DNA of 64,000 nucleotides, from assembly GCA_947495975.1 (NCBI GenBank), contig CANMBE010000013.1:1-64000 (forward strand). The letters run 5' to 3'. Source of the stretch: Ignavibacteria bacterium (GTDB lineage: Bacteria > Bacteroidota > Ignavibacteria > Kapaibacteriales > Kapaibacteriaceae). The notes under the pieces are model-generated. The model saw only the letters and a list, made by a program, of their open reading frames with translations, did no database searches and was not told where the DNA came from. Shown here in pieces: positions 1 through 64,000 of this stretch. The first letter of the stretch is position 1. Each line of letters begins with the position of its first letter. A program made the position numbers and the translations under genes.

Positions 1-2
1 TA

Positions 3-1862
3 CATACAGATGGGCTTGATATTCTAGCACAAAGACTGCTCAATGGACCTATCGTAACCGACGGCTCTATGGCAATTGAACTTGCTCGCCGAGGTTTTAC
101 AGAGCGTCCATGCGACCGATACAATCTAACATCTCCGGTTGTGATTGAGCGGATCTATCACGACTTTATGGATGCCGGCGCAACGTTGCTGCAGAGCAAT
201 ACTCTTAACGCAAATCGATATGCTCTCGAGTCGTCCATGCTTTCGGCACGCGTGCACGAGATCAACCGCAAGGGCGTGTGGCTAGCCCGCGCCGCTTCAG
301 GAACGCGTGCGCTTGTGGCAGGTGTTGTTGGTCCAAGTGGGCGGTTTCTGCGTCCGCTGGGTCCACTCGAACCTCAAGACCTTCACGCATGTTTCGCAGA
401 ACAAATTTCTGCACTTCTTGCTGCAACGGCCGATGTGATCATGCTTAAGTCATTCATTGATTTAGATGAACTCGAAATCGCCATTGATGCCGTGCGATCA
501 CTCAGCACAACCATTCCACTTATCGCGCTAAAGTCTTTTCCAGAAGATGGTTCTGTATTGAGTGGCTCGTACCCGTCCGACGTAGCGCACCGTCTTACAC
601 GTCATGGCGTACAAGCAATAGGATCAAACGGTACCGTTGGTCCGCAGCGCATGTTGGGTATTGTTCAGTCGCTCCGCGTCAGTGACGTGCCTCTTGTTGC
701 AATTCCCGACGTTGGCATTCCAACGATTATTGATGGCATCCCGCACTACAACGCCGATCCATCCTATGTGGCAGCGGCGTCCTTGCGTTTGGTAGAACAT
801 GGTGCAGCTATCATTGGTGCTGATGGTGGCGCTGACGTTGAACACATCCGTGCCATTGCTAACGCTGTAGCCGGTGCAAAGGTTGGTAGCTCTCCGATAA
901 CGGTGAAGAAACAAAAACATGATGATGGGCATAGCTCCCAGACCCCTGCCAGAACTGGATTTCACGACGCACTTGGTAAACGGCTTGTGACCACAGTTGA
1001 GCTAGACGTGCCGCGTGGACTTGATATGTCGAGCGTTATTGAAGGGGCTCGATACCTCCGGGAACATGGAGTAGATGCCGTTAACATCAGTGACGGTGCA
1101 CGTGCTCGGCTTCGTATGAGCCCAATTGCGATATCGCGATTGGTTCATGACGCAACTGGAATGGAATGCATTTCGCACCTTGCATGCCGAGATAGAAACA
1201 TGGTTGCATTGCAGAGCGAGTTGCTTGGTGCTCATGAATTAGGAGTGCACAATATTCTTGCTGTTACAGGAGACCCAACACATATCGGCGACTTCCCTTC
1301 AGCAACAAGCGTGTATGATGTGGATTCTATTGGCCTTGTTCGTGCCTTGGGGAGAATGAACACCGGGCGCGACCTTATGGGAAATCCGCTGGGCGCCCCA
1401 ACAGGTTTTTGTATTTCATGTGCCGTGAATCCTGCTGCTGAAGACCTAGAGCGAGAAATTGATCGTCTCGCCATGAAGGCCGAGCAAGGGGCTCATGTTG
1501 CATTCTCACAACCAATTTTTGATGCGGATCTCCTTGATACATTCTTAGCACGCATTAAGAACATCGATATTAAATTTATGCTCGGAGTTATTCCGCTACG
1601 CACCATTCGTCATGCAGAATTCCTGCATTACGAAGTACCCGGCATGAACATTCCACTGTGGGTTAGAGATCGCATGTCAGAAGCCGGTGACAATACAGAC
1701 AAAGCAACCGGCATTGGCATTGAAATAGCAGTTGATTTTCTAACGCGCGTTATTGATCAGATTGACGGCGTTTACTTGATGCCCCCATTCAAAAAATACG
1801 ATATCGCCGTTCGCATACTTTCAGAAGTACAATCATCACAGGTGTCTCGTGCAACAAAATGA
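3..1862 (+). CDS. homocysteine S-methyltransferase-like / methylenetetrahydrofolate reductase fusion, 5' end outside window
   Basis: Two-domain protein of the YitJ type. The C-terminal half (about 300 residues, from RLVTTVELDVPRG) is a methylenetetrahydrofolate reductase, the FAD enzyme making 5-methyl-THF for methionine synthesis; ILAVTGDPTH and AFSQPIFD are its typical motifs. The N-terminal half has the homocysteine methyltransferase barrel (DGSMAIEL, QSNTLNANRY), but the three zinc-binding cysteines are absent: the NC site reads GSNGTVGP (about 621-644) and the GGCCG site reads GADGGAD (about 814-834). The first ATG in frame is at 69, but the open frame continues to the left edge and codes for LNGPIVTDGSMAIEL, which belongs to the domain, so the true start lies before the window. 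The end overlaps the next gene by 14 bases. The reductase call is firm; activity of the first domain is doubtful. Confidence 0.9.
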   Translation, partial: HTDGLDILAQRLLNGPIVTDGSMAIELARRGFTERPCDRYNLTSPVVIERIYHDFMDAGATLLQSNTLNANRYALESSMLSARVHEINRKGVWLARAASGTRALVAGVVGPSGRFLRPLGPLEPQDLHACFAEQISALLAATADVIMLKSFIDLDELEIAIDAVRSLSTTIPLIALKSFPEDGSVLSGSYPSDVAHRLTRHGVQAIGSNGTVGPQRMLGIVQSLRVSDVPLVAIPDVGIPTIIDGIPHYNADPSYVAAASLRLVEHGAAIIGADGGADVEHIRAIANAVAGAKVGSSPITVKKQKHDDGHSSQTPARTGFHDALGKRLVTTVELDVPRGLDMSSVIEGARYLREHGVDAVNISDGARARLRMSPIAISRLVHDATGMECISHLACRDRNMVALQSELLGAHELGVHNILAVTGDPTHIGDFPSATSVYDVDSIGLVRALGRMNTGRDLMGNPLGAPTGFCISCAVNPAAEDLEREIDRLAMKAEQGAHVAFSQPIFDADLLDTFLARIKNIDIKFMLGVIPLRTIRHAEFLHYEVPGMNIPLWVRDRMSEAGDNTDKATGIGIEIAVDFLTRVIDQIDGVYLMPPFKKYDIAVRILSEVQSSQVSRATK

Positions 1863-2460
1863 TTATTCAACAAACCCCTTTGGTGCGGTAACGCCACCAA
1901 TAGAGTACCTGCGGATCGGATTTGGGAAGAGGCTGGTGGCACTTCTCATTGACGCGCTCATTACACTCACCGTTACCTTTGGTCTCGGAATCTTGTATAT
2001 GAGTTTTGACCTCGGTGTTGTTGGATTCATACAGGATCAAATCGATAGCATGCTCGCCGTATATGAGATGTTCGGATTTAGTAGGAGTATGATCAACACA
2101 ATGAATTCTCTCTTAGGGGGCGTTATTGTTGCGGGCATAGTGGTGGGGGTTTTCTATCCGCTCATTGAAGGTGTCACTGGTGCATCACCTGGTAAACGTG
2201 TACTGCGCATTATAGTGGCCACACAAGATGGTAGGCGTGGCACCCTTTCGCTCCTGCTCAAGCGTTACGTCATAAAGAATCTCGGTGCCCTTCTCCAGCT
2301 CGTTGCCTTTATTCCTGCATTAGGTTTTATTGAAAACATTAGCTCCATTGTTGGGCTTGTGATGTTCTTAGGATACCTGGGCGTTCTCAGTGGAGCACGA
2401 TTGGCGCTACACGATCTCATCGCACAAACCGCAGTCTACCATGTTGAGGATGTGCGATAA
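1849..2460 (+). CDS. RDD family membrane protein
   Basis: A 203-residue inner-membrane protein starting with GTG inside the end of the preceding gene. It carries the RDD-family signature around GFGKRLVALLIDALI (the R..DAL pattern of the first helix) and about four hydrophobic segments (near residues 28-52, 88-108, 138-160 and 165-185). A conserved-looking EGVTGASPGKRVLRI loop follows the second segment, as in other RDD proteins. The family has no single agreed function; some members have been linked to transport or ion homeostasis. Nothing in the neighbourhood fixes its role. It sits one base before the tryptophan dioxygenase start and is probably co-transcribed with it. Confidence 0.8.
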   Translation: MQQNDYSTNPFGAVTPPIEYLRIGFGKRLVALLIDALITLTVTFGLGILYMSFDLGVVGFIQDQIDSMLAVYEMFGFSRSMINTMNSLLGGVIVAGIVVGVFYPLIEGVTGASPGKRVLRIIVATQDGRRGTLSLLLKRYVIKNLGALLQLVAFIPALGFIENISSIVGLVMFLGYLGVLSGARLALHDLIAQTAVYHVEDVR

Positions 2461-2461
2461 C

Positions 2462-3532
2462 ATGGCTTATTATTCTGACTATCTGGCGCTTGATGTACTC
2501 TTGAATGCACAACATCCCGAGAGTGATAAACACGGCAAGCCAGCGCATGACGAGATGTTATTCATCATCACACATCAAACATTTGAATTGTGGTTTAAGC
2601 AGGTGTTGGTTGAAGTTGGTACCGTTATTACGTCACTCAACCGTGCATATGTGCCTGAAACTGATATTGCACTGTGCCTCGCACGTGTGCAACGCGTCAA
2701 CCGAATCATGGAACATCTCGTCAATCAATTCACGTTGATCGAGACGATGACTCCAGGCGACTTCATGGATTTCCGGGCGTACCTCAATCCTGCAAGCGGC
2801 TTCCAATCGATTCAATGGCGAATCTTAGAACGTACGCTTGGCATACCAGAAAACGTACGTGTCAACAAGCATTATATGGATGCCCTTTCAGAGGAGCATC
2901 GTACCGCACTTGATGATGCAACAAACGGCCCAACACTTTTTGCTGCAATCCAGCGCTGGCTAGAGCAAATCCCATTTATGGAGAGTGGGAAGTATGCTTT
3001 CTGGGATGCGTATAAGGTAGCCGTGCTTGCAATGTTGGAGAATGATCGCACAGAAGTTAGGACGCTTGCTGTTGCTGAAGGCAATGATCCAACCGCTGCA
3101 GTGGTGCAGATCGATGCCAATGAGCGAGGATTCTTGGCGCTTTTTGAAGCAGAGAGTTATGCAGAGTTGCTCGCCAGCGGAGCGCGTAGAATGTCGCAGA
3201 GGGCAACACTCGCTACGCTCTTCATTTCTACCTATCGTGATAAGCCCCTTCTTCATACTCCGTACCGCCTTCTTGATGCTATCATTGAGCTCGATAAGGT
3301 AGTATCGCTTTGGCGCTTCCGTCATACACTCATGGTAAGCCGCATGATTGGCATGCGTGTCGGTACAGGGGGCTCCAGCGGACACGACTACCTCATGCAG
3401 ACCGCAATGAAGCAGCGCGTGTTTGATGATCTTACATCGCTTTCATCATTCCTTGTGCCAAGCCATGTTACGCCAGAGCTGCCTGCAGAGATTGCTACTC
3501 GATTGCAGTTCGTAAACGAAGCTAAAGGGTAG
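2462..3532 (+). CDS. kynA: tryptophan 2,3-dioxygenase
   Basis: Haem enzyme that opens the indole ring of L-tryptophan to N-formylkynurenine, first step of the kynurenine pathway; cytoplasmic. The distal-histidine segment HDEMLFIITHQTFELWFKQ and the C-terminal RHTLMVSRMIG + GTGGSSGHDYL segment (proximal haem histidine in RH, then the substrate loop) are both intact and unusually close to the animal enzyme. Upstream in-frame ATGs exist at 2390 and 2450, but the first lies inside the RDD gene and homology begins at YYSDYL; a GAGG about 13 bases before 2462 supports the start used here. No other kynurenine gene is in the window, so whether this serves NAD synthesis or tryptophan breakdown is open. 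Confidence 0.95.
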   Translation: MAYYSDYLALDVLLNAQHPESDKHGKPAHDEMLFIITHQTFELWFKQVLVEVGTVITSLNRAYVPETDIALCLARVQRVNRIMEHLVNQFTLIETMTPGDFMDFRAYLNPASGFQSIQWRILERTLGIPENVRVNKHYMDALSEEHRTALDDATNGPTLFAAIQRWLEQIPFMESGKYAFWDAYKVAVLAMLENDRTEVRTLAVAEGNDPTAAVVQIDANERGFLALFEAESYAELLASGARRMSQRATLATLFISTYRDKPLLHTPYRLLDAIIELDKVVSLWRFRHTLMVSRMIGMRVGTGGSSGHDYLMQTAMKQRVFDDLTSLSSFLVPSHVTPELPAEIATRLQFVNEAKG

Positions 3533-3549
3533 GAAGAGTTCACCGCGGA

Positions 3550-4290
3550 GTGTCACAAAACGTAACACTCACAGCACGTGCTTGCATGGTGCACGAAATT
3601 CTATCTGCAATTGAGCACGTGTGGTGTCCGCCGCATTGTCTCCTCAGTGGCGCATATCTTGGTACAACTCCACAGCTTGTGCCTGGGATTGCAGATGCAG
3701 AATTGTTGCATCACCCACCGGCGCCTACGAGTAACGAACTTGGCGTTCTGCTTCTGAGACACTTTGATGCTGATGACCTCGCACTTACTTCTGTCCATGC
3801 CCTCTGGATTGTAGGCACGGGCACTACCATAGATAAGGCCATCTATGCCCTGAAGTATAAAGGGCGCATGCGTCTCGCAGAAAACCTCGGTGCCTGGCTT
3901 GTGCGTCAGCCAGAGTTGGAATGTCTACACGCAGATGTCTTGATTGCTGCGGTGCCAATTCACGCTGCGCGCTACAGAGAGCGAGGGTATAACCAGGCAT
4001 ATCTCATAGCGCGTGGTTGGGCGCACGCCAGTAGGCGTCCCCTCCTGCATGAGGGCGCACTTATCCGGCATCGCTACACTCCCACACAAACCTCACGAAC
4101 GGAAGGAGAGCGCAAAAACAACGTGCAGGGGGCTTTTGGGGTTAAAGACCCCGATTCTGTACGAGGAAGACATGTGATATTGGTTGACGACGTACTAACC
4201 ACGGGCTCTACGCTCAATGCATGTGCCATGGCGCTTCTGGAAGCTGGAGCGCGCCGCGTAGACGCTGCCACACTGTGTGCAGCGGTGTAA
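3550..4290 (+). CDS. ComF-type phosphoribosyltransferase-like protein
   Basis: Member of the ComFC/GntX group, cytoplasmic proteins needed for natural transformation in several bacteria. The phosphoribosyltransferase core is clear: IYALKYKGRMRLAENLGAWL in the middle, RERGYNQAYLIARGWA, and the PRPP-binding loop HVILVDDVLTTGSTLNA near the end. The N-terminal zinc ribbon normal for this family is reduced: WCPPHCLLSG stands where PxxCxxCG is expected, and no second CxxC pair follows. GTG at 3550 is used; ATG at 3586 (MVHEIL) is possible and would keep every motif. It follows kynA by 17 bases. Its presence with dprA about 6 kb downstream suggests competence, by inference. Confidence 0.85.
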   Translation: MSQNVTLTARACMVHEILSAIEHVWCPPHCLLSGAYLGTTPQLVPGIADAELLHHPPAPTSNELGVLLLRHFDADDLALTSVHALWIVGTGTTIDKAIYALKYKGRMRLAENLGAWLVRQPELECLHADVLIAAVPIHAARYRERGYNQAYLIARGWAHASRRPLLHEGALIRHRYTPTQTSRTEGERKNNVQGAFGVKDPDSVRGRHVILVDDVLTTGSTLNACAMALLEAGARRVDAATLCAAV

Positions 4291-4315
4291 CACTTTCGCG
4301 CGGTAATTTGCACGT

Positions 4316-5704
4316 ATGAGAACAATCTTGATTCTGCTCGCAATGCTATTGATGCAGATGGCACTAGAGGCGCAATCGTTTCGATACGAAGTGTATGACA
4401 ATGACCTTGTTAGCCCACAGGTGTATAAGGAACGGAGAGCCAGAGTTCTCACATCGATGACGTCAAAAAATATCGCTATCATTTTTTCTGCTGATGTTCG
4501 AAATCGACAGAATGATGTTGACTATGAATACCGACAAAGTTCGGACATGTTGTATCTAACAGGTGTGTCTACGCCAGGTGCAACACTTTTGCTTGCTCCA
4601 CGCGGAGTGGTTATCGGTAAGAAGACTTTTCGCGAAATATTATTCATCAAGGAACGCAATCCATCAAAGGAACAATGGCAAGGCGTGCAGATGGGGCCAA
4701 AAGAGGCGATGGAACATCTGCAAATTGATACTGCATTGTCATCATTGATGCTGTCAGACGTTCTTGATCAATTGATTCTCTCAACTGATACCGTGCATTT
4801 GTCCACAATTCCTACACGCTCACTCACGGTACCTCTTGTATCAAAGAATCTCTACGCCGATGCGGATATAAAGAAATGGATGAAGCTTCGTAACGAAGAT
4901 GTATTTGTGAAGACTCCAATGTCGGTTCTGGCAAGTATGCGCGAAGTAAAAGACACAGCCGAGCTACGACTCATGAGAAAGGCCATCGAGATTTCTATTC
5001 AAGGTCACTACGGTACAATGCGCGGAGCGCGGCCAGGTATGAAGGAATATGAACTCGAAGCCCTCATGGAGTATGCCTTTAAGCGAATGGGTGCCGAAGA
5101 TGTGGGGTACCCGTCCATCGTTGGTTCAAGCTATAATGCCTGCATCCTGCATTACAATAGCAATCGCAGAACAACGCAGCGCAATGATCTTGTTTTGGCT
5201 GACTGTGGCGCAGAGTATCACGGATATACGGCCGACATTACGCGTACCTTTCCAATGAATGGTGCATTCTCACCAGAGCAGAAATTAATCTACAACGTAG
5301 TTCTCGAAGCGCAAGACTCTGGCATTGCAGCATCAAAAGTGGGCGAACCATTTCGCGCGCCGCATGCCGCAGCAAAGGAAGTGATCACAAGAAGATTGAT
5401 GGAACTCGGCATCATCGACAGTGCTTCGCACGTTGGCAAATATTTCATGCATGGTACATCGCATTATCTTGGCCTTGACGTGCATGACCCAGGCACGTCG
5501 GGTCCGCTCCAGGTGAATTCCGTCATTACCGTTGAGCCTGGTATATACATTCCTGAAGGGGCTCCATGCGATCGGAAGTGGTGGAATATCGGTGTGCGTA
5601 TTGAGGACGACATTCTGATTACAACGGAGGGTCCTGAAAATATGTCGCGCAGCCTCCCGCGCACCGCTGAAGACATCGAAGCGATTGTTGGGAAATCCAA
5701 ATAA
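4316..5704 (+). CDS. secreted Xaa-Pro aminopeptidase (peptidase family M24B)
   Basis: Removes N-terminal residues preceding proline. Residues 1-20 form a signal peptide (hydrophobic LILLAMLLMQMALEAQS), so the enzyme should act in the periplasm or outside the cell. An N-terminal aminopeptidase-P domain (about 35-170) precedes the pita-bread domain with all five metal ligands: Asp in LADCG, Asp in TADITRTF, His in GTSHYLGLDVHD, Glu in TVEPGIYIP and Glu in GVRIEDDILIT. Length 462 is normal for PepP-like enzymes. It lies 25 bases after the ComF-like gene; TAATTTG at about 4302, just before the start, could be a weak promoter element. The family call is firm; the exact substrate is not known. Confidence 0.92.
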   Translation: MRTILILLAMLLMQMALEAQSFRYEVYDNDLVSPQVYKERRARVLTSMTSKNIAIIFSADVRNRQNDVDYEYRQSSDMLYLTGVSTPGATLLLAPRGVVIGKKTFREILFIKERNPSKEQWQGVQMGPKEAMEHLQIDTALSSLMLSDVLDQLILSTDTVHLSTIPTRSLTVPLVSKNLYADADIKKWMKLRNEDVFVKTPMSVLASMREVKDTAELRLMRKAIEISIQGHYGTMRGARPGMKEYELEALMEYAFKRMGAEDVGYPSIVGSSYNACILHYNSNRRTTQRNDLVLADCGAEYHGYTADITRTFPMNGAFSPEQKLIYNVVLEAQDSGIAASKVGEPFRAPHAAAKEVITRRLMELGIIDSASHVGKYFMHGTSHYLGLDVHDPGTSGPLQVNSVITVEPGIYIPEGAPCDRKWWNIGVRIEDDILITTEGPENMSRSLPRTAEDIEAIVGKSK

Positions 5705-5734
5705 TTCTCATTACACGAATGACACTTTAATCGC

Positions 5735-7081
5735 ATGGCATTTATACGTTCGATCTCTGGACTTCGTGCAACCCTCACTGATGATCTCACCCCTCTTGTT
5801 GTTGCTGAATATGCAGCAGCTTTTGCGGCCGTGTTGCCACCCGGACCAATTGTGGTAGGTCGTGATGGTCGCCCAAGCGGACAATGGATCCAGGATATTG
5901 TTGTTGGTACACTCCGTGTTGCTGGGCGTAACGTGCGGCTACTGGGCATGGCTACAACTCCAACTATCCAGCTCCTCACAGAACATTCCGATGCCGCAGG
6001 TGCAATTGCAATCACTGCTTCGCATAACCCTGCGGAGTGGAACGGTATGAAGTTTCTTGATGTAAACGGCGTTTTCCTCGATGCGGATGCCAACAAAGAA
6101 TTGTGGAAGGTAGTTGATGCACAAGCCCATACAATTGCTAACGATGCGCGCCAGGGCGAGGTGGAATTGATAAGTGACGCTGCGGAACAACACATTGCAA
6201 GAGTGCTCGCTCTTGATGTTGTCCGCTCGGCCCCAATGGCAAGGGGCGAACTCGTTGTTGTTGATGCAGTGAACAGCTCGGGATCTTTCATTGTCCCGCA
6301 GCTCTTGCTCGAACTCGGCTATACCGTCCATAAACTTTTTGCAGACGGCTCAGGAATATTCCCGCACGTGCCAGAGCCAACGGCAGAGAATCTCACACAG
6401 TTAGGTGATGCAGTGCGGGCGAAAAATGCTGCGTTTGGTGTTGCGGTTGACCCAGACGGTGACAGGCTCGTTCTCATTGATGAAACTGGATCTCCCATTG
6501 GAGAAGAGCGCACCATCGCTCTAGCTACACAGGCCGTCATGGCTCTGGGAAACCGAGGAGACGTGGTTGTGAATTATTCCACAACACGAGTTGTGGATGA
6601 CGTAGTAACAGCACATGGATATGTTACTCACCGCGCTTCTGTGGGTGAAATCAATGTGGTTCGAAAAATGCAACACGTCAATGCCGTTATTGGCGGTGAA
6701 GGTTCTGGTGGTGTCATCTATCCCGCATGTCACTCAGGAAGAGATAGCATTGTTGGAATTGGACTTATCACTTCGCTCCTGCGGCATCAAAAGGTGTCGC
6801 TATCACAAGCATGCGCCTCGCTTCCAGTGTACGCAATGGTCAAAACCAAGAAGAGCCTTTCATCAGCATCCAACTTTAGCGCAATACGAGATCTTGTTGT
6901 GGACTCTTTGTCAGATGCCACTATCTCTACCGAAGACGGCGTGTATGCTGCCTGGCCTGACCGTTGGGTACATGTGCGAGCATCCAACACAGAACCAATC
7001 TTGCGCATCATCGCTGAAGCGCCAACCGCAGAAGAAGCACATGAACTCGTTAACCGTATCAGCTCTATGATCCATGGATAA
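5735..7081 (+). CDS. phosphoglucosamine mutase / phosphomannomutase family phosphohexomutase
   Basis: Alpha-D-phosphohexomutase interconverting hexose 1- and 6-phosphates, supplying precursors for cell wall and surface sugars. All four signatures are present: phosphoserine loop TASHNPAEWNGMK, magnesium loop DPDGDRLVLID, sugar-specificity loop GEGSGGVIYPACHSGRD, and phosphate-binding RASNTEPILRI near the C terminus. Length 448 is typical. The GEGSGG loop is compatible with glucosamine-6-phosphate (GlmM) or mannose-6-phosphate; no gene symbol is given because the sequence alone does not decide. The stop overlaps the following methylase-like gene by 8 bases, implying co-transcription and perhaps translational coupling. 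Confidence 0.92.
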   Translation: MAFIRSISGLRATLTDDLTPLVVAEYAAAFAAVLPPGPIVVGRDGRPSGQWIQDIVVGTLRVAGRNVRLLGMATTPTIQLLTEHSDAAGAIAITASHNPAEWNGMKFLDVNGVFLDADANKELWKVVDAQAHTIANDARQGEVELISDAAEQHIARVLALDVVRSAPMARGELVVVDAVNSSGSFIVPQLLLELGYTVHKLFADGSGIFPHVPEPTAENLTQLGDAVRAKNAAFGVAVDPDGDRLVLIDETGSPIGEERTIALATQAVMALGNRGDVVVNYSTTRVVDDVVTAHGYVTHRASVGEINVVRKMQHVNAVIGGEGSGGVIYPACHSGRDSIVGIGLITSLLRHQKVSLSQACASLPVYAMVKTKKSLSSASNFSAIRDLVVDSLSDATISTEDGVYAAWPDRWVHVRASNTEPILRIIAEAPTAEEAHELVNRISSMIHG

Positions 7082-10000
7082 TACTGCACAACTGCGAGGA
7101 ATATCAGACGCTCGAGGAGTACTTGCACTCTGCGTTACAGACGCGATTGATCGGGGTATCACATCGATGCGCGCAGAGGAACACTCAAGCGTTGAGGGTA
7201 CGTTTACCCTAGTGCGAGATAGTGAAACGGGTGCGGCCCTTGTTGTACTTGATGCGTTACTTCCAGCTGAAAGTCCATTCGATGATGTGCCTCGGGACCG
7301 ACTTCGCAATGTAGCCTCGCGATTGCAAGCCCCCTACTTTATGCTGACGAATTTCAGACGTGTTGTGACCTACCGCACCGAAGCTGTAACGCGCAGACTT
7401 CCAGATGAAGATCAGGTAGTTGGATGGCAGGCAGGGGGCGATGTGCAATCGCTTGACGATGTGCGTGTTGCTGCTGCATCGATGAGTGTGGGTACAGCGC
7501 TGAAGCATTCGCTGTCATGGTTGCGAATCGATGCATCGCTCGATCCAGCGCAACAGGTGCGTGATGCATCGGCGTTTTTTGCAGAACGTGTTACGTCAAT
7601 GTTCGACGATATGGTTGCGTGCACGGATGGCTCACTCTTTCAACGAGATGCATCGTTGCGTTTAGGCACAAGTGTGTTGGCCTATGTGTTGTTGCAACTT
7701 CGTCGCCCACATGAACTCGATAGACTGTCTATTCCGTATGGAACGCATAGCGCAGACCTCATGCTCGATCTTGTAGGTGCATTCTTTCGCCAGGCGCGCC
7801 GCAGAGGATTTGCAATGCTTCCATCGCGTGTAGATGACGTGCTGGTTGTGCCAAAGCGCGAAGCAATGTTCCGGATGACGCTGGCAGATCTCGTACACTT
7901 CTTACACCGTTTTGATGCTGAGCGATTGGCAGATGCTGATCTGCATCGAGCCGTTGATGCAGTGTTGCAGCGCTGCGCGCGAGTGCAACGCACGTCCGTG
8001 CCCACGATTGATGCAATTGACCTGGCGCTGCGTGCCGTGGTGTATATACGTGGCAAGCATACTGGCAAGACAACCATGCTAGAGATAGGTCCAACGCAGG
8101 GACTTGCTAGTGTGCGGCAAATATTGATGTCGGGCTCTGACGTTTGTGACGCCCGCGTCTATGCCCCTAGCCCTGATGACGAGCGTGCCGCTGTTCTGCG
8201 ATCAAGCGGGCGTCTTGATGCGGCTACCGATGTGCGGATATTACGAGATACAAAACAAACGAAGACACCATGGGACCTTGTCATTGCATCGTCCACTGAT
8301 CATCATGACCGACACCGACTCCGACTCCTCTTGAGTAGAATGCCAATAGCGGATAACGGCGTTGTTGTGTTGTTCTTGCCTATGTCATCTTTACACGATG
8401 AAGAATATGACGGCATGCGTTATGCACTCACCTCGCGCTTTGCAATTGAATGGGTTTTTGTGAGTGATGCAGAGGCATTGGCAGAACCCGATACAGGAGT
8501 GTGTTGTGTGATTGCTCGCAAGCTCTTGCCCGAGGAAACAGCGCAGCCCCCTGCCCGATTTGTTTATATGCGAAGACCGATTGCAGCATTCTTTCCTACG
8601 TCAAAGGCATCGCGCGATCTCGAACAGGCACGCCTAAAAGCATTGGATGAATTTGTAGCATATCTCGATGCATCAGAGCTTGGCAAGCTCAATGACGAGG
8701 CCGTTGTGCGCATGGTGAGTCAGAGTATACTCCGTGAACGGCCGTCATGGGAAGATTTCCTCATTCCACCCGATATCCTCGCGTCTATCCTCGTCAAGAC
8801 TGGCGCTCATTTACGCTCACTCAAGGACATAGCCGATGTGTCAGGGGGCTTACGTACTGGTGCCAACGAAATCTTTGCGCCTAACACGCATGATATTTCT
8901 AACGATGATTTAGAGATGCAGTATTGGCAACGAACAACGCCTGATGGATCTGTTCGAGACAACATCATCCTTACGTCATCAGATGATGTAGACACCATAA
9001 TGGGACTGCCACGCTCTGACCGTAGACTATTGTTGCTCCCTTCTGAGCGAAACACAATGCTTGGAACAAACGTGCTCACGCGCATTGAACACGCAGAGCG
9101 CGATGGTATACATCTGAGACCATCAGTGCGGCACAGAGATGTGTGGTGGCACTTGCAGCCCCCTCCCATTTTTGATATCGTCATTGCCAAACATCAAGTG
9201 GACCGATGGCTTGTTTGCGCAAACACCGTTGGAGCATTTATCACTGATGCATTCATTGGAGTTTTGCTGCACGAAGCATCGCGCACAGAAGCAATGACGT
9301 TATGGATGAATTCTTCCGTTGGACTTTTTCTAACAGAGCTCGTACGGCTCGAGGACAACGTCTTAGATATCACCGTGCGTGATGCACAGGAGTTTCCAGT
9401 TCCAAATGATGCGATACTTGATGCTATTGATGTAAAACGTCATCTACAGCTCGCACGTAGGCCTGTGCGGTCGCTCGTTGCGGAGTTTGGCGCTGCGTCT
9501 TCAGACAGTGTACGCCAAGAAACCGTTCACCGAGACAGACGCAAGCTAGATGAATGGTTAATGCAGGATGTGTTTGCATTAACTGATGAAGAGCAGCGAT
9601 GGGTGTATCGTTTTGCCTTTGCGTGGTGGTCGCGCCCAAGCAATGTGCGCCATCTCACCAATGCTCTTGCAAACGAACTCGAGCGCAAGCACAAGATCAA
9701 GCCACTGCGTTTTTGGTATACACCGTTACTTGAGCAACTGCCCGAGGAACATCGTCGCACAGTTATTGTTGATTCTGGCCTTACTCGTGCGGAGGTTGGC
9801 GGAACGATGTTTGGTTGGAGAGTAACATGTTGGAAAGGGGCTCGCCAGGACACCGTCATCGATTGCGGCTCGCAGGAAGAAGCCGAGATCATTGCCTTGT
9901 TCTTAAACCTCGGCAAAGTAACAGTGGAAGTTCCGAGCGATGCGATTATCATTGCCGATGTGCTGCCACGCTTAAGAGCCTTTAGCGAAGACCTAGCACG

Positions 10001-10088
10001 CACGCTCGAAGACGTTGCCTCCACCGTTCCTGCCGATTTACGTCCAGCCCTCGCAAGAAGCGTACGGGCAACGATGACGGCGCTGTAG
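7074..10088 (+). CDS. N6-adenine DNA-methylase-like protein with degenerate catalytic motifs
   Basis: A 1004-residue protein with the architecture of large adenine methylases of restriction systems (Eco57I/TaqI class): an N-terminal region of about 330 residues, a Rossmann-like methylase region (about 335-480), a target-recognition-like region beginning near SGGLRTGANEIFAP (about 590-603) and a C-terminal alpha/beta part. The recognition hallmark (G..TGAN..F) is well kept. The catalytic part is not: the SAM-binding motif reads LEIGPTQG instead of DPxxGxG, and the NPPY motif position reads WDLVIASSTD. Methylation activity is therefore unlikely, although a DNA-binding role could remain. It overlaps the mutase by 8 bases and ends 73 bases before dprA. 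The frame is intact over 3 kb, so it looks selected, not decaying. No nuclease gene is adjacent. Confidence 0.75.
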   Translation: MDNTAQLRGISDARGVLALCVTDAIDRGITSMRAEEHSSVEGTFTLVRDSETGAALVVLDALLPAESPFDDVPRDRLRNVASRLQAPYFMLTNFRRVVTYRTEAVTRRLPDEDQVVGWQAGGDVQSLDDVRVAAASMSVGTALKHSLSWLRIDASLDPAQQVRDASAFFAERVTSMFDDMVACTDGSLFQRDASLRLGTSVLAYVLLQLRRPHELDRLSIPYGTHSADLMLDLVGAFFRQARRRGFAMLPSRVDDVLVVPKREAMFRMTLADLVHFLHRFDAERLADADLHRAVDAVLQRCARVQRTSVPTIDAIDLALRAVVYIRGKHTGKTTMLEIGPTQGLASVRQILMSGSDVCDARVYAPSPDDERAAVLRSSGRLDAATDVRILRDTKQTKTPWDLVIASSTDHHDRHRLRLLLSRMPIADNGVVVLFLPMSSLHDEEYDGMRYALTSRFAIEWVFVSDAEALAEPDTGVCCVIARKLLPEETAQPPARFVYMRRPIAAFFPTSKASRDLEQARLKALDEFVAYLDASELGKLNDEAVVRMVSQSILRERPSWEDFLIPPDILASILVKTGAHLRSLKDIADVSGGLRTGANEIFAPNTHDISNDDLEMQYWQRTTPDGSVRDNIILTSSDDVDTIMGLPRSDRRLLLLPSERNTMLGTNVLTRIEHAERDGIHLRPSVRHRDVWWHLQPPPIFDIVIAKHQVDRWLVCANTVGAFITDAFIGVLLHEASRTEAMTLWMNSSVGLFLTELVRLEDNVLDITVRDAQEFPVPNDAILDAIDVKRHLQLARRPVRSLVAEFGAASSDSVRQETVHRDRRKLDEWLMQDVFALTDEEQRWVYRFAFAWWSRPSNVRHLTNALANELERKHKIKPLRFWYTPLLEQLPEEHRRTVIVDSGLTRAEVGGTMFGWRVTCWKGARQDTVIDCGSQEEAEIIALFLNLGKVTVEVPSDAIIIADVLPRLRAFSEDLARTLEDVASTVPADLRPALARSVRATMTAL

Positions 10089-10161
10089 TGCAGACACCGC
10101 CCGATGGCGTGGGGAGAAATCAGTACCGTCACATTCCGCCCCCTTCAAGACACTTCCATGA

Positions 10162-11178
10162 ATGCAGATCAAAGAAATCATTGCTCTCTCTTTTGCTGGA
10201 CGTCTCACTTCAGCAGATGTGCGGGAGCACGCAACAACACACGCAACGCTCGATGATGCGCTTGAAGCAATTGGACGTCATCCGATGGATCTTCTTGTGC
10301 AGGCAGAGCACCAATTGGACCGCTGCGCGGCGCTAGGTGTAGAGGCCATTGCATTTGATGACGTGAGATACCCTCGGCGTCTATTGAACATAGAACGCTA
10401 TCCTGCCGTGATATATGTAAAGGGGGCGCTCCCACCCGAGAATGCAGGGTCAGTTGCTGTTGTAGGCACGCGGGCATGCACGGTGCACTATGGCAAGCCT
10501 GTAACAGAGATGTTTGTTGAGGAATGGACGAAACGTGGATGCGTGATAACGAGTGGACTTGCGAATGGCATTGACATGATTGCGCACGAAACATCGTTAC
10601 GGTTCAACGGTCGCACCATCGCAGTCATCGCAAGTGGTATCGATCGCATCACACCTATTGCGGCGAACATGTTGGCAGATCGCATTGCCTCTAACAATGG
10701 ATGCGTGATTTCGGAACATGCGTGCGGTGTAGCTGCGTTGCCACCGTACTTCCCTGCGCGTAACAGAATCATTTCGGGACTCAGTGATGCTGTTGTGGTT
10801 ATAGAGAGCAAGACAAAAGGTGGCGCGCTTATAACAGCCAACTTCGCTTTGAAACAAGGCAAGTCATTGTTTGCAGTGCCCGGTCCAATCACGTCATCTC
10901 GAAGCGAGGGATGTCACGCTCTGATACGATCTGGAGCCGCGCAATGTGTTGTGAATGCATATGACATACAAAGCTCGGTTCAGTTTGATAGCGATACCTT
11001 TGCCTCGTCTCATGTTGAAGCAGTTCCTGGCCTTGATGATGGCGAAGCTCACCTCGTGGACGCCATAGCGCAACGATGGAAGTGTACCGTGCAAGAGGCA
11101 TTATCAAGACTTCTCACTCTTGAAATGGACGGTCGAGTGCAACAACTGCCTGGTCAGCGATTTGTGGCAAGGGGCTGA
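10162..11178 (+). CDS. dprA: DNA processing protein DprA
   Basis: DprA binds incoming single-stranded DNA and loads RecA during natural transformation; cytoplasmic. The Rossmann-like core is complete: VAVVGTRACT, ITSGLANGIDMIAHE, FPARNRIISGLSDAVVVIES, GALITANFALKQGK, LFAVPGPI and a final IRSGAA. A short helical N-terminal segment precedes it, and a C-terminal winged-helix-like tail (DAIAQRWKCTVQEALSRL) is present, as in the two-domain DprA form. Length 338 is typical. ATG at 10162 is the only start that fits. The 73 bases before it contain no obvious ribosome site. It is placed between the degenerate methylase-like gene and isoprenoid genes; with the ComF-like gene this supports a competent lifestyle, by inference. 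Confidence 0.95.
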   Translation: MQIKEIIALSFAGRLTSADVREHATTHATLDDALEAIGRHPMDLLVQAEHQLDRCAALGVEAIAFDDVRYPRRLLNIERYPAVIYVKGALPPENAGSVAVVGTRACTVHYGKPVTEMFVEEWTKRGCVITSGLANGIDMIAHETSLRFNGRTIAVIASGIDRITPIAANMLADRIASNNGCVISEHACGVAALPPYFPARNRIISGLSDAVVVIESKTKGGALITANFALKQGKSLFAVPGPITSSRSEGCHALIRSGAAQCVVNAYDIQSSVQFDSDTFASSHVEAVPGLDDGEAHLVDAIAQRWKCTVQEALSRLLTLEMDGRVQQLPGQRFVARG

Positions 11179-11293
11179 GCGCAGCACGGGATAGTTAAAA
11201 TCTGGCATCCATAGTCTGTTCATCAAACATTTACCATCGCAATGAAAACATAGTTACTTGTGATTGAATGTGCCTCACCCCCTATCTTGTCCC

Positions 11294-12322
11294 ATGTCCA
11301 TTCAGTCACGTAAAGAAGAACACGTCAACCTGGCGCTCTCGGGTAAAGCAACCTTCCGCGAGAAAACCAACGGCTTTGAACAATACGAGCTTGTATACAA
11401 CGCTCTGCCGGAGATCAACCTCGCCGATGTTGATACGCGCACGCTGTTCTGTGGTGCGCAACTGCTAAGCCCCTTCCTTGTGACTGGTATGACAGGGGGC
11501 TATCCTAACGCAGAAAACATTAATCGAAGCATTGCCGAAGCATGTGCCGAGTGTGGTATTGCAATGGGCGTTGGATCTATGCGCGCGGCACTGGAACAAA
11601 CAGGATCTGATCCCACGTTTTCTGTTGTGCGCCAATTCTCTGATCGTGTTCCGATACTCGCAAACATTGGAGCTGCGCAAGCAGCATTGTGGCACAGAGA
11701 AGGCACGCTTGCACAATATGTTGATAGAGCAGTTTCACTGATTGGTGCTCGCGCCCTTGCCGTGCATCTAAACCCTCTGCAAGAATTACTCCAGCCGGAG
11801 GGTGAACCGCGGTTTCGTGGTGTGCTTGATGCCATTGCGGCTCTCATTCGTACCAACAATGTACCCATCATCGTCAAGGAAGTAGGAGCCGGCATAACGG
11901 GAAATGTGGCTCGGCGTCTAGCAGATGTTGGTGTAACGATGATCGACGTGGCAGGCGCCGGTGGTACGTCATGGGCTGGCATAGAGATTTTACGACGCGC
12001 TGATGCAGAACAGGTGAACCATCTGTGGGACGTGGGCACGCCTACGGCAGAGTGCATCAGACAATGCGTAGGAGTGGTTCCTACGGTCATCGCCTCGGGC
12101 GGGATATCCACTGGCACCGAGGCGGCCAAGGCGCTTGCCATGGGCGCACACCTCGTAGGCACCGCACGTCCAGTCTTAGAGGCATATGCCCAAGGAGGAA
12201 CAGAAGCAATTGTGCAATTTGCTCGGAATTGGGAACTGCATCTACGACAGTGGATGTTTATAATGGGATGCTCAAAGCTCAACGACCTTCGCGATCCGTC
12301 AACAATCCAGCGAATACTATGA
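11294..12322 (+). CDS. fni: type 2 isopentenyl-diphosphate delta-isomerase
   Basis: FMN- and NAD(P)H-dependent isomerase interconverting IPP and DMAPP. The protein starts SIQSRKEEHVNLAL (the RKxEH substrate motif), followed by FLVTGMTGG, GSMRAALE, NIGAAQA, the HLNPLQELLQPEG loop, IIVKEVGAGI, DVAGAGGTSWAGIE and ASGGISTGTEAAKALAMGA, all landmarks of the TIM-barrel enzyme. The frame opens earlier with TTG at 11264, but ATG at 11294 matches the family start and is used. TATCTTGT lies at 11283-11290, three bases before the start, and could be a promoter box producing a nearly leaderless message. The stop overlaps the next start (ATGA), linking isomerisation to prenyl chain building. Confidence 0.95.
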   Translation: MSIQSRKEEHVNLALSGKATFREKTNGFEQYELVYNALPEINLADVDTRTLFCGAQLLSPFLVTGMTGGYPNAENINRSIAEACAECGIAMGVGSMRAALEQTGSDPTFSVVRQFSDRVPILANIGAAQAALWHREGTLAQYVDRAVSLIGARALAVHLNPLQELLQPEGEPRFRGVLDAIAALIRTNNVPIIVKEVGAGITGNVARRLADVGVTMIDVAGAGGTSWAGIEILRRADAEQVNHLWDVGTPTAECIRQCVGVVPTVIASGGISTGTEAAKALAMGAHLVGTARPVLEAYAQGGTEAIVQFARNWELHLRQWMFIMGCSKLNDLRDPSTIQRIL

Positions 12323-13344
12323 CCACCGATGCGCCGATGGCCATTCAAAAGACCGGAATGTTCGCCCCTTACCTCAATGATGTTGAAGATGCGCTGCAAA
12401 GTGCATTGAACGAATTCACAGAACCCGCGTGGTTGTACGACCCCGTGCGATATCTTTTTGCAGGTGGTGGCAAACGCATACGTCCGCTCCTCACCCTGCT
12501 CGCATGTGAAAGCGTTGGCGGGAGTCGCGATGCCGCATTCCCAGCTGCCATAGCCGTGGAGCTCCTCCATAATTTTACATTGGTGCATGACGATATCATG
12601 GACAGCTCGCTCAAGCGCAGGGGCCGCGATACCGTTCACGTAAAGTGGGATCAAAACGCTGCGATCCTGTCTGGCGATGTTATGATGGGCATGGCCATGA
12701 GACTACTTATGCGAAGCGCACACCATGCACCTCGACCTCTTGATGTGATTGACGCTTTTTCTACGGGGCTTATTGAGGTGTGCGATGGACAAGCGCTAGA
12801 CCTAGCGTTTATGGAGCGCGATGACGTTACGCCCGAAGAATACTTCACGATGATAGAAAAGAAGACGGCCCGTCTTCTTGAAATGTCGGTTGCCATTGGA
12901 GCAAATGTTGGAGGCGCAACCAACGGTAGAGTAGCTGCCCTGCGTGCCTTTGCGAGACAAATAGGCATAGCCTTTCAAATGCAAGACGATATACTTGATC
13001 TCACAAGTCCTGAGGCCTTTGGAAAACAAGCTGGTGGTGATATTGTTGAAGGCAAACGCACATGGCTCATGCTAGAGATTGCACGCCGCGTCCGCCAAGA
13101 CAACAACGCATCATCAGAACACATTGCACTCATCACAGCATTCTTTGCCAACAATGGACTTAACAACGAACAAGTCCCACGTGTGATTGCTATGATGCAG
13201 ACCTATGGCGTTATTACCGATGCAACCTCGCTCGTAGAGAAATACACCAACGGTGCCTACGAGCATCTCAATGAAGTACCGCAAAACCCAGCACGAGATA
13301 TGCTGGAAGCCCTTGCGAAGATGCTAATGAAGAGAGATATGTGA
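12319..13344 (+). CDS. polyprenyl (farnesyl/geranylgeranyl-type) diphosphate synthase
   Basis: Trans-prenyltransferase of about 341 residues that condenses IPP with allylic diphosphates. Both aspartate-rich motifs are intact: DDIMD (first, in FTLVHDDIMDSSLKRRG) and DDILD (second, in FQMQDDILDLT), with GGGKRIRPLL near the N terminus. The phenylalanine five residues before the first motif and the absence of a two-residue insertion in it resemble archaeal type I geranylgeranyl diphosphate synthase, suggesting a C15-C20 product; this is inference. The frame opens much earlier, inside the isomerase gene, but the ATG at 12319 overlaps the isomerase stop as ATGA and begins the homologous part. The product may feed menaquinone and carotenoid-like pathways. 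Confidence 0.9.
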   Translation: MTTDAPMAIQKTGMFAPYLNDVEDALQSALNEFTEPAWLYDPVRYLFAGGGKRIRPLLTLLACESVGGSRDAAFPAAIAVELLHNFTLVHDDIMDSSLKRRGRDTVHVKWDQNAAILSGDVMMGMAMRLLMRSAHHAPRPLDVIDAFSTGLIEVCDGQALDLAFMERDDVTPEEYFTMIEKKTARLLEMSVAIGANVGGATNGRVAALRAFARQIGIAFQMQDDILDLTSPEAFGKQAGGDIVEGKRTWLMLEIARRVRQDNNASSEHIALITAFFANNGLNNEQVPRVIAMMQTYGVITDATSLVEKYTNGAYEHLNEVPQNPARDMLEALAKMLMKRDM

Positions 13345-13385
13345 GTTACGGGGTTACGTAACGCTGTTCCCCAGTATCTTCGCTG

Positions 13386-14714
13386 ATGCGAATAACAATT
13401 CTTGGTGCTGCTAAAAGCGGTTTGGCTGCTGCGGAGCTTGCCGCAAAAGAAGGCAATGTGGTATTTGTGTCTGATGCAAAGCCCCTTGAAAAAGCGGTGG
13501 AGGCGGTGGCATTCTTAGAGGACCGCGGGATTGCATCTGAGTTTGGTGGCCACACAGATACTGCTGCAAAAGCAGACCTCATTATTGTCTCGCCTGGGGT
13601 GCCCCCTACCAACCCTGTTCGCGTAGAGGCTGCTCGTCTTGGCATTGAAGTAATTGGAGAGCTCGAATACGCAAGTAGGTTTATTACCAATCGCATCGCA
13701 GCTGTTACGGGAACGAATGGCAAAACAACAACAACAGCGTTAACAGCTCACATATTGAACGAATCAGGTATCAAGGCAGTCGTTGCTGGCAACATTGGAA
13801 CGCCACTGAGTAGCCTCGTTGGGGTGGTAGATCCATCCGCAATCATCGTTGCAGAATGCAGTTCGTATCAACTCGATACAACTACCTCTTTCCGACCTCA
13901 CGTAAGCATGTTACTCAACATCACGCCAGATCATCTTTCGTACCACGAGACATTTGCACAGTACGTGCATGCTAAGTGGAAAATTGCCGAGCACCAACAG
14001 GCCAATGACGTTGTACTTTTGAATGCCGACGATGTACACACAGCAAACGCATCGTTGGTAACTCGAAGTATGGTGCGCTTTTTCAGTCTTCGTAATGAAG
14101 TTGATGGAGCATTCGTCCGGGGGGGCGAAATCATACTGCGGGATCAGCAGCATAACGAGGAGATCCTCATGTCCCTGAGAAGAATAGGACTGCCCGGAGC
14201 GCACAATGCAGCGAACTCCATGGCGGCCGCATTAGCAGCACGCGCTTTTGAAGTGCGGAATGAAAACATTCGCGATTCTCTCATGTCGTTCAACGGCGTG
14301 GAGCACCGACTCGAAAATGTTCGAGTGTTTAAAAACGTTCGTTACGTCAACGACTCCAAAGCAACCAACATCAACGCCGCGTGGTTTGCTCTTTCCAGCT
14401 ACGATCATCCGATCGTGTGGATTGCAGGGGGCCGAGGAGACAACAACGACTATGCAACACTTGATGATCTCGTTACCGAAAACGTAAAAGCAGTTATCTG
14501 CGTTGGTGAAGATGCTGACAAGATCTTCAATCACTGGTGCACAACAAAACGATGCATCAAGGTGGCCTCTCTTGATGAGGCGGTTCATGCAGCAGCAGAC
14601 ATTGCAGCGTCAGAAGACGTAGTGCTCTTCTCCCCTGCATGTAAGTCTTTTGACATGTTCGCCAACTTCGAAGAACGCGGCAGGGTGTTTAAGGCCTCGG
14701 TGAATGCGTTGTAA
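13386..14714 (+). CDS. murD: UDP-N-acetylmuramoyl-L-alanine--D-glutamate ligase
   Basis: ATP-dependent cytoplasmic ligase adding D-glutamate to UDP-MurNAc-L-Ala in peptidoglycan synthesis. The N-terminal Rossmann domain (ITILGAAKSGLAAAELAAKE), the Walker-type loop AVTGTNGKTTTTALTAHIL, the substrate segment AECSSYQLDT, NITPDHLSYHETFAQYVHAK, the Mur hallmark GVEHRLENV with NDSKATN, and IVWIAGGRGDNND identify it without ambiguity. Length 442 is normal. TATCTTCG at 13375-13382, four bases before ATG, may be a promoter box. The gene is outside any dcw cluster in this window. Its stop lies two bases before the end of an IS3 remnant, so the downstream sequence of this operon has been replaced by the mobile island. 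Confidence 0.95.
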   Translation: MRITILGAAKSGLAAAELAAKEGNVVFVSDAKPLEKAVEAVAFLEDRGIASEFGGHTDTAAKADLIIVSPGVPPTNPVRVEAARLGIEVIGELEYASRFITNRIAAVTGTNGKTTTTALTAHILNESGIKAVVAGNIGTPLSSLVGVVDPSAIIVAECSSYQLDTTTSFRPHVSMLLNITPDHLSYHETFAQYVHAKWKIAEHQQANDVVLLNADDVHTANASLVTRSMVRFFSLRNEVDGAFVRGGEIILRDQQHNEEILMSLRRIGLPGAHNAANSMAAALAARAFEVRNENIRDSLMSFNGVEHRLENVRVFKNVRYVNDSKATNINAAWFALSSYDHPIVWIAGGRGDNNDYATLDDLVTENVKAVICVGEDADKIFNHWCTTKRCIKVASLDEAVHAAADIAASEDVVLFSPACKSFDMFANFEERGRVFKASVNAL

Positions 14715-14716
14715 GT

Positions 14717-14857
14717 TGACCTGCCCCCGTCTGTTGGTCCACTTGTAATGTTATTCATTGAGCAGCGAACCTAAAAATGATTGGTTGAATAGGTTCGGGT
14801 GCCGGCGTACGATATCCGAGTCTGCTGTGCAGACGTTTGGTGTTGTAGAAGCGTCTC
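14717..14857 (-). mobile_element. IS3-family remnant, terminal part only
   Basis: About 141 bases equal to the orfB-side end of the element whose fuller copy lies at 18345-18839, here inverted. It keeps the terminal repeat and, on the minus strand, the last codons of the transposase: RFYNTKRLHSRLGYRTP, the typical C-terminal rve-domain ending of IS3 transposases, with a stop at 14755-14757. Everything upstream of that in the element is gone; the sequence after 14857 no longer matches. Confidence 0.75.
14755..14857 (-). pseudogene. IS3 transposase C-terminal fragment
   Basis: Minus-strand reading RFYNTKRLHSRLGYRTPAPE to a TGA at 14755-14757. It is homologous to the end of the fragment at 18699-18848 and is part of the left island boundary. 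Confidence 0.7.
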
Positions 14858-14939
14858 CACTTTTAATCGCACAAACAAAATGGAGAATATTCACATTCCC
14901 CCTGTTCATGCTAATACCCTGTTATAGCCAGTGCTGTTG

Positions 14940-16682
14940 TCAGTCAGTGATTACAAATTTGTTTCTCGCAATTATTTTATTGCCTTGTGTCAGTCGAGTG
15001 AAATAAAGTCCACTTGGTAAAGTATCCAGGTGCAAAGTAATTGTCTGCCCTGAAATATTTTTTATCTGTTTTACTTGCTGTCCGAATGAATTATAAACTG
15101 TCAGGGTTGCGTCTGTAAAAATTTTGGATGTCTGCAAAGTTGTCTGCGTAGAAAAAGGATTTGGATACACACATACATATTCATCGTCTATAGGTATCGC
15201 TTGTATAGACGTGACTCCTGTAATTCCACAAGCAGAACTCGTTTGTCCAGATACTACATAATCTGAAAGGCAGTTGATATAACATTCTAAATTGGTGTAA
15301 CCATTAATTCCAGTTATTGAATTTGAAAGTCCTGTTCCGTTATGATCCTGGATTCCCTTATTTAAACCATGGGAGGTTTCCCAATAATCTGGCATACCAT
15401 CATTATCTGAATCTGTTAAAGGCGATGGAGGGTTAGCCGGATTAAAATCAAGGATATAGGCATCATGATAATGATCCAGGGAATCTACAAGTGGTAAAGC
15501 GGGTGTATTAGTGGGTAAGAAGCTGAACAAACGCCTATCCATGCTATCACGCGGAAATGCACCTACATTTCCATAAACATAATCAGTCAATTGATTCGTT
15601 GGGGTGTAGGTAATTAATGGGAAAGGATGTCTTATTGACTCTTGGGTTAATGTTCCAAAATTTGTATTTGGATTATTTCCCGTAGTTGAAAAATCATCAC
15701 AGCAATAAAAAAGATCGTAATCTGCATAACTCGGATATAAATTCATTTTGTTGCCATTTGCATAAAAACGATTTGATGAGAAATTCAAAAAATCATATGA
15801 AATCATTCCTCCTGTATAAGTAGAACGGCTTACACTATAATTATTTACCCAATTCATATTGAGGAAAAATGAATCTATAGGTAAAGGTGCTGTTTGATCA
15901 ATGTTTGAATTGTACCAAATGTTAATTGCCTGATCCCAAATCAGATTATTTGATAGTTCAATATTTAAAGGTCGAGAACCGCAGTAAGGAGATTCACAAC
16001 TAAATTCCGGCATTCTTCCACCAATTCTGTTCCATACATTGTGATGAATACTAATACTATCTTGTGGATGCTCAACACTTGAATAATTCATTAGCAGTCC
16101 CCCTAAATAATAATGTTCTCCTAATGTTTCAGCCAACGAACAATTCTGAAGTGTAATATGAGTTGAATTTGACATCTGAACACATTCATCAACCGCATTT
16201 GCAAAAGAACAATGATCTACAATCGTATTGGAAGCACCGTCAAATCGGAAAGCATCCTCAAGAACATAGCCCTGTCCGGTAATGGTTGAATCGGTATTAG
16301 GACGAGAACGAACATGACGAATAATGATATTATCTCCTGTTCCTACAGTGTCGTATATCTCATCTATAACAAAACCTCTAACTGTGATACCTCCAGGCGA
16401 AGTTTGACCTGCTAAAGTGAAATCACCGTATATCACCTCTGCTGCGGCATTAATTATGCCGCTGACTTTAAAAAGAATATAACGCGATCCTGGGGTTGCC
16501 AAAGCTTCTGCTAAAGAACCGGGCCCACTTGGGTTAAGGTTGATAACATAAATAACCTGACCTCCACGACCACCAAGTGTTCCTGCTCCAAATCCTTCTG
16601 CTCCGGGAAATGAAGGGATAGTTTGTGCTTTCCCAATAGAGAAACACATAAATGCGAATAATACTACGATTGCTTTTTTCAT
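14940..16682 (-). CDS. secreted pectate lyase-like protein (PL1 type) with T9SS sorting domain
   Basis: 580 residues: signal peptide (KKAIVVLFAFMCFSIGKAQ), a right-handed beta-helix polysaccharide lyase domain starting SFPGAEGFGAGTLGGRGG and continuing with FTLAGQTSPGGITVRG and IIIRHVRSRP, a calcium-binding-type spacer SDNDGMPDYWETSHGLN plus GYTNLECYINCL as commonly follows bacterial pectate lyases, and a T9SS type A sorting domain (VYPNPFSTQTTL to the end). It should be exported and cleave pectin-like polysaccharide. Base composition is much lower in G+C than its surroundings. The ATG directly abuts the stop of the upstream YHYH gene, so both form an operon inside the IS-flanked island. Origin in Bacteroidota by transfer is inferred. 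Confidence 0.88.
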   Translation of the reverse strand: MKKAIVVLFAFMCFSIGKAQTIPSFPGAEGFGAGTLGGRGGQVIYVINLNPSGPGSLAEALATPGSRYILFKVSGIINAAAEVIYGDFTLAGQTSPGGITVRGFVIDEIYDTVGTGDNIIIRHVRSRPNTDSTITGQGYVLEDAFRFDGASNTIVDHCSFANAVDECVQMSNSTHITLQNCSLAETLGEHYYLGGLLMNYSSVEHPQDSISIHHNVWNRIGGRMPEFSCESPYCGSRPLNIELSNNLIWDQAINIWYNSNIDQTAPLPIDSFFLNMNWVNNYSVSRSTYTGGMISYDFLNFSSNRFYANGNKMNLYPSYADYDLFYCCDDFSTTGNNPNTNFGTLTQESIRHPFPLITYTPTNQLTDYVYGNVGAFPRDSMDRRLFSFLPTNTPALPLVDSLDHYHDAYILDFNPANPPSPLTDSDNDGMPDYWETSHGLNKGIQDHNGTGLSNSITGINGYTNLECYINCLSDYVVSGQTSSACGITGVTSIQAIPIDDEYVCVYPNPFSTQTTLQTSKIFTDATLTVYNSFGQQVKQIKNISGQTITLHLDTLPSGLYFTRLTQGNKIIARNKFVITD

Positions 16683-18311
16683 TTATTGAATAATCAATTT
16701 TTGAGTTAGTCGGTTTTTCGGAAACTGAATTTGCATTAAGTAAATTCCTTTGGTTATGTTTTTAATTTCAATATCGGGTTGAAAGTGTTTTGTTAGAAAA
16801 ATTAACTCACCTTGTAAATTATAAATTGAAATTTCACGTACATCTTTTTGTTGATCAGTATTATTCAACTGCAAATGAAACACTCCACTGGTCGGGTTCG
16901 GATAAATCAATACACTGTTTTCTACCGCGCCAACATTTTTGATTGAAGTTAGAACTGCACATTTCGTGGAACCGTTATATGTTGATGTAGTGCTTGTTCC
17001 GTTTCCAACAGTAAAAAAATTAAAAGTGTAAAGTCCAGCAGCATTCCAATAATATACGATTGAATCAGTTTGCCCACGCAAAGTATAAGTCAACGTGTAA
17101 CCGTTGTTCGTTGCGTTAGGTGTGCATCCTGTTATCAATGCTCCGTTAAGCGGAGTTAATCCTGGTCTTACAGGACGAGAAGCTGCCTGCGGAATAAGTT
17201 GATGTGTTGCATCTTCGGTAACTACTCCTACCATATTTGCAATCATGTATGGTGCCGCTGCCGTTCCGTGATAATGATATACACCGTTAAATAAATGTCC
17301 GTGGTTGGCATCTAACGTTTGCATAGATGTTCCATCGGGTTCTACACGTCCATAAACTGCAAAGCCATCTAATCCAAACGCAATAGGTAAAGTAGAAGTT
17401 GTGTAACTGTATAAATGTAACGGTGCAATGTGATAATGGTAATCATCAGCCCTGCCGCAATGTCCTCCGTAATTATCTAATTGCCCGTCCAAATAAGAAT
17501 CAACTCCTGTGTTTGTATGCACATTAAATATTGGAACGCCATTTACTGCAATTGCTATTGCACCTCTTGTAAAATGAATGCTGTCGACAGGAATTGGAAT
17601 AGCTGCTATTAAAGGATTTAAAGGAATACTCCATGCGTTGTTGCCGACATAACATTGTGGAATTGGAACTTGTTGTTGCCAACCATGATTTGAAATGCCA
17701 ACCATCATTCCGTGTGTTGTTGGAATACCTTTTGATTCAACATAAAAATAAGTGGTATCCCAAAAAGTATTCACATTGGGTTTGAAAGGAACAAAAGCCG
17801 AATCAATAAAAGCGGGAGAGGTAATGCTTTGCATGGACTCTATAACATCAGCTGTGAAACTGTATAAAGTCATACTTGCTCCAACAATTAAAACAGGAAT
17901 TAAATATTTCAGTTTATTTTTTTCGGTGAATGAAAACATGCACCAACCTAATCCAAGAAGCAAAACAAGTACTAGCCAAATTTGATAATGAGAAAATAAT
18001 TGAACTTTTATGGGTTGATCTGTCTCTACAAGTCGTTGATTGTTTAATTGCTTAACCCATTCATTTTTTTTCAATGCAAAGGCCTGGTCTTCTTTTGACA
18101 AAGCAGATAGTGGATAAGCAATCACATTACTGTTAGCATCTACAATAAAAACATTCCCGCTTTTAAGCATGTAAAAAGAACCGTCAACAGTTTTGTGTTC
18201 TTTTTCAATTGTCCAATGCTGTAAAATTATTTTTTCATGATTGATGTCGTGAGCAAAAATTACATTACTTGTTAAGCAAAGTAGTATCACTATACTGTTT
18301 TTGATTTTCAT
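16683..18311 (-). CDS. YHYH domain protein with membrane segments and T9SS sorting domain
   Basis: 542 residues. After a signal peptide (to about residue 20) comes a short module with the pattern of an SHD1-type domain (IAYPLSALSKEDQAFA, about 63-80), then two hydrophobic segments (about 108-128 and 136-156), then a YHYH domain: GGHCGRADDYHYHIAPLHLY and GVYHYHGTAAAPYM. The C terminus is a T9SS sorting domain (IYPNPTSGVFHL onward, ending KLIIQ). The function of YHYH proteins is not established. Internal membrane helices are unusual for a T9SS cargo, which should cross the outer membrane. The A-rich leader before ATG with no Shine-Dalgarno is typical of Bacteroidota. Left end of an IS3-like element lies about 35 bases upstream. 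Confidence 0.8.
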   Translation of the reverse strand: MKIKNSIVILLCLTSNVIFAHDINHEKIILQHWTIEKEHKTVDGSFYMLKSGNVFIVDANSNVIAYPLSALSKEDQAFALKKNEWVKQLNNQRLVETDQPIKVQLFSHYQIWLVLVLLLGLGWCMFSFTEKNKLKYLIPVLIVGASMTLYSFTADVIESMQSITSPAFIDSAFVPFKPNVNTFWDTTYFYVESKGIPTTHGMMVGISNHGWQQQVPIPQCYVGNNAWSIPLNPLIAAIPIPVDSIHFTRGAIAIAVNGVPIFNVHTNTGVDSYLDGQLDNYGGHCGRADDYHYHIAPLHLYSYTTSTLPIAFGLDGFAVYGRVEPDGTSMQTLDANHGHLFNGVYHYHGTAAAPYMIANMVGVVTEDATHQLIPQAASRPVRPGLTPLNGALITGCTPNATNNGYTLTYTLRGQTDSIVYYWNAAGLYTFNFFTVGNGTSTTSTYNGSTKCAVLTSIKNVGAVENSVLIYPNPTSGVFHLQLNNTDQQKDVREISIYNLQGELIFLTKHFQPDIEIKNITKGIYLMQIQFPKNRLTQKLIIQ

Positions 18312-18344
18312 TTTATTTTTAAGATTATTTACCGTAAATATTTT

Positions 18345-18367
18345 CGACCTGTCCCCGCGTGTTGGTC
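18345..18367 (+). repeat. left inverted repeat of the IS3-family remnant
   Basis: CGACCTGTCCCCGCGTGTTG followed by GTC; matches the reverse complement of 18817-18839 at 19 of 23 positions. It is on the inner side of the island, adjacent to the 5' end of the YHYH gene. Confidence 0.75.
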
Positions 18368-18430
18368 TGATCTGCTCTCCTAAAATACTACCAACTGAAA
18401 TGATAGTTTGGTAGTCGATACGAGCTGGGT

Positions 18431-18848
18431 ATGAGACAGAAACATCACACGGAAGAGCACATCATCGGCATGTTGCGAGCAGCCGAGGTTGTTGCATCCA
18501 AAGGCGGTACAATTGACACCTTTTGCAGAGATCAGGCGTTTACCAAGAGCTGTTTCGGATCCGACGGTAGACAATCAGATCCTGAAGTAGGCAGCCCGGG
18601 GAAACTTCTGGGCCCGGCTAGGCGCCATGAGGGTGTCCGTGGGAGAATGAATTCGTAGAGTCGTTCAATGGACGCATGCGAAACGAATTCCTCAATAGAG
18701 ACGCTTTTACAACACCACACGACCGCACAGCAGTCTCGGGTATCGCCTTCCGGCACCCGAATCAATTCAACCAATCATTTTTAGGTCCGCTGCTTATACG
18801 ACCAACATTACAGGTGGACCAACAAACGGGGGCAGGTCACACAACTAA
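18431..18848 (+). pseudogene. IS3 transposase (orfA/orfB) remnants, deleted and frameshifted
   Basis: The first codons give MRQKHHTEEHIIGMLRAAE, the start of an IS3 OrfA helix-turn-helix. Further on, in another frame, DNQILK, a stop, then AARGNF recalls the usual OrfA C terminus. Near 18649 the OrfB motif NEFVESFNGRMRNEFLN appears, and from about 18699, again in a different frame, RRFYNTTRPHSSLGYRLP, the usual transposase C terminus, ending at a TAA at 18846-18848. The part between NEFLN and RRFYN, normally a helical stretch, is missing. At least two deletions and one nonsense change make it non-functional. Confidence 0.78.
18817..18839 (-). repeat. right inverted repeat of the IS3-family remnant
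   Basis: Read on the minus strand it begins TGACCTGCCCCCGTTTGTTG. The same end occurs inverted at 14717, where only one base differs within the first 20, and the two together delimit the island. Confidence 0.78.
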
Positions 18849-19056
18849 TGGTCAGAACCGCAGACATCCATCAATTAGCGGACTCTCTCCCGTTCAGTAC
18901 GAGGCTAATTGGTTCAAACGAAATTGAGAGCCAGCTTTCGCTTAGACAACTGTACCTCCTTATTAGGTCGGGATCACAATCAATAAGCCCGTTCCTGGGT
19001 ACCTTTCGTTATAGAGTAATGGCACTTTTTTGAGTCGGCGTGCGTTACACAGCTTC
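18849..19056. other. non-coding stretch between island and ABC operon
   Basis: Together with the IS remnant, this leaves 18312-19056 without an intact gene. The part after the right inverted repeat has no recognisable coding sequence, RNA or repeat; a short open frame here has no sequence features of a real protein. It may hold the promoter of the ABC operon, but no clear element was seen. Confidence 0.4.
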
Positions 19057-19974
19057 ATGACAGCACCAGCAATAGAGATCAACGACCTGCATAAACACTA
19101 CGGCGCCTTTCATGCCGTAGACGGACTCAATCTGCGCGTTTCGCAGGGCGATGTCTATGGCTTCCTTGGCCCTAACGGCGCCGGAAAGAGCACAACAATT
19201 CGAATGATGCTTTCGCTCATTCGTCCCACGTCAGGCACGATTAAACTCTTCGGCCTGGATCTCCATAATAACCGAAATGAGATCCTCCGTCGCATTGGCG
19301 CCATCGTAGAGCGTCCTGACTTCTATAACTACCTCACTGCCCGTCGTAACCTTGAACTCCTCGGAAGACTCAGCGGCGCCGATGTCTCTACTCGCTCAAT
19401 CGATCATATCCTTGGCATCGTAGGCCTAGCAAGCAGAGCATCGAGCAAGGTAAAGACGTTCTCGCACGGAATGAAGCAGCGTCTTGGGATTGCTCAAGCG
19501 CTTCTCCATTCGCCAGATCTCATCGTGCTTGATGAACCAACAACCGGACTCGACCCGCAGGGCATGGTGGATATCCGAGACCTCATCCTGGAACTCGCCG
19601 CAGATCATAAGAAAACTGTTTTCCTCTCCTCTCACATCCTGCCCGAGGTAGAACTCACCGCGTCACGCATGGTGATCATCAATCGTGGTAAGGCCGTTGT
19701 AGAGGGGGCTGTGCAAGACCTGTTAAATGCCGGAAGACTCAAAGTCACAATAGAAACAACGGAAGTAACACGTGCGCTTGAGATAATCCGTGCTACGCCC
19801 CTTACACACCATATTCAGTCTCACACCGATGACAAGATCATCATGATGATGGAGCGAGATGAGATTGCTGGTATTGTGGCTCATTTATCTGCAGCAAACA
19901 TTCCCCTTTCTGCAGTGTCGCCTGTTCGCTCTCTCGAAGAATATTTCATTGCTCTTACGCAGGAGGCACCATGA
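19057..19974 (+). CDS. ABC transporter ATP-binding protein
   Basis: Cytoplasmic ATPase of an ABC-2 type exporter, 305 residues. Walker A GPNGAGKST, signature FSHGMKQRLGIAQAL (H in place of the usual second G of LSGG-like), Walker B LIVLDEPTTGLDPQG and switch SSHILPE are all intact. A C-terminal extension of about 80 residues after the ATPase core is normal in this subfamily. A TTG at 19030 opens the frame earlier, but ATG at 19057 precedes the conserved IEINDLHKHYG. The stop overlaps the permease start (ATGA). The pattern resembles drug/lipid or Nat/Bcr-type exporters; the substrate is not predictable. Confidence 0.93.
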   Translation: MTAPAIEINDLHKHYGAFHAVDGLNLRVSQGDVYGFLGPNGAGKSTTIRMMLSLIRPTSGTIKLFGLDLHNNRNEILRRIGAIVERPDFYNYLTARRNLELLGRLSGADVSTRSIDHILGIVGLASRASSKVKTFSHGMKQRLGIAQALLHSPDLIVLDEPTTGLDPQGMVDIRDLILELAADHKKTVFLSSHILPEVELTASRMVIINRGKAVVEGAVQDLLNAGRLKVTIETTEVTRALEIIRATPLTHHIQSHTDDKIIMMMERDEIAGIVAHLSAANIPLSAVSPVRSLEEYFIALTQEAP

Positions 19975-20810
19975 TTGGCACTGCCTATCGTGTTGAGATG
20001 AGCAAGGTGTTTTCTAAGTGGCGCACCTTCATCGGCTTCATTGCCATCGGAGCACTGATACCAGTTGTTGTTGCAGCGATGGGAATTGAAGGTGGACAAT
20101 ACCTTGGCTTTGCTACTCAAGCGCTACAGCAAACATTTGATTTCACAGGCAACTTGATGAATGGGTATACAGTGTCCTATATCATCTTTGGGATGTTATA
20201 TGTGCATGTGCCGTTCCTGGTTACACTCGTTGCTGGTGAGATACTTGCAGGCGAGGCAACCGCAGGTACATATCGGCTCTTGCTAACACGTCCGCTCTCT
20301 CGCGGTACAATGGTAACGGCTAAATTTCTTGCTACGCTCACGTACACAAACATGCTTGTCATTTTTATGGCAGCACTATCACTTGGGCTTGGTGTTTCAT
20401 TGTTAGGTACGGGCGAGGTTGTTGTTATTCGTTCTCAGATAACCATCATAGCTGAAAACGACTTGTGGTGGCGCTTTGCGCTGGCGTATGGATTTGCCGC
20501 CATGTCTATGACAACAGTAGCAAGTGTTGCTTTTATGTTTTCGTCGCTCGTAGAAAATGCAATTGGACCTATCATGACAACGATGGCAATCATCATTGTT
20601 ATGACCATTGTTTCTGCAATCGACATCCCCATGTTTGACTTCGTCCGGCCACTCTTTTTTACCAATCACATGAACGGTTGGAAGTTTTTGTTTGATGATC
20701 CCGTCAACTGGACAAAGGTTTATACATCCGCAGGTGTGTTACTCACCCACATTGCTGGATGCTTTGTTGCAACACAGATTATTATGCGCCGGAAGGACAT
20801 ACTTTCATGA
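19971..20810 (+). CDS. ABC-2 type transporter permease
   Basis: Inner-membrane partner of the preceding ATPase, 279 residues with about six hydrophobic segments (near 17-37, 62-84, 115-140, 160-182, 188-210 and 240-262). The LVAGEILAGEATAGTYRLLL segment (GE..GT.R.L) is the cytoplasmic coupling motif common to ABC-2 permeases, and the following LTRPLSRGTMVTAK fits it. Overlaps of four bases with both neighbours indicate one operon. Together the pair should export an unknown substrate. Confidence 0.88.
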   Translation: MIGTAYRVEMSKVFSKWRTFIGFIAIGALIPVVVAAMGIEGGQYLGFATQALQQTFDFTGNLMNGYTVSYIIFGMLYVHVPFLVTLVAGEILAGEATAGTYRLLLTRPLSRGTMVTAKFLATLTYTNMLVIFMAALSLGLGVSLLGTGEVVVIRSQITIIAENDLWWRFALAYGFAAMSMTTVASVAFMFSSLVENAIGPIMTTMAIIIVMTIVSAIDIPMFDFVRPLFFTNHMNGWKFLFDDPVNWTKVYTSAGVLLTHIAGCFVATQIIMRRKDILS

Positions 20811-21472
20811 CGAAATATATTTTGCTTGCATTCATAGTGCTAGCCCCCTCCCTACGTGCACGTACCACAAATGAACTCTTGAACGACTTAAAGATCAAGA
20901 TGCAGCGAGTGAAAAGCTACACGTCTGAGCTAACTATTAAAGTAGATGTGCCGTTTATGAAGGTCCCTGTTTCAAAGGCAACTCTCACACACGTAGCACC
21001 TGACAAAACAACGATCGACGCACCTGGGTTTGCGATGATTCCTAAGCAAGGGCCAGACATGAGCGCATTGAAGTTGCTCAATAGCGACTACGCTGCTGTG
21101 GATATGGGAACTGAGGAGTGGCAAGGCGTTCGGATGCGTAAGATTAAAGTGCTACCTGCTGATGAATCATCGGACATTGTTGTAGCCACACTTTGGATAG
21201 ACACAACGATGATGGTAGCGCGCAAAGTGATGTCAACTACAAAGAAGGCCGGCACCATCACCGCAGAACTTGTCTACGAGAATGCTACCGCACGCAGCTA
21301 TGGACTGCCTTCCTATACCAAGCTCATCATGGAAATCGGAAGCTTTGAGATCCCAAAGTCGATGTCTGGAGACTTTAACGAATCCTCGAGCGATATCAAA
21401 ACCGCAAAGAACACACCTCAAAAGGCAATGGTGGAGATATGGTATGCGAAGTATCGCATTGTGGGCAACTAA
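20807..21472 (+). CDS. LolA-like outer-membrane lipoprotein carrier family protein
   Basis: 221 residues with a signal peptide (KYILLAFIVLAPSLRA), hence periplasmic. The pattern NELLNDLKIKMQRVKSYTSELTIKVDV followed by alternating beta strands resembles the LolA/LolB half-barrel fold, which binds acyl chains. The similarity is in the fold pattern only, and no decisive motif can be named. ATG at 20807 overlaps the permease stop; an upstream in-frame ATG at 20759 would add residues without signal character. Co-transcription with an ABC exporter suggests it receives or delivers a hydrophobic substrate. Confidence in a secreted protein is high, in the LolA link moderate. Confidence 0.65.
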   Translation: MTKYILLAFIVLAPSLRARTTNELLNDLKIKMQRVKSYTSELTIKVDVPFMKVPVSKATLTHVAPDKTTIDAPGFAMIPKQGPDMSALKLLNSDYAAVDMGTEEWQGVRMRKIKVLPADESSDIVVATLWIDTTMMVARKVMSTTKKAGTITAELVYENATARSYGLPSYTKLIMEIGSFEIPKSMSGDFNESSSDIKTAKNTPQKAMVEIWYAKYRIVGN

Positions 21473-21641
21473 AAGTGATCAGCTCATAGTGAGAGTCAAT
21501 TTTAGGTAAATGCAAGGCGGTGTGTTTTTGATATACTGTTGAACCAATCGTTGCTGAGGCGGGCTTCAGCAGCAATATCGGACCAGCGCACAATGAGGCT
21601 GCATGGTCAGCTTTATGGCTAACATGGCAATCCCCAACTCT

Positions 21642-22412
21642 TCACGGATTCAATACAATCCCCACGGGACAATGGTCACTGCCCTCTACGTCTCGTGAGA
21701 TCCATGCGTTCTTGAGTGCTGAGCGCAGCTCAGGGGTAACCCAATGATAATCGATGCGCCAACCGATGTTGCGTTCGCGGGCGCGTGTGAAGTAGTCCCA
21801 GTATGAATACCATTCGGGCTCTTCTGGATGATACTCTCTAAAAGAGTCTAGCCATCCATCACCAGACATGCGATCGAGGATTGCGCGTTCTTCAGGTAAA
21901 AAGCCGGTGTTCTTTTCGTTTGCCTTTGGCCGCGCAAGGTCAATTGGCTGGTGTGCAATGTTATAGTCGCCGCACACAACGATATTCTTGCCCCCTGTCC
22001 TTTGCTGTGACCATCTTTCAATCATCGCATCATAAAAGCGGAGCTTAAAAGGCACACGTTTATTTTCGCTTGAGCCATTAGGGAAATAGATGTTGTAGAG
22101 GATGAATGATCCGTAGTCGATCTCTAGTATGCGACCCTCTCCATCAAATTCTTCGATGCCAATTTTTTCGGTAACATTCTCGGGTTTCATCTTTGACATT
22201 ACGCCAACGCCAGAATAGCCACTCTTGATGCTGCAGGAATGCCAGAAGGTATGATAGCCGCTGAGGTTTTTTACGTCGTCGGGAATCTTGTCTACGTCGG
22301 CCTTGGTCTCCTGCAAACAGATCACATCGGCTTTTGACTCGGCTACCCAATCCAAAAAACCTTTCTTCTGAACAGCTCGAATGCCGTTCACATTCCAACT
22401 GATGATCTTCAT
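21642..22412 (-). CDS. xthA: exodeoxyribonuclease III
   Basis: AP endonuclease / 3'-5' exonuclease of base-excision repair, 256 residues, cytoplasmic. Motifs of the EEP fold: MKIISWNVNGIRA at the start, CLQETKAD (metal-binding Glu), VVCGDYNIAH, WRIDYHWVT and the terminal EGSDHCPVGIVL with the catalytic His. Length and motifs are those of ExoA/XthA. The start overlaps the pyrE stop (ATGA), so the two are co-transcribed. The convergent 168-base gap to the LolA-like gene contains a weak hairpin (GCTGA...TCAGC near 21555-21572) with no T-tract. Confidence 0.95.
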   Translation of the reverse strand: MKIISWNVNGIRAVQKKGFLDWVAESKADVICLQETKADVDKIPDDVKNLSGYHTFWHSCSIKSGYSGVGVMSKMKPENVTEKIGIEEFDGEGRILEIDYGSFILYNIYFPNGSSENKRVPFKLRFYDAMIERWSQQRTGGKNIVVCGDYNIAHQPIDLARPKANEKNTGFLPEERAILDRMSGDGWLDSFREYHPEEPEWYSYWDYFTRARERNIGWRIDYHWVTPELRSALKNAWISRDVEGSDHCPVGIVLNP

Positions 22413-22933
22413 CGCCCGGTTTTCAGTTCAGTCATTGTAAAGAGTGCAAGCAATTCAAATCCTGCATCACGGAGCTTTGCACGCCCTCCCTGCTCTCGGT
22501 CAATAACACAAACAACATGATCCGTAAGAGCGCCAAGTTGACGTAGGTCTTCACCACTGGTGATCACCTGACCGCCACTCGTGATAACATCCTCAACAAT
22601 CAGAACACGCTTTCCGGCAACGGGCGGACCTTCAGCAAGCTTACATGTGCCATATTCCTTGGCCTTCTTACGCACAAAGACAGCAGGAATTCCTGTATGT
22701 GCGGACAGAGCGGCTACAATTGCAAGACCGCCCATTTCCAGGCCAGCAAGAATTTCTGTGCCGTCTGGAACAAGCGCTGCAAGTTTCTCAGCAATCGCTT
22801 TTAGAATACGAGGATCACTCTCAAACTGGTACTTATCAAAGTACTCAGTGCTCGTGATACCGCTGCGGAGCAGGAACTCACCACGTAGGTGAGCAACGTC
22901 ATAGATGGCTGTCGATAGGTTTTCTCTTGTCAT
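22409..22933 (-). CDS. pyrE: orotate phosphoribosyltransferase
   Basis: Adds ribose 5-phosphate from PRPP to orotate in pyrimidine synthesis. Sequence features: RSGITSTEYFDKYQFESDP near the N terminus, LAGLEMGGLAIVAALS, FVRKKAKEYGTCKLAEGP with the catalytic lysines, and the PRPP loop VLIVEDVITSGGQVITS. The frame is open far upstream into the preceding gene and hairpin, but homology starts at TRENLSTAIYDVAH; ATG at 22933 is chosen and 22945 (MFASM) is an alternative. Length of 174-178 residues is normal for the short bacterial form. The overlap with xthA makes them an operon. Confidence 0.93.
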   Translation of the reverse strand: MTRENLSTAIYDVAHLRGEFLLRSGITSTEYFDKYQFESDPRILKAIAEKLAALVPDGTEILAGLEMGGLAIVAALSAHTGIPAVFVRKKAKEYGTCKLAEGPPVAGKRVLIVEDVITSGGQVITSGEDLRQLGALTDHVVCVIDREQGGRAKLRDAGFELLALFTMTELKTGR

Positions 22934-22954
22934 AGAAGCAAACATAACGCAACA

Positions 22955-22982
22955 GCGGCGTCCGATTTTGATCGAACGCCGC
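22955..22982 (-). terminator. strong hairpin between phytase-like gene and pyrE
   Basis: GCGGCGT at 22955-22961 pairs with ACGCCGC at 22976-22982, extended inward with CG/CG around one mismatch, with an ATTTTGAT loop region. No long T-run follows on the minus strand, so it may be a weak terminator or an RNA-protecting stem between two co-oriented genes. Confidence 0.5.
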
Positions 22983-23018
22983 CGTGTGGAAAAGTGTTTA
23001 CTGCTGAGAAGGGGCTTT

Positions 23019-26000
23019 TTACGGCGCCAATACAATACGACGCACAAGAGTGGCAGCCGGATGCTCAATTCTGACAATGTAGACGCCCGCAGCACCGAGG
23101 TCTGCCGCTTGAAGTGCAAACGTGTGCTCGCCGGCTTCAAGAGTTGAGTGTAGTGTGTAGACGGTGCGGCCTGCGAGGTCGCTAATCGAAACGAAGACAT
23201 TCCCAGACGTAGGAAGTCCAACGCGCAGTGTTGTTGCTGTTGAGAATGGGTTTGGCTCACAAACAGCCGTCACGCCATTTTGATTGTCTTCGCTAACAGA
23301 TGTAGGGTCATTGCGGTACACGCGGATATCGCTCACGCCTGACACCACTATACCGCAGGCATTCGTAATCACGCAGACGTAGCGTCCAGCATCAGCGGCA
23401 AATGCTCTGTCAACTATATATGTTGGACCGTTAGCCCCTGTGATATTGCGACCCTCTTTAGCCCACTGGTATGTAACAGGAAGTGATCCTGCTGCAACAC
23501 TCACGGTAAGTGTGAAACTCTTTGATTCTTCTACGCGCAAAAGATCTGGTGGCCGTAGGCCCAGAACCGGTGCTGTGAGAGACGTCATCGTAATAGGTGT
23601 GCTCTCTGCGAAAAGCCTGCACGGCCCAGTGATGCGCACTTTGTATACGCCTGGCTGACGCGTGTCATAGCGTGGATTGGTTGCAAGCGGGATGAGTTTT
23701 CCATCGCGATACCACTGATACGAGATGTTCACGCCTTCTGCTATCACGTTGAGTTGGAAGATATTGCCTTCACATATCACGCCAGATGTTTCGCCATTCG
23801 GCGCAGTTGGCTGACGGACTATGGAAGGGGCTTGCCGCACGCCAATGTTTACGTTGTTCGTAAAGCGGTTATCACGCGATGGGTATCCAGTAACCACACA
23901 CACATAATCGCGCGAGTCTTCAGGACGCGCGCCATTGATGCGAAGTGTTGGGCTCATTGCACCAGAGAACCTGCCACCATCAACAATATTCACACCGCCA
24001 ACATATTTCCACTGATAACCAACGCCAGCATCGCCACCACTTGCTGTTCCTGAAGCATGAAGTAGTACGGTGTCACCAGGACAAACCGTTGTGTCTCGCG
24101 GTTGTAGCGTGATTGTAATGCGTGGGATGTAGACGCGTGCATCACGCGAGCGGACAGTGCTGCAGCCCCCTGTCACAATCGCATAATATTTACCAGACGT
24201 ATCGGCGAATGTTAGGTTCTTGATCGTAAGTGTCTTTGCCGTTGCGCCTTGATACTTGAGGCCATTCGTAACCGCGGTACCTGCCATATACCACTGATAG
24301 GTCTCGCCTGCAGTGTTGGTGGCATCAATCTTGAGCACAACTGTTACACCAACATCAACTTGTGTTAACACCTTTGGCTCAAGTGTAATCTTCGTACGCT
24401 CAAATACATTCACCTGTGTTGCACGAGGCGTAATGATCATTCCACCTGCTGCTTGAATCTTGCAAGCATAAAGTCCGGCAAATGATGTGTTGATCACATC
24501 AACGATATACGTAGCTGCCGTTGCTCCTGAAATGTTGATGCCATTCCTTGTCCACTGATACGTGAGTGACGGCCCAGTTGCAGCTACAGTCAATGTGAGC
24601 TTATCGGGAATACAATGATTGATCACTGCTGCAGGGAAGGAAACAATGCGCGGGATGCGCACTTGATATGTGCTCATTGTCCCACTGATTTCGTTACCCG
24701 CTAGGATGAGGTCTGTATTATTTGGGCTCTCTGCAGCGGTAACAAAGTGCAGCACTTCACAACCGAGGTCACCAACCGTAGCATTGTCAACGTTTGCAAG
24801 ATTTGGAGTCACTGCAAAGTTTCGAGAGTTGATATAGTCGATGTATTTAGAGTTTACAGGGTCAGTGATGTTGAACATGAATGTATGACCGATGCGCTCG
24901 CAACCAACAAAGGCATAGGTAGTATCGTTGATAACACCAATAGTCATGGCTTCAGGTTCTGGGCCTTTGTTGTCCGACCTATCGTCAAGTGAATTGGTTG
25001 TGTGACCGGCATTGAAGTTCGTAGGGAAGAATGCAGCGGTGCGCGTTTCGAGTTCATTACCTGAATCGTAGATGAGGTTGCCATCTACGTTCCAGATAGA
25101 GAATGAGCGGCCACCAAGCGTGTAGAGTTCATCAAAGTCGCCGTCACCATCAATATCACCGAGTGTAGTTGTGATATTTAGTCTGCCAAGCTGTTGATTT
25201 GTCTTCAGCAGTGGCCAAGCCAGTGCAAAATCTGGATCGAGGATGACGGTAACAGCTCCGGCCCGTGCCTCTTCTACATACGTTCCCCAATCTCTGGCAT
25301 CACCTTCGTTTGCAGTAACGAGATACGTTTCCGTGCCAATCGTGGCAACCTGAATAGCATCGGGCTGATACATACCGTAGACTGGCCAATTACCAATCTT
25401 TACTGCTGCTGCGGTGCCTGCTGCGTTATCGCGATCACTCGGATCAAGTCCATTTGGACGATCGAAAGTGATTACACCAATAACAGGAATGTTTGTTGTG
25501 TTTACAGTAATGCTACCATTCGGTACGGCAGGTAGGATAGATCCACCAACACCAAAATCATTGTCATTGACAACAGCAATTGTATTTGCGTTGATGCGCG
25601 TAATACCTTCTACTTTATCCCAGCTACCATATCCTGCACCAGGGAGGTAGATGGACTTCTTCTTGCTCACTGGACGTATACCATATGTGGCAAGTTCAGC
25701 AAAGGAGAGCGACTCAATCGTGCGCCCTGGTGGCAATGAAGGTGGAGTTGTAAAGATGTTTGTGGCACCCTTGAGATTTATCTCAAAGACGTACTTGCGC
25801 GCACGAAGCCCCGTAGCATCATCGCGTTCTACAACATAGAATTTTCCGTTGCCAAGCGAAGTAGCATCACCGATCTTGTCGCACGAACCAAACTTCTCAA
25901 ACATCGGGTAAAGATATTCACCAACAACAGTTTTTGTAACAACGTCGAAGGCAAGAATTCTGCACCACGTAGACGCTTTGGACGAGTTATCTGTAGATAC

Positions 26001-27500
26001 ATCCGGATTATCTAACGCTGTTTGAATAAAGGCGTAACAAATGTTGCCTTCAATTGCCACAGCTTCAAATCCACGATTGGCGCGGCGTGCTGCATAGACG
26101 GCCGGAAGTGTTTCTGTTCCGTAGGTACCAGCAGCAGCGCCAACGGAGGCGGCAGTGCCTGCTGGGATGTGGCGAGCAATCAGTGTACCGTTGCTGTTGA
26201 AGTTGTAGATAGCCGGACGGTATTCATCAACCATCCACCATGTGCCTGCAGAATCAACGGCAATACCCTCTAAGTCTCCACCGAACGGATCGTTAGGAAG
26301 ATCATTACCAAAAAGGTCAACGGGAAGCTCATCTGTATACGCAACACCTTGTCCGGCAGCCTGTAGGTTTGGGCGACCAGAGATAGGCGTGATGCCATCT
26401 GTGCGGAACAGGGAGGTGCGCGAAAGAATTGTATACGCACCTGTTGTGCGATCAAGTTCAATCGCAATTACTTCTGCTTGTAAGTTTGGAAGTGCAAACG
26501 GACGGCGGAGTTGGCCTCGGAGAGTAACGGGCTCTCCATTCGGACCGCGGTCAGGATGTGTGAGGAAGCGAAGCTTTGTAGTGTCTGCCCCATAACCTGT
26601 GAACCATAAACCTGAGAGGCCGCCAAGAGAAATGTTTTGTCCGGCTGGAGTTGTGCCAATCGATGGACGAACTGTCCATGGATAATTTGTGGAGCGGGCT
26701 AGCCCCTTGCTATAATCTTTAAATCCAAGTGCAGTAACGCGCAGAAGAGCGGCATTATTGATATCGATCACTGCAATGGCGTTGTTCTCTTGAAGTGTGA
26801 TGTATGCAGTTGCGCCGTCAGCAGAGATTGCTGCATACTCTGGTTCAAAGTCTTGAGCTACTGTTGCATTGGGTCCGTAGATGCGGATACCAAGTGCGCG
26901 TAGTGAGTCTTGTTTGCCGTTGAGCAATCTAAAATCAACAGTTTGCACCGTTGGGACTGCGGGATTGGTAACGTTGATGATACTCACTGTGCCTTCAGCA
27001 TCAAACGTGTAGTTGACTTCAGGCTCAGCTTCATTACACACGATGAGTCGCTGACCATTTGGAGTAAAGGCAATCATATCTGGCAATGCACCAACAGCGA
27101 TTGAGCTGCGAAACACGCCAGCCATATCGAAGAAGAGGACCTTGCCTGGATTAGACTTACGTGTTGCATCTTCGAGGGCAACTGCAACAAGTCCATTCTT
27201 TACAGCAACGCCGTTCACAATTCCGCTGTACGCCGTCAAGAGCACGTCTCGTATCAGCACAGGATTTGCAGGATTCGTTACGTTGATGAATGATATCTTA
27301 TTGCCATTCGCATCAGATATGATGGCCGTCTTTGAGGCTGGATCGTACGTAACCACTTCTGCAGATCCCTTATCGAAGGTTGCAGGACGCTGCGTATGGC
27401 GACCGAGGAGCTGTAAGACCTGGGCTGTTTGCGCCTCTGCTACGTGGCTTACCAAGGTAAAGCAGATAAGGCTCATCGCAAGAAAGAAACACCTATTCAT
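23019..27500 (-). CDS. giant secreted choice-of-anchor I / phytase-esterase-like protein with Ig-like domains and T9SS sorting domain
   Basis: About 1493 residues. Signal peptide (CFFLAMSLICFTLVSHVAEA); first half of a choice-of-anchor I beta-propeller (GSAEVVTYDPASKTAIISDA; DFEPEYAAISADGATAYITL near 216); an inserted esterase-like-activity-of-phytase domain (about 340-650; DLEGIAVDSAGTWWMVDEYR); second half of the propeller (about 700-940; YLVTANEGDARDW, RSDNKGPEPEAMTIG, GNEISGTM); several Ig-like modules with repeated YQW motifs (about 950-1400); and a T9SS type A sorting domain (CEPNPFSTATTL to the end). ATG at 27500 starts the signal peptide and follows GAGGTGG. It probably acts on the cell surface; phosphate release is possible, but catalytic residues were not verified. 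Confidence 0.85.
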   Translation of the reverse strand: MNRCFFLAMSLICFTLVSHVAEAQTAQVLQLLGRHTQRPATFDKGSAEVVTYDPASKTAIISDANGNKISFINVTNPANPVLIRDVLLTAYSGIVNGVAVKNGLVAVALEDATRKSNPGKVLFFDMAGVFRSSIAVGALPDMIAFTPNGQRLIVCNEAEPEVNYTFDAEGTVSIINVTNPAVPTVQTVDFRLLNGKQDSLRALGIRIYGPNATVAQDFEPEYAAISADGATAYITLQENNAIAVIDINNAALLRVTALGFKDYSKGLARSTNYPWTVRPSIGTTPAGQNISLGGLSGLWFTGYGADTTKLRFLTHPDRGPNGEPVTLRGQLRRPFALPNLQAEVIAIELDRTTGAYTILSRTSLFRTDGITPISGRPNLQAAGQGVAYTDELPVDLFGNDLPNDPFGGDLEGIAVDSAGTWWMVDEYRPAIYNFNSNGTLIARHIPAGTAASVGAAAGTYGTETLPAVYAARRANRGFEAVAIEGNICYAFIQTALDNPDVSTDNSSKASTWCRILAFDVVTKTVVGEYLYPMFEKFGSCDKIGDATSLGNGKFYVVERDDATGLRARKYVFEINLKGATNIFTTPPSLPPGRTIESLSFAELATYGIRPVSKKKSIYLPGAGYGSWDKVEGITRINANTIAVVNDNDFGVGGSILPAVPNGSITVNTTNIPVIGVITFDRPNGLDPSDRDNAAGTAAAVKIGNWPVYGMYQPDAIQVATIGTETYLVTANEGDARDWGTYVEEARAGAVTVILDPDFALAWPLLKTNQQLGRLNITTTLGDIDGDGDFDELYTLGGRSFSIWNVDGNLIYDSGNELETRTAAFFPTNFNAGHTTNSLDDRSDNKGPEPEAMTIGVINDTTYAFVGCERIGHTFMFNITDPVNSKYIDYINSRNFAVTPNLANVDNATVGDLGCEVLHFVTAAESPNNTDLILAGNEISGTMSTYQVRIPRIVSFPAAVINHCIPDKLTLTVAATGPSLTYQWTRNGINISGATAATYIVDVINTSFAGLYACKIQAAGGMIITPRATQVNVFERTKITLEPKVLTQVDVGVTVVLKIDATNTAGETYQWYMAGTAVTNGLKYQGATAKTLTIKNLTFADTSGKYYAIVTGGCSTVRSRDARVYIPRITITLQPRDTTVCPGDTVLLHASGTASGGDAGVGYQWKYVGGVNIVDGGRFSGAMSPTLRINGARPEDSRDYVCVVTGYPSRDNRFTNNVNIGVRQAPSIVRQPTAPNGETSGVICEGNIFQLNVIAEGVNISYQWYRDGKLIPLATNPRYDTRQPGVYKVRITGPCRLFAESTPITMTSLTAPVLGLRPPDLLRVEESKSFTLTVSVAAGSLPVTYQWAKEGRNITGANGPTYIVDRAFAADAGRYVCVITNACGIVVSGVSDIRVYRNDPTSVSEDNQNGVTAVCEPNPFSTATTLRVGLPTSGNVFVSISDLAGRTVYTLHSTLEAGEHTFALQAADLGAAGVYIVRIEHPAATLVRRIVLAP

Positions 27501-27616
27501 GAACCACCTCGTTATGTTATACGTCGTAAAATTGTAACGGCACAAAATTGGTGGTCATATGTAGGGTCAGAGTAACGGCAACGTCACCATTGTGTAACCA
27601 TGTTATCGGAATGTAA

Positions 27617-28075
27617 ATGCATTACTTTATTGTAATATTCTTTGCAAGTATTATTGGAACTGCTTGCTCTAGCACAGACACTTGCTTAAAAGATGTTGCC
27701 GCTGATAATTTTTCTGTTTCTATCAGTAAAGGCATGTGCTTTGGAAAGTGCCCCGTTTATAAGGGCACGGTCTGGGGCGATGGGCGTGTTACGTATGAAG
27801 GTCAACAGAACGTTGATCGGTTGGGTACCTTCACCGGAGTAATCTCTCAGGAGGATCTGTGTGCGTTAGTTGCGCAGGTTCGCGAGCGTAAGCTTGTACA
27901 ACTCGATACGTCGTATATAGACAATGTGCCCGACGCTCCCGTTACAACAATCACGATTACTGATAAGGGGCAAAGCAAAACCCTTCGTTGGAACATGGTT
28001 TCGCCAGAACCGCTCCGAGAACTTGGTTCACTTATGGTGAATGCAACGTTCGGGAACAAGAAGATGAAGAGATAA
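27617..28075 (+). CDS. DUF6438-type lipoprotein
   Basis: 152 residues. The start MHYFIVIFFASIIGTACSS is a lipoprotein signal with the lipobox cysteine at about residue 17. The body contains ISKGMCFGKCPVYKGTVWGD, the C.G.CP.Y pattern of DUF6438, followed by GRVTYEGQQNVDRLGTFTG. The domain has no assigned function. The gene runs convergently towards menA with only 12 bases between stops, and divergently from the giant phytase-like gene across a 116-base gap. It is likely anchored to the outer membrane. Confidence 0.75.
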   Translation: MHYFIVIFFASIIGTACSSTDTCLKDVAADNFSVSISKGMCFGKCPVYKGTVWGDGRVTYEGQQNVDRLGTFTGVISQEDLCALVAQVRERKLVQLDTSYIDNVPDAPVTTITITDKGQSKTLRWNMVSPEPLRELGSLMVNATFGNKKMKR

Positions 28076-28087
28076 TGGCCATCTCTA

Positions 28088-28960
28088 TCATTGTGCAGCA
28101 GCCATGATGAGTCCAACTGACATCAACACTGTGTAGAGCAAATAGAAGAGTGCCGTGCCTGCTAGGACTGCATTGAGCTTGGCACCGTGGTACTTCAATA
28201 TCAACATCGATAGCACTATTCCATACGGCAGTGCAACAATTGGTAGCCATACCCACATACCACGGTGCTGACTAAGTATCAGTGATGGTATGATGAGAGC
28301 CAACATTGTAAAGACCACGTATATCCAACGTGCCGGAACAGACCCGATGCGCACAGCCAATGTGCGCTTGCCTACTTCTGCATCTGTTTGAATATCTCGA
28401 ATGTTGTTCACTCCCAAGATGTTGGCCGCAAGTAATCCTGGGCCAATAGAAAGGAACAGCGCATCAGCATTCCAACTACTGGCGTGAACAACGTATGTTC
28501 CTGTTACAGCTATAAGGCCAAAAAAGACAAAGGCAAACACATCACCCAATCCCCTGTAGGCTAATGGGAAGGGGCCACCTGTATACGCCCACGCCATTAC
28601 GAGGCATACCACGCCAATAAGCAGAACTTCAAGACCGGAGCGGTAGACAAGAGGCAGGCCAAGGACAAATGCAAGTGAAACAACCATTAACGATGCGTTG
28701 CGCATGGATTGCGGAGTGATGAGTCCGGCACTCACTGCACGCAGTGGTCCAACACGTTGTTCATCTGCACCACGTTTGAAGTCTTCGAGTTCATTCACAA
28801 AATTCGATGCGATTTGTATGAGCACCGAACAGAGGATGATAAGGGGCACACTAGGCCAGTGTACTATTCCATCAGCAGCGGCAAGGGCGGTGCCAAGCAC
28901 CACAGGAGCAAAGCCTGCTATCAACGTTTTTGGTCGTATTGCATGCAACCAAACGTTCAC
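28088..28960 (-). CDS. menA: 1,4-dihydroxy-2-naphthoate polyprenyltransferase
   Basis: Inner-membrane UbiA-family enzyme attaching the isoprenoid tail to DHNA to give demethylmenaquinone. About eight hydrophobic segments; the two aspartate-rich sites are present as NFVNELEDFKRGADEQ (first) and GVNNIRDIQTDAEVGKRTLA (second), the latter characteristic of MenA. Length 290 is typical. The start is GTG at 28960 overlapping the menG stop (GTGA). Operon order is oxidoreductase, menG, menA. Confidence 0.93.
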   Translation of the reverse strand: MNVWLHAIRPKTLIAGFAPVVLGTALAAADGIVHWPSVPLIILCSVLIQIASNFVNELEDFKRGADEQRVGPLRAVSAGLITPQSMRNASLMVVSLAFVLGLPLVYRSGLEVLLIGVVCLVMAWAYTGGPFPLAYRGLGDVFAFVFFGLIAVTGTYVVHASSWNADALFLSIGPGLLAANILGVNNIRDIQTDAEVGKRTLAVRIGSVPARWIYVVFTMLALIIPSLILSQHRGMWVWLPIVALPYGIVLSMLILKYHGAKLNAVLAGTALFYLLYTVLMSVGLIMAAAQ

Positions 28961-29652
28961 AGAGAGACCACCGTTCCAACGTAGAGGAAGGCGATGCCGC
29001 CAGTTAGCTCTCTGTAGTAGCAGTCTTCTAGTCGCCCTGTTTTCTTCATAAGAGCGAGAAATTCTTCTCTACAAGGAAATGTAGCTGCCGTAGTTGGCAG
29101 ATATTCATATGCTTTACGGTATCCCGTGATACGGCCACCGATGAATGGGATTACGTTCTTACTATACCATCGGTACGTAGCACCCACAAGTCCACGGGGC
29201 TGACCAAACTCAAGAACTACAATTCGTCCACCAGGCTTTACAACACGCGCCATCTCACCAAGTGCCACGAGTGGTGTATCTACATTTCGAATTCCAAACG
29301 AGATGCTCGAAACATCAAATGTTGCGTCATCATATTTAAGGTTCATGGCATCGGCAACTTCAAAGGCAACGTTAAGCCCCTTCCTTTTTGCTTTCGCAGG
29401 TGCAAAAGACAACATATCCGCATTGAAGTCCGTACCAACAACGCGTGCAGTAGGTCCAACAACACGCTGAAAGGCAAGTGCTAGGTCACCCGTACCAGTT
29501 GCACAGTCTAGCACTGAGCTTCCTCGAGTAGCACCACTGGCCTTAACGGTAGCGGAACGCCACAGATGATGTACGCCTAGCGATAGAATCGAATTTGCGA
29601 GATCATATTTTGGAGCGATGTCAGAAAACATCGCATGAACAGCATCACTCAT
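28957..29652 (-). CDS. menG: demethylmenaquinone methyltransferase
   Basis: SAM-dependent C-methyltransferase (UbiE/MenG family) completing menaquinone. Typical features: AVHAMFSDIAPKYDLANSIL near the start, VLDCATGTGDLALAF (SAM motif I), ISFGIRNVDTPLVALGEMAR and VVLEFGQPRG. ATG at 29652 overlaps the upstream stop as ATGA and fits the family start; the open frame extends 10 residues earlier without homology. The neighbouring menA and this gene overlap by four bases, ensuring balanced production. Confidence 0.94.
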   Translation of the reverse strand: MSDAVHAMFSDIAPKYDLANSILSLGVHHLWRSATVKASGATRGSSVLDCATGTGDLALAFQRVVGPTARVVGTDFNADMLSFAPAKAKRKGLNVAFEVADAMNLKYDDATFDVSSISFGIRNVDTPLVALGEMARVVKPGGRIVVLEFGQPRGLVGATYRWYSKNVIPFIGGRITGYRKAYEYLPTTAATFPCREEFLALMKKTGRLEDCYYRELTGGIAFLYVGTVVSL

Positions 29653-31139
29653 TCTGCAAAGATACGATTGACAGTGTTCCATGCACCCAGCATAACGGCG
29701 GATGTTCCTTGGCCAGGAAACACACTATCACCAATCATATAGAGACCGCGAAACGGTGTTTTGTTTGGAGGCATGAAAATCATGGGGCGCGATATGTCAT
29801 GAGGAAGTCCACCCACATAACCTTCATAACGCCGTGTATAGGTAACCCATGTTTTAGGCGTTCCACCTTGCACATGCAATGGCAACATGCCATCACATTC
29901 ATGCATACGGCGGCCAATACATTCTAAAACAGCATCCATGATCTGCCTCTTCTTGTGGTCATGTTCATCCGCAGTGAGTCCTTTCCAATCTTCAGATAGC
30001 GTGTGTGTGCTTACGGTAACGGCCGTATGACCCAATGGAGCACGTTGGCGATCATCCGGGTGTGAGAATGACAAGAACACCGATGCCGACCGAATGCCTG
30101 GGATCTTTTTATCGAGAAATAGTTGCACGTATTGGCTTGACAATTTGGGAATGCCGTCCAGTGCGAAGTACATCGTGAAAGCACACCATGACTGTGCGTT
30201 TGTCCGAGCCATTTTATCAAAGTAAGACGCTTGCTTGCCACGAGTAAGATCATTCATGTTCCAAATTGGAATTGATGATACCACTGTATCAGTCTCAAAT
30301 TGTTCTCCGTTTGTACAGCTCACGTCCCAACGACCTGATGGCATTTGTTCGATCGACGATACCACACGCCGGAACTTCATTTGCGCACCATGCTCGGTAG
30401 CATGTCTCATGAGCTTCAATGCCGGACGGTACATTCCCCCAATCGGGTAATACGTCTCACTAGGATAGGTCAGCCCAAGGGCAGACGTCAGAAACGGTGC
30501 GCGTTCTGATGTGTTTTGTGTGCTGATGAGGAGTTGCTCATTGATGAAGTCAACAAAAGCGGGGTCTTTATCAACTCCATATCTCGCAAGTAACGTTGCT
30601 ACGGGGCGTACAAGGCCTTGTACCAGTGGCAAAGCCGCAAGGACACCGGGATTCATAAGCTTTAGCCAATCAATCGCTGATGTAGGGCGTAGCGACGGCT
30701 GATTATTAACCAATTTCCATACACGATGCTCAAGGCGATACTGTTCTTTCCAAAACGCAGCTTGATCCCCAACAGGAAAGTGCTTCTGCATTTCTTTAAT
30801 CCAACTCGCTTGTGAGGCATGCCGAACGATGTCCCTATCGGGCATACGAACAAGCATTCCAGGATCTTGTTTTAACAGATCAGGCATGATTCCTAAGTGT
30901 CCGAATACACGCCCGGTGGGCTGGGTTGGCAGCACACCACTCATCGTTGTTGCTCCAACATCAAACGTGTATTCTCCTCTGCGAAAGAATGAAGCGCAAC
31001 CACCAAGTGTATCATGAGCCTCGAGGACTGTAACGTTCCGTCCTTCATGAGCCAATAGCGCAGCCGTTGTTATTCCAGCATAGCCTGCACCCAGCACAAG
31101 GGTCTGAGTGTTATTCTTCGTACTGGTTTGTTTTCTCAT
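29649..31139 (-). CDS. FAD-dependent oxidoreductase of the phytoene desaturase / carotene isomerase (CrtI/CrtH) family
   Basis: 496 residues. N-terminal dinucleotide-binding motif TLVLGAGYAGITTAALLAHE and EAHDTLGGCASFFRRGEYTF (substrate-flanking segment), middle motif GGMYRPALKLMRHATEHGAQ, and C-terminal GLYMIGDSVFPGQGTSAVML identify a flavoprotein of the CrtI/CrtISO superfamily. It is first in an operon with menG and menA through a four-base overlap, whereas no phytoene synthase or lycopene cyclase is nearby. A role on the menaquinone isoprenoid tail or a quinone-related redox step is thus as plausible as carotenoid isomerisation; this is inference. Divergent from the BNR-repeat gene across 170 bases. 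Confidence 0.85.
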   Translation of the reverse strand: MRKQTSTKNNTQTLVLGAGYAGITTAALLAHEGRNVTVLEAHDTLGGCASFFRRGEYTFDVGATTMSGVLPTQPTGRVFGHLGIMPDLLKQDPGMLVRMPDRDIVRHASQASWIKEMQKHFPVGDQAAFWKEQYRLEHRVWKLVNNQPSLRPTSAIDWLKLMNPGVLAALPLVQGLVRPVATLLARYGVDKDPAFVDFINEQLLISTQNTSERAPFLTSALGLTYPSETYYPIGGMYRPALKLMRHATEHGAQMKFRRVVSSIEQMPSGRWDVSCTNGEQFETDTVVSSIPIWNMNDLTRGKQASYFDKMARTNAQSWCAFTMYFALDGIPKLSSQYVQLFLDKKIPGIRSASVFLSFSHPDDRQRAPLGHTAVTVSTHTLSEDWKGLTADEHDHKKRQIMDAVLECIGRRMHECDGMLPLHVQGGTPKTWVTYTRRYEGYVGGLPHDISRPMIFMPPNKTPFRGLYMIGDSVFPGQGTSAVMLGAWNTVNRIFAE

Positions 31140-31309
31140 ACCGGAGCAACATGAAAGAGTGTTGTAAAGTTCTGGTACGTAGGCACTACATCACTATGCA
31201 CCAATGGATTGCCTTGCTGGAAAGGCACATCGTCAATCATGACCGTGTGCTCAAGTGGCCAGCAGCGCCACTCAGGTATAATTCAGCAATACCTCCATAA
31301 ATTCACACA

Positions 31310-34300
31310 ATGAGTAACACATTATCTCTCTGCTTCGCAATGCTATGGTTGACGTATGCTTCAATCTGCGCAACGCCGCGGTTCTCTCAGGAACAAATAC
31401 GCGAAGGAAAGAAGCATCTGCATCGCAGGTACGATGACGTGCGCAGAAGGAGAGTTCCCCATAACGAGGTATTAGAGGCAAGCATTCGCTCAAATGCGAT
31501 TTCCTTTGCACTGCAAGCCCCTTCCAAATTGAATGTAGATGTTCTTGAATCACAACCACAATGGAAAACGATTGGCCCAACGTCTACAGCTGGACGTATC
31601 AAATCAATTGTATGTGATAGTGTAACACCGGGACTTCTCTTTATTGGTTCTGCTGCAGGTGGAGTGTGGAAGAGTACTGATGCCGGCAGCAGCTGGGAAC
31701 CATTGATGGACAACGCTAACGCTATTGCAATGGGTGCTCTCTGCATAGCGCCCGATGACCAACACACCATCTATGCAGGCACAGGTGAACAAGTAGTTGG
31801 TGCGAACATTTTTCTTGGCGCAGGATTGTTAAAATCCACAGATGATGGTGCTACATGGTCTGTTGTTGGTCTTACCCGCGTTGGCTCTTTTTCTCGCGTA
31901 ATCATACACTCAACTGCACCTTCTACAATTGTTGCTTCATGCATGAATGAACAAGCAGGTGTGTGGAAAAGTATTGATCGCGGTGCATCATGGCAACGCA
32001 TGTTTGCAGGGCAGGTGTATGATATGACGATTGATGTATTGGACGCCAACGTGTGGACAGTTGCTGTGCAAGACAGTGGCATAATGTCAACGAATGATGG
32101 CGGCCTCACTTGGCAACGACGGATGAGTGGGCTTGTGGGCAAGATAGGCAGAGCCTCTGTGCAGCAAAGTGTGAGCTCACCGAACGTGATGTACACAGTG
32201 ATGGAGCTCAATGATCTGGCCGTGATTGCAAAGTCAACAGATAAGGGGCTCTCATGGCGCATTCAATATCAAGATCAGCAGGGTTGCTTCTTTTCCGGCA
32301 CCTGTGTTCCAAGTGAGAGTCAAGGATTCTACGATAATGTCATCGCGATCGACCCTCGAAATGCCGATCATGTCATCGCTGGTGGGATAGATCTCTTCCT
32401 CACAATGAATGGCGGCTCTGCTTGGACCAACACAACGAATGGATACAGCGACGGCGATGGTAATGGTCATCCGCACGTTGATCAACACGCAATAGCATTC
32501 GATCCACTCGATTCCTCTGTTGTCTACGCAGGTAACGATGGTGGAATGATGCGCAGTGCCGATGGCGGAGCTTCATGGCTACCAATAAATACTGGGCTTA
32601 GCGTAACTCAATTCTATGCCTTCGACGTGGATCGCACGTCACGTAACAGAATGTTTGGTGGCACGCAGGACAACGGTACGATTGGGACAGATGGCAGTGT
32701 TGATTGGAACACACTCTATGGTGGCGACGGCATGACGACGCTCATTGACCCCACAAACTCAAATCTCATCTATGGTAGTGGCCCAGAGGGCGAGCTCTTC
32801 AAACTCAACCTTCGTACTATGTCTAGCAAGCGCATCACAACCGGTATCGATCTTGCTGAAGAGTGCGAATGGGTTGCGCCTATTGTCATCGACCCTTTGC
32901 AACCAACTGTACTCTTGACAGGCCGAGAGAGAGTGTATCGCAGTGAAGATGCAGGAGATACATGGGAACCCATTTCTCCCCGGCTATCACACACAGTTAC
33001 CTCCATTGCCATCTCCCCTGCTGATGAAGAAGTTCTCTGGGCAGGGGGCTCCTGGGGAGATGTTGTGCTTTCAACGAACTATGGATCATCATGGACACCT
33101 GTGTTTAAGCGTCCACTCAGCCAATTATTTGTAAGCGATATCGCATGTGCACGCAGAGATCGCAACGTTGCATGGATCACATATTCTTCCTACGGCACAC
33201 CACAAGTTTGGAAGACAACAGACCTTGGTGGCTCATGGTTTCCTGTGTGGAACCGAATGCCCAACGTACCTGTAAACACGCTCGTACTGCATCCTGATGA
33301 TGACAACGTAGCATTCGTCGGTACAGATATTGGAGTGTTTGCCACCTATGACGGTGGACGCAACTGGAGCCCCTTTGGCATTGGCCTGCCGCGATCTCCT
33401 GTCCTTGAGCTCCGTGCAGACGCAACGTTCTCATACCTGCGCGCTGCAACACACGGTAGATCAATGTGGGAAGCACCACTGCGATCGCAAATCCCAACAG
33501 CATCAATGATTATCGTGCCGGCAGGTGGCGAACGATACCCAGCATTGACAACCGTACCAATTTCATGGGATGGCATTGAAGCCCCCTGCGAGATATCCTT
33601 TACAACAAATGATGGACAGTTGTGGCAGGTGATAAACACGAATGTGTTCTCGAAGTTTACGTTGTGGACGGTTCCAAACACACCAACCACCGCAGCTCGT
33701 ATTAGAGTCAAAACACTTGTTGCCCCGTTTACAACCGTAGAGAGTAAAGACTTTTCCATCATTGAACTTCAGCGTGGCGTTATCCTCGATTCTCGCGCGA
33801 TGTCATGGACTGCATACGGACTTGCTTGGGACGGACATGATGGCCTTTGGACAACGGACATCCACAGTCCCAACCTCTATAAACTCCACAGAGACAGACT
33901 TGAATTGATAAAGGTCATACCAATTCAGGATGCAGGAGACAGCCTCTTTACCGACCTTACATTTGATCGTGATAGTGGCTTGATTTATGTGCACCGTCTC
34001 GACGATTTTAATGGCACCTCAACAACTGTATTTGTGCTCGATTCGTTTGGCGTTGTAAAGCGATCCTTCCCTTCCCAAGCCCGACGCTACGGCACTGGTC
34101 TTGAGCTTGTCAATGGTGATCTGATTGGCACCGAGCGTGATGCAGAGCAACGCATTGTGCGAATGGATCCGCAGACAGGAAGTTTGCTCAGCACAGCTAT
34201 CAATCCATATCGCACTGCACTTGGTCCACGCTGCGCTGCTGCTGACGGGCGCGGCAATATCATTCAAGCGCATACGAGTTTTCCGCCAGGCGGCGGCAAA

Positions 34301-34789
34301 CTCTCCTCTGTGATCGCTACGAAGATTCCATCGTCAGATCTTGATACGGTTACCGATCGTCTTCTTCTTGAATCTCGGAAGGGGCTCATCAATGCCCGAG
34401 GAATCGAGATTGACCAAAGAGATCAGACTATGTGGGTAAGTGATATAGATGGGGTAATCTGGAAGATTGCTGGGATGAACTACGTGCCTCCTATCACAAG
34501 CGTGGTAGAAGGCGTAGCAGAATCACTGCGTGTGTTGATTTCTCCGCATCCAATTAGGTCAGCTGCACTTTTCACAATCTATCCGTCAGGCATAGAACGC
34601 ACACTCAGTGTTGAGATCTACGATGTGACGGGTAGTCTGATAGTTGCAATGCCAACGGCCGTGCTACCTTCGGATAACACTGTCACGTTCCGCCTCCACG
34701 CAGACACAATAGCAGATGGCACGTACCTGTTGCGTGTTTCGTCACCAGGTGCTCCTGACATTCGCCGTACGTTTGTTGTAACCCATTGA
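31310..34789 (+). CDS. secreted BNR/sortilin-type beta-propeller protein with T9SS sorting domain
   Basis: 1159 residues: signal peptide (LSLCFAMLWLTYASICA), then about a dozen BNR-like repeats over residues 85-700 of the S.D.G..W type, e.g. GVWKSTDAGSSWEPL, LLKSTDDGATWSVV, MMRSADGGASWLPI, VYRSEDAGDTWEPI and VFATYDGGRNWSPF. A second repeat-poor beta-rich region follows, then a T9SS-like C-terminal domain (LISPHPIRSAALFTI to the end, with DGTYLLRVSS). The repeats form a propeller typical of surface binding or glycoside-related proteins; no catalytic site can be named. It stands alone as a transcription unit, divergent from the menaquinone operon. Confidence 0.85.
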   Translation: MSNTLSLCFAMLWLTYASICATPRFSQEQIREGKKHLHRRYDDVRRRRVPHNEVLEASIRSNAISFALQAPSKLNVDVLESQPQWKTIGPTSTAGRIKSIVCDSVTPGLLFIGSAAGGVWKSTDAGSSWEPLMDNANAIAMGALCIAPDDQHTIYAGTGEQVVGANIFLGAGLLKSTDDGATWSVVGLTRVGSFSRVIIHSTAPSTIVASCMNEQAGVWKSIDRGASWQRMFAGQVYDMTIDVLDANVWTVAVQDSGIMSTNDGGLTWQRRMSGLVGKIGRASVQQSVSSPNVMYTVMELNDLAVIAKSTDKGLSWRIQYQDQQGCFFSGTCVPSESQGFYDNVIAIDPRNADHVIAGGIDLFLTMNGGSAWTNTTNGYSDGDGNGHPHVDQHAIAFDPLDSSVVYAGNDGGMMRSADGGASWLPINTGLSVTQFYAFDVDRTSRNRMFGGTQDNGTIGTDGSVDWNTLYGGDGMTTLIDPTNSNLIYGSGPEGELFKLNLRTMSSKRITTGIDLAEECEWVAPIVIDPLQPTVLLTGRERVYRSEDAGDTWEPISPRLSHTVTSIAISPADEEVLWAGGSWGDVVLSTNYGSSWTPVFKRPLSQLFVSDIACARRDRNVAWITYSSYGTPQVWKTTDLGGSWFPVWNRMPNVPVNTLVLHPDDDNVAFVGTDIGVFATYDGGRNWSPFGIGLPRSPVLELRADATFSYLRAATHGRSMWEAPLRSQIPTASMIIVPAGGERYPALTTVPISWDGIEAPCEISFTTNDGQLWQVINTNVFSKFTLWTVPNTPTTAARIRVKTLVAPFTTVESKDFSIIELQRGVILDSRAMSWTAYGLAWDGHDGLWTTDIHSPNLYKLHRDRLELIKVIPIQDAGDSLFTDLTFDRDSGLIYVHRLDDFNGTSTTVFVLDSFGVVKRSFPSQARRYGTGLELVNGDLIGTERDAEQRIVRMDPQTGSLLSTAINPYRTALGPRCAAADGRGNIIQAHTSFPPGGGKLSSVIATKIPSSDLDTVTDRLLLESRKGLINARGIEIDQRDQTMWVSDIDGVIWKIAGMNYVPPITSVVEGVAESLRVLISPHPIRSAALFTIYPSGIERTLSVEIYDVTGSLIVAMPTAVLPSDNTVTFRLHADTIADGTYLLRVSSPGAPDIRRTFVVTH

Positions 34790-34863
34790 ATTATCTCGAA
34801 TCTCCGTACCAAGGCAACGTATTTCCGTATCTCTGCAACTCTGTAACTCTGTAACTTCTATTT

Positions 34864-35076
34864 ATGCAGCACATCCTCCTTGCCCTGGTCACAATCAGCG
34901 TTATATGGTACGCGTGGATTAATTTTAAGAAGCTTGGTCGCATTCTAGCAGTAGATGCAGGACTTACACCAGAGGAGCGGCAAAAGCAGCAAATGAAATA
35001 CATCATGCGCATTGTTGCCTGTTTGCTAAGTCTTGCAATTCTGCCATTTCTCTTTACAGTCCTCACTTCGTTATGA
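34864..35076 (+). CDS. small membrane protein of unknown function
   Basis: 70 residues with two hydrophobic segments (about 4-20 and 50-68) separated by a charged middle LTPEERQKQQMKYIMR. No family recognised. Its last bases overlap the ATG of the downstream LOG gene (ATGA), which argues strongly that it is real. TATCTCTG at about 34831 lies upstream, together with a short tandem AACTCTGT repeat, and may be part of a promoter. Confidence 0.65.
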   Translation: MQHILLALVTISVIWYAWINFKKLGRILAVDAGLTPEERQKQQMKYIMRIVACLLSLAILPFLFTVLTSL

Positions 35077-35810
35077 GCGAACCGGTCATAGATCTTCCGC
35101 CTGCTAGAGGGGCAACGTCAGAGCGAGAGTTTCTAGACGGGCCGCACTCGAGGTGGCGCGAATTTCTCTTTGTTGTTCGAGTACTCCGAGAGTTCATTCG
35201 CGGATTTAGAGTGCTGCACTTTGTAGGTCCATGTATCACTGTGTTTGGCTCTGCACGTTTTAAAGAAGATCACGAGTATTACACGCTAGCTCAACAGATG
35301 GGTGGTCGGCTTGCGGAAATGGGATTTACCGTTCTAACAGGGGGCGGACCAGGCATTATGGAGGCCGCCAACAGAGGAGCAAAGGAAGCTGGCGGGACAA
35401 GCATTGGACTCAACATTCAGCTACCATTTGAGCAGAGCGTTAACCCGTGGCTCGACATCATGATTGAGTTTGAGCACTTCTTTGTTCGCAAAGTGATGCT
35501 GGTGAAGTATTCACTTGGATTTGTCGTGATGCCAGGTGGATTTGGAACCATGGATGAGCTATTCGAAGCTATCACACTTATTCAGACCAAGAAGATCACG
35601 CACTTCCCAATTGTCTTGCTGGGTAAGGCCTACTACCAAGAGATGATTCAAACAATGTCTGAAACGATGATAAACAACGGCACCATCTCGGAAAGAGATC
35701 TCGAGCGATTCTTTCTCACCGACAGCATAGATGAAGCCGAAGATTTTCTTCGGAAGCATGTAGTAAAGCGGTTCGGGCTCAAACAACAACTGTTCATTCC
35801 CAAGAAATGA
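35073..35810 (+). CDS. LOG-family (TIGR00730) protein, longer paralogue
   Basis: 245 residues of the Lonely-Guy family, which hydrolyses nucleoside 5'-monophosphates to base and ribose 5-phosphate (cytokinin-activating in plants). The two conserved motifs are present: LTGGGPGIMEAANRGAKEAG and PGGFGTMDELFEAITLIQTK. An N-terminal extension of about 55 residues precedes the Rossmann core starting ITVFGSARF. ATG overlaps the preceding gene and its own stop overlaps the next LOG gene, so the three form an operon. The natural substrate is unknown. Confidence 0.88.
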   Translation: MSEPVIDLPPARGATSEREFLDGPHSRWREFLFVVRVLREFIRGFRVLHFVGPCITVFGSARFKEDHEYYTLAQQMGGRLAEMGFTVLTGGGPGIMEAANRGAKEAGGTSIGLNIQLPFEQSVNPWLDIMIEFEHFFVRKVMLVKYSLGFVVMPGGFGTMDELFEAITLIQTKKITHFPIVLLGKAYYQEMIQTMSETMINNGTISERDLERFFLTDSIDEAEDFLRKHVVKRFGLKQQLFIPKK

Positions 35811-36379
35811 ATATCTGCGTCTACTGCGGGTCTAGAAGTGGCCGCGACGTCCGCTTTGAGGATGCAGCACGAGAATTAGGTATCGCCATTGCATCACGTG
35901 GATGGCGCCTCGTATACGGCGGGGGCAATATTGGTCTCATGGGGACCGTAGCGCGCACGGCACTTGAAAACGGAGCTCACGTAACTGGGATCATTCCAAA
36001 ATTCTTGGCAACAAAAGAGATTGCGTTGGAAGAATGCACTGAGCTTATCGAGGTAGAGACAATGCACATTCGTAAGCAGCTCATGATTGACCGATCAGAT
36101 TTGCTTGTTGCACTACCAGGTGGCTTTGGCACATTAGATGAGCTGTTCGAAGCTCTTACATGGCGTCAAATTCGACTGCATGCACGGCCCATAGGGTTGC
36201 TCAACGTGTCAGGATACTTTGATCCACTTGTTGAGATGATCGCACGAATGCAGAGTCATGAATTTGTGCAAGAGCGCCACGCAGGGCTCTTGCATGTATC
36301 AGACAATGTAAACAATCTACTCGACGTCCTCGCACGTACAACCACAAGCCAGTTTGGTGACCATCTCGATTTGACGTGA
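35807..36379 (+). CDS. LOG-family (TIGR00730) protein, shorter paralogue
   Basis: 190 residues, the standard length of cytokinin riboside 5'-monophosphate phosphoribohydrolases. It starts MNICVYCGSRSGRD (the usual CVYCGSS-like start) and contains VYGGGNIGLMGTVARTALEN, MHIRKQLMIDRSD and PGGFGTLDELFEALTWRQ, holding the catalytic Arg and Glu. It overlaps the longer LOG paralogue by four bases. Two different LOG proteins in tandem suggests distinct substrates or a hetero-oligomer; neither is shown. Confidence 0.92.
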   Translation: MNICVYCGSRSGRDVRFEDAARELGIAIASRGWRLVYGGGNIGLMGTVARTALENGAHVTGIIPKFLATKEIALEECTELIEVETMHIRKQLMIDRSDLLVALPGGFGTLDELFEALTWRQIRLHARPIGLLNVSGYFDPLVEMIARMQSHEFVQERHAGLLHVSDNVNNLLDVLARTTTSQFGDHLDLT

Positions 36380-36428
36380 GCGTCTTGTTAAAGACCTTCT
36401 TTCAGATAGTTGATGTCAGCGCTAGTAG

Positions 36429-36653
36429 TTATGCCAATCACGTGTCATTCTTACACGAGCACGGATCATAGTATCGGATGAAGCAACAGCGAGTGTTGAC
36501 CTTGTCACTGACGCTACCATTCAGCGTGCGATACGTAAAGAGTATACAAGCACAACTATCTTGGTGATTGCTCACCGCCTCAACACTGTTGCCGATGCGG
36601 ACATGATGGTTGAGCTAGCTCAGGGTCTGGCAGTTGAAATCACCAGACGTTAA
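36429..36653 (+). pseudogene. C-terminal fragment of an MRP-like ABC exporter ATPase
   Basis: A frame without its own start reads SRVILTRARIIVSDEATASV, then TDATIQRAIRKEYTSTTILV and IAHRLNTVADADMM, stopping at TAA 36651-36653. This is the Walker B to H-loop part of an ABC ATPase, most like the ABCC/MRP exporters (DEATASVD, then TD..IQ..IR, IAHRLNT). No Walker A, signature or membrane domain is present upstream. The fragment overlaps the end of murB on the other strand by about 14 bases. It appears to be the tail of a lost exporter gene. Confidence 0.72.
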
Positions 36654-37653
36654 TCTCACGTTCTAGATCTACGCCAAACTGGTCTTGCACCTGATGCTGA
36701 ATGCGCATGGATAGTTCTAGTAACTGCGAGCCAACAGCATTCCCATGATTGACGAGCACAAGCGCTTGGCGGTCATGGACGCCGGCATCACCAGAGCGAT
36801 ACCCTTTCCAACCGCATTGGTCGATGAGCCAGGCAGCTGCGAGTTTATATGTGCCGTCTGCCTGAGCATATGATGGCATTGTGGGATGTGCAGCCACAAG
36901 CTGTGCGTATGTGTCTAGGTCAACAACGGGATTCTTAAAAAATGACCCAGCATTTCCTATCACGCGTGGATCAGGGAGCTTGCGTTGTCGGATTGCAACA
37001 ACGGCATCAAAGACATCCGCAACCTGTGGCTCAATCACGGCGCATGAGTGCAATTCCTCTGCCACATCACGATACGAAACATTCACAACAGGGGCTGTGG
37101 CGAGTCTATACGTCACTGACGTGATGACCATTTGGTGGCGCAGATCTCGCTTAAAAATACTTTCGCGATAGCCAAATGCACATTCATCCTTGGTGACTGT
37201 AGCAACAATTCCAGTAGTCACATCTAATGCTTGCAGCTCCACAAAACACGAGGATTGCTCCGTTCCATACGCACCTATATTCTGCATGGGTGCTGCGCCA
37301 ACGGTTCCTGGAATAAGTGCTAGGTTCTCTAAACCTCCCCATCCATTCTCTACCGACCATTGAACTATGGAATGCCAATTCTCACCAGCGCCACAATGAA
37401 TTGTTGCAGAAGATGCTTCTACAGTAGATGTGCGCCCCATGATTCGAATACGAATGATGAGCCCTGCAACATCATCTGTTACAAGTATATTACTTCCAGA
37501 GCCCAAGACTTTGAACGGAGTGTTTGCAGCTTGCGCCCATGCGATTGCTTTGCGCAATTCTTCAATTGTGCTAACCTCAACGAACGACTCAGCAACAGCA
37601 TGTATGCCAAACGTTGTAAATGGTGCAAGGTCTACGTTATGCTGTATATGCAT
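36640..37653 (-). CDS. murB: UDP-N-acetylenolpyruvoylglucosamine reductase
   Basis: FAD enzyme reducing UDP-GlcNAc-enolpyruvate to UDP-MurNAc, 337 residues, cytoplasmic. FAD-binding VLGSGSNILVTDDVAG and LALIPGTVGAAPMQNIGAYG, catalytic serine in GNAGSFFKNPVV, and the C-terminal domain AAWLIDQCGWKGYRSGDAGV with VDLEREINVW carrying the final catalytic Glu identify a type I MurB (E. coli-like). It is the last gene of a minus-strand run after fumC and the metzincin, with only six bases after the metzincin stop. Its 3' end runs into the decayed ABC fragment on the other strand. Confidence 0.95.
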   Translation of the reverse strand: MHIQHNVDLAPFTTFGIHAVAESFVEVSTIEELRKAIAWAQAANTPFKVLGSGSNILVTDDVAGLIIRIRIMGRTSTVEASSATIHCGAGENWHSIVQWSVENGWGGLENLALIPGTVGAAPMQNIGAYGTEQSSCFVELQALDVTTGIVATVTKDECAFGYRESIFKRDLRHQMVITSVTYRLATAPVVNVSYRDVAEELHSCAVIEPQVADVFDAVVAIRQRKLPDPRVIGNAGSFFKNPVVDLDTYAQLVAAHPTMPSYAQADGTYKLAAAWLIDQCGWKGYRSGDAGVHDRQALVLVNHGNAVGSQLLELSMRIQHQVQDQFGVDLEREINVW

Positions 37654-37659
37654 ACTACA

Positions 37660-40600
37660 TTAATGATGGATCAGAACAGGAACCACACGAGTGCCTGTAG
37701 GTGTGTTCAAGAGCACTGAATACCTGCCACTTGCCAACGCACTCACGTTGATGCGAGTGGAGCCAACATCAAGCTGGCCTAGCAAAACAACAGCGCCAAG
37801 AGCATCCACTAATCGAATGTTGGTTGGTCCACCTATTCCCGTAAGAGTAACGAGTGAAGTTGCAGGAGTAGGTATTGCTTGAGGCTCGCTTACAGCATTG
37901 TCAGCTACATCAGTAGCTTGCAGTTCCCAGCGATACGTGAGCCCCTTTTTCATCGCCAACTCATTGTTAAAGCTAACCAGAGAAAATCCGCCTTTTATGT
38001 ATGACTCACGTACATTCATAAGGTCGTTTTCAGCAAGAGAGACCAGAACCTGATTGTCAAGTATATCATTGCCTCTCAGGCCAACGAGTGCCAATACGTT
38101 CTCAGTGAGTGGTGCTGGTTGATCATAGACCATCTCAATAGTGCCGCTCTCATGAAGGTGAATCTGAAACGAAAACCGACCTACATCGCTTGACGTGCCT
38201 GCTTGCCAGTCGTACACGCGCGCATTGTAGTTGCGCCATTCAACCTTTAGGATACGGTTTGGTTCAACCCCTTCTGTTTTCCACGCAAGGCGCCACGGCA
38301 TGGGTCCTGTTGTATCGGGATTAAGCTCTGTTGCAAATGGCGCAATGATGAGTGCAGCTTCATTGTACCGAGCCGTAGGATATGTTTCAGATGGCTCAAA
38401 CGGTCTACCGCCAAAGGTTATGAATCCATTCTTTGCAACGAACATCGATGTAAGTCTTCGTCCATAAACATTCAATGCAAAGGGTAGTTCCACTGTTGCA
38501 GTTCTATTTGTGAAATTCGATTTATCGCGCAATACTGTGCAATTCTCGAGCAAACTATAGTTTGTCATAAGAGCCGACATCGAGTACTCACGAGCCAACA
38601 ACGGCGTACGTCGCGGCTGCTGTATAAACAGCGCTCCGGTATATGCATACATGGGATACACAACTGTGTTTTCTGTAAAAGGGGCTTTCTGAAGAGTGTC
38701 AATCACTGGCGTTATCTCATAGAATTTATCCGCACGCATGTTGTCAATCACAACAACACCATCAGCCGGAACGATTCCAATTGCAACAATAGAATCATTA
38801 TCGAAGTCCACTGCTTTGTACGGCATGCCACCAACAAGGTGCAGCCGTGTAGGTGAATCATATTGTTCTCTGTTTCCAACACCCAATGCAATTGATGTCG
38901 TCACGGAGGGAAGTGTAGAAGTGGATACACAACGTATCATTTGTGGATCCTCAGACACAACGAGTTCTACACTATTCTTATTGGGAGTAATCTGTCTGCC
39001 ATTCGATGTTGGGACGATGGTGTATTGTCCAACAGGAAATGCTCTTTCGAATACGAGCGCTGTGTCGCCAGCTTCTATAAATGGGAGTGATATTTGTTCA
39101 ATAAGACTCGGCAATTGATTGCTGTATATATTCAGCGAAACGGGCGTAGTATCGCCTCGGTTATCGATGATGAGCCGAATGGTTTGCCCCTTAACAACAG
39201 TCACGTCATACCTCGTGACACTATCAGCTATGATCACACCGTTTGATACAGATTGGCTCAATGTCACAATAGGATACGGCACGTAAGGGGGCTTCACGAT
39301 GATTTCATACAGACCATTCGCAAGTGATGTGAACATGTATGAACCATCGGCCGCTGATACTACAATACTATCACCGTTTGGGCGTGGTGTTTGGCGATAG
39401 ATGTCATTATTAACCGGACGCACAGAGAGCTGCACGCCTTCTATAGGTTGCTGCGTAATCGCATCTATGAGTTTTCCCCGCAATGTATTCGTGAACTGCG
39501 GAGACCGATTCCCAAGACAAGCCGCACTGCGCACGTATGACTTTATTACGTTTCGATGAAGCGGATGAAATTCCAACGTCATGGTGGCGCCATTCACAAT
39601 TTGCTGGTGGCAATACGACAATATCGTACCACGCGTTGGGCCTACTTGATCAAATGTTACACATTCACCGGATTCAGATGCAACGCAGCTATCGAGTGGG
39701 CCGTTGGGCCAATAGCAACTTTGCGTATGAATCCCACCGCACACGTGGCCAACCTCATGGCACATCATACCAACATCCCAGGACCACGTTGGATAGTTTG
39801 TTATCTGGCGCAGCACGTCGCCGGCGCAATAGCTGCCATCTTCCTGACAAATGCCGCCAATCGTCCGAGCAATACCTCCTTGACCACCACGTGATGTAAG
39901 GAAGATTGCCAGGTCTCGCTGAACGCTTGTCATTTTCGCTCTATACTCATCAACGAAGGTGGAGAGCAGACCAAACACGTCGCTGTTATCATCATATGGG
40001 TCATTGGCCGACTCCCACACACGAAGATTTGTCACTATAAACCGCACGCTCAGCTCACGCTCATAGACGCTGCTCATTGCGGCCAATAATTGCGCAACGT
40101 ACGTCTGCGTTGCCTCGATTGTTTCCAACGAAGCATAAAGATCGTGATCAGCCTCAACCGCAATTTCAATCGTAACTGTGTCTGTAATCTGCGCATCTTC
40201 TTCATTCTTCAGCGCGCGATGTGCCTCAGAAATGAGACGATCCAATTCTTTTGACATCTTTTCTGTTGCAGTTGCGCAGGTATAGGGTGCATCATAGTCT
40301 CGCATCACCACGTAAGCATTGCGGGCCTGCTCTCTAAATTGTCGACCAATGAGAAATCGGCCACCAGGTCCGTCAATCAAACCAGACATCTCACCGGACG
40401 CATGAAATGTAAAGACTGCCATTTCGCCATGTGCTGATGTGCTGCGATACCACACGAGGTCTTCTCCAAGAGAAGAGTGCTTGGCACCATTCTCCGTCAT
40501 GATGGTTATTCGTGAGGCCGCGTTAGCTATGGACCAACGAGTAAGAGACAGCGAGACGTTTATACCGCTCGGCATCGGAACAACAAATTCAATATGCCCG

Positions 40601-40776
40601 TCACGGTTGCGAACGATTGACTGCACTGCTTTCACATTCGCTGTGAGTACAGCGTTTTGTACTGCATCACTCTTTTGCTGCGCATGTGTTCGCGAAAACA
40701 CGTCATATGTGCGCTGTGCAAATCCTTGCATGGACATACAGCCTAAAACAGCAAGAAGAGAGATATATCGAATCAT
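37660..40776 (-). CDS. secreted metzincin (reprolysin-like) metallopeptidase with T9SS sorting domain
   Basis: About 1038 residues. Signal peptide RYISLLAVLGCMSMQGFAQ; a propeptide-like region; a reprolysin-like zinc peptidase domain with HEVGHVCGGIH (about 339-349), a complete HExxHxxGxxH site; the Met-turn reads GTILSYCHQ, with Leu where Met is expected. A carboxypeptidase-regulatory-like domain follows (GKLIDAITQQPIEGVQLSV), then beta-rich regions and a T9SS C-terminal domain (VTLTGIGGPTNIRLVD to the end). The frame opens 22 codons earlier, inside the fumC tail; ATG at 40776 begins the signal peptide. It lies 13 bases after fumC. It should be a surface or secreted protease. Confidence 0.88.
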   Translation of the reverse strand: MIRYISLLAVLGCMSMQGFAQRTYDVFSRTHAQQKSDAVQNAVLTANVKAVQSIVRNRDGHIEFVVPMPSGINVSLSLTRWSIANAASRITIMTENGAKHSSLGEDLVWYRSTSAHGEMAVFTFHASGEMSGLIDGPGGRFLIGRQFREQARNAYVVMRDYDAPYTCATATEKMSKELDRLISEAHRALKNEEDAQITDTVTIEIAVEADHDLYASLETIEATQTYVAQLLAAMSSVYERELSVRFIVTNLRVWESANDPYDDNSDVFGLLSTFVDEYRAKMTSVQRDLAIFLTSRGGQGGIARTIGGICQEDGSYCAGDVLRQITNYPTWSWDVGMMCHEVGHVCGGIHTQSCYWPNGPLDSCVASESGECVTFDQVGPTRGTILSYCHQQIVNGATMTLEFHPLHRNVIKSYVRSAACLGNRSPQFTNTLRGKLIDAITQQPIEGVQLSVRPVNNDIYRQTPRPNGDSIVVSAADGSYMFTSLANGLYEIIVKPPYVPYPIVTLSQSVSNGVIIADSVTRYDVTVVKGQTIRLIIDNRGDTTPVSLNIYSNQLPSLIEQISLPFIEAGDTALVFERAFPVGQYTIVPTSNGRQITPNKNSVELVVSEDPQMIRCVSTSTLPSVTTSIALGVGNREQYDSPTRLHLVGGMPYKAVDFDNDSIVAIGIVPADGVVVIDNMRADKFYEITPVIDTLQKAPFTENTVVYPMYAYTGALFIQQPRRTPLLAREYSMSALMTNYSLLENCTVLRDKSNFTNRTATVELPFALNVYGRRLTSMFVAKNGFITFGGRPFEPSETYPTARYNEAALIIAPFATELNPDTTGPMPWRLAWKTEGVEPNRILKVEWRNYNARVYDWQAGTSSDVGRFSFQIHLHESGTIEMVYDQPAPLTENVLALVGLRGNDILDNQVLVSLAENDLMNVRESYIKGGFSLVSFNNELAMKKGLTYRWELQATDVADNAVSEPQAIPTPATSLVTLTGIGGPTNIRLVDALGAVVLLGQLDVGSTRINVSALASGRYSVLLNTPTGTRVVPVLIHH

Positions 40777-40789
40777 TGTTCCCGTCCTT

Positions 40790-42184
40790 TTATGACAATG
40801 AGAACTTTGGTCCCAACATATCTTCAGGACGAACCCACGCATCGAATTGTTCTGCGGTTAGCAAGCCCGATGCCACTGCCTCTTCTTTTAACGTTGTGCC
40901 ATTGTGATGGGCTGCCTTGGCAATCTTTGCCGAACTATCGTACCCAATGTGTGCATTGAGCGCAGTTACCAACATGAGTGTGTTCTGATTATAGAAACTC
41001 AGACGCTCAGCATTTGGAACGATACCAGAAGCACAATGAATAGTAAACATTGTACACGTATCGGTGAGAAGCCGTACACTTTGTAGCACATTGTAAATAA
41101 TCACTGGCTTAAACACGTTGAGCTCAAAGTTTCCACTTGATCCACCAACATTAATCGCAACATCATTGCCAAAGACCTGGGCCACGACCATCGTCATTGC
41201 TTCGCTCTGTGTTGGGTTTACCTTGCCAGGCATGATTGATGAACCCGGCTCATTTTCTGGTATCGAAATCTCACCCAGACCACAGCGTGGACCTGAAGAC
41301 ATCCATCGAATGTCATTTGCAATCTTCATACACGATGCAGCAAGTGTTTTAAGTGCACCATGGAGATACACTAATGCATCATGGGCAGCGAGCGCCTCAA
41401 ATTTGTTGGGAGCTGTTACGAAGGGAAGTCCAGTAAGTGCAGCAATTCTCGCTGCAGCGCGCACTGCAAATTCAGGATGCGTATTTAGCCCCGTGCCAAC
41501 TGCTGTGCCACCGAGAGCAAGTTCATACACACCTCCAAGACCTTGCTTGATGCGTTCAATGTTATTAGAGAGTGCCTGCACGTAGCCCGAGAATTCTTGA
41601 CCCAATGTGATTGGTGTTGCATCCATCAAATGGGTACGTCCACTCTTGATGTAGGGCTCAAATTCTTTTGACTTTGCATCAAGTGTATCACGAAGTGCGG
41701 AAACTGCTGGGAGTAAGTGCGAAGTAACCGCAACACATGCAGCAATGTGCATGGCTGTTGGGAAAGTATCGTTTGAGCTCTGTGACTTGTTAACGTGGTC
41801 GTTGGGATGAATTGGGAGTTTAGATCCGAGTTCGCCCCCTGCTAATTCTATGGCTCGGTTTGCGATCACTTCATTCACATTCATATTTGTCTGTGTACCT
41901 GAGCCCGTTTGCCACACACTCAAAGGGAAGTGCTCAAAGAGTTTTCCTGCAATTACTTCATCAGCCGCACGAACAATAAGCTCCATATTCTCATGCGAAA
42001 GCATGCCCAGTTCGGCATTGACCATCGCAGCGGCTTTTTTAAGAGTGCCCATCCCTTGTATGACCTCGCGGGGCATACGCTCTTCGCCAATTGCAAAATG
42101 TATAAGGGAGCGGGCTGTCTGTGCCCCATAATAGGCATTCGAGGGGACCTCGATTTCGCCCATAGTATCACGTTCAATGCGCAT
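40790..42184 (-). CDS. fumC: class II fumarate hydratase
   Basis: Tetrameric, metal-free TCA-cycle enzyme interconverting fumarate and malate, 464 residues. Typical motifs: [58 protein letters not shown] and the mobile loop [16 protein letters not shown] with the catalytic Ser. Aspartase is excluded by the fumarase-type loop and overall pattern, although the families are close. It is the first gene of a minus-strand unit with the metzincin and murB. A TATTTTTG box lies about 55 bases before the ATG. Confidence 0.95.
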
Positions 42185-42239
42185 GTTCTTGATTTTGCTA
42201 AGCAGATGGATAGAATTGCATTATTGTTGCATGAGGCCT

Positions 42240-42247
42240 CAAAAATA
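42240..42247 (-). promoter_or_regulatory. possible -7 box (TATTTTTG) upstream of fumC
   Basis: Minus-strand TATTTTTG fits the Bacteroidota -7 consensus TAnnTTTG, 55 bases before the fumC ATG. No TTTG at the expected -33 position was found, so support is partial. Confidence 0.35.
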
Positions 42248-42420
42248 CCTTAATAGGCGTCACCACCTACCGCACTAACGTTCCTTGCAGCCAAAGTGCT
42301 TCAGTAGAAGCACGGTGCTGCTCATAATCCCGCCTGACTATGCGGTTGGAAGCACAGATACAGTATTTTCAACCCTGCAACGTCTTCTGCTGTTCTGTTC
42401 CACTTCAGATAGAAATCTCC

Positions 42421-42756
42421 ATGCGTATCCTCACACTTGCATTATCGCTCTTTCTCATTCCATTTATGCTCTTCGCAGCTGAGCAGAAAATTACCCTGAA
42501 GGTCTCTGGGAACTGCGGCTCTTGCAAGAAACGCATTGTTGCGGCTGCCGAGACCCTTCCAAGCGTAGAAGATGCAGCCTGGGACAAAAAGACAAAGGTC
42601 TTTACTGCTGAATACGATGATACCAAGACAACACCTGAGGCAATCAAGCAGGCCATCCTTAAAGCAGGTTATGATGTTGAGGGTGTTACAGCAGACCAAG
42701 AAGCATACAAAAAGCTCCCTGACTGTTGCAAGTACAAGGATCACACGCACGACTAA
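42421..42756 (+). CDS. periplasmic heavy-metal-associated (HMA) domain protein
   Basis: 111 residues. Signal peptide RILTLALSLFLIPFMLFA, then a single HMA ferredoxin-like domain: KITLKVSGNCGSCKKRIVAA with the CxxC metal site, AAWDKKTKVFTAEYDD and AIKQAILKAGYDVEGV. The tail KLPDCCKYKDHTHD adds a CC pair and two histidines that could also bind metal. It probably handles copper or a related metal in the periplasm. The open frame extends to 42340, but only ATG at 42421 gives a signal peptide. No P-type ATPase or efflux gene is adjacent. The divergent 235 bases before it also hold the fumC promoter region. Confidence 0.82.
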   Translation: MRILTLALSLFLIPFMLFAAEQKITLKVSGNCGSCKKRIVAAAETLPSVEDAAWDKKTKVFTAEYDDTKTTPEAIKQAILKAGYDVEGVTADQEAYKKLPDCCKYKDHTHD

Positions 42757-42800
42757 GTGGTAGGTCCCTCGCTATTTACATTCGTGGGGCACCTTTTGCG

Positions 42801-42808
42801 TATTTTTG
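42801..42808 (+). promoter_or_regulatory. possible -7 box (TATTTTTG) upstream of gcvP
   Basis: TATTTTTG 46 bases before the gcvP ATG, with TTTA about 22 bases further upstream as a weak -33 candidate. The same box type precedes fumC, ompA-like and typA. Confidence 0.35.
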
Positions 42809-42853
42809 TGGTTCTGCATGTAATTGTTCCTGTCACCACAAGCCCCCTCCTCT

Positions 42854-45712
42854 ATGCATCGCGACGTGTTCGAGCAGCGCCATCACGGACTTTCAGACGC
42901 AGATATCAGTTCGATGCTAGCAGCCGTTGATGCTGCAAGTATCGATCAGCTCATTGATCAAACGGTGCCGTCACAGATTCGGTTGCATACGCCGCTCAAT
43001 CTTCCGCCGGCTCTTACTGAATGGGAAATGCTCGCAGAGCTGTCCGGTATCGCAGCCATGAACACCGCAGCGCGCTCGTATATCGGCATGGGATACTACG
43101 ATACAATCACTCCACCGGTGATTCTGCGAAATCTTGTGGAGAACCCAGGTTGGTACACACAATACACTCCATATCAAGCAGAGATTGCGCAAGGACGTCT
43201 TGAAAGTCTTCTGAATTTTCAGACGATGGTGACAGACCTCACCAAGCTTGATATCGCCGGCGCCTCACTCCTCGATGAAAGCACAGCTGCTGCAGAAGCC
43301 ATGCATTTAATGTATGCTGCACGTGGGCCAAAGGCAAAGAATGCTGAAACGCTCTTTATCGATAAGAATGTTTACCCGCAAACGCTTGAAGTTATTCGGA
43401 CACGAGCACTACCACTCGACATCAATATCATCGTTGGTGACTGGAAGTCGGTTGAGTTTGATGGGTCGATCTTTGGTGCATTTATTCAGTATCCTGCAGG
43501 TGATGGCGAGATTCGTGATTATGCATCGTTCTGTGACAAGGCTCATGAAGGCGGCGCATTAGTTGCGGTAGGTACAGACCTGCTTGCACTTACATTGCTC
43601 ACACCACCTGGTGAATTCGGAGCCGATGTTGCCGTTGGTTCATCGCAGCGATTTGGGGTACCGCTTGGTTATGGTGGACCTCATGCGGGCTTCATGGCAA
43701 CGCGCGAAGCATACAAGCGGCTCATGCCTGGACGCATCATTGGTGTTAGCGTAGATGCACAAGGTAATCTTGCTCTTCGCATGGCACTTCAAACACGTGA
43801 ACAGCATATTCGCCGCGATAAAGCAACGTCCAACATCTGTACTGCTCAAGCATTGCTTGCAAATGTAGCCGCAATGTATGCTGTGTATCACGGACCAGAT
43901 GGATTACGTGGCATCGCAAACCGAGTACACACTCTTACGTCTACACTCGCAGCGGGCATCGCTCACCTTGGATATGAGATGTGTCCAGCAAGTTGGTTTG
44001 ACACTCTCTGTATCAAAGCAGATCAGAACGCGGTGCGCGCTGTTGCAGAGCCCCTTGCCGTTAATGTTCGTTACGCCGAGAACGGAACATGTGTTGGTAT
44101 TTCTCTTGATGAAGCAACAACAATCGCCGACGTGCAGATCTTACTCAACATCTTTGCAACTGCAAAGGGGGCTTCTGCGCCACCTGCTTCGTCACTCCTT
44201 AGCACTGCAACAAGTGGTATACCTGCTTCACTCGGTCGCGCTTCTGAATATCTCGCTCATCCCGTGTTTAACAGTTATCACACTGAACATGAGATGTTGC
44301 GATATCTCAAGCGGCTCGAGAACAAAGACCTGTCGCTCGCACATTCGATGATTGCACTTGGTTCGTGCACAATGAAGCTGAACGCTACCGCACAGATGAT
44401 ACCGATTACATGGCCTGCATTTAATCGCGTCCATCCGTTTGCGCCCATCGCTCAAACACAAGGCTATCAACGAGTGTTTCGCGAGCTTTCTGATTGGCTC
44501 AATGTCATTACTGGATTTGATGCATGCTCACTGCAACCAAACGCGGGCGCACAGGGTGAGTATGCTGGACTTCTCGCGATTCGCGGATTCCATCAGTCGC
44601 GTAACGAACATCATCGCACTGTTGTTCTTATTCCTGCATCAGCACACGGTACAAACCCTGCATCAGCTGTTATGGCTGGCATGAAGGTCGTAATTGTAAA
44701 GAGCGACTCTCATGGTCACGTAGATGTAGCAGACCTAAAGGCACAAGCAGAAGTTCATTCTGCCAACCTTTCAGCTTTGATGGTTACCTATCCATCCACA
44801 CACGGCGTGTTTGAAGAATCGATCAAAGAAATTTGTGCAATCGTACATGAGCATGGTGGACGTGTGTATATGGATGGCGCAAACATGAATGCACAGGTTG
44901 GTCTCACATCACCACGCGCGATTGGTGCAGATGTATGCCACCTCAACCTGCACAAGACATTTTGCATTCCACACGGTGGCGGTGGACCAGGCATGGGACC
45001 TATCTGTTGTACAACAGAGCTCGCCCCCTTTCTGCCATCTCATCCGGTGATCAACCCGCTTTCTACGAACAATGTTGGGCCGGTAAGTGCTGCTCCATGG
45101 GGTTCTGCATCAATCTTGCTTATTTCATGGGCATACATCCGCCTGATGGGTGGCGATGGGCTCACGAATGCTACAAAGCGTGCCATCCTCAATGCGAATT
45201 ACATAAAGAGTCGCCTTGACGGCTCATACTCCATCCTCTACACTGGAACGAATGGCAGATGTGCACACGAGATGATTGTTGATCTGCGCGAATTCAAACA
45301 ACGTGGTGGAGTGGAAGCAGAAGACGTGGCAAAGCGGATGATGGACTATGGCTTTCATGCACCAACTCTCAGCTTTCCGGTTGCAGGCACAATCATGATT
45401 GAGCCAACCGAAAGTGAAAGCAAAGCAGAGCTCGACAGATTTGTTGACATGCTACTTTCAATTCGCAAAGAGATTGAAGCCGTATGCGATGGTACAGCTG
45501 ATGCAAAGGACAATACACTGAAGAATGCACCTCATACAGTGTTTGTTGCAACGGCTGATGTATGGGACCATCCATACTCTCGTCAGCAAGCTGCATTTCC
45601 GTTGCCATGGGTACGTGATCGCAAGTTCTGGCCAGCGATTGGGCGTGTAGATAATGCACACGGGGACCGTGTGCTTATATGCACCTGTCCTAGCATAGAG
45701 GAATATGTCTGA
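42854..45712 (+). CDS. gcvP: glycine dehydrogenase (decarboxylating), single-chain P protein
   Basis: PLP-dependent P protein of the glycine cleavage system: decarboxylates glycine and passes the aminomethyl group to the lipoyl H protein. 952 residues, i.e. both halves (alpha and beta of split forms) in one chain. Motifs: [40 protein letters not shown], and the PLP site [18 protein letters not shown] with the Schiff-base lysine at about residue 701. The frame opens at 42824 but the family start fits ATG at 42854 ([10 protein letters not shown]). GcvT and GcvH are not in the window. It overlaps hrpB by eight bases. Confidence 0.95.
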
Positions 45713-48161
45713 CCTTGTAGGTGACGTCAGATTACCAATACACGACGTAGTTGGCGAGATACGCCAAACTCTGCGTGATACATTGACGTGCATTCTTGAA
45801 GCACCACCTGGCGCAGGGAAGACCACAATTGTCCCGTTGGCATTGCTCGATGAAGATTGGTGCGCGGGACAAAAGATTGTTGTGCTCGAACCACGAAGGC
45901 TAGCTGCAAAGGCTGCCGCTCGCAGGATGGCTTCTTTGCTTGGAGAGAAGGCAGGTGCCACGGTTGGGTATCGTATGCGCATGGAGAGTGCAATCGGTCC
46001 TACAACGCGGATTGAAGTTGTAACTGAAGGTGTGCTTACTCGACAACTAGCGCGCGACCCTTCGCTTAGTGGAATAGGTATCGTCATCTTCGATGAATTT
46101 CATGAGCGCTCACTTCATGCTGATACGGGGCTTGCCTTAACGCTAATGTCGCGCGCGATTCTGCGCCCCGATCTGCGCGTGATGATAATGTCGGCAACTC
46201 TTAGCTCCATGAATCTCTCCTCCATTTTGCCCGATGCAGGTATTGTAACCAGCCATGGGAAATCGTTTCCTGTGGATGTGCAATGGATGCGAAGTACATC
46301 GGACAAGCAAATCCATGAATTGATGGCCTTTGCAATTCGTGATGCAGTGTATGAAAGCACTGGCGATGTTTTATGCTTTCTTCCTGGACAAGGAGAGATA
46401 AGACGCACATGTGAACTGCTCCAGAAAAACGTACACGCGTTGAATGGTGCTGCCATACATATCCTTCATGGAGAACTCAGCGGTGAAGATCAGGATAACA
46501 TCTTACGTCCGCCAACATCTACACCACGCATTATACTCTCTACCGCCATCGCAGAAACATCCATCACTATTGATGGCGTGCGGACGGTAATTGATGGCGG
46601 ACGATCTCGTGAGCCCCGCTTCGATCCTCGATCAGGTATGTCTCATCTTACTACTGTATCAGTCTCTAAAGATGCCGCAGAACAACGCAGGGGGCGGGCC
46701 GGTCGCACCGCGCCTGGAACATGTGTACGGCTATGGACTGAACAAGAGCATCAGCATTTACCCGAGCGCAAGACTCCAGAGATTATGGTTGCAGACTGTG
46801 CACCCATGTTGCTGGAGATAGCTGCCTTTGGCGCGCACATCAATGATCTTAGGTGGTTAGACGTGCCGCCACCGGCGCACCTGTCGCAGGCGCGTGAGCT
46901 ATTGCGCGAACTCGATGCGCTACATGAAGATGACAGCATTACACCACACGGCAAAAATCTTCTGCGTTATGGGGTGCATCCGCGGGTTGCACACATGTTC
47001 GTGCGAGCATCTGAACTTGGTATCGATCACAGCATAGCATCGAGTGTTGCAGCTCTCATTGGTGAGCGAGACATCCTACGCGGCAGTCGTGATGCAGACA
47101 TACAGCGTCGCATTGAAGCCTGCATTGGCGCTCAAGATGCAGAAGCTGACAGAGGTGCAGTAGACGGCGCAAGAAGGCGGCGAGATCAATTCATGAGCGT
47201 GCACCTCAATCGTGCAGCGAAAGCAACGCAACACGCTGATAGTGTTGGCATTCTTGTTGCGCTCGCCTATCCAGACAGAATTGCACGTCGCAAGATCGAT
47301 GGCCGGTATCTCATGCGCAATGGACGGACGGCACGCCTTGCTCCTGGCGATATGCTGGGTCAACACGAGTGGCTTGCCGTGAGTGATCTCGATGGCTCTG
47401 GCACGGAACCGCGCATTGCGATGGCAGCCCTCATCAGTCAAGAATCTGTGCTCGCAACTTTTTCTGAGAACATTACTCTCAGAGCCGAGGCCGGTTGGAA
47501 TGATCGCGATGGGAAAATTGTTGCGCGTACAGTTCGTATGATTGGCGCCATTGTCTTAGATACCCAGCAAAATTCAAACATTGATGCCGATGAAATTGCC
47601 TCTGCATTTGCCCGCGTGATTGCTGAACGGGGCTTACGCGACCTCCCATGGTCGGATATGGCTACTCGACTACGTAACCGTGTGGTTTTTGCGCGCCACT
47701 TTGATGCAACAGCCGTACCTCTGTGGACGGACGAATCTCTTGCAGAGAGCATTGAGCAGTGGCTAGCCCCTTCACTGCGTGGCAAACGCACGTTGGGCGA
47801 CCTGCAAAAACTTGACCTTGCTGCGATTCTGCGCGAGAATCTCTCATACGAGCAGATTCGGAGGGTAGATACCGTTGCACCCGAGTTCTACCACCCTCCA
47901 AAGGGGCGCGAGGTGCCGATTGACTATTCCAATGTTGATAGACCCACAATTGCTGTTCGCCTGCAATTTATGTTTGGCGTAAAGAGGACGCCGCACGTAG
48001 CGATGGGCAATGTGCCCCTAACCATTGAGCTTCTGTCCCCTGCTGATCGGCCGCTTCAGGTTACACAAGATCTCGCTGGCTTCTGGCAGGGATCGTATGC
48101 CCATGTACGCAAAGAGATGAAGGGCCGGTATCCCAAGCATAACTGGCCTGAACATCCATAG
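45705..48161 (+). CDS. hrpB: ATP-dependent RNA helicase HrpB
   Basis: DEAH/DExH-type superfamily 2 helicase, 818 residues, cytoplasmic. Walker [20 protein letters not shown], motif [19 protein letters not shown], motif [10 protein letters not shown], motif [22 protein letters not shown] and [19 protein letters not shown], and the HrpB-specific C-terminal domain (ending [19 protein letters not shown], then [10 protein letters not shown]) are present. The C-terminal signature distinguishes it from HrpA. Cellular function is not well defined; mRNA processing is suggested in some bacteria. It overlaps gcvP. Confidence 0.94.
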
Positions 48162-48211
48162 CACGTATGGCAGTAGATTGCGGAACTTCAAAAAACACCT
48201 ACCGAACGTTA

Positions 48212-49399
48212 ATGCGCATAATCCTCGTCATCCTCCTGGCTTCGTCAACATTTGCAATGGCTCAACGACCGTTTCTCTTTCAGTCGCGCCTCAGCAATGG
48301 CCCCTCAGGCAAAGTCCACACACTTAAGGGCAGCCTCTATCTGTATGATACTGTAGCTTCTCGATCTTTTGATCATGGAGCTACATGGGAACCACTTTCA
48401 ACCCTCATTGGTAAAGTGTGTGCGATGTCTGATTTTACCTCCGACATTGCACTTACCGTAACACAAGATGTGTCAACGAATCTTGTTCGTTGCTTCTTCT
48501 CAACAAGCGGTTCAGCATGGATACAGTTTGATTCTCTTACGCTGGCCAACCAACCAATTCGGATTGCTGCCATTGGAGAGACATGGTTTCTTGCTACAGA
48601 TGCAGCAAAGATTTATGTATTCACAAGTAAGCTCGACTCAATTGATCTTGGAGATCTCAACATTATAGATCTTGTTGCACGAGGAACTGACCTTATTGCA
48701 AGCACAACAAAAGGTATACGAATATCTCGTGATGGCGGAAAAGTGTGGAGCAGCATCAATGGTGATGGCCTGGGAATTCTTCATGTTTCAGGTGACAACA
48801 TCTATGCAACGAGTGTGAATGGTGTAAAGAAAATCGATATTGCAAATAGACGTGTTGAGAATGTTGGAACGTGGGATTCACTTGCAATTGCTCCCGTCTC
48901 TGTAGACATTGATTCGTATCAAGGTGTGTTATACACCTTTGCACGTGGAGAGTCATACCAATTGTATGTATTGGAAGGCGACACGGTGTGGAAAGAAGTT
49001 GCCTATCATTTGCCTGGTACAACTGCAGCCATCAGCTCATCCGTGATGACGATGGATGCAGGATTTGTTGTCATCAACCATCAAATCACACAGGGCTTCA
49101 CTGATTCCTCTGGTGTGTATGCATACGATCTCAATGATTTCACTTCGGTAGATATCATAGAACTTCAAAGCAATGAGATGAAGCTTTCCATTTCAGGCAA
49201 TGGCTTTATTCTCAATTGTAATCGCGATGTTGAGGCACAGGTTGTCGTGATTGACGTACTTGGCCGAATTCTTGCCTCACAGAGTGTGGCATCAACTGTT
49301 GGAACATACATTCCAATGCCTGCAATGCAGAATGGATTCTTTGGAGTGATAGTCCGTTACAAAGACAATACCGTTCAGCGGGGACATTTCCTGTACTGA
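48212..49399 (+). CDS. secreted BNR-like repeat protein with T9SS-like C terminus
   Basis: 395 residues: signal peptide MRIILVILLASSTFAMAQ, then repeats of beta-propeller character including SFDHGATWEPL and RISRDGGKVWSSINGDG (BNR-type), and a C-terminal module (LSISGNGFILNCN to GHFLY) with the DVLGRILASQS pattern of T9SS sorting domains. The YPNPF motif is missing, so the sorting call is moderate. The frame is open from 48167, but the signal peptide starts at ATG 48212. It sits in the gcvP-hrpB run. No enzymatic role can be proposed. Confidence 0.75.
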   Translation: MRIILVILLASSTFAMAQRPFLFQSRLSNGPSGKVHTLKGSLYLYDTVASRSFDHGATWEPLSTLIGKVCAMSDFTSDIALTVTQDVSTNLVRCFFSTSGSAWIQFDSLTLANQPIRIAAIGETWFLATDAAKIYVFTSKLDSIDLGDLNIIDLVARGTDLIASTTKGIRISRDGGKVWSSINGDGLGILHVSGDNIYATSVNGVKKIDIANRRVENVGTWDSLAIAPVSVDIDSYQGVLYTFARGESYQLYVLEGDTVWKEVAYHLPGTTAAISSSVMTMDAGFVVINHQITQGFTDSSGVYAYDLNDFTSVDIIELQSNEMKLSISGNGFILNCNRDVEAQVVVIDVLGRILASQSVASTVGTYIPMPAMQNGFFGVIVRYKDNTVQRGHFLY

Positions 49400-49409
49400 G
49401 GCTTTGAAG

Positions 49410-49733
49410 ATGGCAAAAAATCCCGAACTACTCGTTCAGAAGCGCGTCATGACGCGCAAGCGCATCTACATCATTGGTGGGATGACGTTTATTGTGGTGG
49501 CGTTTATTCTGTTTTCACCATATGGGGTGATTACTCGATTGAATCTCGCTGGTGAGATAGTAGATCTAGAAAAAACATCAACTCGCATGCGAGCAACAGA
49601 AGATTCTTTGCGCAAGACAGTTGTTCGTCTTCAAACAGACAGTACAGAAATTGAACGACTTGCCCGCGAACGTTACGGCTATGTTCGGCCTGGTGAACTT
49701 GTATTTATTATCAAGCGAGACACTGCTCAATGA
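49410..49733 (+). CDS. FtsB/DivIC-type septum formation initiator
   Basis: 108 residues: a basic cytoplasmic start (KRVMTRKRIYIIGG), one membrane segment (MTFIVVAFILFSPYGVI), a periplasmic coiled coil (LAGEIVDLEKTSTRMRATED onward) and the conserved end ERLARERYGYVRPGELVFII, diagnostic of the FtsB/DivIC family, which links FtsL and the division septum. ATG at 49410 is preceded by GAGG at suitable distance; a TTG at 49404 would add two residues. Its stop overlaps the RidA start (ATGA). Division role is inferred from the family. Confidence 0.88.
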   Translation: MAKNPELLVQKRVMTRKRIYIIGGMTFIVVAFILFSPYGVITRLNLAGEIVDLEKTSTRMRATEDSLRKTVVRLQTDSTEIERLARERYGYVRPGELVFIIKRDTAQ

Positions 49734-50176
49734 GGCTCGTCGTTTCCGTAGTGGCTTTTATTCTGTTAACATCGTGTACAACAACGAGGACGTCAATGAT
49801 TCGCCCCTTTACCGCAGATGGAACTGCTCAAGCAATTGGTCCATATTCGCATGGTGTAGTGTGTTCTGGCTCCATGATCTTCCTCAGTGGTCAAATACCA
49901 CTGCGGGCAGATGGCACAATGGTAGAAGGCACTATTGAAGACCAAACTCGACAGATCTTTGCGAACATTCGCACAATACTTCTCTCGCAAGGGGCTTCAT
50001 TGAGTGACGTAGTAAAGACAACAGTCTTCCTTGCGGACATGAATGATTTTGCAGCTATGAACGGTGTGTATGCGAGCGAAATGGGCGAACATCGTCCAGC
50101 CCGCAGTGCAGTTGAAGTTAGTCGCCTGCCCAAGGATGCCAGATTGGAGATTGAGGTTATTGCATGCGTTCACTGA
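49730..50176 (+). CDS. RidA-family protein with lipoprotein signal
   Basis: 148 residues. RidA hydrolyses reactive enamines/imines arising from PLP enzymes. The body has the family landmarks AIGPYSHGVVCSGSMIFLSG, FANIRTILLSQGASLSDVVK, VFLADMNDFAAMN and HRPARSAVEVSRLPKDARLE with the catalytic Arg. Unlike cytoplasmic RidA, residues 1-16 form a lipoprotein signal (MRLVVSVVAFILLTSCTT), with the lipid-bearing Cys at 16. It would thus be membrane-anchored in the periplasm. Start and stop each overlap neighbouring genes, so the signal sequence is well supported by the ATGA junction. Confidence 0.88.
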   Translation: MRLVVSVVAFILLTSCTTTRTSMIRPFTADGTAQAIGPYSHGVVCSGSMIFLSGQIPLRADGTMVEGTIEDQTRQIFANIRTILLSQGASLSDVVKTTVFLADMNDFAAMNGVYASEMGEHRPARSAVEVSRLPKDARLEIEVIACVH

Positions 50177-50655
50177 GTATCCTGTTCATTCTCGTGATTG
50201 CATCGTGTGCAGCAATCGGGAAGGCGGATTCAGCAAAGCCTATGACGAAGAATCCCACCACCGCAGTGATCTATTCACTGTGTCTTCCAGGGTTGGGTCA
50301 GGCTTACACAGAGAACTTTTGGAAAGTGCCGCTCTTCACGGGAACAGCGATTGTAACAGGGTGGCTCTTCTTTAGAAACAACGCAGATTTCAACAATACA
50401 TCAGACCTGTACGATCAGGCGCGTGCCTCTGGGGCAAGCGCTGAAACAACAGCGCTGTTGCTACGCCAGCGAGAGGCATTTCGCGACAATCGCGACCTGT
50501 CAGGGGTGATCTTTCTCCTGGCTTACGGTCTGGCTGCCGTAGACGCTTACGTAGGAGCCCACCTCTACGACTTTGACGTGAGTGACGACGTTAGCATGGG
50601 CATTGGACCTACGAGGACACACCTGCTTGCTCTCAATATGAGCGTTTCGTTTTAG
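50164..50655 (+). CDS. DUF5683 family protein
   Basis: 163 residues with an N-terminal signal (MRSLSILFILVIASCAA, possibly a lipobox at Cys15) and two hydrophobic regions. The segment TTAVIYSLCLPGLGQAYTEN with FWKVPLFTG matches DUF5683, a family common in Bacteroidota-type genomes and typically outer-envelope associated. The function is unknown. It overlaps the end of the RidA gene by 13 bases and precedes the OmpA-like gene. Confidence 0.78.
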   Translation: MRSLSILFILVIASCAAIGKADSAKPMTKNPTTAVIYSLCLPGLGQAYTENFWKVPLFTGTAIVTGWLFFRNNADFNNTSDLYDQARASGASAETTALLLRQREAFRDNRDLSGVIFLLAYGLAAVDAYVGAHLYDFDVSDDVSMGIGPTRTHLLALNMSVSF

Positions 50656-50680
50656 TAAACTCAAGACAATACGTACTGCC

Positions 50681-50688
50681 TATCTTTG
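50681..50688 (+). promoter_or_regulatory. possible -7 box (TATCTTTG) of the OmpA-like gene
   Basis: TATCTTTG ends six bases before the ATG at 50694. If it functions as a -7 element, transcription would start at or near the start codon, giving a leaderless message. No -33 TTTG is evident. Confidence 0.4.
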
Positions 50689-50693
50689 CCGCC

Positions 50694-52595
50694 ATGCGAT
50701 TGCTCCTCTCCGTCCTGATTCTAGCCTCACTTGCAACTCATGCACAGACGTACACCGAAACACTTGGTCTGCGTATCAATGGTGGACTGATATTTAGTTC
50801 GCACAGCGGTGCGGTTCACAATACAACACAGATCATCGACTGCGGAGAACTTACATCCGGCAGTGGAATAGGTCCAGCATTTTCTGTCGGCATGGAATTT
50901 CCGTTTTTAAACTCCATTGGTATGGGTGTTGAACTCGGATATTCAAATCGCAGCGGCACGTTCTCTCGTGTGAATTCATATCCGATGCGCGATTCACTTA
51001 CGGGTAACGATGTTACCATGCTTACGGACTATGACTTTGAAGCGTCGTTGCATTACGTTGAAATTAAACCAAGCATTATCATCCCAATTATTGGTGTCTT
51101 CAATAAACGCACACTTGGGTTGAGCTTCGGACCCCGACTTTCCCTACCCGTTGCAAAGAGCTATGTGCAGCGCGAAACTGTTTCGTCGCCAAGCAATGCA
51201 GTTTTTATTGTCAATGGAAGTCGCACCCAAGAGCGCATTATTAGCGAGGGAGAACTCATTTCTCCTTCTTCAATGCTTTTTGGAATGTCGGCATCCTTAG
51301 AATCATTTATTCCTATCAGCAACAACATTTCAATCATTCCGCGGATATCGGCTGACTACTTCTTTACGGATGTGGTAACCGATGCCGAATGGAATCTTTT
51401 TGGAATACGAGCAGAGATTGGTATCCGCTGGTCCACTGGAAAAATGTCGCAAGCACAGGTGTTAGCGCCACCGCCGGTAGAAGTTGAAACCACTGCGGTA
51501 GTTGTTCCGCCACGCATTGCGTTGCAATTGTTTGGATTTACGGGAGAGGTTGTAACAGGAAATGAACTTCGTGCATCAACTCCTATTGTGAATGCAGTCT
51601 TTTTTGATAGCGCATCTGCCAACGTACCACTTTCATACCGCAGATCTCGTGATGGATCTACAGTGAGCGCAGACCCTGTTGAAGCACATGCATGGTTGCT
51701 ACAACGGATTGCTACTATCGTTGAAAGTAACCCAACTGCACGGATTGTTTTGGAAGGGGCTACAAGTGGCACAACAACAGAACCAGAAGGTATAGCGTTG
51801 GCGCAGCGTAGAGCAGAATCTGTTAAGAAGATACTTCTCGATATGGGCGTGCCAAGTTCTGCGATCACTGTCAAGAGTACGCTATTGCCACGCGTGTCTT
51901 CAAACAACGAGTTTGCGGGTGGACGAGAAGAGAACCGTCGTGTAGACATCGTCGTTCAAAACGCACCACTTCAGCGTTGGGTCTCAACAGAAGAATTTGC
52001 GATAGCACGTGGCACCATTAGCGTGCGCGCATTATACATGGGCGGTGCACCTTCATCACAGCCATCAATGATGACGCTCACAGTCAATGGCAGAGACACC
52101 ACAGTCCCGATTTCAAAAATCGAGAATGGGCTACCGTACGAAATGCCAATCTCACCAGCACAAGTCACTGCAACAGCATCAGTGATGGCATCAGCTGGTG
52201 GCACCATTGCGCAACGAGACACAGTGCTCAACGTCTCCGCCCTCACTCGGCGTACAATAACGTTACAGACCAATACCTTTGACGCCGTGTTGCGGTTTGA
52301 TTACAATAGTTCTGACTTATCAGATGACGTAAAGAACCTACTTCGTCAACTCGCCGAGCAGGTACCACCAAACAGCACCATCGTCATCGATGGTAGTGCC
52401 GATGTATTAGGCAGCGACCTCCGCAACAAAGTCTTGTCTCAAGAACGCGGAACAGGCACGGAACAGTTTATGACTTCGGTTGCCGTGCAAAAACTAAAGT
52501 ATCGCACATCAACGAGATCAGAAAAATTCAGCGATTCAACACCACAAGGACGATTTTTGAATCGCAGTATTCATGTACGGGTAGTTGCTGAGTGA
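50694..52595 (+). CDS. outer-membrane OmpA-like protein with two C-terminal OmpA-type regions
   Basis: 633 residues: signal peptide MRLLLSVLILASLATHAQ, an N-terminal beta-barrel-like domain (about 20-255), an OmpA-like peptidoglycan-binding region (about 340-425; RIVLEGATSGTTTEPEGIAL, AQRRAESVKKILLDMGVPSS, NRRVDIVVQ), an Ig-like stretch, and a second OmpA-like region near the C terminus (LRFDYNSSDLSDDVKNLL, IVIDGSADVLGSDLRNKVLS). The second lacks some usual residues. It should anchor outer membrane to peptidoglycan. Probably its own transcript, given the upstream box. It converges with the YbjN gene with eight bases between. Confidence 0.8.
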   Translation: MRLLLSVLILASLATHAQTYTETLGLRINGGLIFSSHSGAVHNTTQIIDCGELTSGSGIGPAFSVGMEFPFLNSIGMGVELGYSNRSGTFSRVNSYPMRDSLTGNDVTMLTDYDFEASLHYVEIKPSIIIPIIGVFNKRTLGLSFGPRLSLPVAKSYVQRETVSSPSNAVFIVNGSRTQERIISEGELISPSSMLFGMSASLESFIPISNNISIIPRISADYFFTDVVTDAEWNLFGIRAEIGIRWSTGKMSQAQVLAPPPVEVETTAVVVPPRIALQLFGFTGEVVTGNELRASTPIVNAVFFDSASANVPLSYRRSRDGSTVSADPVEAHAWLLQRIATIVESNPTARIVLEGATSGTTTEPEGIALAQRRAESVKKILLDMGVPSSAITVKSTLLPRVSSNNEFAGGREENRRVDIVVQNAPLQRWVSTEEFAIARGTISVRALYMGGAPSSQPSMMTLTVNGRDTTVPISKIENGLPYEMPISPAQVTATASVMASAGGTIAQRDTVLNVSALTRRTITLQTNTFDAVLRFDYNSSDLSDDVKNLLRQLAEQVPPNSTIVIDGSADVLGSDLRNKVLSQERGTGTEQFMTSVAVQKLKYRTSTRSEKFSDSTPQGRFLNRSIHVRVVAE

Positions 52596-52603
52596 GTGCC
52601 TTT

Positions 52604-53032
52604 TCAAGCGTCTGCGGTGCGCTTGCCCCCTGCCATCTTCACAATTTCATCATCGTAGTGGTCTGCAATAACAGCCACTGACGTAACAGCTGCTTCTAGT
52701 TCACTTGCACCGAGTTTGGAGCCCGGAAGTGAATACGTATAGATAATGGTATCGTCAAAGAGCAGACCGAATGCACCAAAGTGGAGTTCTGCATTTTTTC
52801 TAAGAAGCCAGTGGAGAAGCTCTAGCGTAATTGTAGCGCCTGAAACCACTTGTGCCATGATCTCCACCATGGAATCAGTTTCGGTAAAGCGGCGTACAAC
52901 CACGCCTACGCTCGATGAGCCGTGAGACAGGGCGTATGAGCCATCTTCAAAGTCGATTGTTTGTGGGAAGTGCTCTTTAAGAATTGTAGCAACGTTTGCA
53001 CGTGTTGCGTCCAAGATTGAATCCGGGGTCAT
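52604..53032 (-). CDS. YbjN / type III secretion chaperone-like fold protein
   Basis: 142 residues with the alpha-beta pattern of YbjN or CesT-like chaperones: FEDGSYALSHGSSSVGVVVR (strand pair), EIMAQVVSGATITLELLHWL, HFGAFGLLFDDTIIYTYSLP (strands) and a final helix ELEAAVTSVAVIADHYDDEI. No catalytic motif. ATG overlaps the PspA stop by four bases, so it is translationally coupled to it and may bind or regulate PspA. The fold assignment rests on pattern, not on an alignment. Confidence 0.65.
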   Translation of the reverse strand: MTPDSILDATRANVATILKEHFPQTIDFEDGSYALSHGSSSVGVVVRRFTETDSMVEIMAQVVSGATITLELLHWLLRKNAELHFGAFGLLFDDTIIYTYSLPGSKLGASELEAAVTSVAVIADHYDDEIVKMAGGKRTADA

Positions 53033-53724
53033 TTCGTATCTCCCGATGGGTCGCCTTCTGGCAACAGACCCATTTGCTTCTTTAGTGCTAGTAGATCAGC
53101 ATCAACCTGTCCGCTCGTTGCAAGCTGTTTAAATTCTTGGTCCAGATTTGTATTCTCACCAGCGAGTTGTTCAAACGCAACTGCTTCAGACTCGAGCTTT
53201 TCAATCTTACCTTCGAACTTGTCGAACTTCGAGAATGCATCGCTACCAACGCCCGAGAACGACTGTGCAATTTGCTTCTGTGCCTTTGCCGCTTGTGAGC
53301 GCGCAATCAGCGTGCTCTGACGCGAGCGTGCTTCATCTAGCTTGTGTTTCAGCGCATCGAGCTGCTCACGCATCTTGGCAGAAGTAGAGGTAGCCTGAGC
53401 AAAGACTGGTCCAAGGTCAGTCCAATTCTTTTCAGCAATTGCCTTCTTTTCCAATGCAGCTTTTGCAAGATCTTCGCGGTTTGCTTGCAATGCCTGCATG
53501 GCTTTTTGCTGCCAGTCAGCACTCAGTGCCTTTTCCTTAGCAATCTTACGCTCAAGACCTTTTTCATTGGCAATTGCATTCGCTACAGCAAGAGTAGTTT
53601 TATTGACAGACTCCTCCATCTCCAGCACCATTTGCTTGAGCATTTTTTCTGGGTCTTCCGCGTTATCTAGCGCGTCGTTTACATTTGACCTGAATATGTC
53701 TGAGATACGAGAGAACATGCTCAT
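53029..53724 (-). CDS. pspA: PspA/IM30 family envelope-stress protein
   Basis: 231 residues almost wholly alpha-helical and coiled-coil. It begins MSMFSRISDIFRSNVNDALD, the amphipathic first helix, followed by AEDPEKMLKQMVLEMEESVN and long charged heptads, as in PspA/Vipp1 (ESCRT-III-like membrane-remodelling proteins that act at the inner membrane under envelope stress). Length fits. No PspF, PspB or PspC is in the window; the coupled gene is the YbjN-like one. The start region faces recR divergently across about 50 bases. Confidence 0.9.
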   Translation of the reverse strand: MSMFSRISDIFRSNVNDALDNAEDPEKMLKQMVLEMEESVNKTTLAVANAIANEKGLERKIAKEKALSADWQQKAMQALQANREDLAKAALEKKAIAEKNWTDLGPVFAQATSTSAKMREQLDALKHKLDEARSRQSTLIARSQAAKAQKQIAQSFSGVGSDAFSKFDKFEGKIEKLESEAVAFEQLAGENTNLDQEFKQLATSGQVDADLLALKKQMGLLPEGDPSGDTK

Positions 53725-53777
53725 AGAACGAACCTTTCGAAATGTTAGCCAAAGTTACGATATCCGTATCTTCCTTC

Positions 53778-54371
53778 ATGCTTCCTTCTGACTCAATTGA
53801 ACGTGTTGTAGAGCTTTTCGCTTCGCTTCCAACTATTGGCAAAAAGACCGCTCGGCGCTTGGCATTCCATGTGCTTCGACAGCCAGCAGAGAATGTAGAG
53901 CAGTTTGCGCGTGCGTTAGTAGATATGCGCACGTACGTGCGTGAGTGCACGGTGTGTCACACGTTTACCGATACCGAGGTTTGTGGTATATGTGCGTCGT
54001 TAAAGCGCGACCCTCATGTAATCTGCGTTGTTGAACAGCCGTCGGACGTAATGGCGATTGAGCGCACCGGAGATTTTAGGGGACTCTACCATGTTTTGCA
54101 TGGAGCATTGAGCCCCTTAGACGGAATTGGTCCAGAGGACATCCGCATGCGAGAGCTCATTGCGCGGCTTGGCGTAGACATGCAGGAAGTAATTCTTGCC
54201 CTGAACCCGAATGTTGAGGGCGAAGTTACCACGCAGTATATCGCAAAGATGGCGTCGCCTCTGGGAGTGAAATTGACGCGCATTGCTCGTGGAGTGCCGA
54301 TGGGTTCAGACCTAGAGTTTGCCGACGATGCCACATTAGCGCGTGCATTTGAAGGTCGCGTACCGGTATGA
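53778..54371 (+). CDS. recR: recombination protein RecR
   Basis: 197 residues. RecR forms a ring clamp in the RecFOR pathway of gap repair and RecA loading. N-terminal helix-hairpin-helix LFASLPTIGKKTARRLAFHV, a zinc finger CTVCHTFTDTEVCGIC, the Toprim segment ICVVEQPSDVMAIERTGDFR and YHVLHGALSPLDGIGPED are all typical. ATG at 53778 (MLPSDSIERV) gives the family length; a start at 53742 would add residues overlapping the divergent promoter region. TATCTTCC at 53767-53774 may be a promoter box. The stop overlaps the methyltransferase start. Confidence 0.95.
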   Translation: MLPSDSIERVVELFASLPTIGKKTARRLAFHVLRQPAENVEQFARALVDMRTYVRECTVCHTFTDTEVCGICASLKRDPHVICVVEQPSDVMAIERTGDFRGLYHVLHGALSPLDGIGPEDIRMRELIARLGVDMQEVILALNPNVEGEVTTQYIAKMASPLGVKLTRIARGVPMGSDLEFADDATLARAFEGRVPV

Positions 54372-55105
54372 AGGCTGAGTGGTACACCTCCTGGTTTGAG
54401 TCGCCGTGGTATATGCGTCTCTATCGTCATCGCACCGAAGAAGAAGCACAAGAGGCAGTTGATCTTTTGCAGCGTGTGGCTGGCGTTCAGCCTGGCTCTC
54501 GGGTCTTAGACCTATGCTGTGGGTATGGACGTCATGCTCTTGCGTTAGCTGAACACGGATATGTTGTTACGGGGCTCGATAACTCCCACTATTTGATCGA
54601 TCGAGCACGCGAACTGTATCCGCATGAAAATGCCACGTACGTTGTTGGTGATATGCGAGGACCTTTTCCGGGAGGTCCATTCAATGCCATCGCAAATTTC
54701 TTCACAAGCTTTGGCTACTTTGATACACATGAAGAAAACGCAAAGGTTTTGCATGCCGTGCGAGAGAACCTTGTTGAGGGCGGAGTTTTTGTGATGGACT
54801 TTCTCAATGCAAATCTCATACGTCGCACCCTTGTTCCTGAGACGCTCACGATACTCGAGGGAGTGACCATTGTGCAAGAGCGATGGATTGATGGACCCTT
54901 TGTGCGCAAGCGTATAACCGTAAACAATCCCTGTTCCTATGAACAAGAATTTGAAGAGCGCGTATGGCTGTATGATCGCGCAACGCTAGCAGAGATGTGT
55001 AACGAGGCCAAGCTACGTGTGAAGTCTGTCCACGGTACATATGGCGGTACTCCTTTTGATGAAAAGGATTCCCCGCGTTGCATTCTTGTTGCAGAAGCGC
55101 TATGA
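54368..55105 (+). CDS. class I SAM-dependent methyltransferase
   Basis: 245 residues. SAM-binding motif I VLDLCCGYGRHALALAEHGY, with motif II GLDNSHYLIDRARELYPHEN and motif III region FNAIANFFTSFGYFDTHEEN, show a small-molecule-type methyltransferase (Methyltransf_25-like). The substrate is unknown; the FGYFDTHEE segment is common in a group of uncharacterised enzymes. The start overlaps recR and the stop overlaps the next lipoprotein gene, each by four bases. Confidence 0.85.
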   Translation: MKAEWYTSWFESPWYMRLYRHRTEEEAQEAVDLLQRVAGVQPGSRVLDLCCGYGRHALALAEHGYVVTGLDNSHYLIDRARELYPHENATYVVGDMRGPFPGGPFNAIANFFTSFGYFDTHEENAKVLHAVRENLVEGGVFVMDFLNANLIRRTLVPETLTILEGVTIVQERWIDGPFVRKRITVNNPCSYEQEFEERVWLYDRATLAEMCNEAKLRVKSVHGTYGGTPFDEKDSPRCILVAEAL

Positions 55106-55716
55106 AACGGTGTGTTGATTCAGGTTGCCCAAAAAGTACGTTGTTCAGTGCAACGATCATTTCGCTTTTTATTGTCGCATGTGGAACAAGAACGCCAGAA
55201 GAGCCAACCGGAAATCGTGGGACCTATGAGCCCCCTACCAGTGCAGCGATTGTAATAAGCAATTTTCGAAGTGCTGTTATAGAGAAGAATACGCAAAATT
55301 TTATGCTGTGTTTAGCCGATCCAACGCGCAGCAGATATCCATATCTCTTTGAGCCATCGGCAGAAGTTGGTGCTCGTTTCCAGGCCGTGTTTGCGTCGTG
55401 GACGATCAACAAAGAGCAGCAAGCGTTTTTATCCATGATCTCGCGCTTAACGATTGATCAGGGTCTTGGACTTGAGTTTGAGAACAGCCAAAATTCATTC
55501 TCATCGCCAGATTCAACCGTGTGGGTGAGCGACTATATTCTCACTGCCCCACTTGGTATTGCGAACATCCCATCAACATTGAATGGCACCATTGTTCTCA
55601 CTATAACGCCCGAGGTAAGCGGCACGTGGAGCATCTCGCGTTGGAGCGACGCCAGACGTCCCACCGATACAACCGAGTCTACGTGGTCGCTATTGAAGGC
55701 GCAGTTGAGCAATTAG
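55102..55716 (+). CDS. lipoprotein with NTF2-like pattern
   Basis: 204 residues, with a lipoprotein signal TLFSATIISLFIVACGT (Cys about residue 27). The mature part has a helix-then-strands pattern, e.g. AAIVISNFRSAVIEKNTQNF, resembling NTF2-like proteins, and ends GTWSISRWSDAR. A similar layout and a similar WxIxRWxD ending are found in the lipoprotein at 56146, suggesting paralogy. ATG at 55102 overlaps the methyltransferase stop. Function unknown. Confidence 0.7.
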   Translation: MKRCVDSGCPKSTLFSATIISLFIVACGTRTPEEPTGNRGTYEPPTSAAIVISNFRSAVIEKNTQNFMLCLADPTRSRYPYLFEPSAEVGARFQAVFASWTINKEQQAFLSMISRLTIDQGLGLEFENSQNSFSSPDSTVWVSDYILTAPLGIANIPSTLNGTIVLTITPEVSGTWSISRWSDARRPTDTTESTWSLLKAQLSN

Positions 55717-55835
55717 GATATTGCCGGGGTTCATTCAGTTAATTCATAAACCACTCCATCCCGAGGCTTTGCGATGGGCCTTCTTCTGTATCTCCGTATC
55801 TTGGCCTCACATTCCGTTTCAATCCGAGGCCTGCT

Positions 55836-56135
55836 ATGTCACACGACGTTTCACACGAATCAGAGCATGAAGTAGATATTGTTGAGGACACAATTGCAAC
55901 ACGGTTTCTTGGCATTGCTGCTGGGGTACTCGTGATTGTTGTGGCTGTGAGTATTCAGCATTTGATGAATTGGCACCCAATCTCTAGTGGTGTTATGACT
56001 GGTGTGTGTGGGATGGTCTTGGGTGCGCTTGGTACAAGTGTTCGCGGACCAATTCGTGCAGCAATACTTGGATGGGCCGGTGGCATTGCGTTCTTCACGA
56101 GCATTGCAATGTTTGTTGGACTTCGGTTCTGGTGA
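55836..56135 (+). CDS. small membrane protein of unknown function
   Basis: 99 residues with three hydrophobic segments (about 24-44, 50-70 and 74-96) after an acidic, His-rich N terminus (SHDVSHESEHEVDIVED). No family is recognised. Located between two paralogous lipoprotein genes and ten bases upstream of the second. TATCTTGG at 55797-55804 might be its promoter box. Confidence 0.6.
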   Translation: MSHDVSHESEHEVDIVEDTIATRFLGIAAGVLVIVVAVSIQHLMNWHPISSGVMTGVCGMVLGALGTSVRGPIRAAILGWAGGIAFFTSIAMFVGLRFW

Positions 56136-56145
56136 ATACGCACGC

Positions 56146-56655
56146 ATGATCGCACGCGCCATCATCGTTGGTACACTTCTGTGTGGCATCGTTGCGTGTA
56201 CGAACCCATTTGCCCCTTCCATAGCAACTGACTCCAATGTTTCTGCAATCTTGAGCGATCAGAAAACGGTGGAAGGTCTGTTTCAGAATTTTAGATATGC
56301 ATATGTCTTTAGAGATACACTAACGTACGGTCGACTTCTCGATCGTACGTTTTCTTTTGTGTATCGGAATTATGACAAAGGGATAGACGTAACGTGGGGA
56401 CGTGATGAAGATATGTTGGCAACGGATGGGCTTTTCAATGCATCACAACAGCTCGATTTAGTATGGAACAATGTTATTGTTGCCGAAGGTGATAGCCTCA
56501 CTCAAAGTATCTCGCGTGGATTTAATCTTACGATTACGTTTAGCTCGGCCGATATCATACGAGCACAAGGCCGCGTGAATCTGAGAATTGAACGACCTAC
56601 CTCCACGTCGGTTTGGAAGATTGTTCGTTGGCGCGATGAGTCCAATTATTTTTAG
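56146..56655 (+). CDS. lipoprotein with NTF2-like pattern, paralogue of 55102
   Basis: 169 residues. The signal MIARAIIVGTLLCGIVACTN has a lipobox Cys at about 18. TVEGLFQNFRYAYVFRDTLT at the mature N terminus and WKIVRWRDESNYF at the end mirror the lipoprotein encoded at 55102-55716. The open frame begins earlier (56002) in another gene's shadow, but ATG at 56146 gives the lipobox. Function unknown. The 189 bases after it hold no gene and lead to the typA promoter region. Confidence 0.68.
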   Translation: MIARAIIVGTLLCGIVACTNPFAPSIATDSNVSAILSDQKTVEGLFQNFRYAYVFRDTLTYGRLLDRTFSFVYRNYDKGIDVTWGRDEDMLATDGLFNASQQLDLVWNNVIVAEGDSLTQSISRGFNLTITFSSADIIRAQGRVNLRIERPTSTSVWKIVRWRDESNYF

Positions 56656-56804
56656 TGGTCTACAAAGAGGCGGTGTTGGTACAAGATGTGCCTGCTACTC
56701 CCTCATGCAGTTTTATTACACATTGTTAACATAGCGTTTCCCGATTGAGCTGATATTCGAGCCCAATCGACTGTCTAAAAGAGCGCTACTCGGATCACAT
56801 TTCG

Positions 56805-56812
56805 TATCTTTG
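56805..56812 (+). promoter_or_regulatory. possible -7 box (TATCTTTG) of typA
   Basis: TATCTTTG 33 bases before the typA ATG (56845), fitting the Bacteroidota -7 pattern; no clear -33 element. Confidence 0.38.
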
Positions 56813-56844
56813 TGGCTTGCTCTAACCCCAATGCAGTTAAGGAT

Positions 56845-58683
56845 ATGGCTCTACAGAACCGGTCGGACTATCGCAACATCGCAATTATTGCTCACGTTGA
56901 CCACGGCAAAACAACGCTCGTGGATCACATGCTTCGTCAGAGTGGCACCTTCCGCGACAACCAAGTTGTAGCCGAACGCGTTATGGATTCTAACGATCTT
57001 GAGCGTGAAAAAGGCATCACGATCATGGCCAAGAATGCCTCAGTGCACTGGCGTGGTTTTAAAATCAATGTGGTTGACACACCAGGTCACTCTGACTTTG
57101 GTGGAGAAGTAGAACGCATCCTCTCGATGGTGGATGGTGTGCTTCTTCTTGTTGACGCTGCAGAAGGCCCCCTACCACAAACACGATTTGTGCTGCGCAA
57201 GGCTCTCGACATGGGTCTAAAGCCTATCATCGTGATCAACAAGATTGACCGCCAAGATGCACGCCCAGCAGAAGTGCTTGATGAAATCATGGAACTCTTC
57301 ATTGCACTTGGTGCAACGTATGAGCAACTAGATTTCCCAATCCTTTATGCAATCGGCAAGCTTGGATTAGCCAAACTGCATCTCACAGATGAAGCTGAAA
57401 ACCTCGATCCTCTGTTTCAGTCGGTCATTGATCACATCCCACCTCCGATGGTTGATCCAGATGTACCGTTTGCAATGGTCATCAGCGCGCTTGCATGGTC
57501 TGACTATGTTGGTCGCATTGCCATTGGTCGCATCATTGAGGGTTCAGTTAAAGTTGGCGATAGCGTTAACCTTATCAAGCCTGATCGAACTCGCGAATCA
57601 ACACGCATCACGAAAATGTATGTCTACGAAGGCATCGCCCGCGCAGAAGCCGAACAAGCATCTGCCGGTGAGATCATCGCCCTCTCTGGTTTTGAGAATG
57701 TGTACATCGGCGAAACCATTGCCGATGCCTCACGAACGGAACCGCTCTCGTATGTCAATATTGAAGAGCCAACAATTGCCATGTATTTCATGGTAAACAC
57801 ATCGCCCCTTGCCGGACGTGAAGGCAAGTTTGTTACAACACCAAAAATTCGTGAGCGCCTATACCGCGAGCTTCGCAATAATGTGTCGCTTCGTGTTGAA
57901 GATTCTGATTCACCCGACGTCTTTAAGGTATCTGGACGGGGCGAGTTACAACTGGCTATCCTCATCGAAACAATGCGTCGCGAAGGGTACGAGTTTGCGG
58001 TCTCTCGTCCGGAAGTTCTCTTCCGCCGCGATGACAAGGGCGCACTCATTGAACCGATTGAGAATGTCACTGTTGACGTTCCTCAGGAACACGTTGGTAC
58101 TGTTATTGAAAGCCTCGGCAAGCGCAAGGGCGAGATGACTGGCATGTCTCCAGGCACCGATAGTGTGCGCTGCGAGTTTCTTGTTCCCGCACGTGGTCTC
58201 ATTGGATTCAGAACAGAGTTTCTTACATCAACACGTGGAATGGGAATCATTCACCACACGTTTGATTCCTATCAGCCCTATAAGGGGCCTATCAGTGGCC
58301 GCCTGCGTGGGGCACTTGTTTCTATGGAGACCGGTAACTCAACATCCTATGCACTGGAAATGGTGCAGGTTCGTGGCACTCTCTTTATCGAGCCGGGCCA
58401 GCCAGTGTATGAAGGCATGATCATTGGTGAAAATGCCCGAGAAGATGATCTTAGCGTTAATGGTTGCCGAATGAAGCACCTTACAAACATGCGTTCTAGT
58501 GGCTCTGATGGACTTCTTAAACTTGAATCACCGCGCCAAATGTCTTTGGAGCAATGTATTGAGTTTCTTGAGGATGATGAGCTGCTCGAAGTAACACCGG
58601 TTTCGGTGCGTATGCGTAAGAAGATCCTCGATACCACGATGCGCCAGCGCGCAAAGAAGCGCGAAGCTGCCGCCATGGAGTAA
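56845..58683 (+). CDS. typA: translational GTPase TypA/BipA
   Basis: 612 residues. Ribosome-associated GTPase related to EF-G, affecting assembly of 50S subunits and stress or cold response. G1 [21 protein letters not shown]2-G3 region [12 protein letters not shown] and [19 protein letters not shown]4 VINKIDR, and the BipA-specific C-terminal part ([39 protein letters not shown]) are complete. A GTG at 56812 opens the frame but ATG at 56845 fits the family start ([14 protein letters not shown]). It heads a plus-strand run continuing to the window end. Confidence 0.95.
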
Positions 58684-58691
58684 TTATCGTC

Positions 58692-59579
58692 ATGACGTCT
58701 GTGTCCAGTACCATTCGAATCATTGTATCGGGCTTGGTTGCATGTGTCATGACTCATGTATCCCAGGCGGCTGTCCAAGAGAAGGTGTTGTTGCGTATGC
58801 GACTCAAAAAGGACATGTCTTTCAGGTACGAAGCACGGACCACTGCAGCACAACAGATGATAATCATGGGTCAGGATATTTCGAATGACATGGTTTCACA
58901 GATTCGCATGAGTATGTCTGTGATAGATGCCCCATTAGATAGATCTACGATTCGATGTGTTTTTTCAGATGCGAAGTTTGCCGCGTCTGCACGCAGTATT
59001 GAGGGCATTGTCCCCAACGTTGATACATCTATGGCAATGACTCGGTTTGATGGTACCGAGGCAATGATGACGATTGACCAAATTGGAAAACTGGTTTCCA
59101 TGCAGTGGATAAAGGACAGCTCCGTAGCAACCTTTGTCCGGTCGTCTCAGTTTTTGACCCGCTTCAGTTCACCGTTTCCTCTGCAAGAGGTTGGTGTGGG
59201 AGATAGCTGGACTACAACTACAACCGATACGGCATCAACTGGCACGGCCAGTGGTGGTATCATTACCGAGATGACACTGAAGAGCACATTTCGTGGAATT
59301 CGCGATACACTTGGATTCCGATGCTGGTTGATTGAAACGTCAGCGTTAGCGTATAATCTTAGCGGGACAATTTCTACTGGTGGAATTGATATGGATCTTG
59401 ATGGCGCAGGATCGTGTTCAGTGCGAAGTTTTATCGAACCAAGTACAGGAATGGTAGTCTTTTCAACAGGTGATATTTCGAGTAATTCTAGAATGTCGGT
59501 CTCTGGCCAACAACCAATGATTGTTCCGGTGGACAGTCATATTAGCTTTTCTGTAAAGCGTCGCACAGAAAATAAGTGA
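58692..59579 (+). CDS. secreted protein of unknown function (DUF6263-like)
   Basis: 295 residues with a signal peptide (IIVSGLVACVMTHVSQAA). The mature protein is beta-rich; features such as MRLKKDMSFRYEARTTAAQQ, FPLQEVGVGDSWTTTT and GFRCWLIETSALAYNLSGTI recall the DUF6263-type envelope proteins. The call is tentative. The stop overlaps the next start (GTGA). Located nine bases after typA, so it may be read from the typA transcript. Confidence 0.6.
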   Translation: MTSVSSTIRIIVSGLVACVMTHVSQAAVQEKVLLRMRLKKDMSFRYEARTTAAQQMIIMGQDISNDMVSQIRMSMSVIDAPLDRSTIRCVFSDAKFAASARSIEGIVPNVDTSMAMTRFDGTEAMMTIDQIGKLVSMQWIKDSSVATFVRSSQFLTRFSSPFPLQEVGVGDSWTTTTTDTASTGTASGGIITEMTLKSTFRGIRDTLGFRCWLIETSALAYNLSGTISTGGIDMDLDGAGSCSVRSFIEPSTGMVVFSTGDISSNSRMSVSGQQPMIVPVDSHISFSVKRRTENK

Positions 59580-60502
59580 GACGCCCCTTACTGCTCATTG
59601 CGTTATGCATTATTGCGGCTGTTGCTGTAAACGCTCAGTTCAAAGTAGTGCCCGGTGGCAAAAAGCACGTCCTTGGTAAGGATACGCTGTGTTTCCAATA
59701 TGACCTGCGAGCCCATGACACGCTTCGCTATAAGGTTGAGGCAAACGACAGCGTTAAGGTTGAGAATGGACAAGCGTTTTCTAAGAGACGCACAGAAATT
59801 ATAGAAGTAGTGTGTGACTCAGTATCAGTGCAGGGTCATATGCACCTAACGATAAGGTTAGATTCTGCTCGCGAGCTACATATAAATGGGGCTGATACAA
59901 CGGTGAAGACCTCTAGTTTATGGGTTGGAAGAAAGCATCATCTAACGATTGACAAATTGGGTCATCGTTTGGCGTTTTCTTCTGACAATGATGCTCTAGC
60001 AGGTGTTTCTCCTGGTGGTACTATGCAACCAATGCTGATTCCAATCATTGACTCTTCTTGTGGACGTCAGGGTCAAAGTTGGCTTTCAGAGAACACTGTG
60101 GTACTTGTAGAGAATGCTGTCCCAAGCCCCATCCTAAAGCAACAGAACTTTTGGCGAGTTATTGACAGCATTGATACTTTAGGCCGAAAAGCATCCATAT
60201 TGCAATACACGCAGACAGGAGTGGGTGTTGTTACACTCGTTGCGCCCGATGTGAAGTTCGAAACATCATGCGTGATCGCTGGATATGGTCGCCTCATCTT
60301 TGACAGAAAGTGGAATGTTATTATTCACATGTATGCCACTGTTGAAAATAGATTTACGATGAAACGTCTTACCGGTACAGACGTGAAGGGCAGACACCTG
60401 ACCGCCGAGAATGTGACGCTCCTTGAATTGGTCTCGCGAGATCCATCTCGAAGTTGGAAGGGTGAAACAAGGAAGTCAAAAGACGCTAAGAAGACCAGAT
60501 GA
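59576..60502 (+). CDS. secreted protein of unknown function, coupled to the preceding one
   Basis: 308 residues starting with GTG in a GTGA overlap. Signal peptide RRPLLLIALCIIAAVAVNAQ. The mature part, e.g. YDLRAHDTLRYKVEANDSVK and GRQGQSWLSENTVVLVENAV with CVIAGYGRLIFDRKWNVIIH, shows the same general order as its neighbour (an early Y/F-rich strand, a GQSW-like midsection), so the two could be diverged paralogues. No family is named. The last 20 residues are very basic. Confidence 0.55.
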   Translation: MRRPLLLIALCIIAAVAVNAQFKVVPGGKKHVLGKDTLCFQYDLRAHDTLRYKVEANDSVKVENGQAFSKRRTEIIEVVCDSVSVQGHMHLTIRLDSARELHINGADTTVKTSSLWVGRKHHLTIDKLGHRLAFSSDNDALAGVSPGGTMQPMLIPIIDSSCGRQGQSWLSENTVVLVENAVPSPILKQQNFWRVIDSIDTLGRKASILQYTQTGVGVVTLVAPDVKFETSCVIAGYGRLIFDRKWNVIIHMYATVENRFTMKRLTGTDVKGRHLTAENVTLLELVSRDPSRSWKGETRKSKDAKKTR

Positions 60503-60538
60503 TGTTGAAGTTTACACATTCATGAACCTAGCACGAGT

Positions 60539-61891
60539 ATGACGTTGATGTTTCGCAGTCTCCTTCTCTCCATTGTGTTGGTCTTACCCATGATAGGGTT
60601 TGCTCAGGATAGAGGACCACGCAGGCTTTCGCTCAAAGATTGTATTCGTATTGGGATAGAAAACAGCTTTGATTTGCAAGACGCATACGCATCATCGCGA
60701 GCCGCGGGGGCCGGCCTTACGCAGGCCTTTGGCTCCTACCTACCATCAGCAGATATCACAGCAAATTATTCGAGACAGTTGACGAATCTCAACCCACAGT
60801 TCTCGATCGTGAATGGTGTACCAATCGTTGGTCAGCCCCTTCCCAATACCTACGGTCTTACAGGCAATCTTAATCTTACGCTGTTCAACGGATTTAGGCG
60901 CGAATCGCAATATGATGCAGCGCAGAACACTGTAGAGGCCACCACTGAAGATGTGCGGTTTATTCGTTTGAGCACGGCATATGACGTTACTCGGAAATAC
61001 ATCGATGTATTGCGCAAGCAACAAATCCTGAATGCTCGGCTTGAGAACCTGGTGCTGAGTCAGGCAACATATGATCGGGTAAAAGCACTCAAGGACAACG
61101 GGCGCTCTACCATACAACAGGTAATGTCGCAAGAGACAGAACTTGCCAACCAAGAAGTGAGTGTTGTGACCGCGCAGAATGATCGCGACGTTGCAAAGGC
61201 GCAGTTGCTATCTGCAATGAGCGCCAACCCCAGCCAATCAATGGAGATTGACGAAGCATCAATTCCTAACGAAGCGAGTTCTACGACGGTGGACGATTTT
61301 CGTCGGAAGATAGGACCTGAATCGATTGCCATTCAACGTGCTTTTGAAACACGTCCAGACCTCAATGCAAACCGCAAACGAGTTCTAGCATCCGAGTCTG
61401 GCATAACAACGGCAACTGCTACGTATTGGCCCACACTCTCTGCCAACGCCGGATACAACTGGAGAAACTTCTCGATTGGCGACTTTGACAAACAAGGTCA
61501 GATGTATCTTGGATTAGTTCTGCGCATTCCGGTATTTGATCAATTCATGACAAATAACAACATTCAAAACGCCGAGCTCACACATACAAGACAAACGATG
61601 GCTCAAGCACGACTTGAGAATCAGATTCGCACGAATATTCGTAGTTCGTATCTGCAGCTTGTTGCCGCTGAAAAGGGTCTTGAGATTACTGACCGTGCTA
61701 TGAAATCTGCAGTGATCAATTTCAATGCCGTGCAAGAACGTTTTAACGTTGGTTCTGCAACGCTGCTTGACGTGCAAACAGCAAACAATCAGCTCATTAC
61801 TGCTCGTGTCAATCGAGTCACTGCGGTCTATGCATTTCATGATGCCGCTACCTATGTTGAATTCACGGTCGGTACCTATGGAGATCAGTGA
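60539..61891 (+). CDS. TolC-family outer-membrane efflux protein
   Basis: 450 residues: signal peptide (FRSLLLSIVLVLPMIGFAQ), then the OEP pattern: LSLKDCIRIGIENSFDLQDA at the start, two long helical hairpins (e.g. EATTEDVRFIRLSTAYDVTR, VLSQATYDRVKALKDNGRST), and the second OEP repeat ending NFNAVQERFNVGSATLLDVQ. It forms the outer-membrane channel of the following MacA-MacB-like pump. Its stop is adjacent to the adaptor start. Confidence 0.92.
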   Translation: MTLMFRSLLLSIVLVLPMIGFAQDRGPRRLSLKDCIRIGIENSFDLQDAYASSRAAGAGLTQAFGSYLPSADITANYSRQLTNLNPQFSIVNGVPIVGQPLPNTYGLTGNLNLTLFNGFRRESQYDAAQNTVEATTEDVRFIRLSTAYDVTRKYIDVLRKQQILNARLENLVLSQATYDRVKALKDNGRSTIQQVMSQETELANQEVSVVTAQNDRDVAKAQLLSAMSANPSQSMEIDEASIPNEASSTTVDDFRRKIGPESIAIQRAFETRPDLNANRKRVLASESGITTATATYWPTLSANAGYNWRNFSIGDFDKQGQMYLGLVLRIPVFDQFMTNNNIQNAELTHTRQTMAQARLENQIRTNIRSSYLQLVAAEKGLEITDRAMKSAVINFNAVQERFNVGSATLLDVQTANNQLITARVNRVTAVYAFHDAATYVEFTVGTYGDQ

Positions 61892-61893
61892 TT

Positions 61894-63186
61894 ATGGCTA
61901 AAAAGTCTTCTCGCAAGGGGCTTATCATTACGCTCCTTGCTCTGTTTTTACTCGTTGCGGCGTCCATCGCTTGGTTCATTGCAAATGGCAAGGAAAGCCC
62001 TGTGCTTGTGAGTGTTGAACAAGTTGCAATGCGTACTATCACACAATCCGTGAGTGCCATCGGCAGGCTTCAGCCGGAGCTCATGGTGAAGGTTTCTTCT
62101 GAAGCAAGCGGCGAGATTATTTTTCTTGGTGTGAGAGATGGTGATACTGTTACCAGGGGCCAGCTCTTGGTTCGCATACAGCCCGACATCATGGAAACAC
62201 AACTGTCGCAAACACGAGCAGCAACAGAATCAACGAGACTGTCGATTACCGTTGCAAAAGCAGAGCTCGATAGAAGTGAGAATGATCTAAAGCGAATTGA
62301 AAATCTCCACAAAAAAGAATACGCCTCAAAAGAAGAACTCGATCGTGCGCGTGCGTCGTATGAGTCTGCTGTTGGCCGTCACGCGCAGACCCTGGCAGAT
62401 TACCAACGCGCGCAAGGCGCACTTCAGCAGACACAGGCAACGGCTAGTCGTACAACAATCTTTGCTCCTATGAATGGCGTTGTTACGTTTCTTGGCGTAG
62501 AGAGCGGAGAGAAGGTTGTAGGTACGGCGCAGATGCAAGGAACAGAAATGATGCGCATTGCTGACCTACGAACGATGAATTCATGGGTTGATGTTGATGA
62601 GAATGATGTTGCACTGATTGGGTTGGGAGATACGGCCCGGGTTCGAATTGATGCACTGCCTGATGTATCACTACGAGGCGTTGTATACGAGATATCTCAC
62701 TCTCCAAAAGTGAGCGGTCAAGGATCGCAAGAAGAAGTTGTGAACTTTCAGGTGCGCATTCGCCTCGTTGACCGTGATGCTCGCATGCGTCCAGGCATGT
62801 CATGTAGCGTAGAGATTGAAACAGAAACGCGAAGTAATGTATTGAGTGTTCCAATTCAATCTGTTACCATGAAGCAGGATGCTACGTCAATAGGAGCCCC
62901 TTCAGATCCGCGTGTAGAGGACAAGCAAGCAATCAAGGACCAGCGTAATTCGCGTCCAGAGAGTATGGTCTGGGTCTACAACAATGGGGCTGTACAGACG
63001 CGTACTGTAAAGACAGGCATTAGTGATAATGGATTCATTGAAATCATCAGTGGCTTGAAGAAGGACGAGTCAGTGGTAGCAAGTCCTTACCAAGCGATCA
63101 GCAAGCTACTTAAGCAGGATGCAAAGGTTCGTATTGAAGATCCTGAAGCACGCAAGAATCGATTCCGCCAATTGAGGCAGGAATAA
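61894..63186 (+). CDS. macA: periplasmic adaptor of an ABC efflux pump (MacA/HlyD family)
   Basis: About 430 residues: one N-terminal membrane anchor ([20 protein letters not shown]), a lipoyl-like domain ([20 protein letters not shown]), a long coiled-coil hairpin (EAELDRSEN-type, e.g. [20 protein letters not shown]), and beta-barrel and MP domains ([20 protein letters not shown]). ATG at 61894 with GGAG ten bases before is preferred over GTG at 61888. Between TolC and an ABC ATPase, it should couple outer-membrane channel and inner-membrane pump. The ATPase start overlaps its stop by one base. Confidence 0.92.
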
Positions 63187-63890
63187 TGGCTCAGAACATC
63201 ATTGAGATTGCCAATCTCGTTAAGCGATATGAGATGGGCAACGAAGAAGTTTTTGCATTGCGTGATGTAACACTCAGGCTCGGCAAGAATGAATATGTGG
63301 CTATCATGGGTCCGTCTGGATCAGGAAAATCAACCCTCATGAACATGCTTGGCTGTCTTGATACGCCAACATCGGGCACATACATGTTCAATGGTGAAAA
63401 TGTTAGTGAGATGAACGACAATGATCTTGCATCGATACGCAATCGCGAGATCGGATTTGTATTTCAGACGTTTAATCTCTTGCCACGCGCAAGTGCCTTA
63501 CAAAACGTTGAGCTTCCTTTGGTCTATGCAGGACTAAACTCACAACAACGCGGCCTACGAGCTATTGAGGCACTTACAAAGGTTGGCCTTGCAGACCGTA
63601 TGGACCACAGACCCAACGAGTTATCTGGCGGACAACGTCAGCGTGTTGCAATTGCGCGCGCACTTGTTACAGCCCCTTCGATCATTCTTGCTGATGAACC
63701 TACTGGAAATCTTGACACCAAAACGGGTCAAGACATCATGCAATTGTTCGGAGATATCTGGCGCGGCGGCAACACGGTTATTCTTGTTACACACGAAGAA
63801 GAAGTTGCTAGGCATGCGCACCGGATTATCCGACTGCGTGATGGATTGATCGAATCTGACGAGCTTAATACCAATGCTACGGCTGTCTGA
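63186..63890 (+). CDS. MacB/LolD-type ABC transporter ATP-binding protein
   Basis: 234 residues: Walker [17 protein letters not shown]-loop [20 protein letters not shown], signature [16 protein letters not shown], Walker [16 protein letters not shown] and H-loop [15 protein letters not shown], all of the MacB/LolD/FtsE group. It belongs to the tripartite pump with the preceding adaptor and TolC. The gene overlaps the start of the permease at 63874. Confidence 0.94.
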
Positions 63891-64000
63891 AGTACAAGAG
63901 TCGTTTCGAATTGCTCTAGCCTCGCTGAGAGCGAATCTCATGCGTTCAATTCTCACAACGGCCGGAGTTGTTGTAGGCGTGGTGCTTGTAGTGTTAATGG
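63874..64000 (+). CDS. MacB-type ABC permease, N-terminal part (cut by window end)
   Basis: ATG at 63874, overlapping the ATPase end by 17 bases, opens a frame to the window end: [20 protein letters not shown] then [18 protein letters not shown]. The pattern of FxxALxxLRxN, RSILTTxGVxxG and a hydrophobic first helix is the standard start of MacB-like FtsX permeases. Only about 42 residues are visible. Confidence 0.85.

Follow-up and report, generated by a model that had tools for sequence, protein, structure and literature searches.

A core protein of one Kapaibacteria family, apparently catalytically dead and descended from a Type IIG restriction-modification enzyme, is encoded directly downstream of glmM

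In this study, we examined an open reading frame at positions 7074 to 10088 on the forward strand of the window, by which we mean the whole 64,000-nucleotide stretch of Ignavibacteria DNA that was analysed; the product of this frame is named Q here. The frame starts with ATG and contains no internal stop over 1,004 codons. Its start lies within the end of the upstream gene, glmM (phosphoglucosamine mutase; 5735 to 7081, forward strand; TIGR03990, 440.5 bits against a cut-off of 439), whose stop codon ends at 7081, giving an 8-nt overlap. The dprA gene (10162 to 11178, forward strand; TIGR00732, 222 bits against a cut-off of 191) starts 73 nt past the Q stop codon and is the usual, but not a constant, 3' neighbour. 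The gene order in the window is homocysteine methyltransferase/MTHFR-like, RDD-like, tryptophan dioxygenase-like, ComF-like, Xaa-Pro peptidase-like, glmM, Q, dprA, fni, polyprenyl synthase and murD, where the names come from reading the sequences and curated models were applied to glmM, dprA and the ComF-like gene alone. The window genome has one copy of Q, which appears to be a full-length, catalytically dead derivative of a Type IIG restriction-modification enzyme. The original prediction had described an intact 1,004-residue frame overlapping the upstream gene, which was confirmed, and had named three landmarks, LEIGPTQG, ASST and SGGLRTGANEIF, all of which were found in Q, at residues 336 to 343, 405 to 408 and 590 to 601, respectively.

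Within an order-level survey of 123 genomes, full-length orthologues of Q were confined to the window's own Kapaibacteria family, where Q was present in 22 of 23 genomes and in all seven genera. In one of these genomes (G022) the gene is divided between two contigs, and the alignments comprise the other 21 full-length orthologues. A true absence of Q from the remaining genome (G007) was considered and rejected: its 7,354-nt contig ends inside glmM, and the genome likewise yielded no dprA; therefore, the locus is unassembled. In a scan of approximately 85,000 species representatives, genomes holding conserved Q peptides belonged to the same clade alone, and many of these records carry the title Candidatus Kapaibacterium or Ignavibacteria. 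Two contigs with the synteny of the Q family (L064 and L078) are titled "Melioribacter roseus P3M-2" and "Bradyrhizobiaceae bacterium", labels that look wrong. Phage and viral collections contained no relative of Q, and a plasmid collection yielded a single match, from Thermococcus, that was limited to the target-recognition domain (TRD). The searches made outside the family found no full-length relative with the catalytic losses described below.

None of the full-length members contains a stop codon or a frameshift. We quote dN/dS for the pairs G005/G008 and G006/G009 alone, since other pairs were mostly unreliable owing to saturated synonymous sites. For these two pairs the values were 0.078 and 0.070 for Q, 0.115 and 0.059 for glmM, and 0.148 and 0.091 for dprA; constraint on Q is about equal to that on its two neighbours. 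The apparently dead methyltransferase core gave 0.00 and 0.034, a constraint at least as strong as that on the rest of the protein. Distances between Q proteins tracked those of eight neighbouring genes (r of 0.79 to 0.91), as expected under vertical inheritance, and Q is a vertically inherited, single-copy gene. Because stop-free, full-length orthologues occur family-wide and dN/dS is far below 1, Q is not a chance frame, and the proposal that it is under selection was upheld. A decaying relic without function would agree with the loss of both active sites and with a catalytic domain that is still shrinking in some members; however, this reading is contradicted by the selection data (dN/dS of 0.07 to 0.08, no stops or frameshifts in full-length members, and retention in all seven genera), and we regard it as scarcely credible.

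Searches of Pfam and NCBIfam with the single window sequence gave no match even at an E value of 1 or less, and a PDB sequence search gave no useful match. A PADLOC Type II methyltransferase profile was matched by all 21 members, with the window protein matching over its TRD half. For comparison, a profile was built from seven relatives with intact motifs, which are termed active-type on the basis of their sequences. Aligned against this profile by hhalign, the Q profile matched over 935 columns (probability, 99.9%; E value, 7e-37). The AlphaFold model of Q had a mean pLDDT of 86.9 and a pTM of 0.76, and the top solved structure retrieved with it by Foldseek was the Type IIG enzyme BpuSI (E value, 2.1e-20; 946 columns). 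VIA-align superposed residues 7 to 855 of the model on BpuSI with 699 residues aligned, a Z score of 16.9 and an rmsd of 14 Å, a large value that would be expected if the domain orientations in the model differ.

Five regions of Q were delineated, all on the forward strand. Residues 1 to 126 (7074 to 7451) form a degenerate PD-(D/E)XK nuclease domain that aligned to the active-type nuclease and has the predicted order helix 3-27, strands 32-39, 42-49 and 55-61, helix 71-83, and strands 88-92 and 96-101. A helical spacer domain (residues 127 to 306; 7452 to 7991) aligns with the helical region of Type I HsdM and BpuSI. It is followed by a degenerate N6-adenine methyltransferase core (residues 307 to 500; 7992 to 8573), which VIA-align matched to the N6-adenine methyltransferases M.BseCI, HsdM, CamA and M.TaqI with Z scores of 14 to 18. 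The target-recognition-like region (residues 566 to 790; 8769 to 9443) is the best conserved part of the protein and is net acidic, and C-terminal helical and terminal domains occupy residues 791 to 1004 (9444 to 10085). By both hhalign and Foldseek, the nuclease, helical, N6-adenine methyltransferase and TRD elements are fused in one chain; the whole Type IIG architecture was thus recovered by profile and structure comparison. These alignments and the model indicate that the ancestor of Q was a fused Type IIG restriction-modification enzyme. The methylase ancestry originally proposed stands, but with the amendment that the ancestor would have carried a nuclease as well, which now also appears dead.

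Loss of the active sites was scored across the 21 full-length orthologues at residues that are invariant in the seven active-type relatives. At the nuclease active-site position (residues 42 to 62; 7197 to 7259, forward strand), the window protein lacks the Asp and has DAL in place of ExK. The active-type residues D63, E80 and K82 are invariant in 7/7 relatives, and a complete triad occurs in 0/21 Q proteins: D63 aligns to a gap, E80 has mostly become Asp, and K82 is hydrophobic in nearly all. Motif X (GQxFT), invariant in the seven relatives, is gone from all 21 members, and the similarly invariant motif III-like DF is lost. At motif I (residues 336 to 343; 8079 to 8102, forward strand), Q has LEIGPTQG where the active-type sequence is LDPSCGAG; the Asp is replaced by Glu and the first Gly of GxG by Thr, Ser or Ala in 21/21 proteins, and E337, G339 and G343 of the turn are invariant in the same 21. 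At motif IV (residues 405 to 408; 8286 to 8297, forward strand), ASST replaces GNPPY and its loop. The active-type motif is NPPY (NFPF once among the seven), and its N499, together with P501, Q505 and E506, corresponds to gaps in 21/21 members, none of which contains NPPY or NPPF anywhere in its sequence. In the model, helix 410-422 directly follows strand 400-406, where the NPPY loop would sit. In RM.BpuSI, the substitution N406A, within NPPY, is sufficient to abolish SAM binding, methylation and cleavage (PMC3817140).

Judged by these motifs, both catalytic centres are gone from 21/21 full-length orthologues, and we infer that Q lacks enzymatic activity. The predicted loss of SAM motif I and NPPY in the window protein therefore extends to the whole family, and none of the 21 sequences shows a preserved SAM pocket with NPPY moved elsewhere; the degenerate N-terminal nuclease and the losses of motifs X and III go beyond what had been proposed. 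For the SAM pockets the comparison relied on alignment alone, since a model of an active-type relative from another family (L109), built from seven sequences, was poor (pLDDT of 52) and was not used. Q is also distinguished from orphan N6-adenine methyltransferases of the M.Eco57I, PglX and CamA kind by the absence of intact motifs I and IV. In two genomes (G014 and G019), approximately 50 residues are missing after motif I while the C-terminal half is kept, and this deletion, together with the lost catalytic motifs, argues that the SAM site is dispensable for whatever selection maintains in Q. In these two proteins (L044 and L049), the missing segment lies beside the motif I turn whose E337, G339 and G343 are invariant in all members.

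That Q might still be an enzyme, binding SAM through a modified motif I (ExGxTxG) and a noncanonical motif IV or needing a partner subunit, is highly unlikely. The invariance of E337, G339 and G343 would suit such an enzyme, and ExG is a common form of motif I among other Rossmann methyltransferases; however, motifs X, III and IV are all gone, G014 and G019 have dropped the residues after motif I, and Eco57I-type methylases vary by member and were undetected in 4 of 15 genomes, so that no constant partner of this type was seen.

The gene order around Q is conserved family-wide with local changes. The glmM gene is directly upstream in 22/22 genomes, and its spacing to Q ranges from -8 to +18 nt across 21/21 loci measured. 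The dprA gene lies 39 to 119 nt 3' of Q at 17 loci, but the spacing widens to 1.7 kb in G015 and to 5 kb in G012; in G011 dprA is on a separate contig. Since the glmM gap is kept throughout while the dprA spacing breaks, the constant partner of Q is glmM, and the link to dprA is common but not universal; Q is probably cotranslated with GlmM. The adjacency to dprA given in the original prediction thus holds in the window and at most loci surveyed but not across the family.

Two of the interrupted loci carry additional genes between Q and dprA. In G012 (L042, 11484 to 15940), the gap holds an intact restriction-modification gene of the MmeI type (Pfam MmeI_N, MmeI_hel, MmeI_Mtase and MmeI_TRD) and a gene for a HipA_C protein, which places an apparently active Type II enzyme beside the apparently dead one, and in G015 (L045, 10460 to 11437) it holds an Abi_2 abortive-infection-like gene. 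These two cases suggest that the interval between Q and dprA is a place where defence genes insert.

The position of Q, mostly immediately 5' of dprA and with a comF-like gene three genes upstream, raises the question of whether it serves natural transformation with DprA and the ComF-like protein, perhaps as a binder of incoming DNA, and a search of 15 family genomes detected ComEC in 13. However, across the order almost every genome has dprA and ComEC, with or without Q, and it is dprA that stands apart in G011, G012 and G015 whereas the coupling to glmM is unbroken; we consider a role in transformation unlikely.

The landmark SGGLRTGANEIF (residues 590 to 601; 8841 to 8876, forward strand) is a TRD loop. 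The GGxRTGA loop is nearly invariant in the family, and G592, R594, T595, G596 and A597 are fully so. Positions shared between Q and the active-type relatives number 7.1 to 7.5 per 100 within residues 566 to 870 and 1.1 to 4.6 elsewhere, the densest being the TRD and the helical region after it; a further 61 positions are conserved within Q alone and are spread across all domains. The TRD region (566 to 790) has a net negative charge in 21/21 Q proteins (-1 to -13) and a net positive one in 7/7 active-type relatives (+1 to +13). No other domain separates the two groups in this way, although the sequences of a group share ancestry and net charge is a coarse measure that is blind to local basic patches. 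The charge inversion should be read as a warning against simple retained DNA binding and not as proof of its loss. The TRD landmarks are invariant, but with the shift of net charge from positive to negative the original description of Q as a DNA-binding protein is not established.

A second possibility is that a dead Type IIG descendant has also lost DNA binding and now regulates other proteins or serves as their scaffold, for instance in association with GlmM or with the pathway that makes cell-envelope precursors. Several observations fit: the family-wide charge inversion; charge-reversed residues such as D561, D649 and D725, where active-type proteins mostly have Lys or Arg; the family-specific positions in all domains, including D75 and R74/R76/R78/R83 on the former nuclease helix; and the close spacing to glmM at 21/21 loci while some genomes have lost dprA adjacency. 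However, the TRD loop and the W, R and N landmarks common to active enzymes remain invariant, net charge misses local basic patches, and operon position is no proof of interaction. We regard this scaffold role as a tentative alternative. Stated more broadly, and with similar reserve, Q may have lost both chemistries, changed its TRD charge and become a core, nonenzymatic protein cotranslated with GlmM, acting by protein contacts or unusual DNA recognition in the control of the cell envelope or of DNA processing.

Our preferred reading, held with no more than even confidence, is that Q is a Type IIG enzyme that has lost both activities and been exapted to work by binding and not by catalysis. 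We postulate that the common ancestor of one Kapaibacteria family captured a Type IIG gene 3' of glmM, that both catalytic centres had already disappeared when the family began to diversify, and that Q was then retained as a core gene, now noncatalytic and working through binding. The likeliest ligand would be DNA, contacted through the kept target-recognition architecture and the invariant GGxRTGA loop, and binding would perhaps occupy or mark sites or have a regulatory effect; both the ligand and what its binding achieves are guesses. Among the possible modes of action we rank DNA binding first, with a scaffold role close behind. The retention of E337, G339 and G343 counts against the preferred reading, in that a remnant nucleotide-binding turn may persist.

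Q resembles Type IIG enzymes (BpuSI; PADLOC REase_MTase_IIG, PDLC03606) in domain order, length, near-whole-chain fold and the TRD motif GxxTGAN but lacks their nuclease and methyltransferase catalytic motifs; unlike these patchily distributed, mobile defence genes, it is a family-wide core gene in a housekeeping operon. With BREX PglX/BrxX and M.Eco57I-type proteins it shares a TRD-bearing N6-adenine methyltransferase fold, although their catalytic motifs are intact, and the syntenic neighbours of Q across the family include no brx or pgl genes but instead housekeeping genes, glmM and dprA. The pseudo-methyltransferases METTL14 and DNMT3L likewise have a methyltransferase fold without catalysis and act with an active partner; they belong to different families, and no such partner is known for Q.

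Restriction enzymes are usually patchy in distribution, mobile and soon lost once broken. By its motifs Q can neither cut nor methylate, yet it is under strong purifying selection over seven genera, which would make it a clear case of the exaptation of a complete defence enzyme. In the titles and abstracts of open-licence papers, we found no dead Type IIG protein, pseudo-methylase, or dprA-tied or Kapabacteria methyltransferase like Q, in agreement with the original statement that no role had been described; its job is probably new and nonenzymatic, with no published description found there. The family offers a natural set of "dead" Type IIG proteins in which the recognition scaffold can be studied by itself, and it carries a caution for methylome work, namely, that Q-like genes should not be annotated as methylases.

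The closest full-length relative found, and the best profile match outside the family, is encoded at 493 to 3564 of L109, from a genome of another family of the same order (G066). In PADLOC it matched REase_MTase_IIG (8e-54), and in Pfam it matched N6_Mtase and Eco57I. Unlike Q, it keeps PD...EAK, GQYFT, DPSCGAG and NPPY, and its 4-kb contig shows neither glmM nor dprA. A TAA precedes the last approximately 140 residues, with the same frame readable beyond it (3562 to 4003), and reflects either recent decay or an assembly error; a RadC-like reading lies upstream. Elsewhere in the window, the reverse strand at 14940 to 18311 encodes two adjacent secreted proteins with Por_Secre_tail domains (type IX secretion), one of which also has a YHYH domain.
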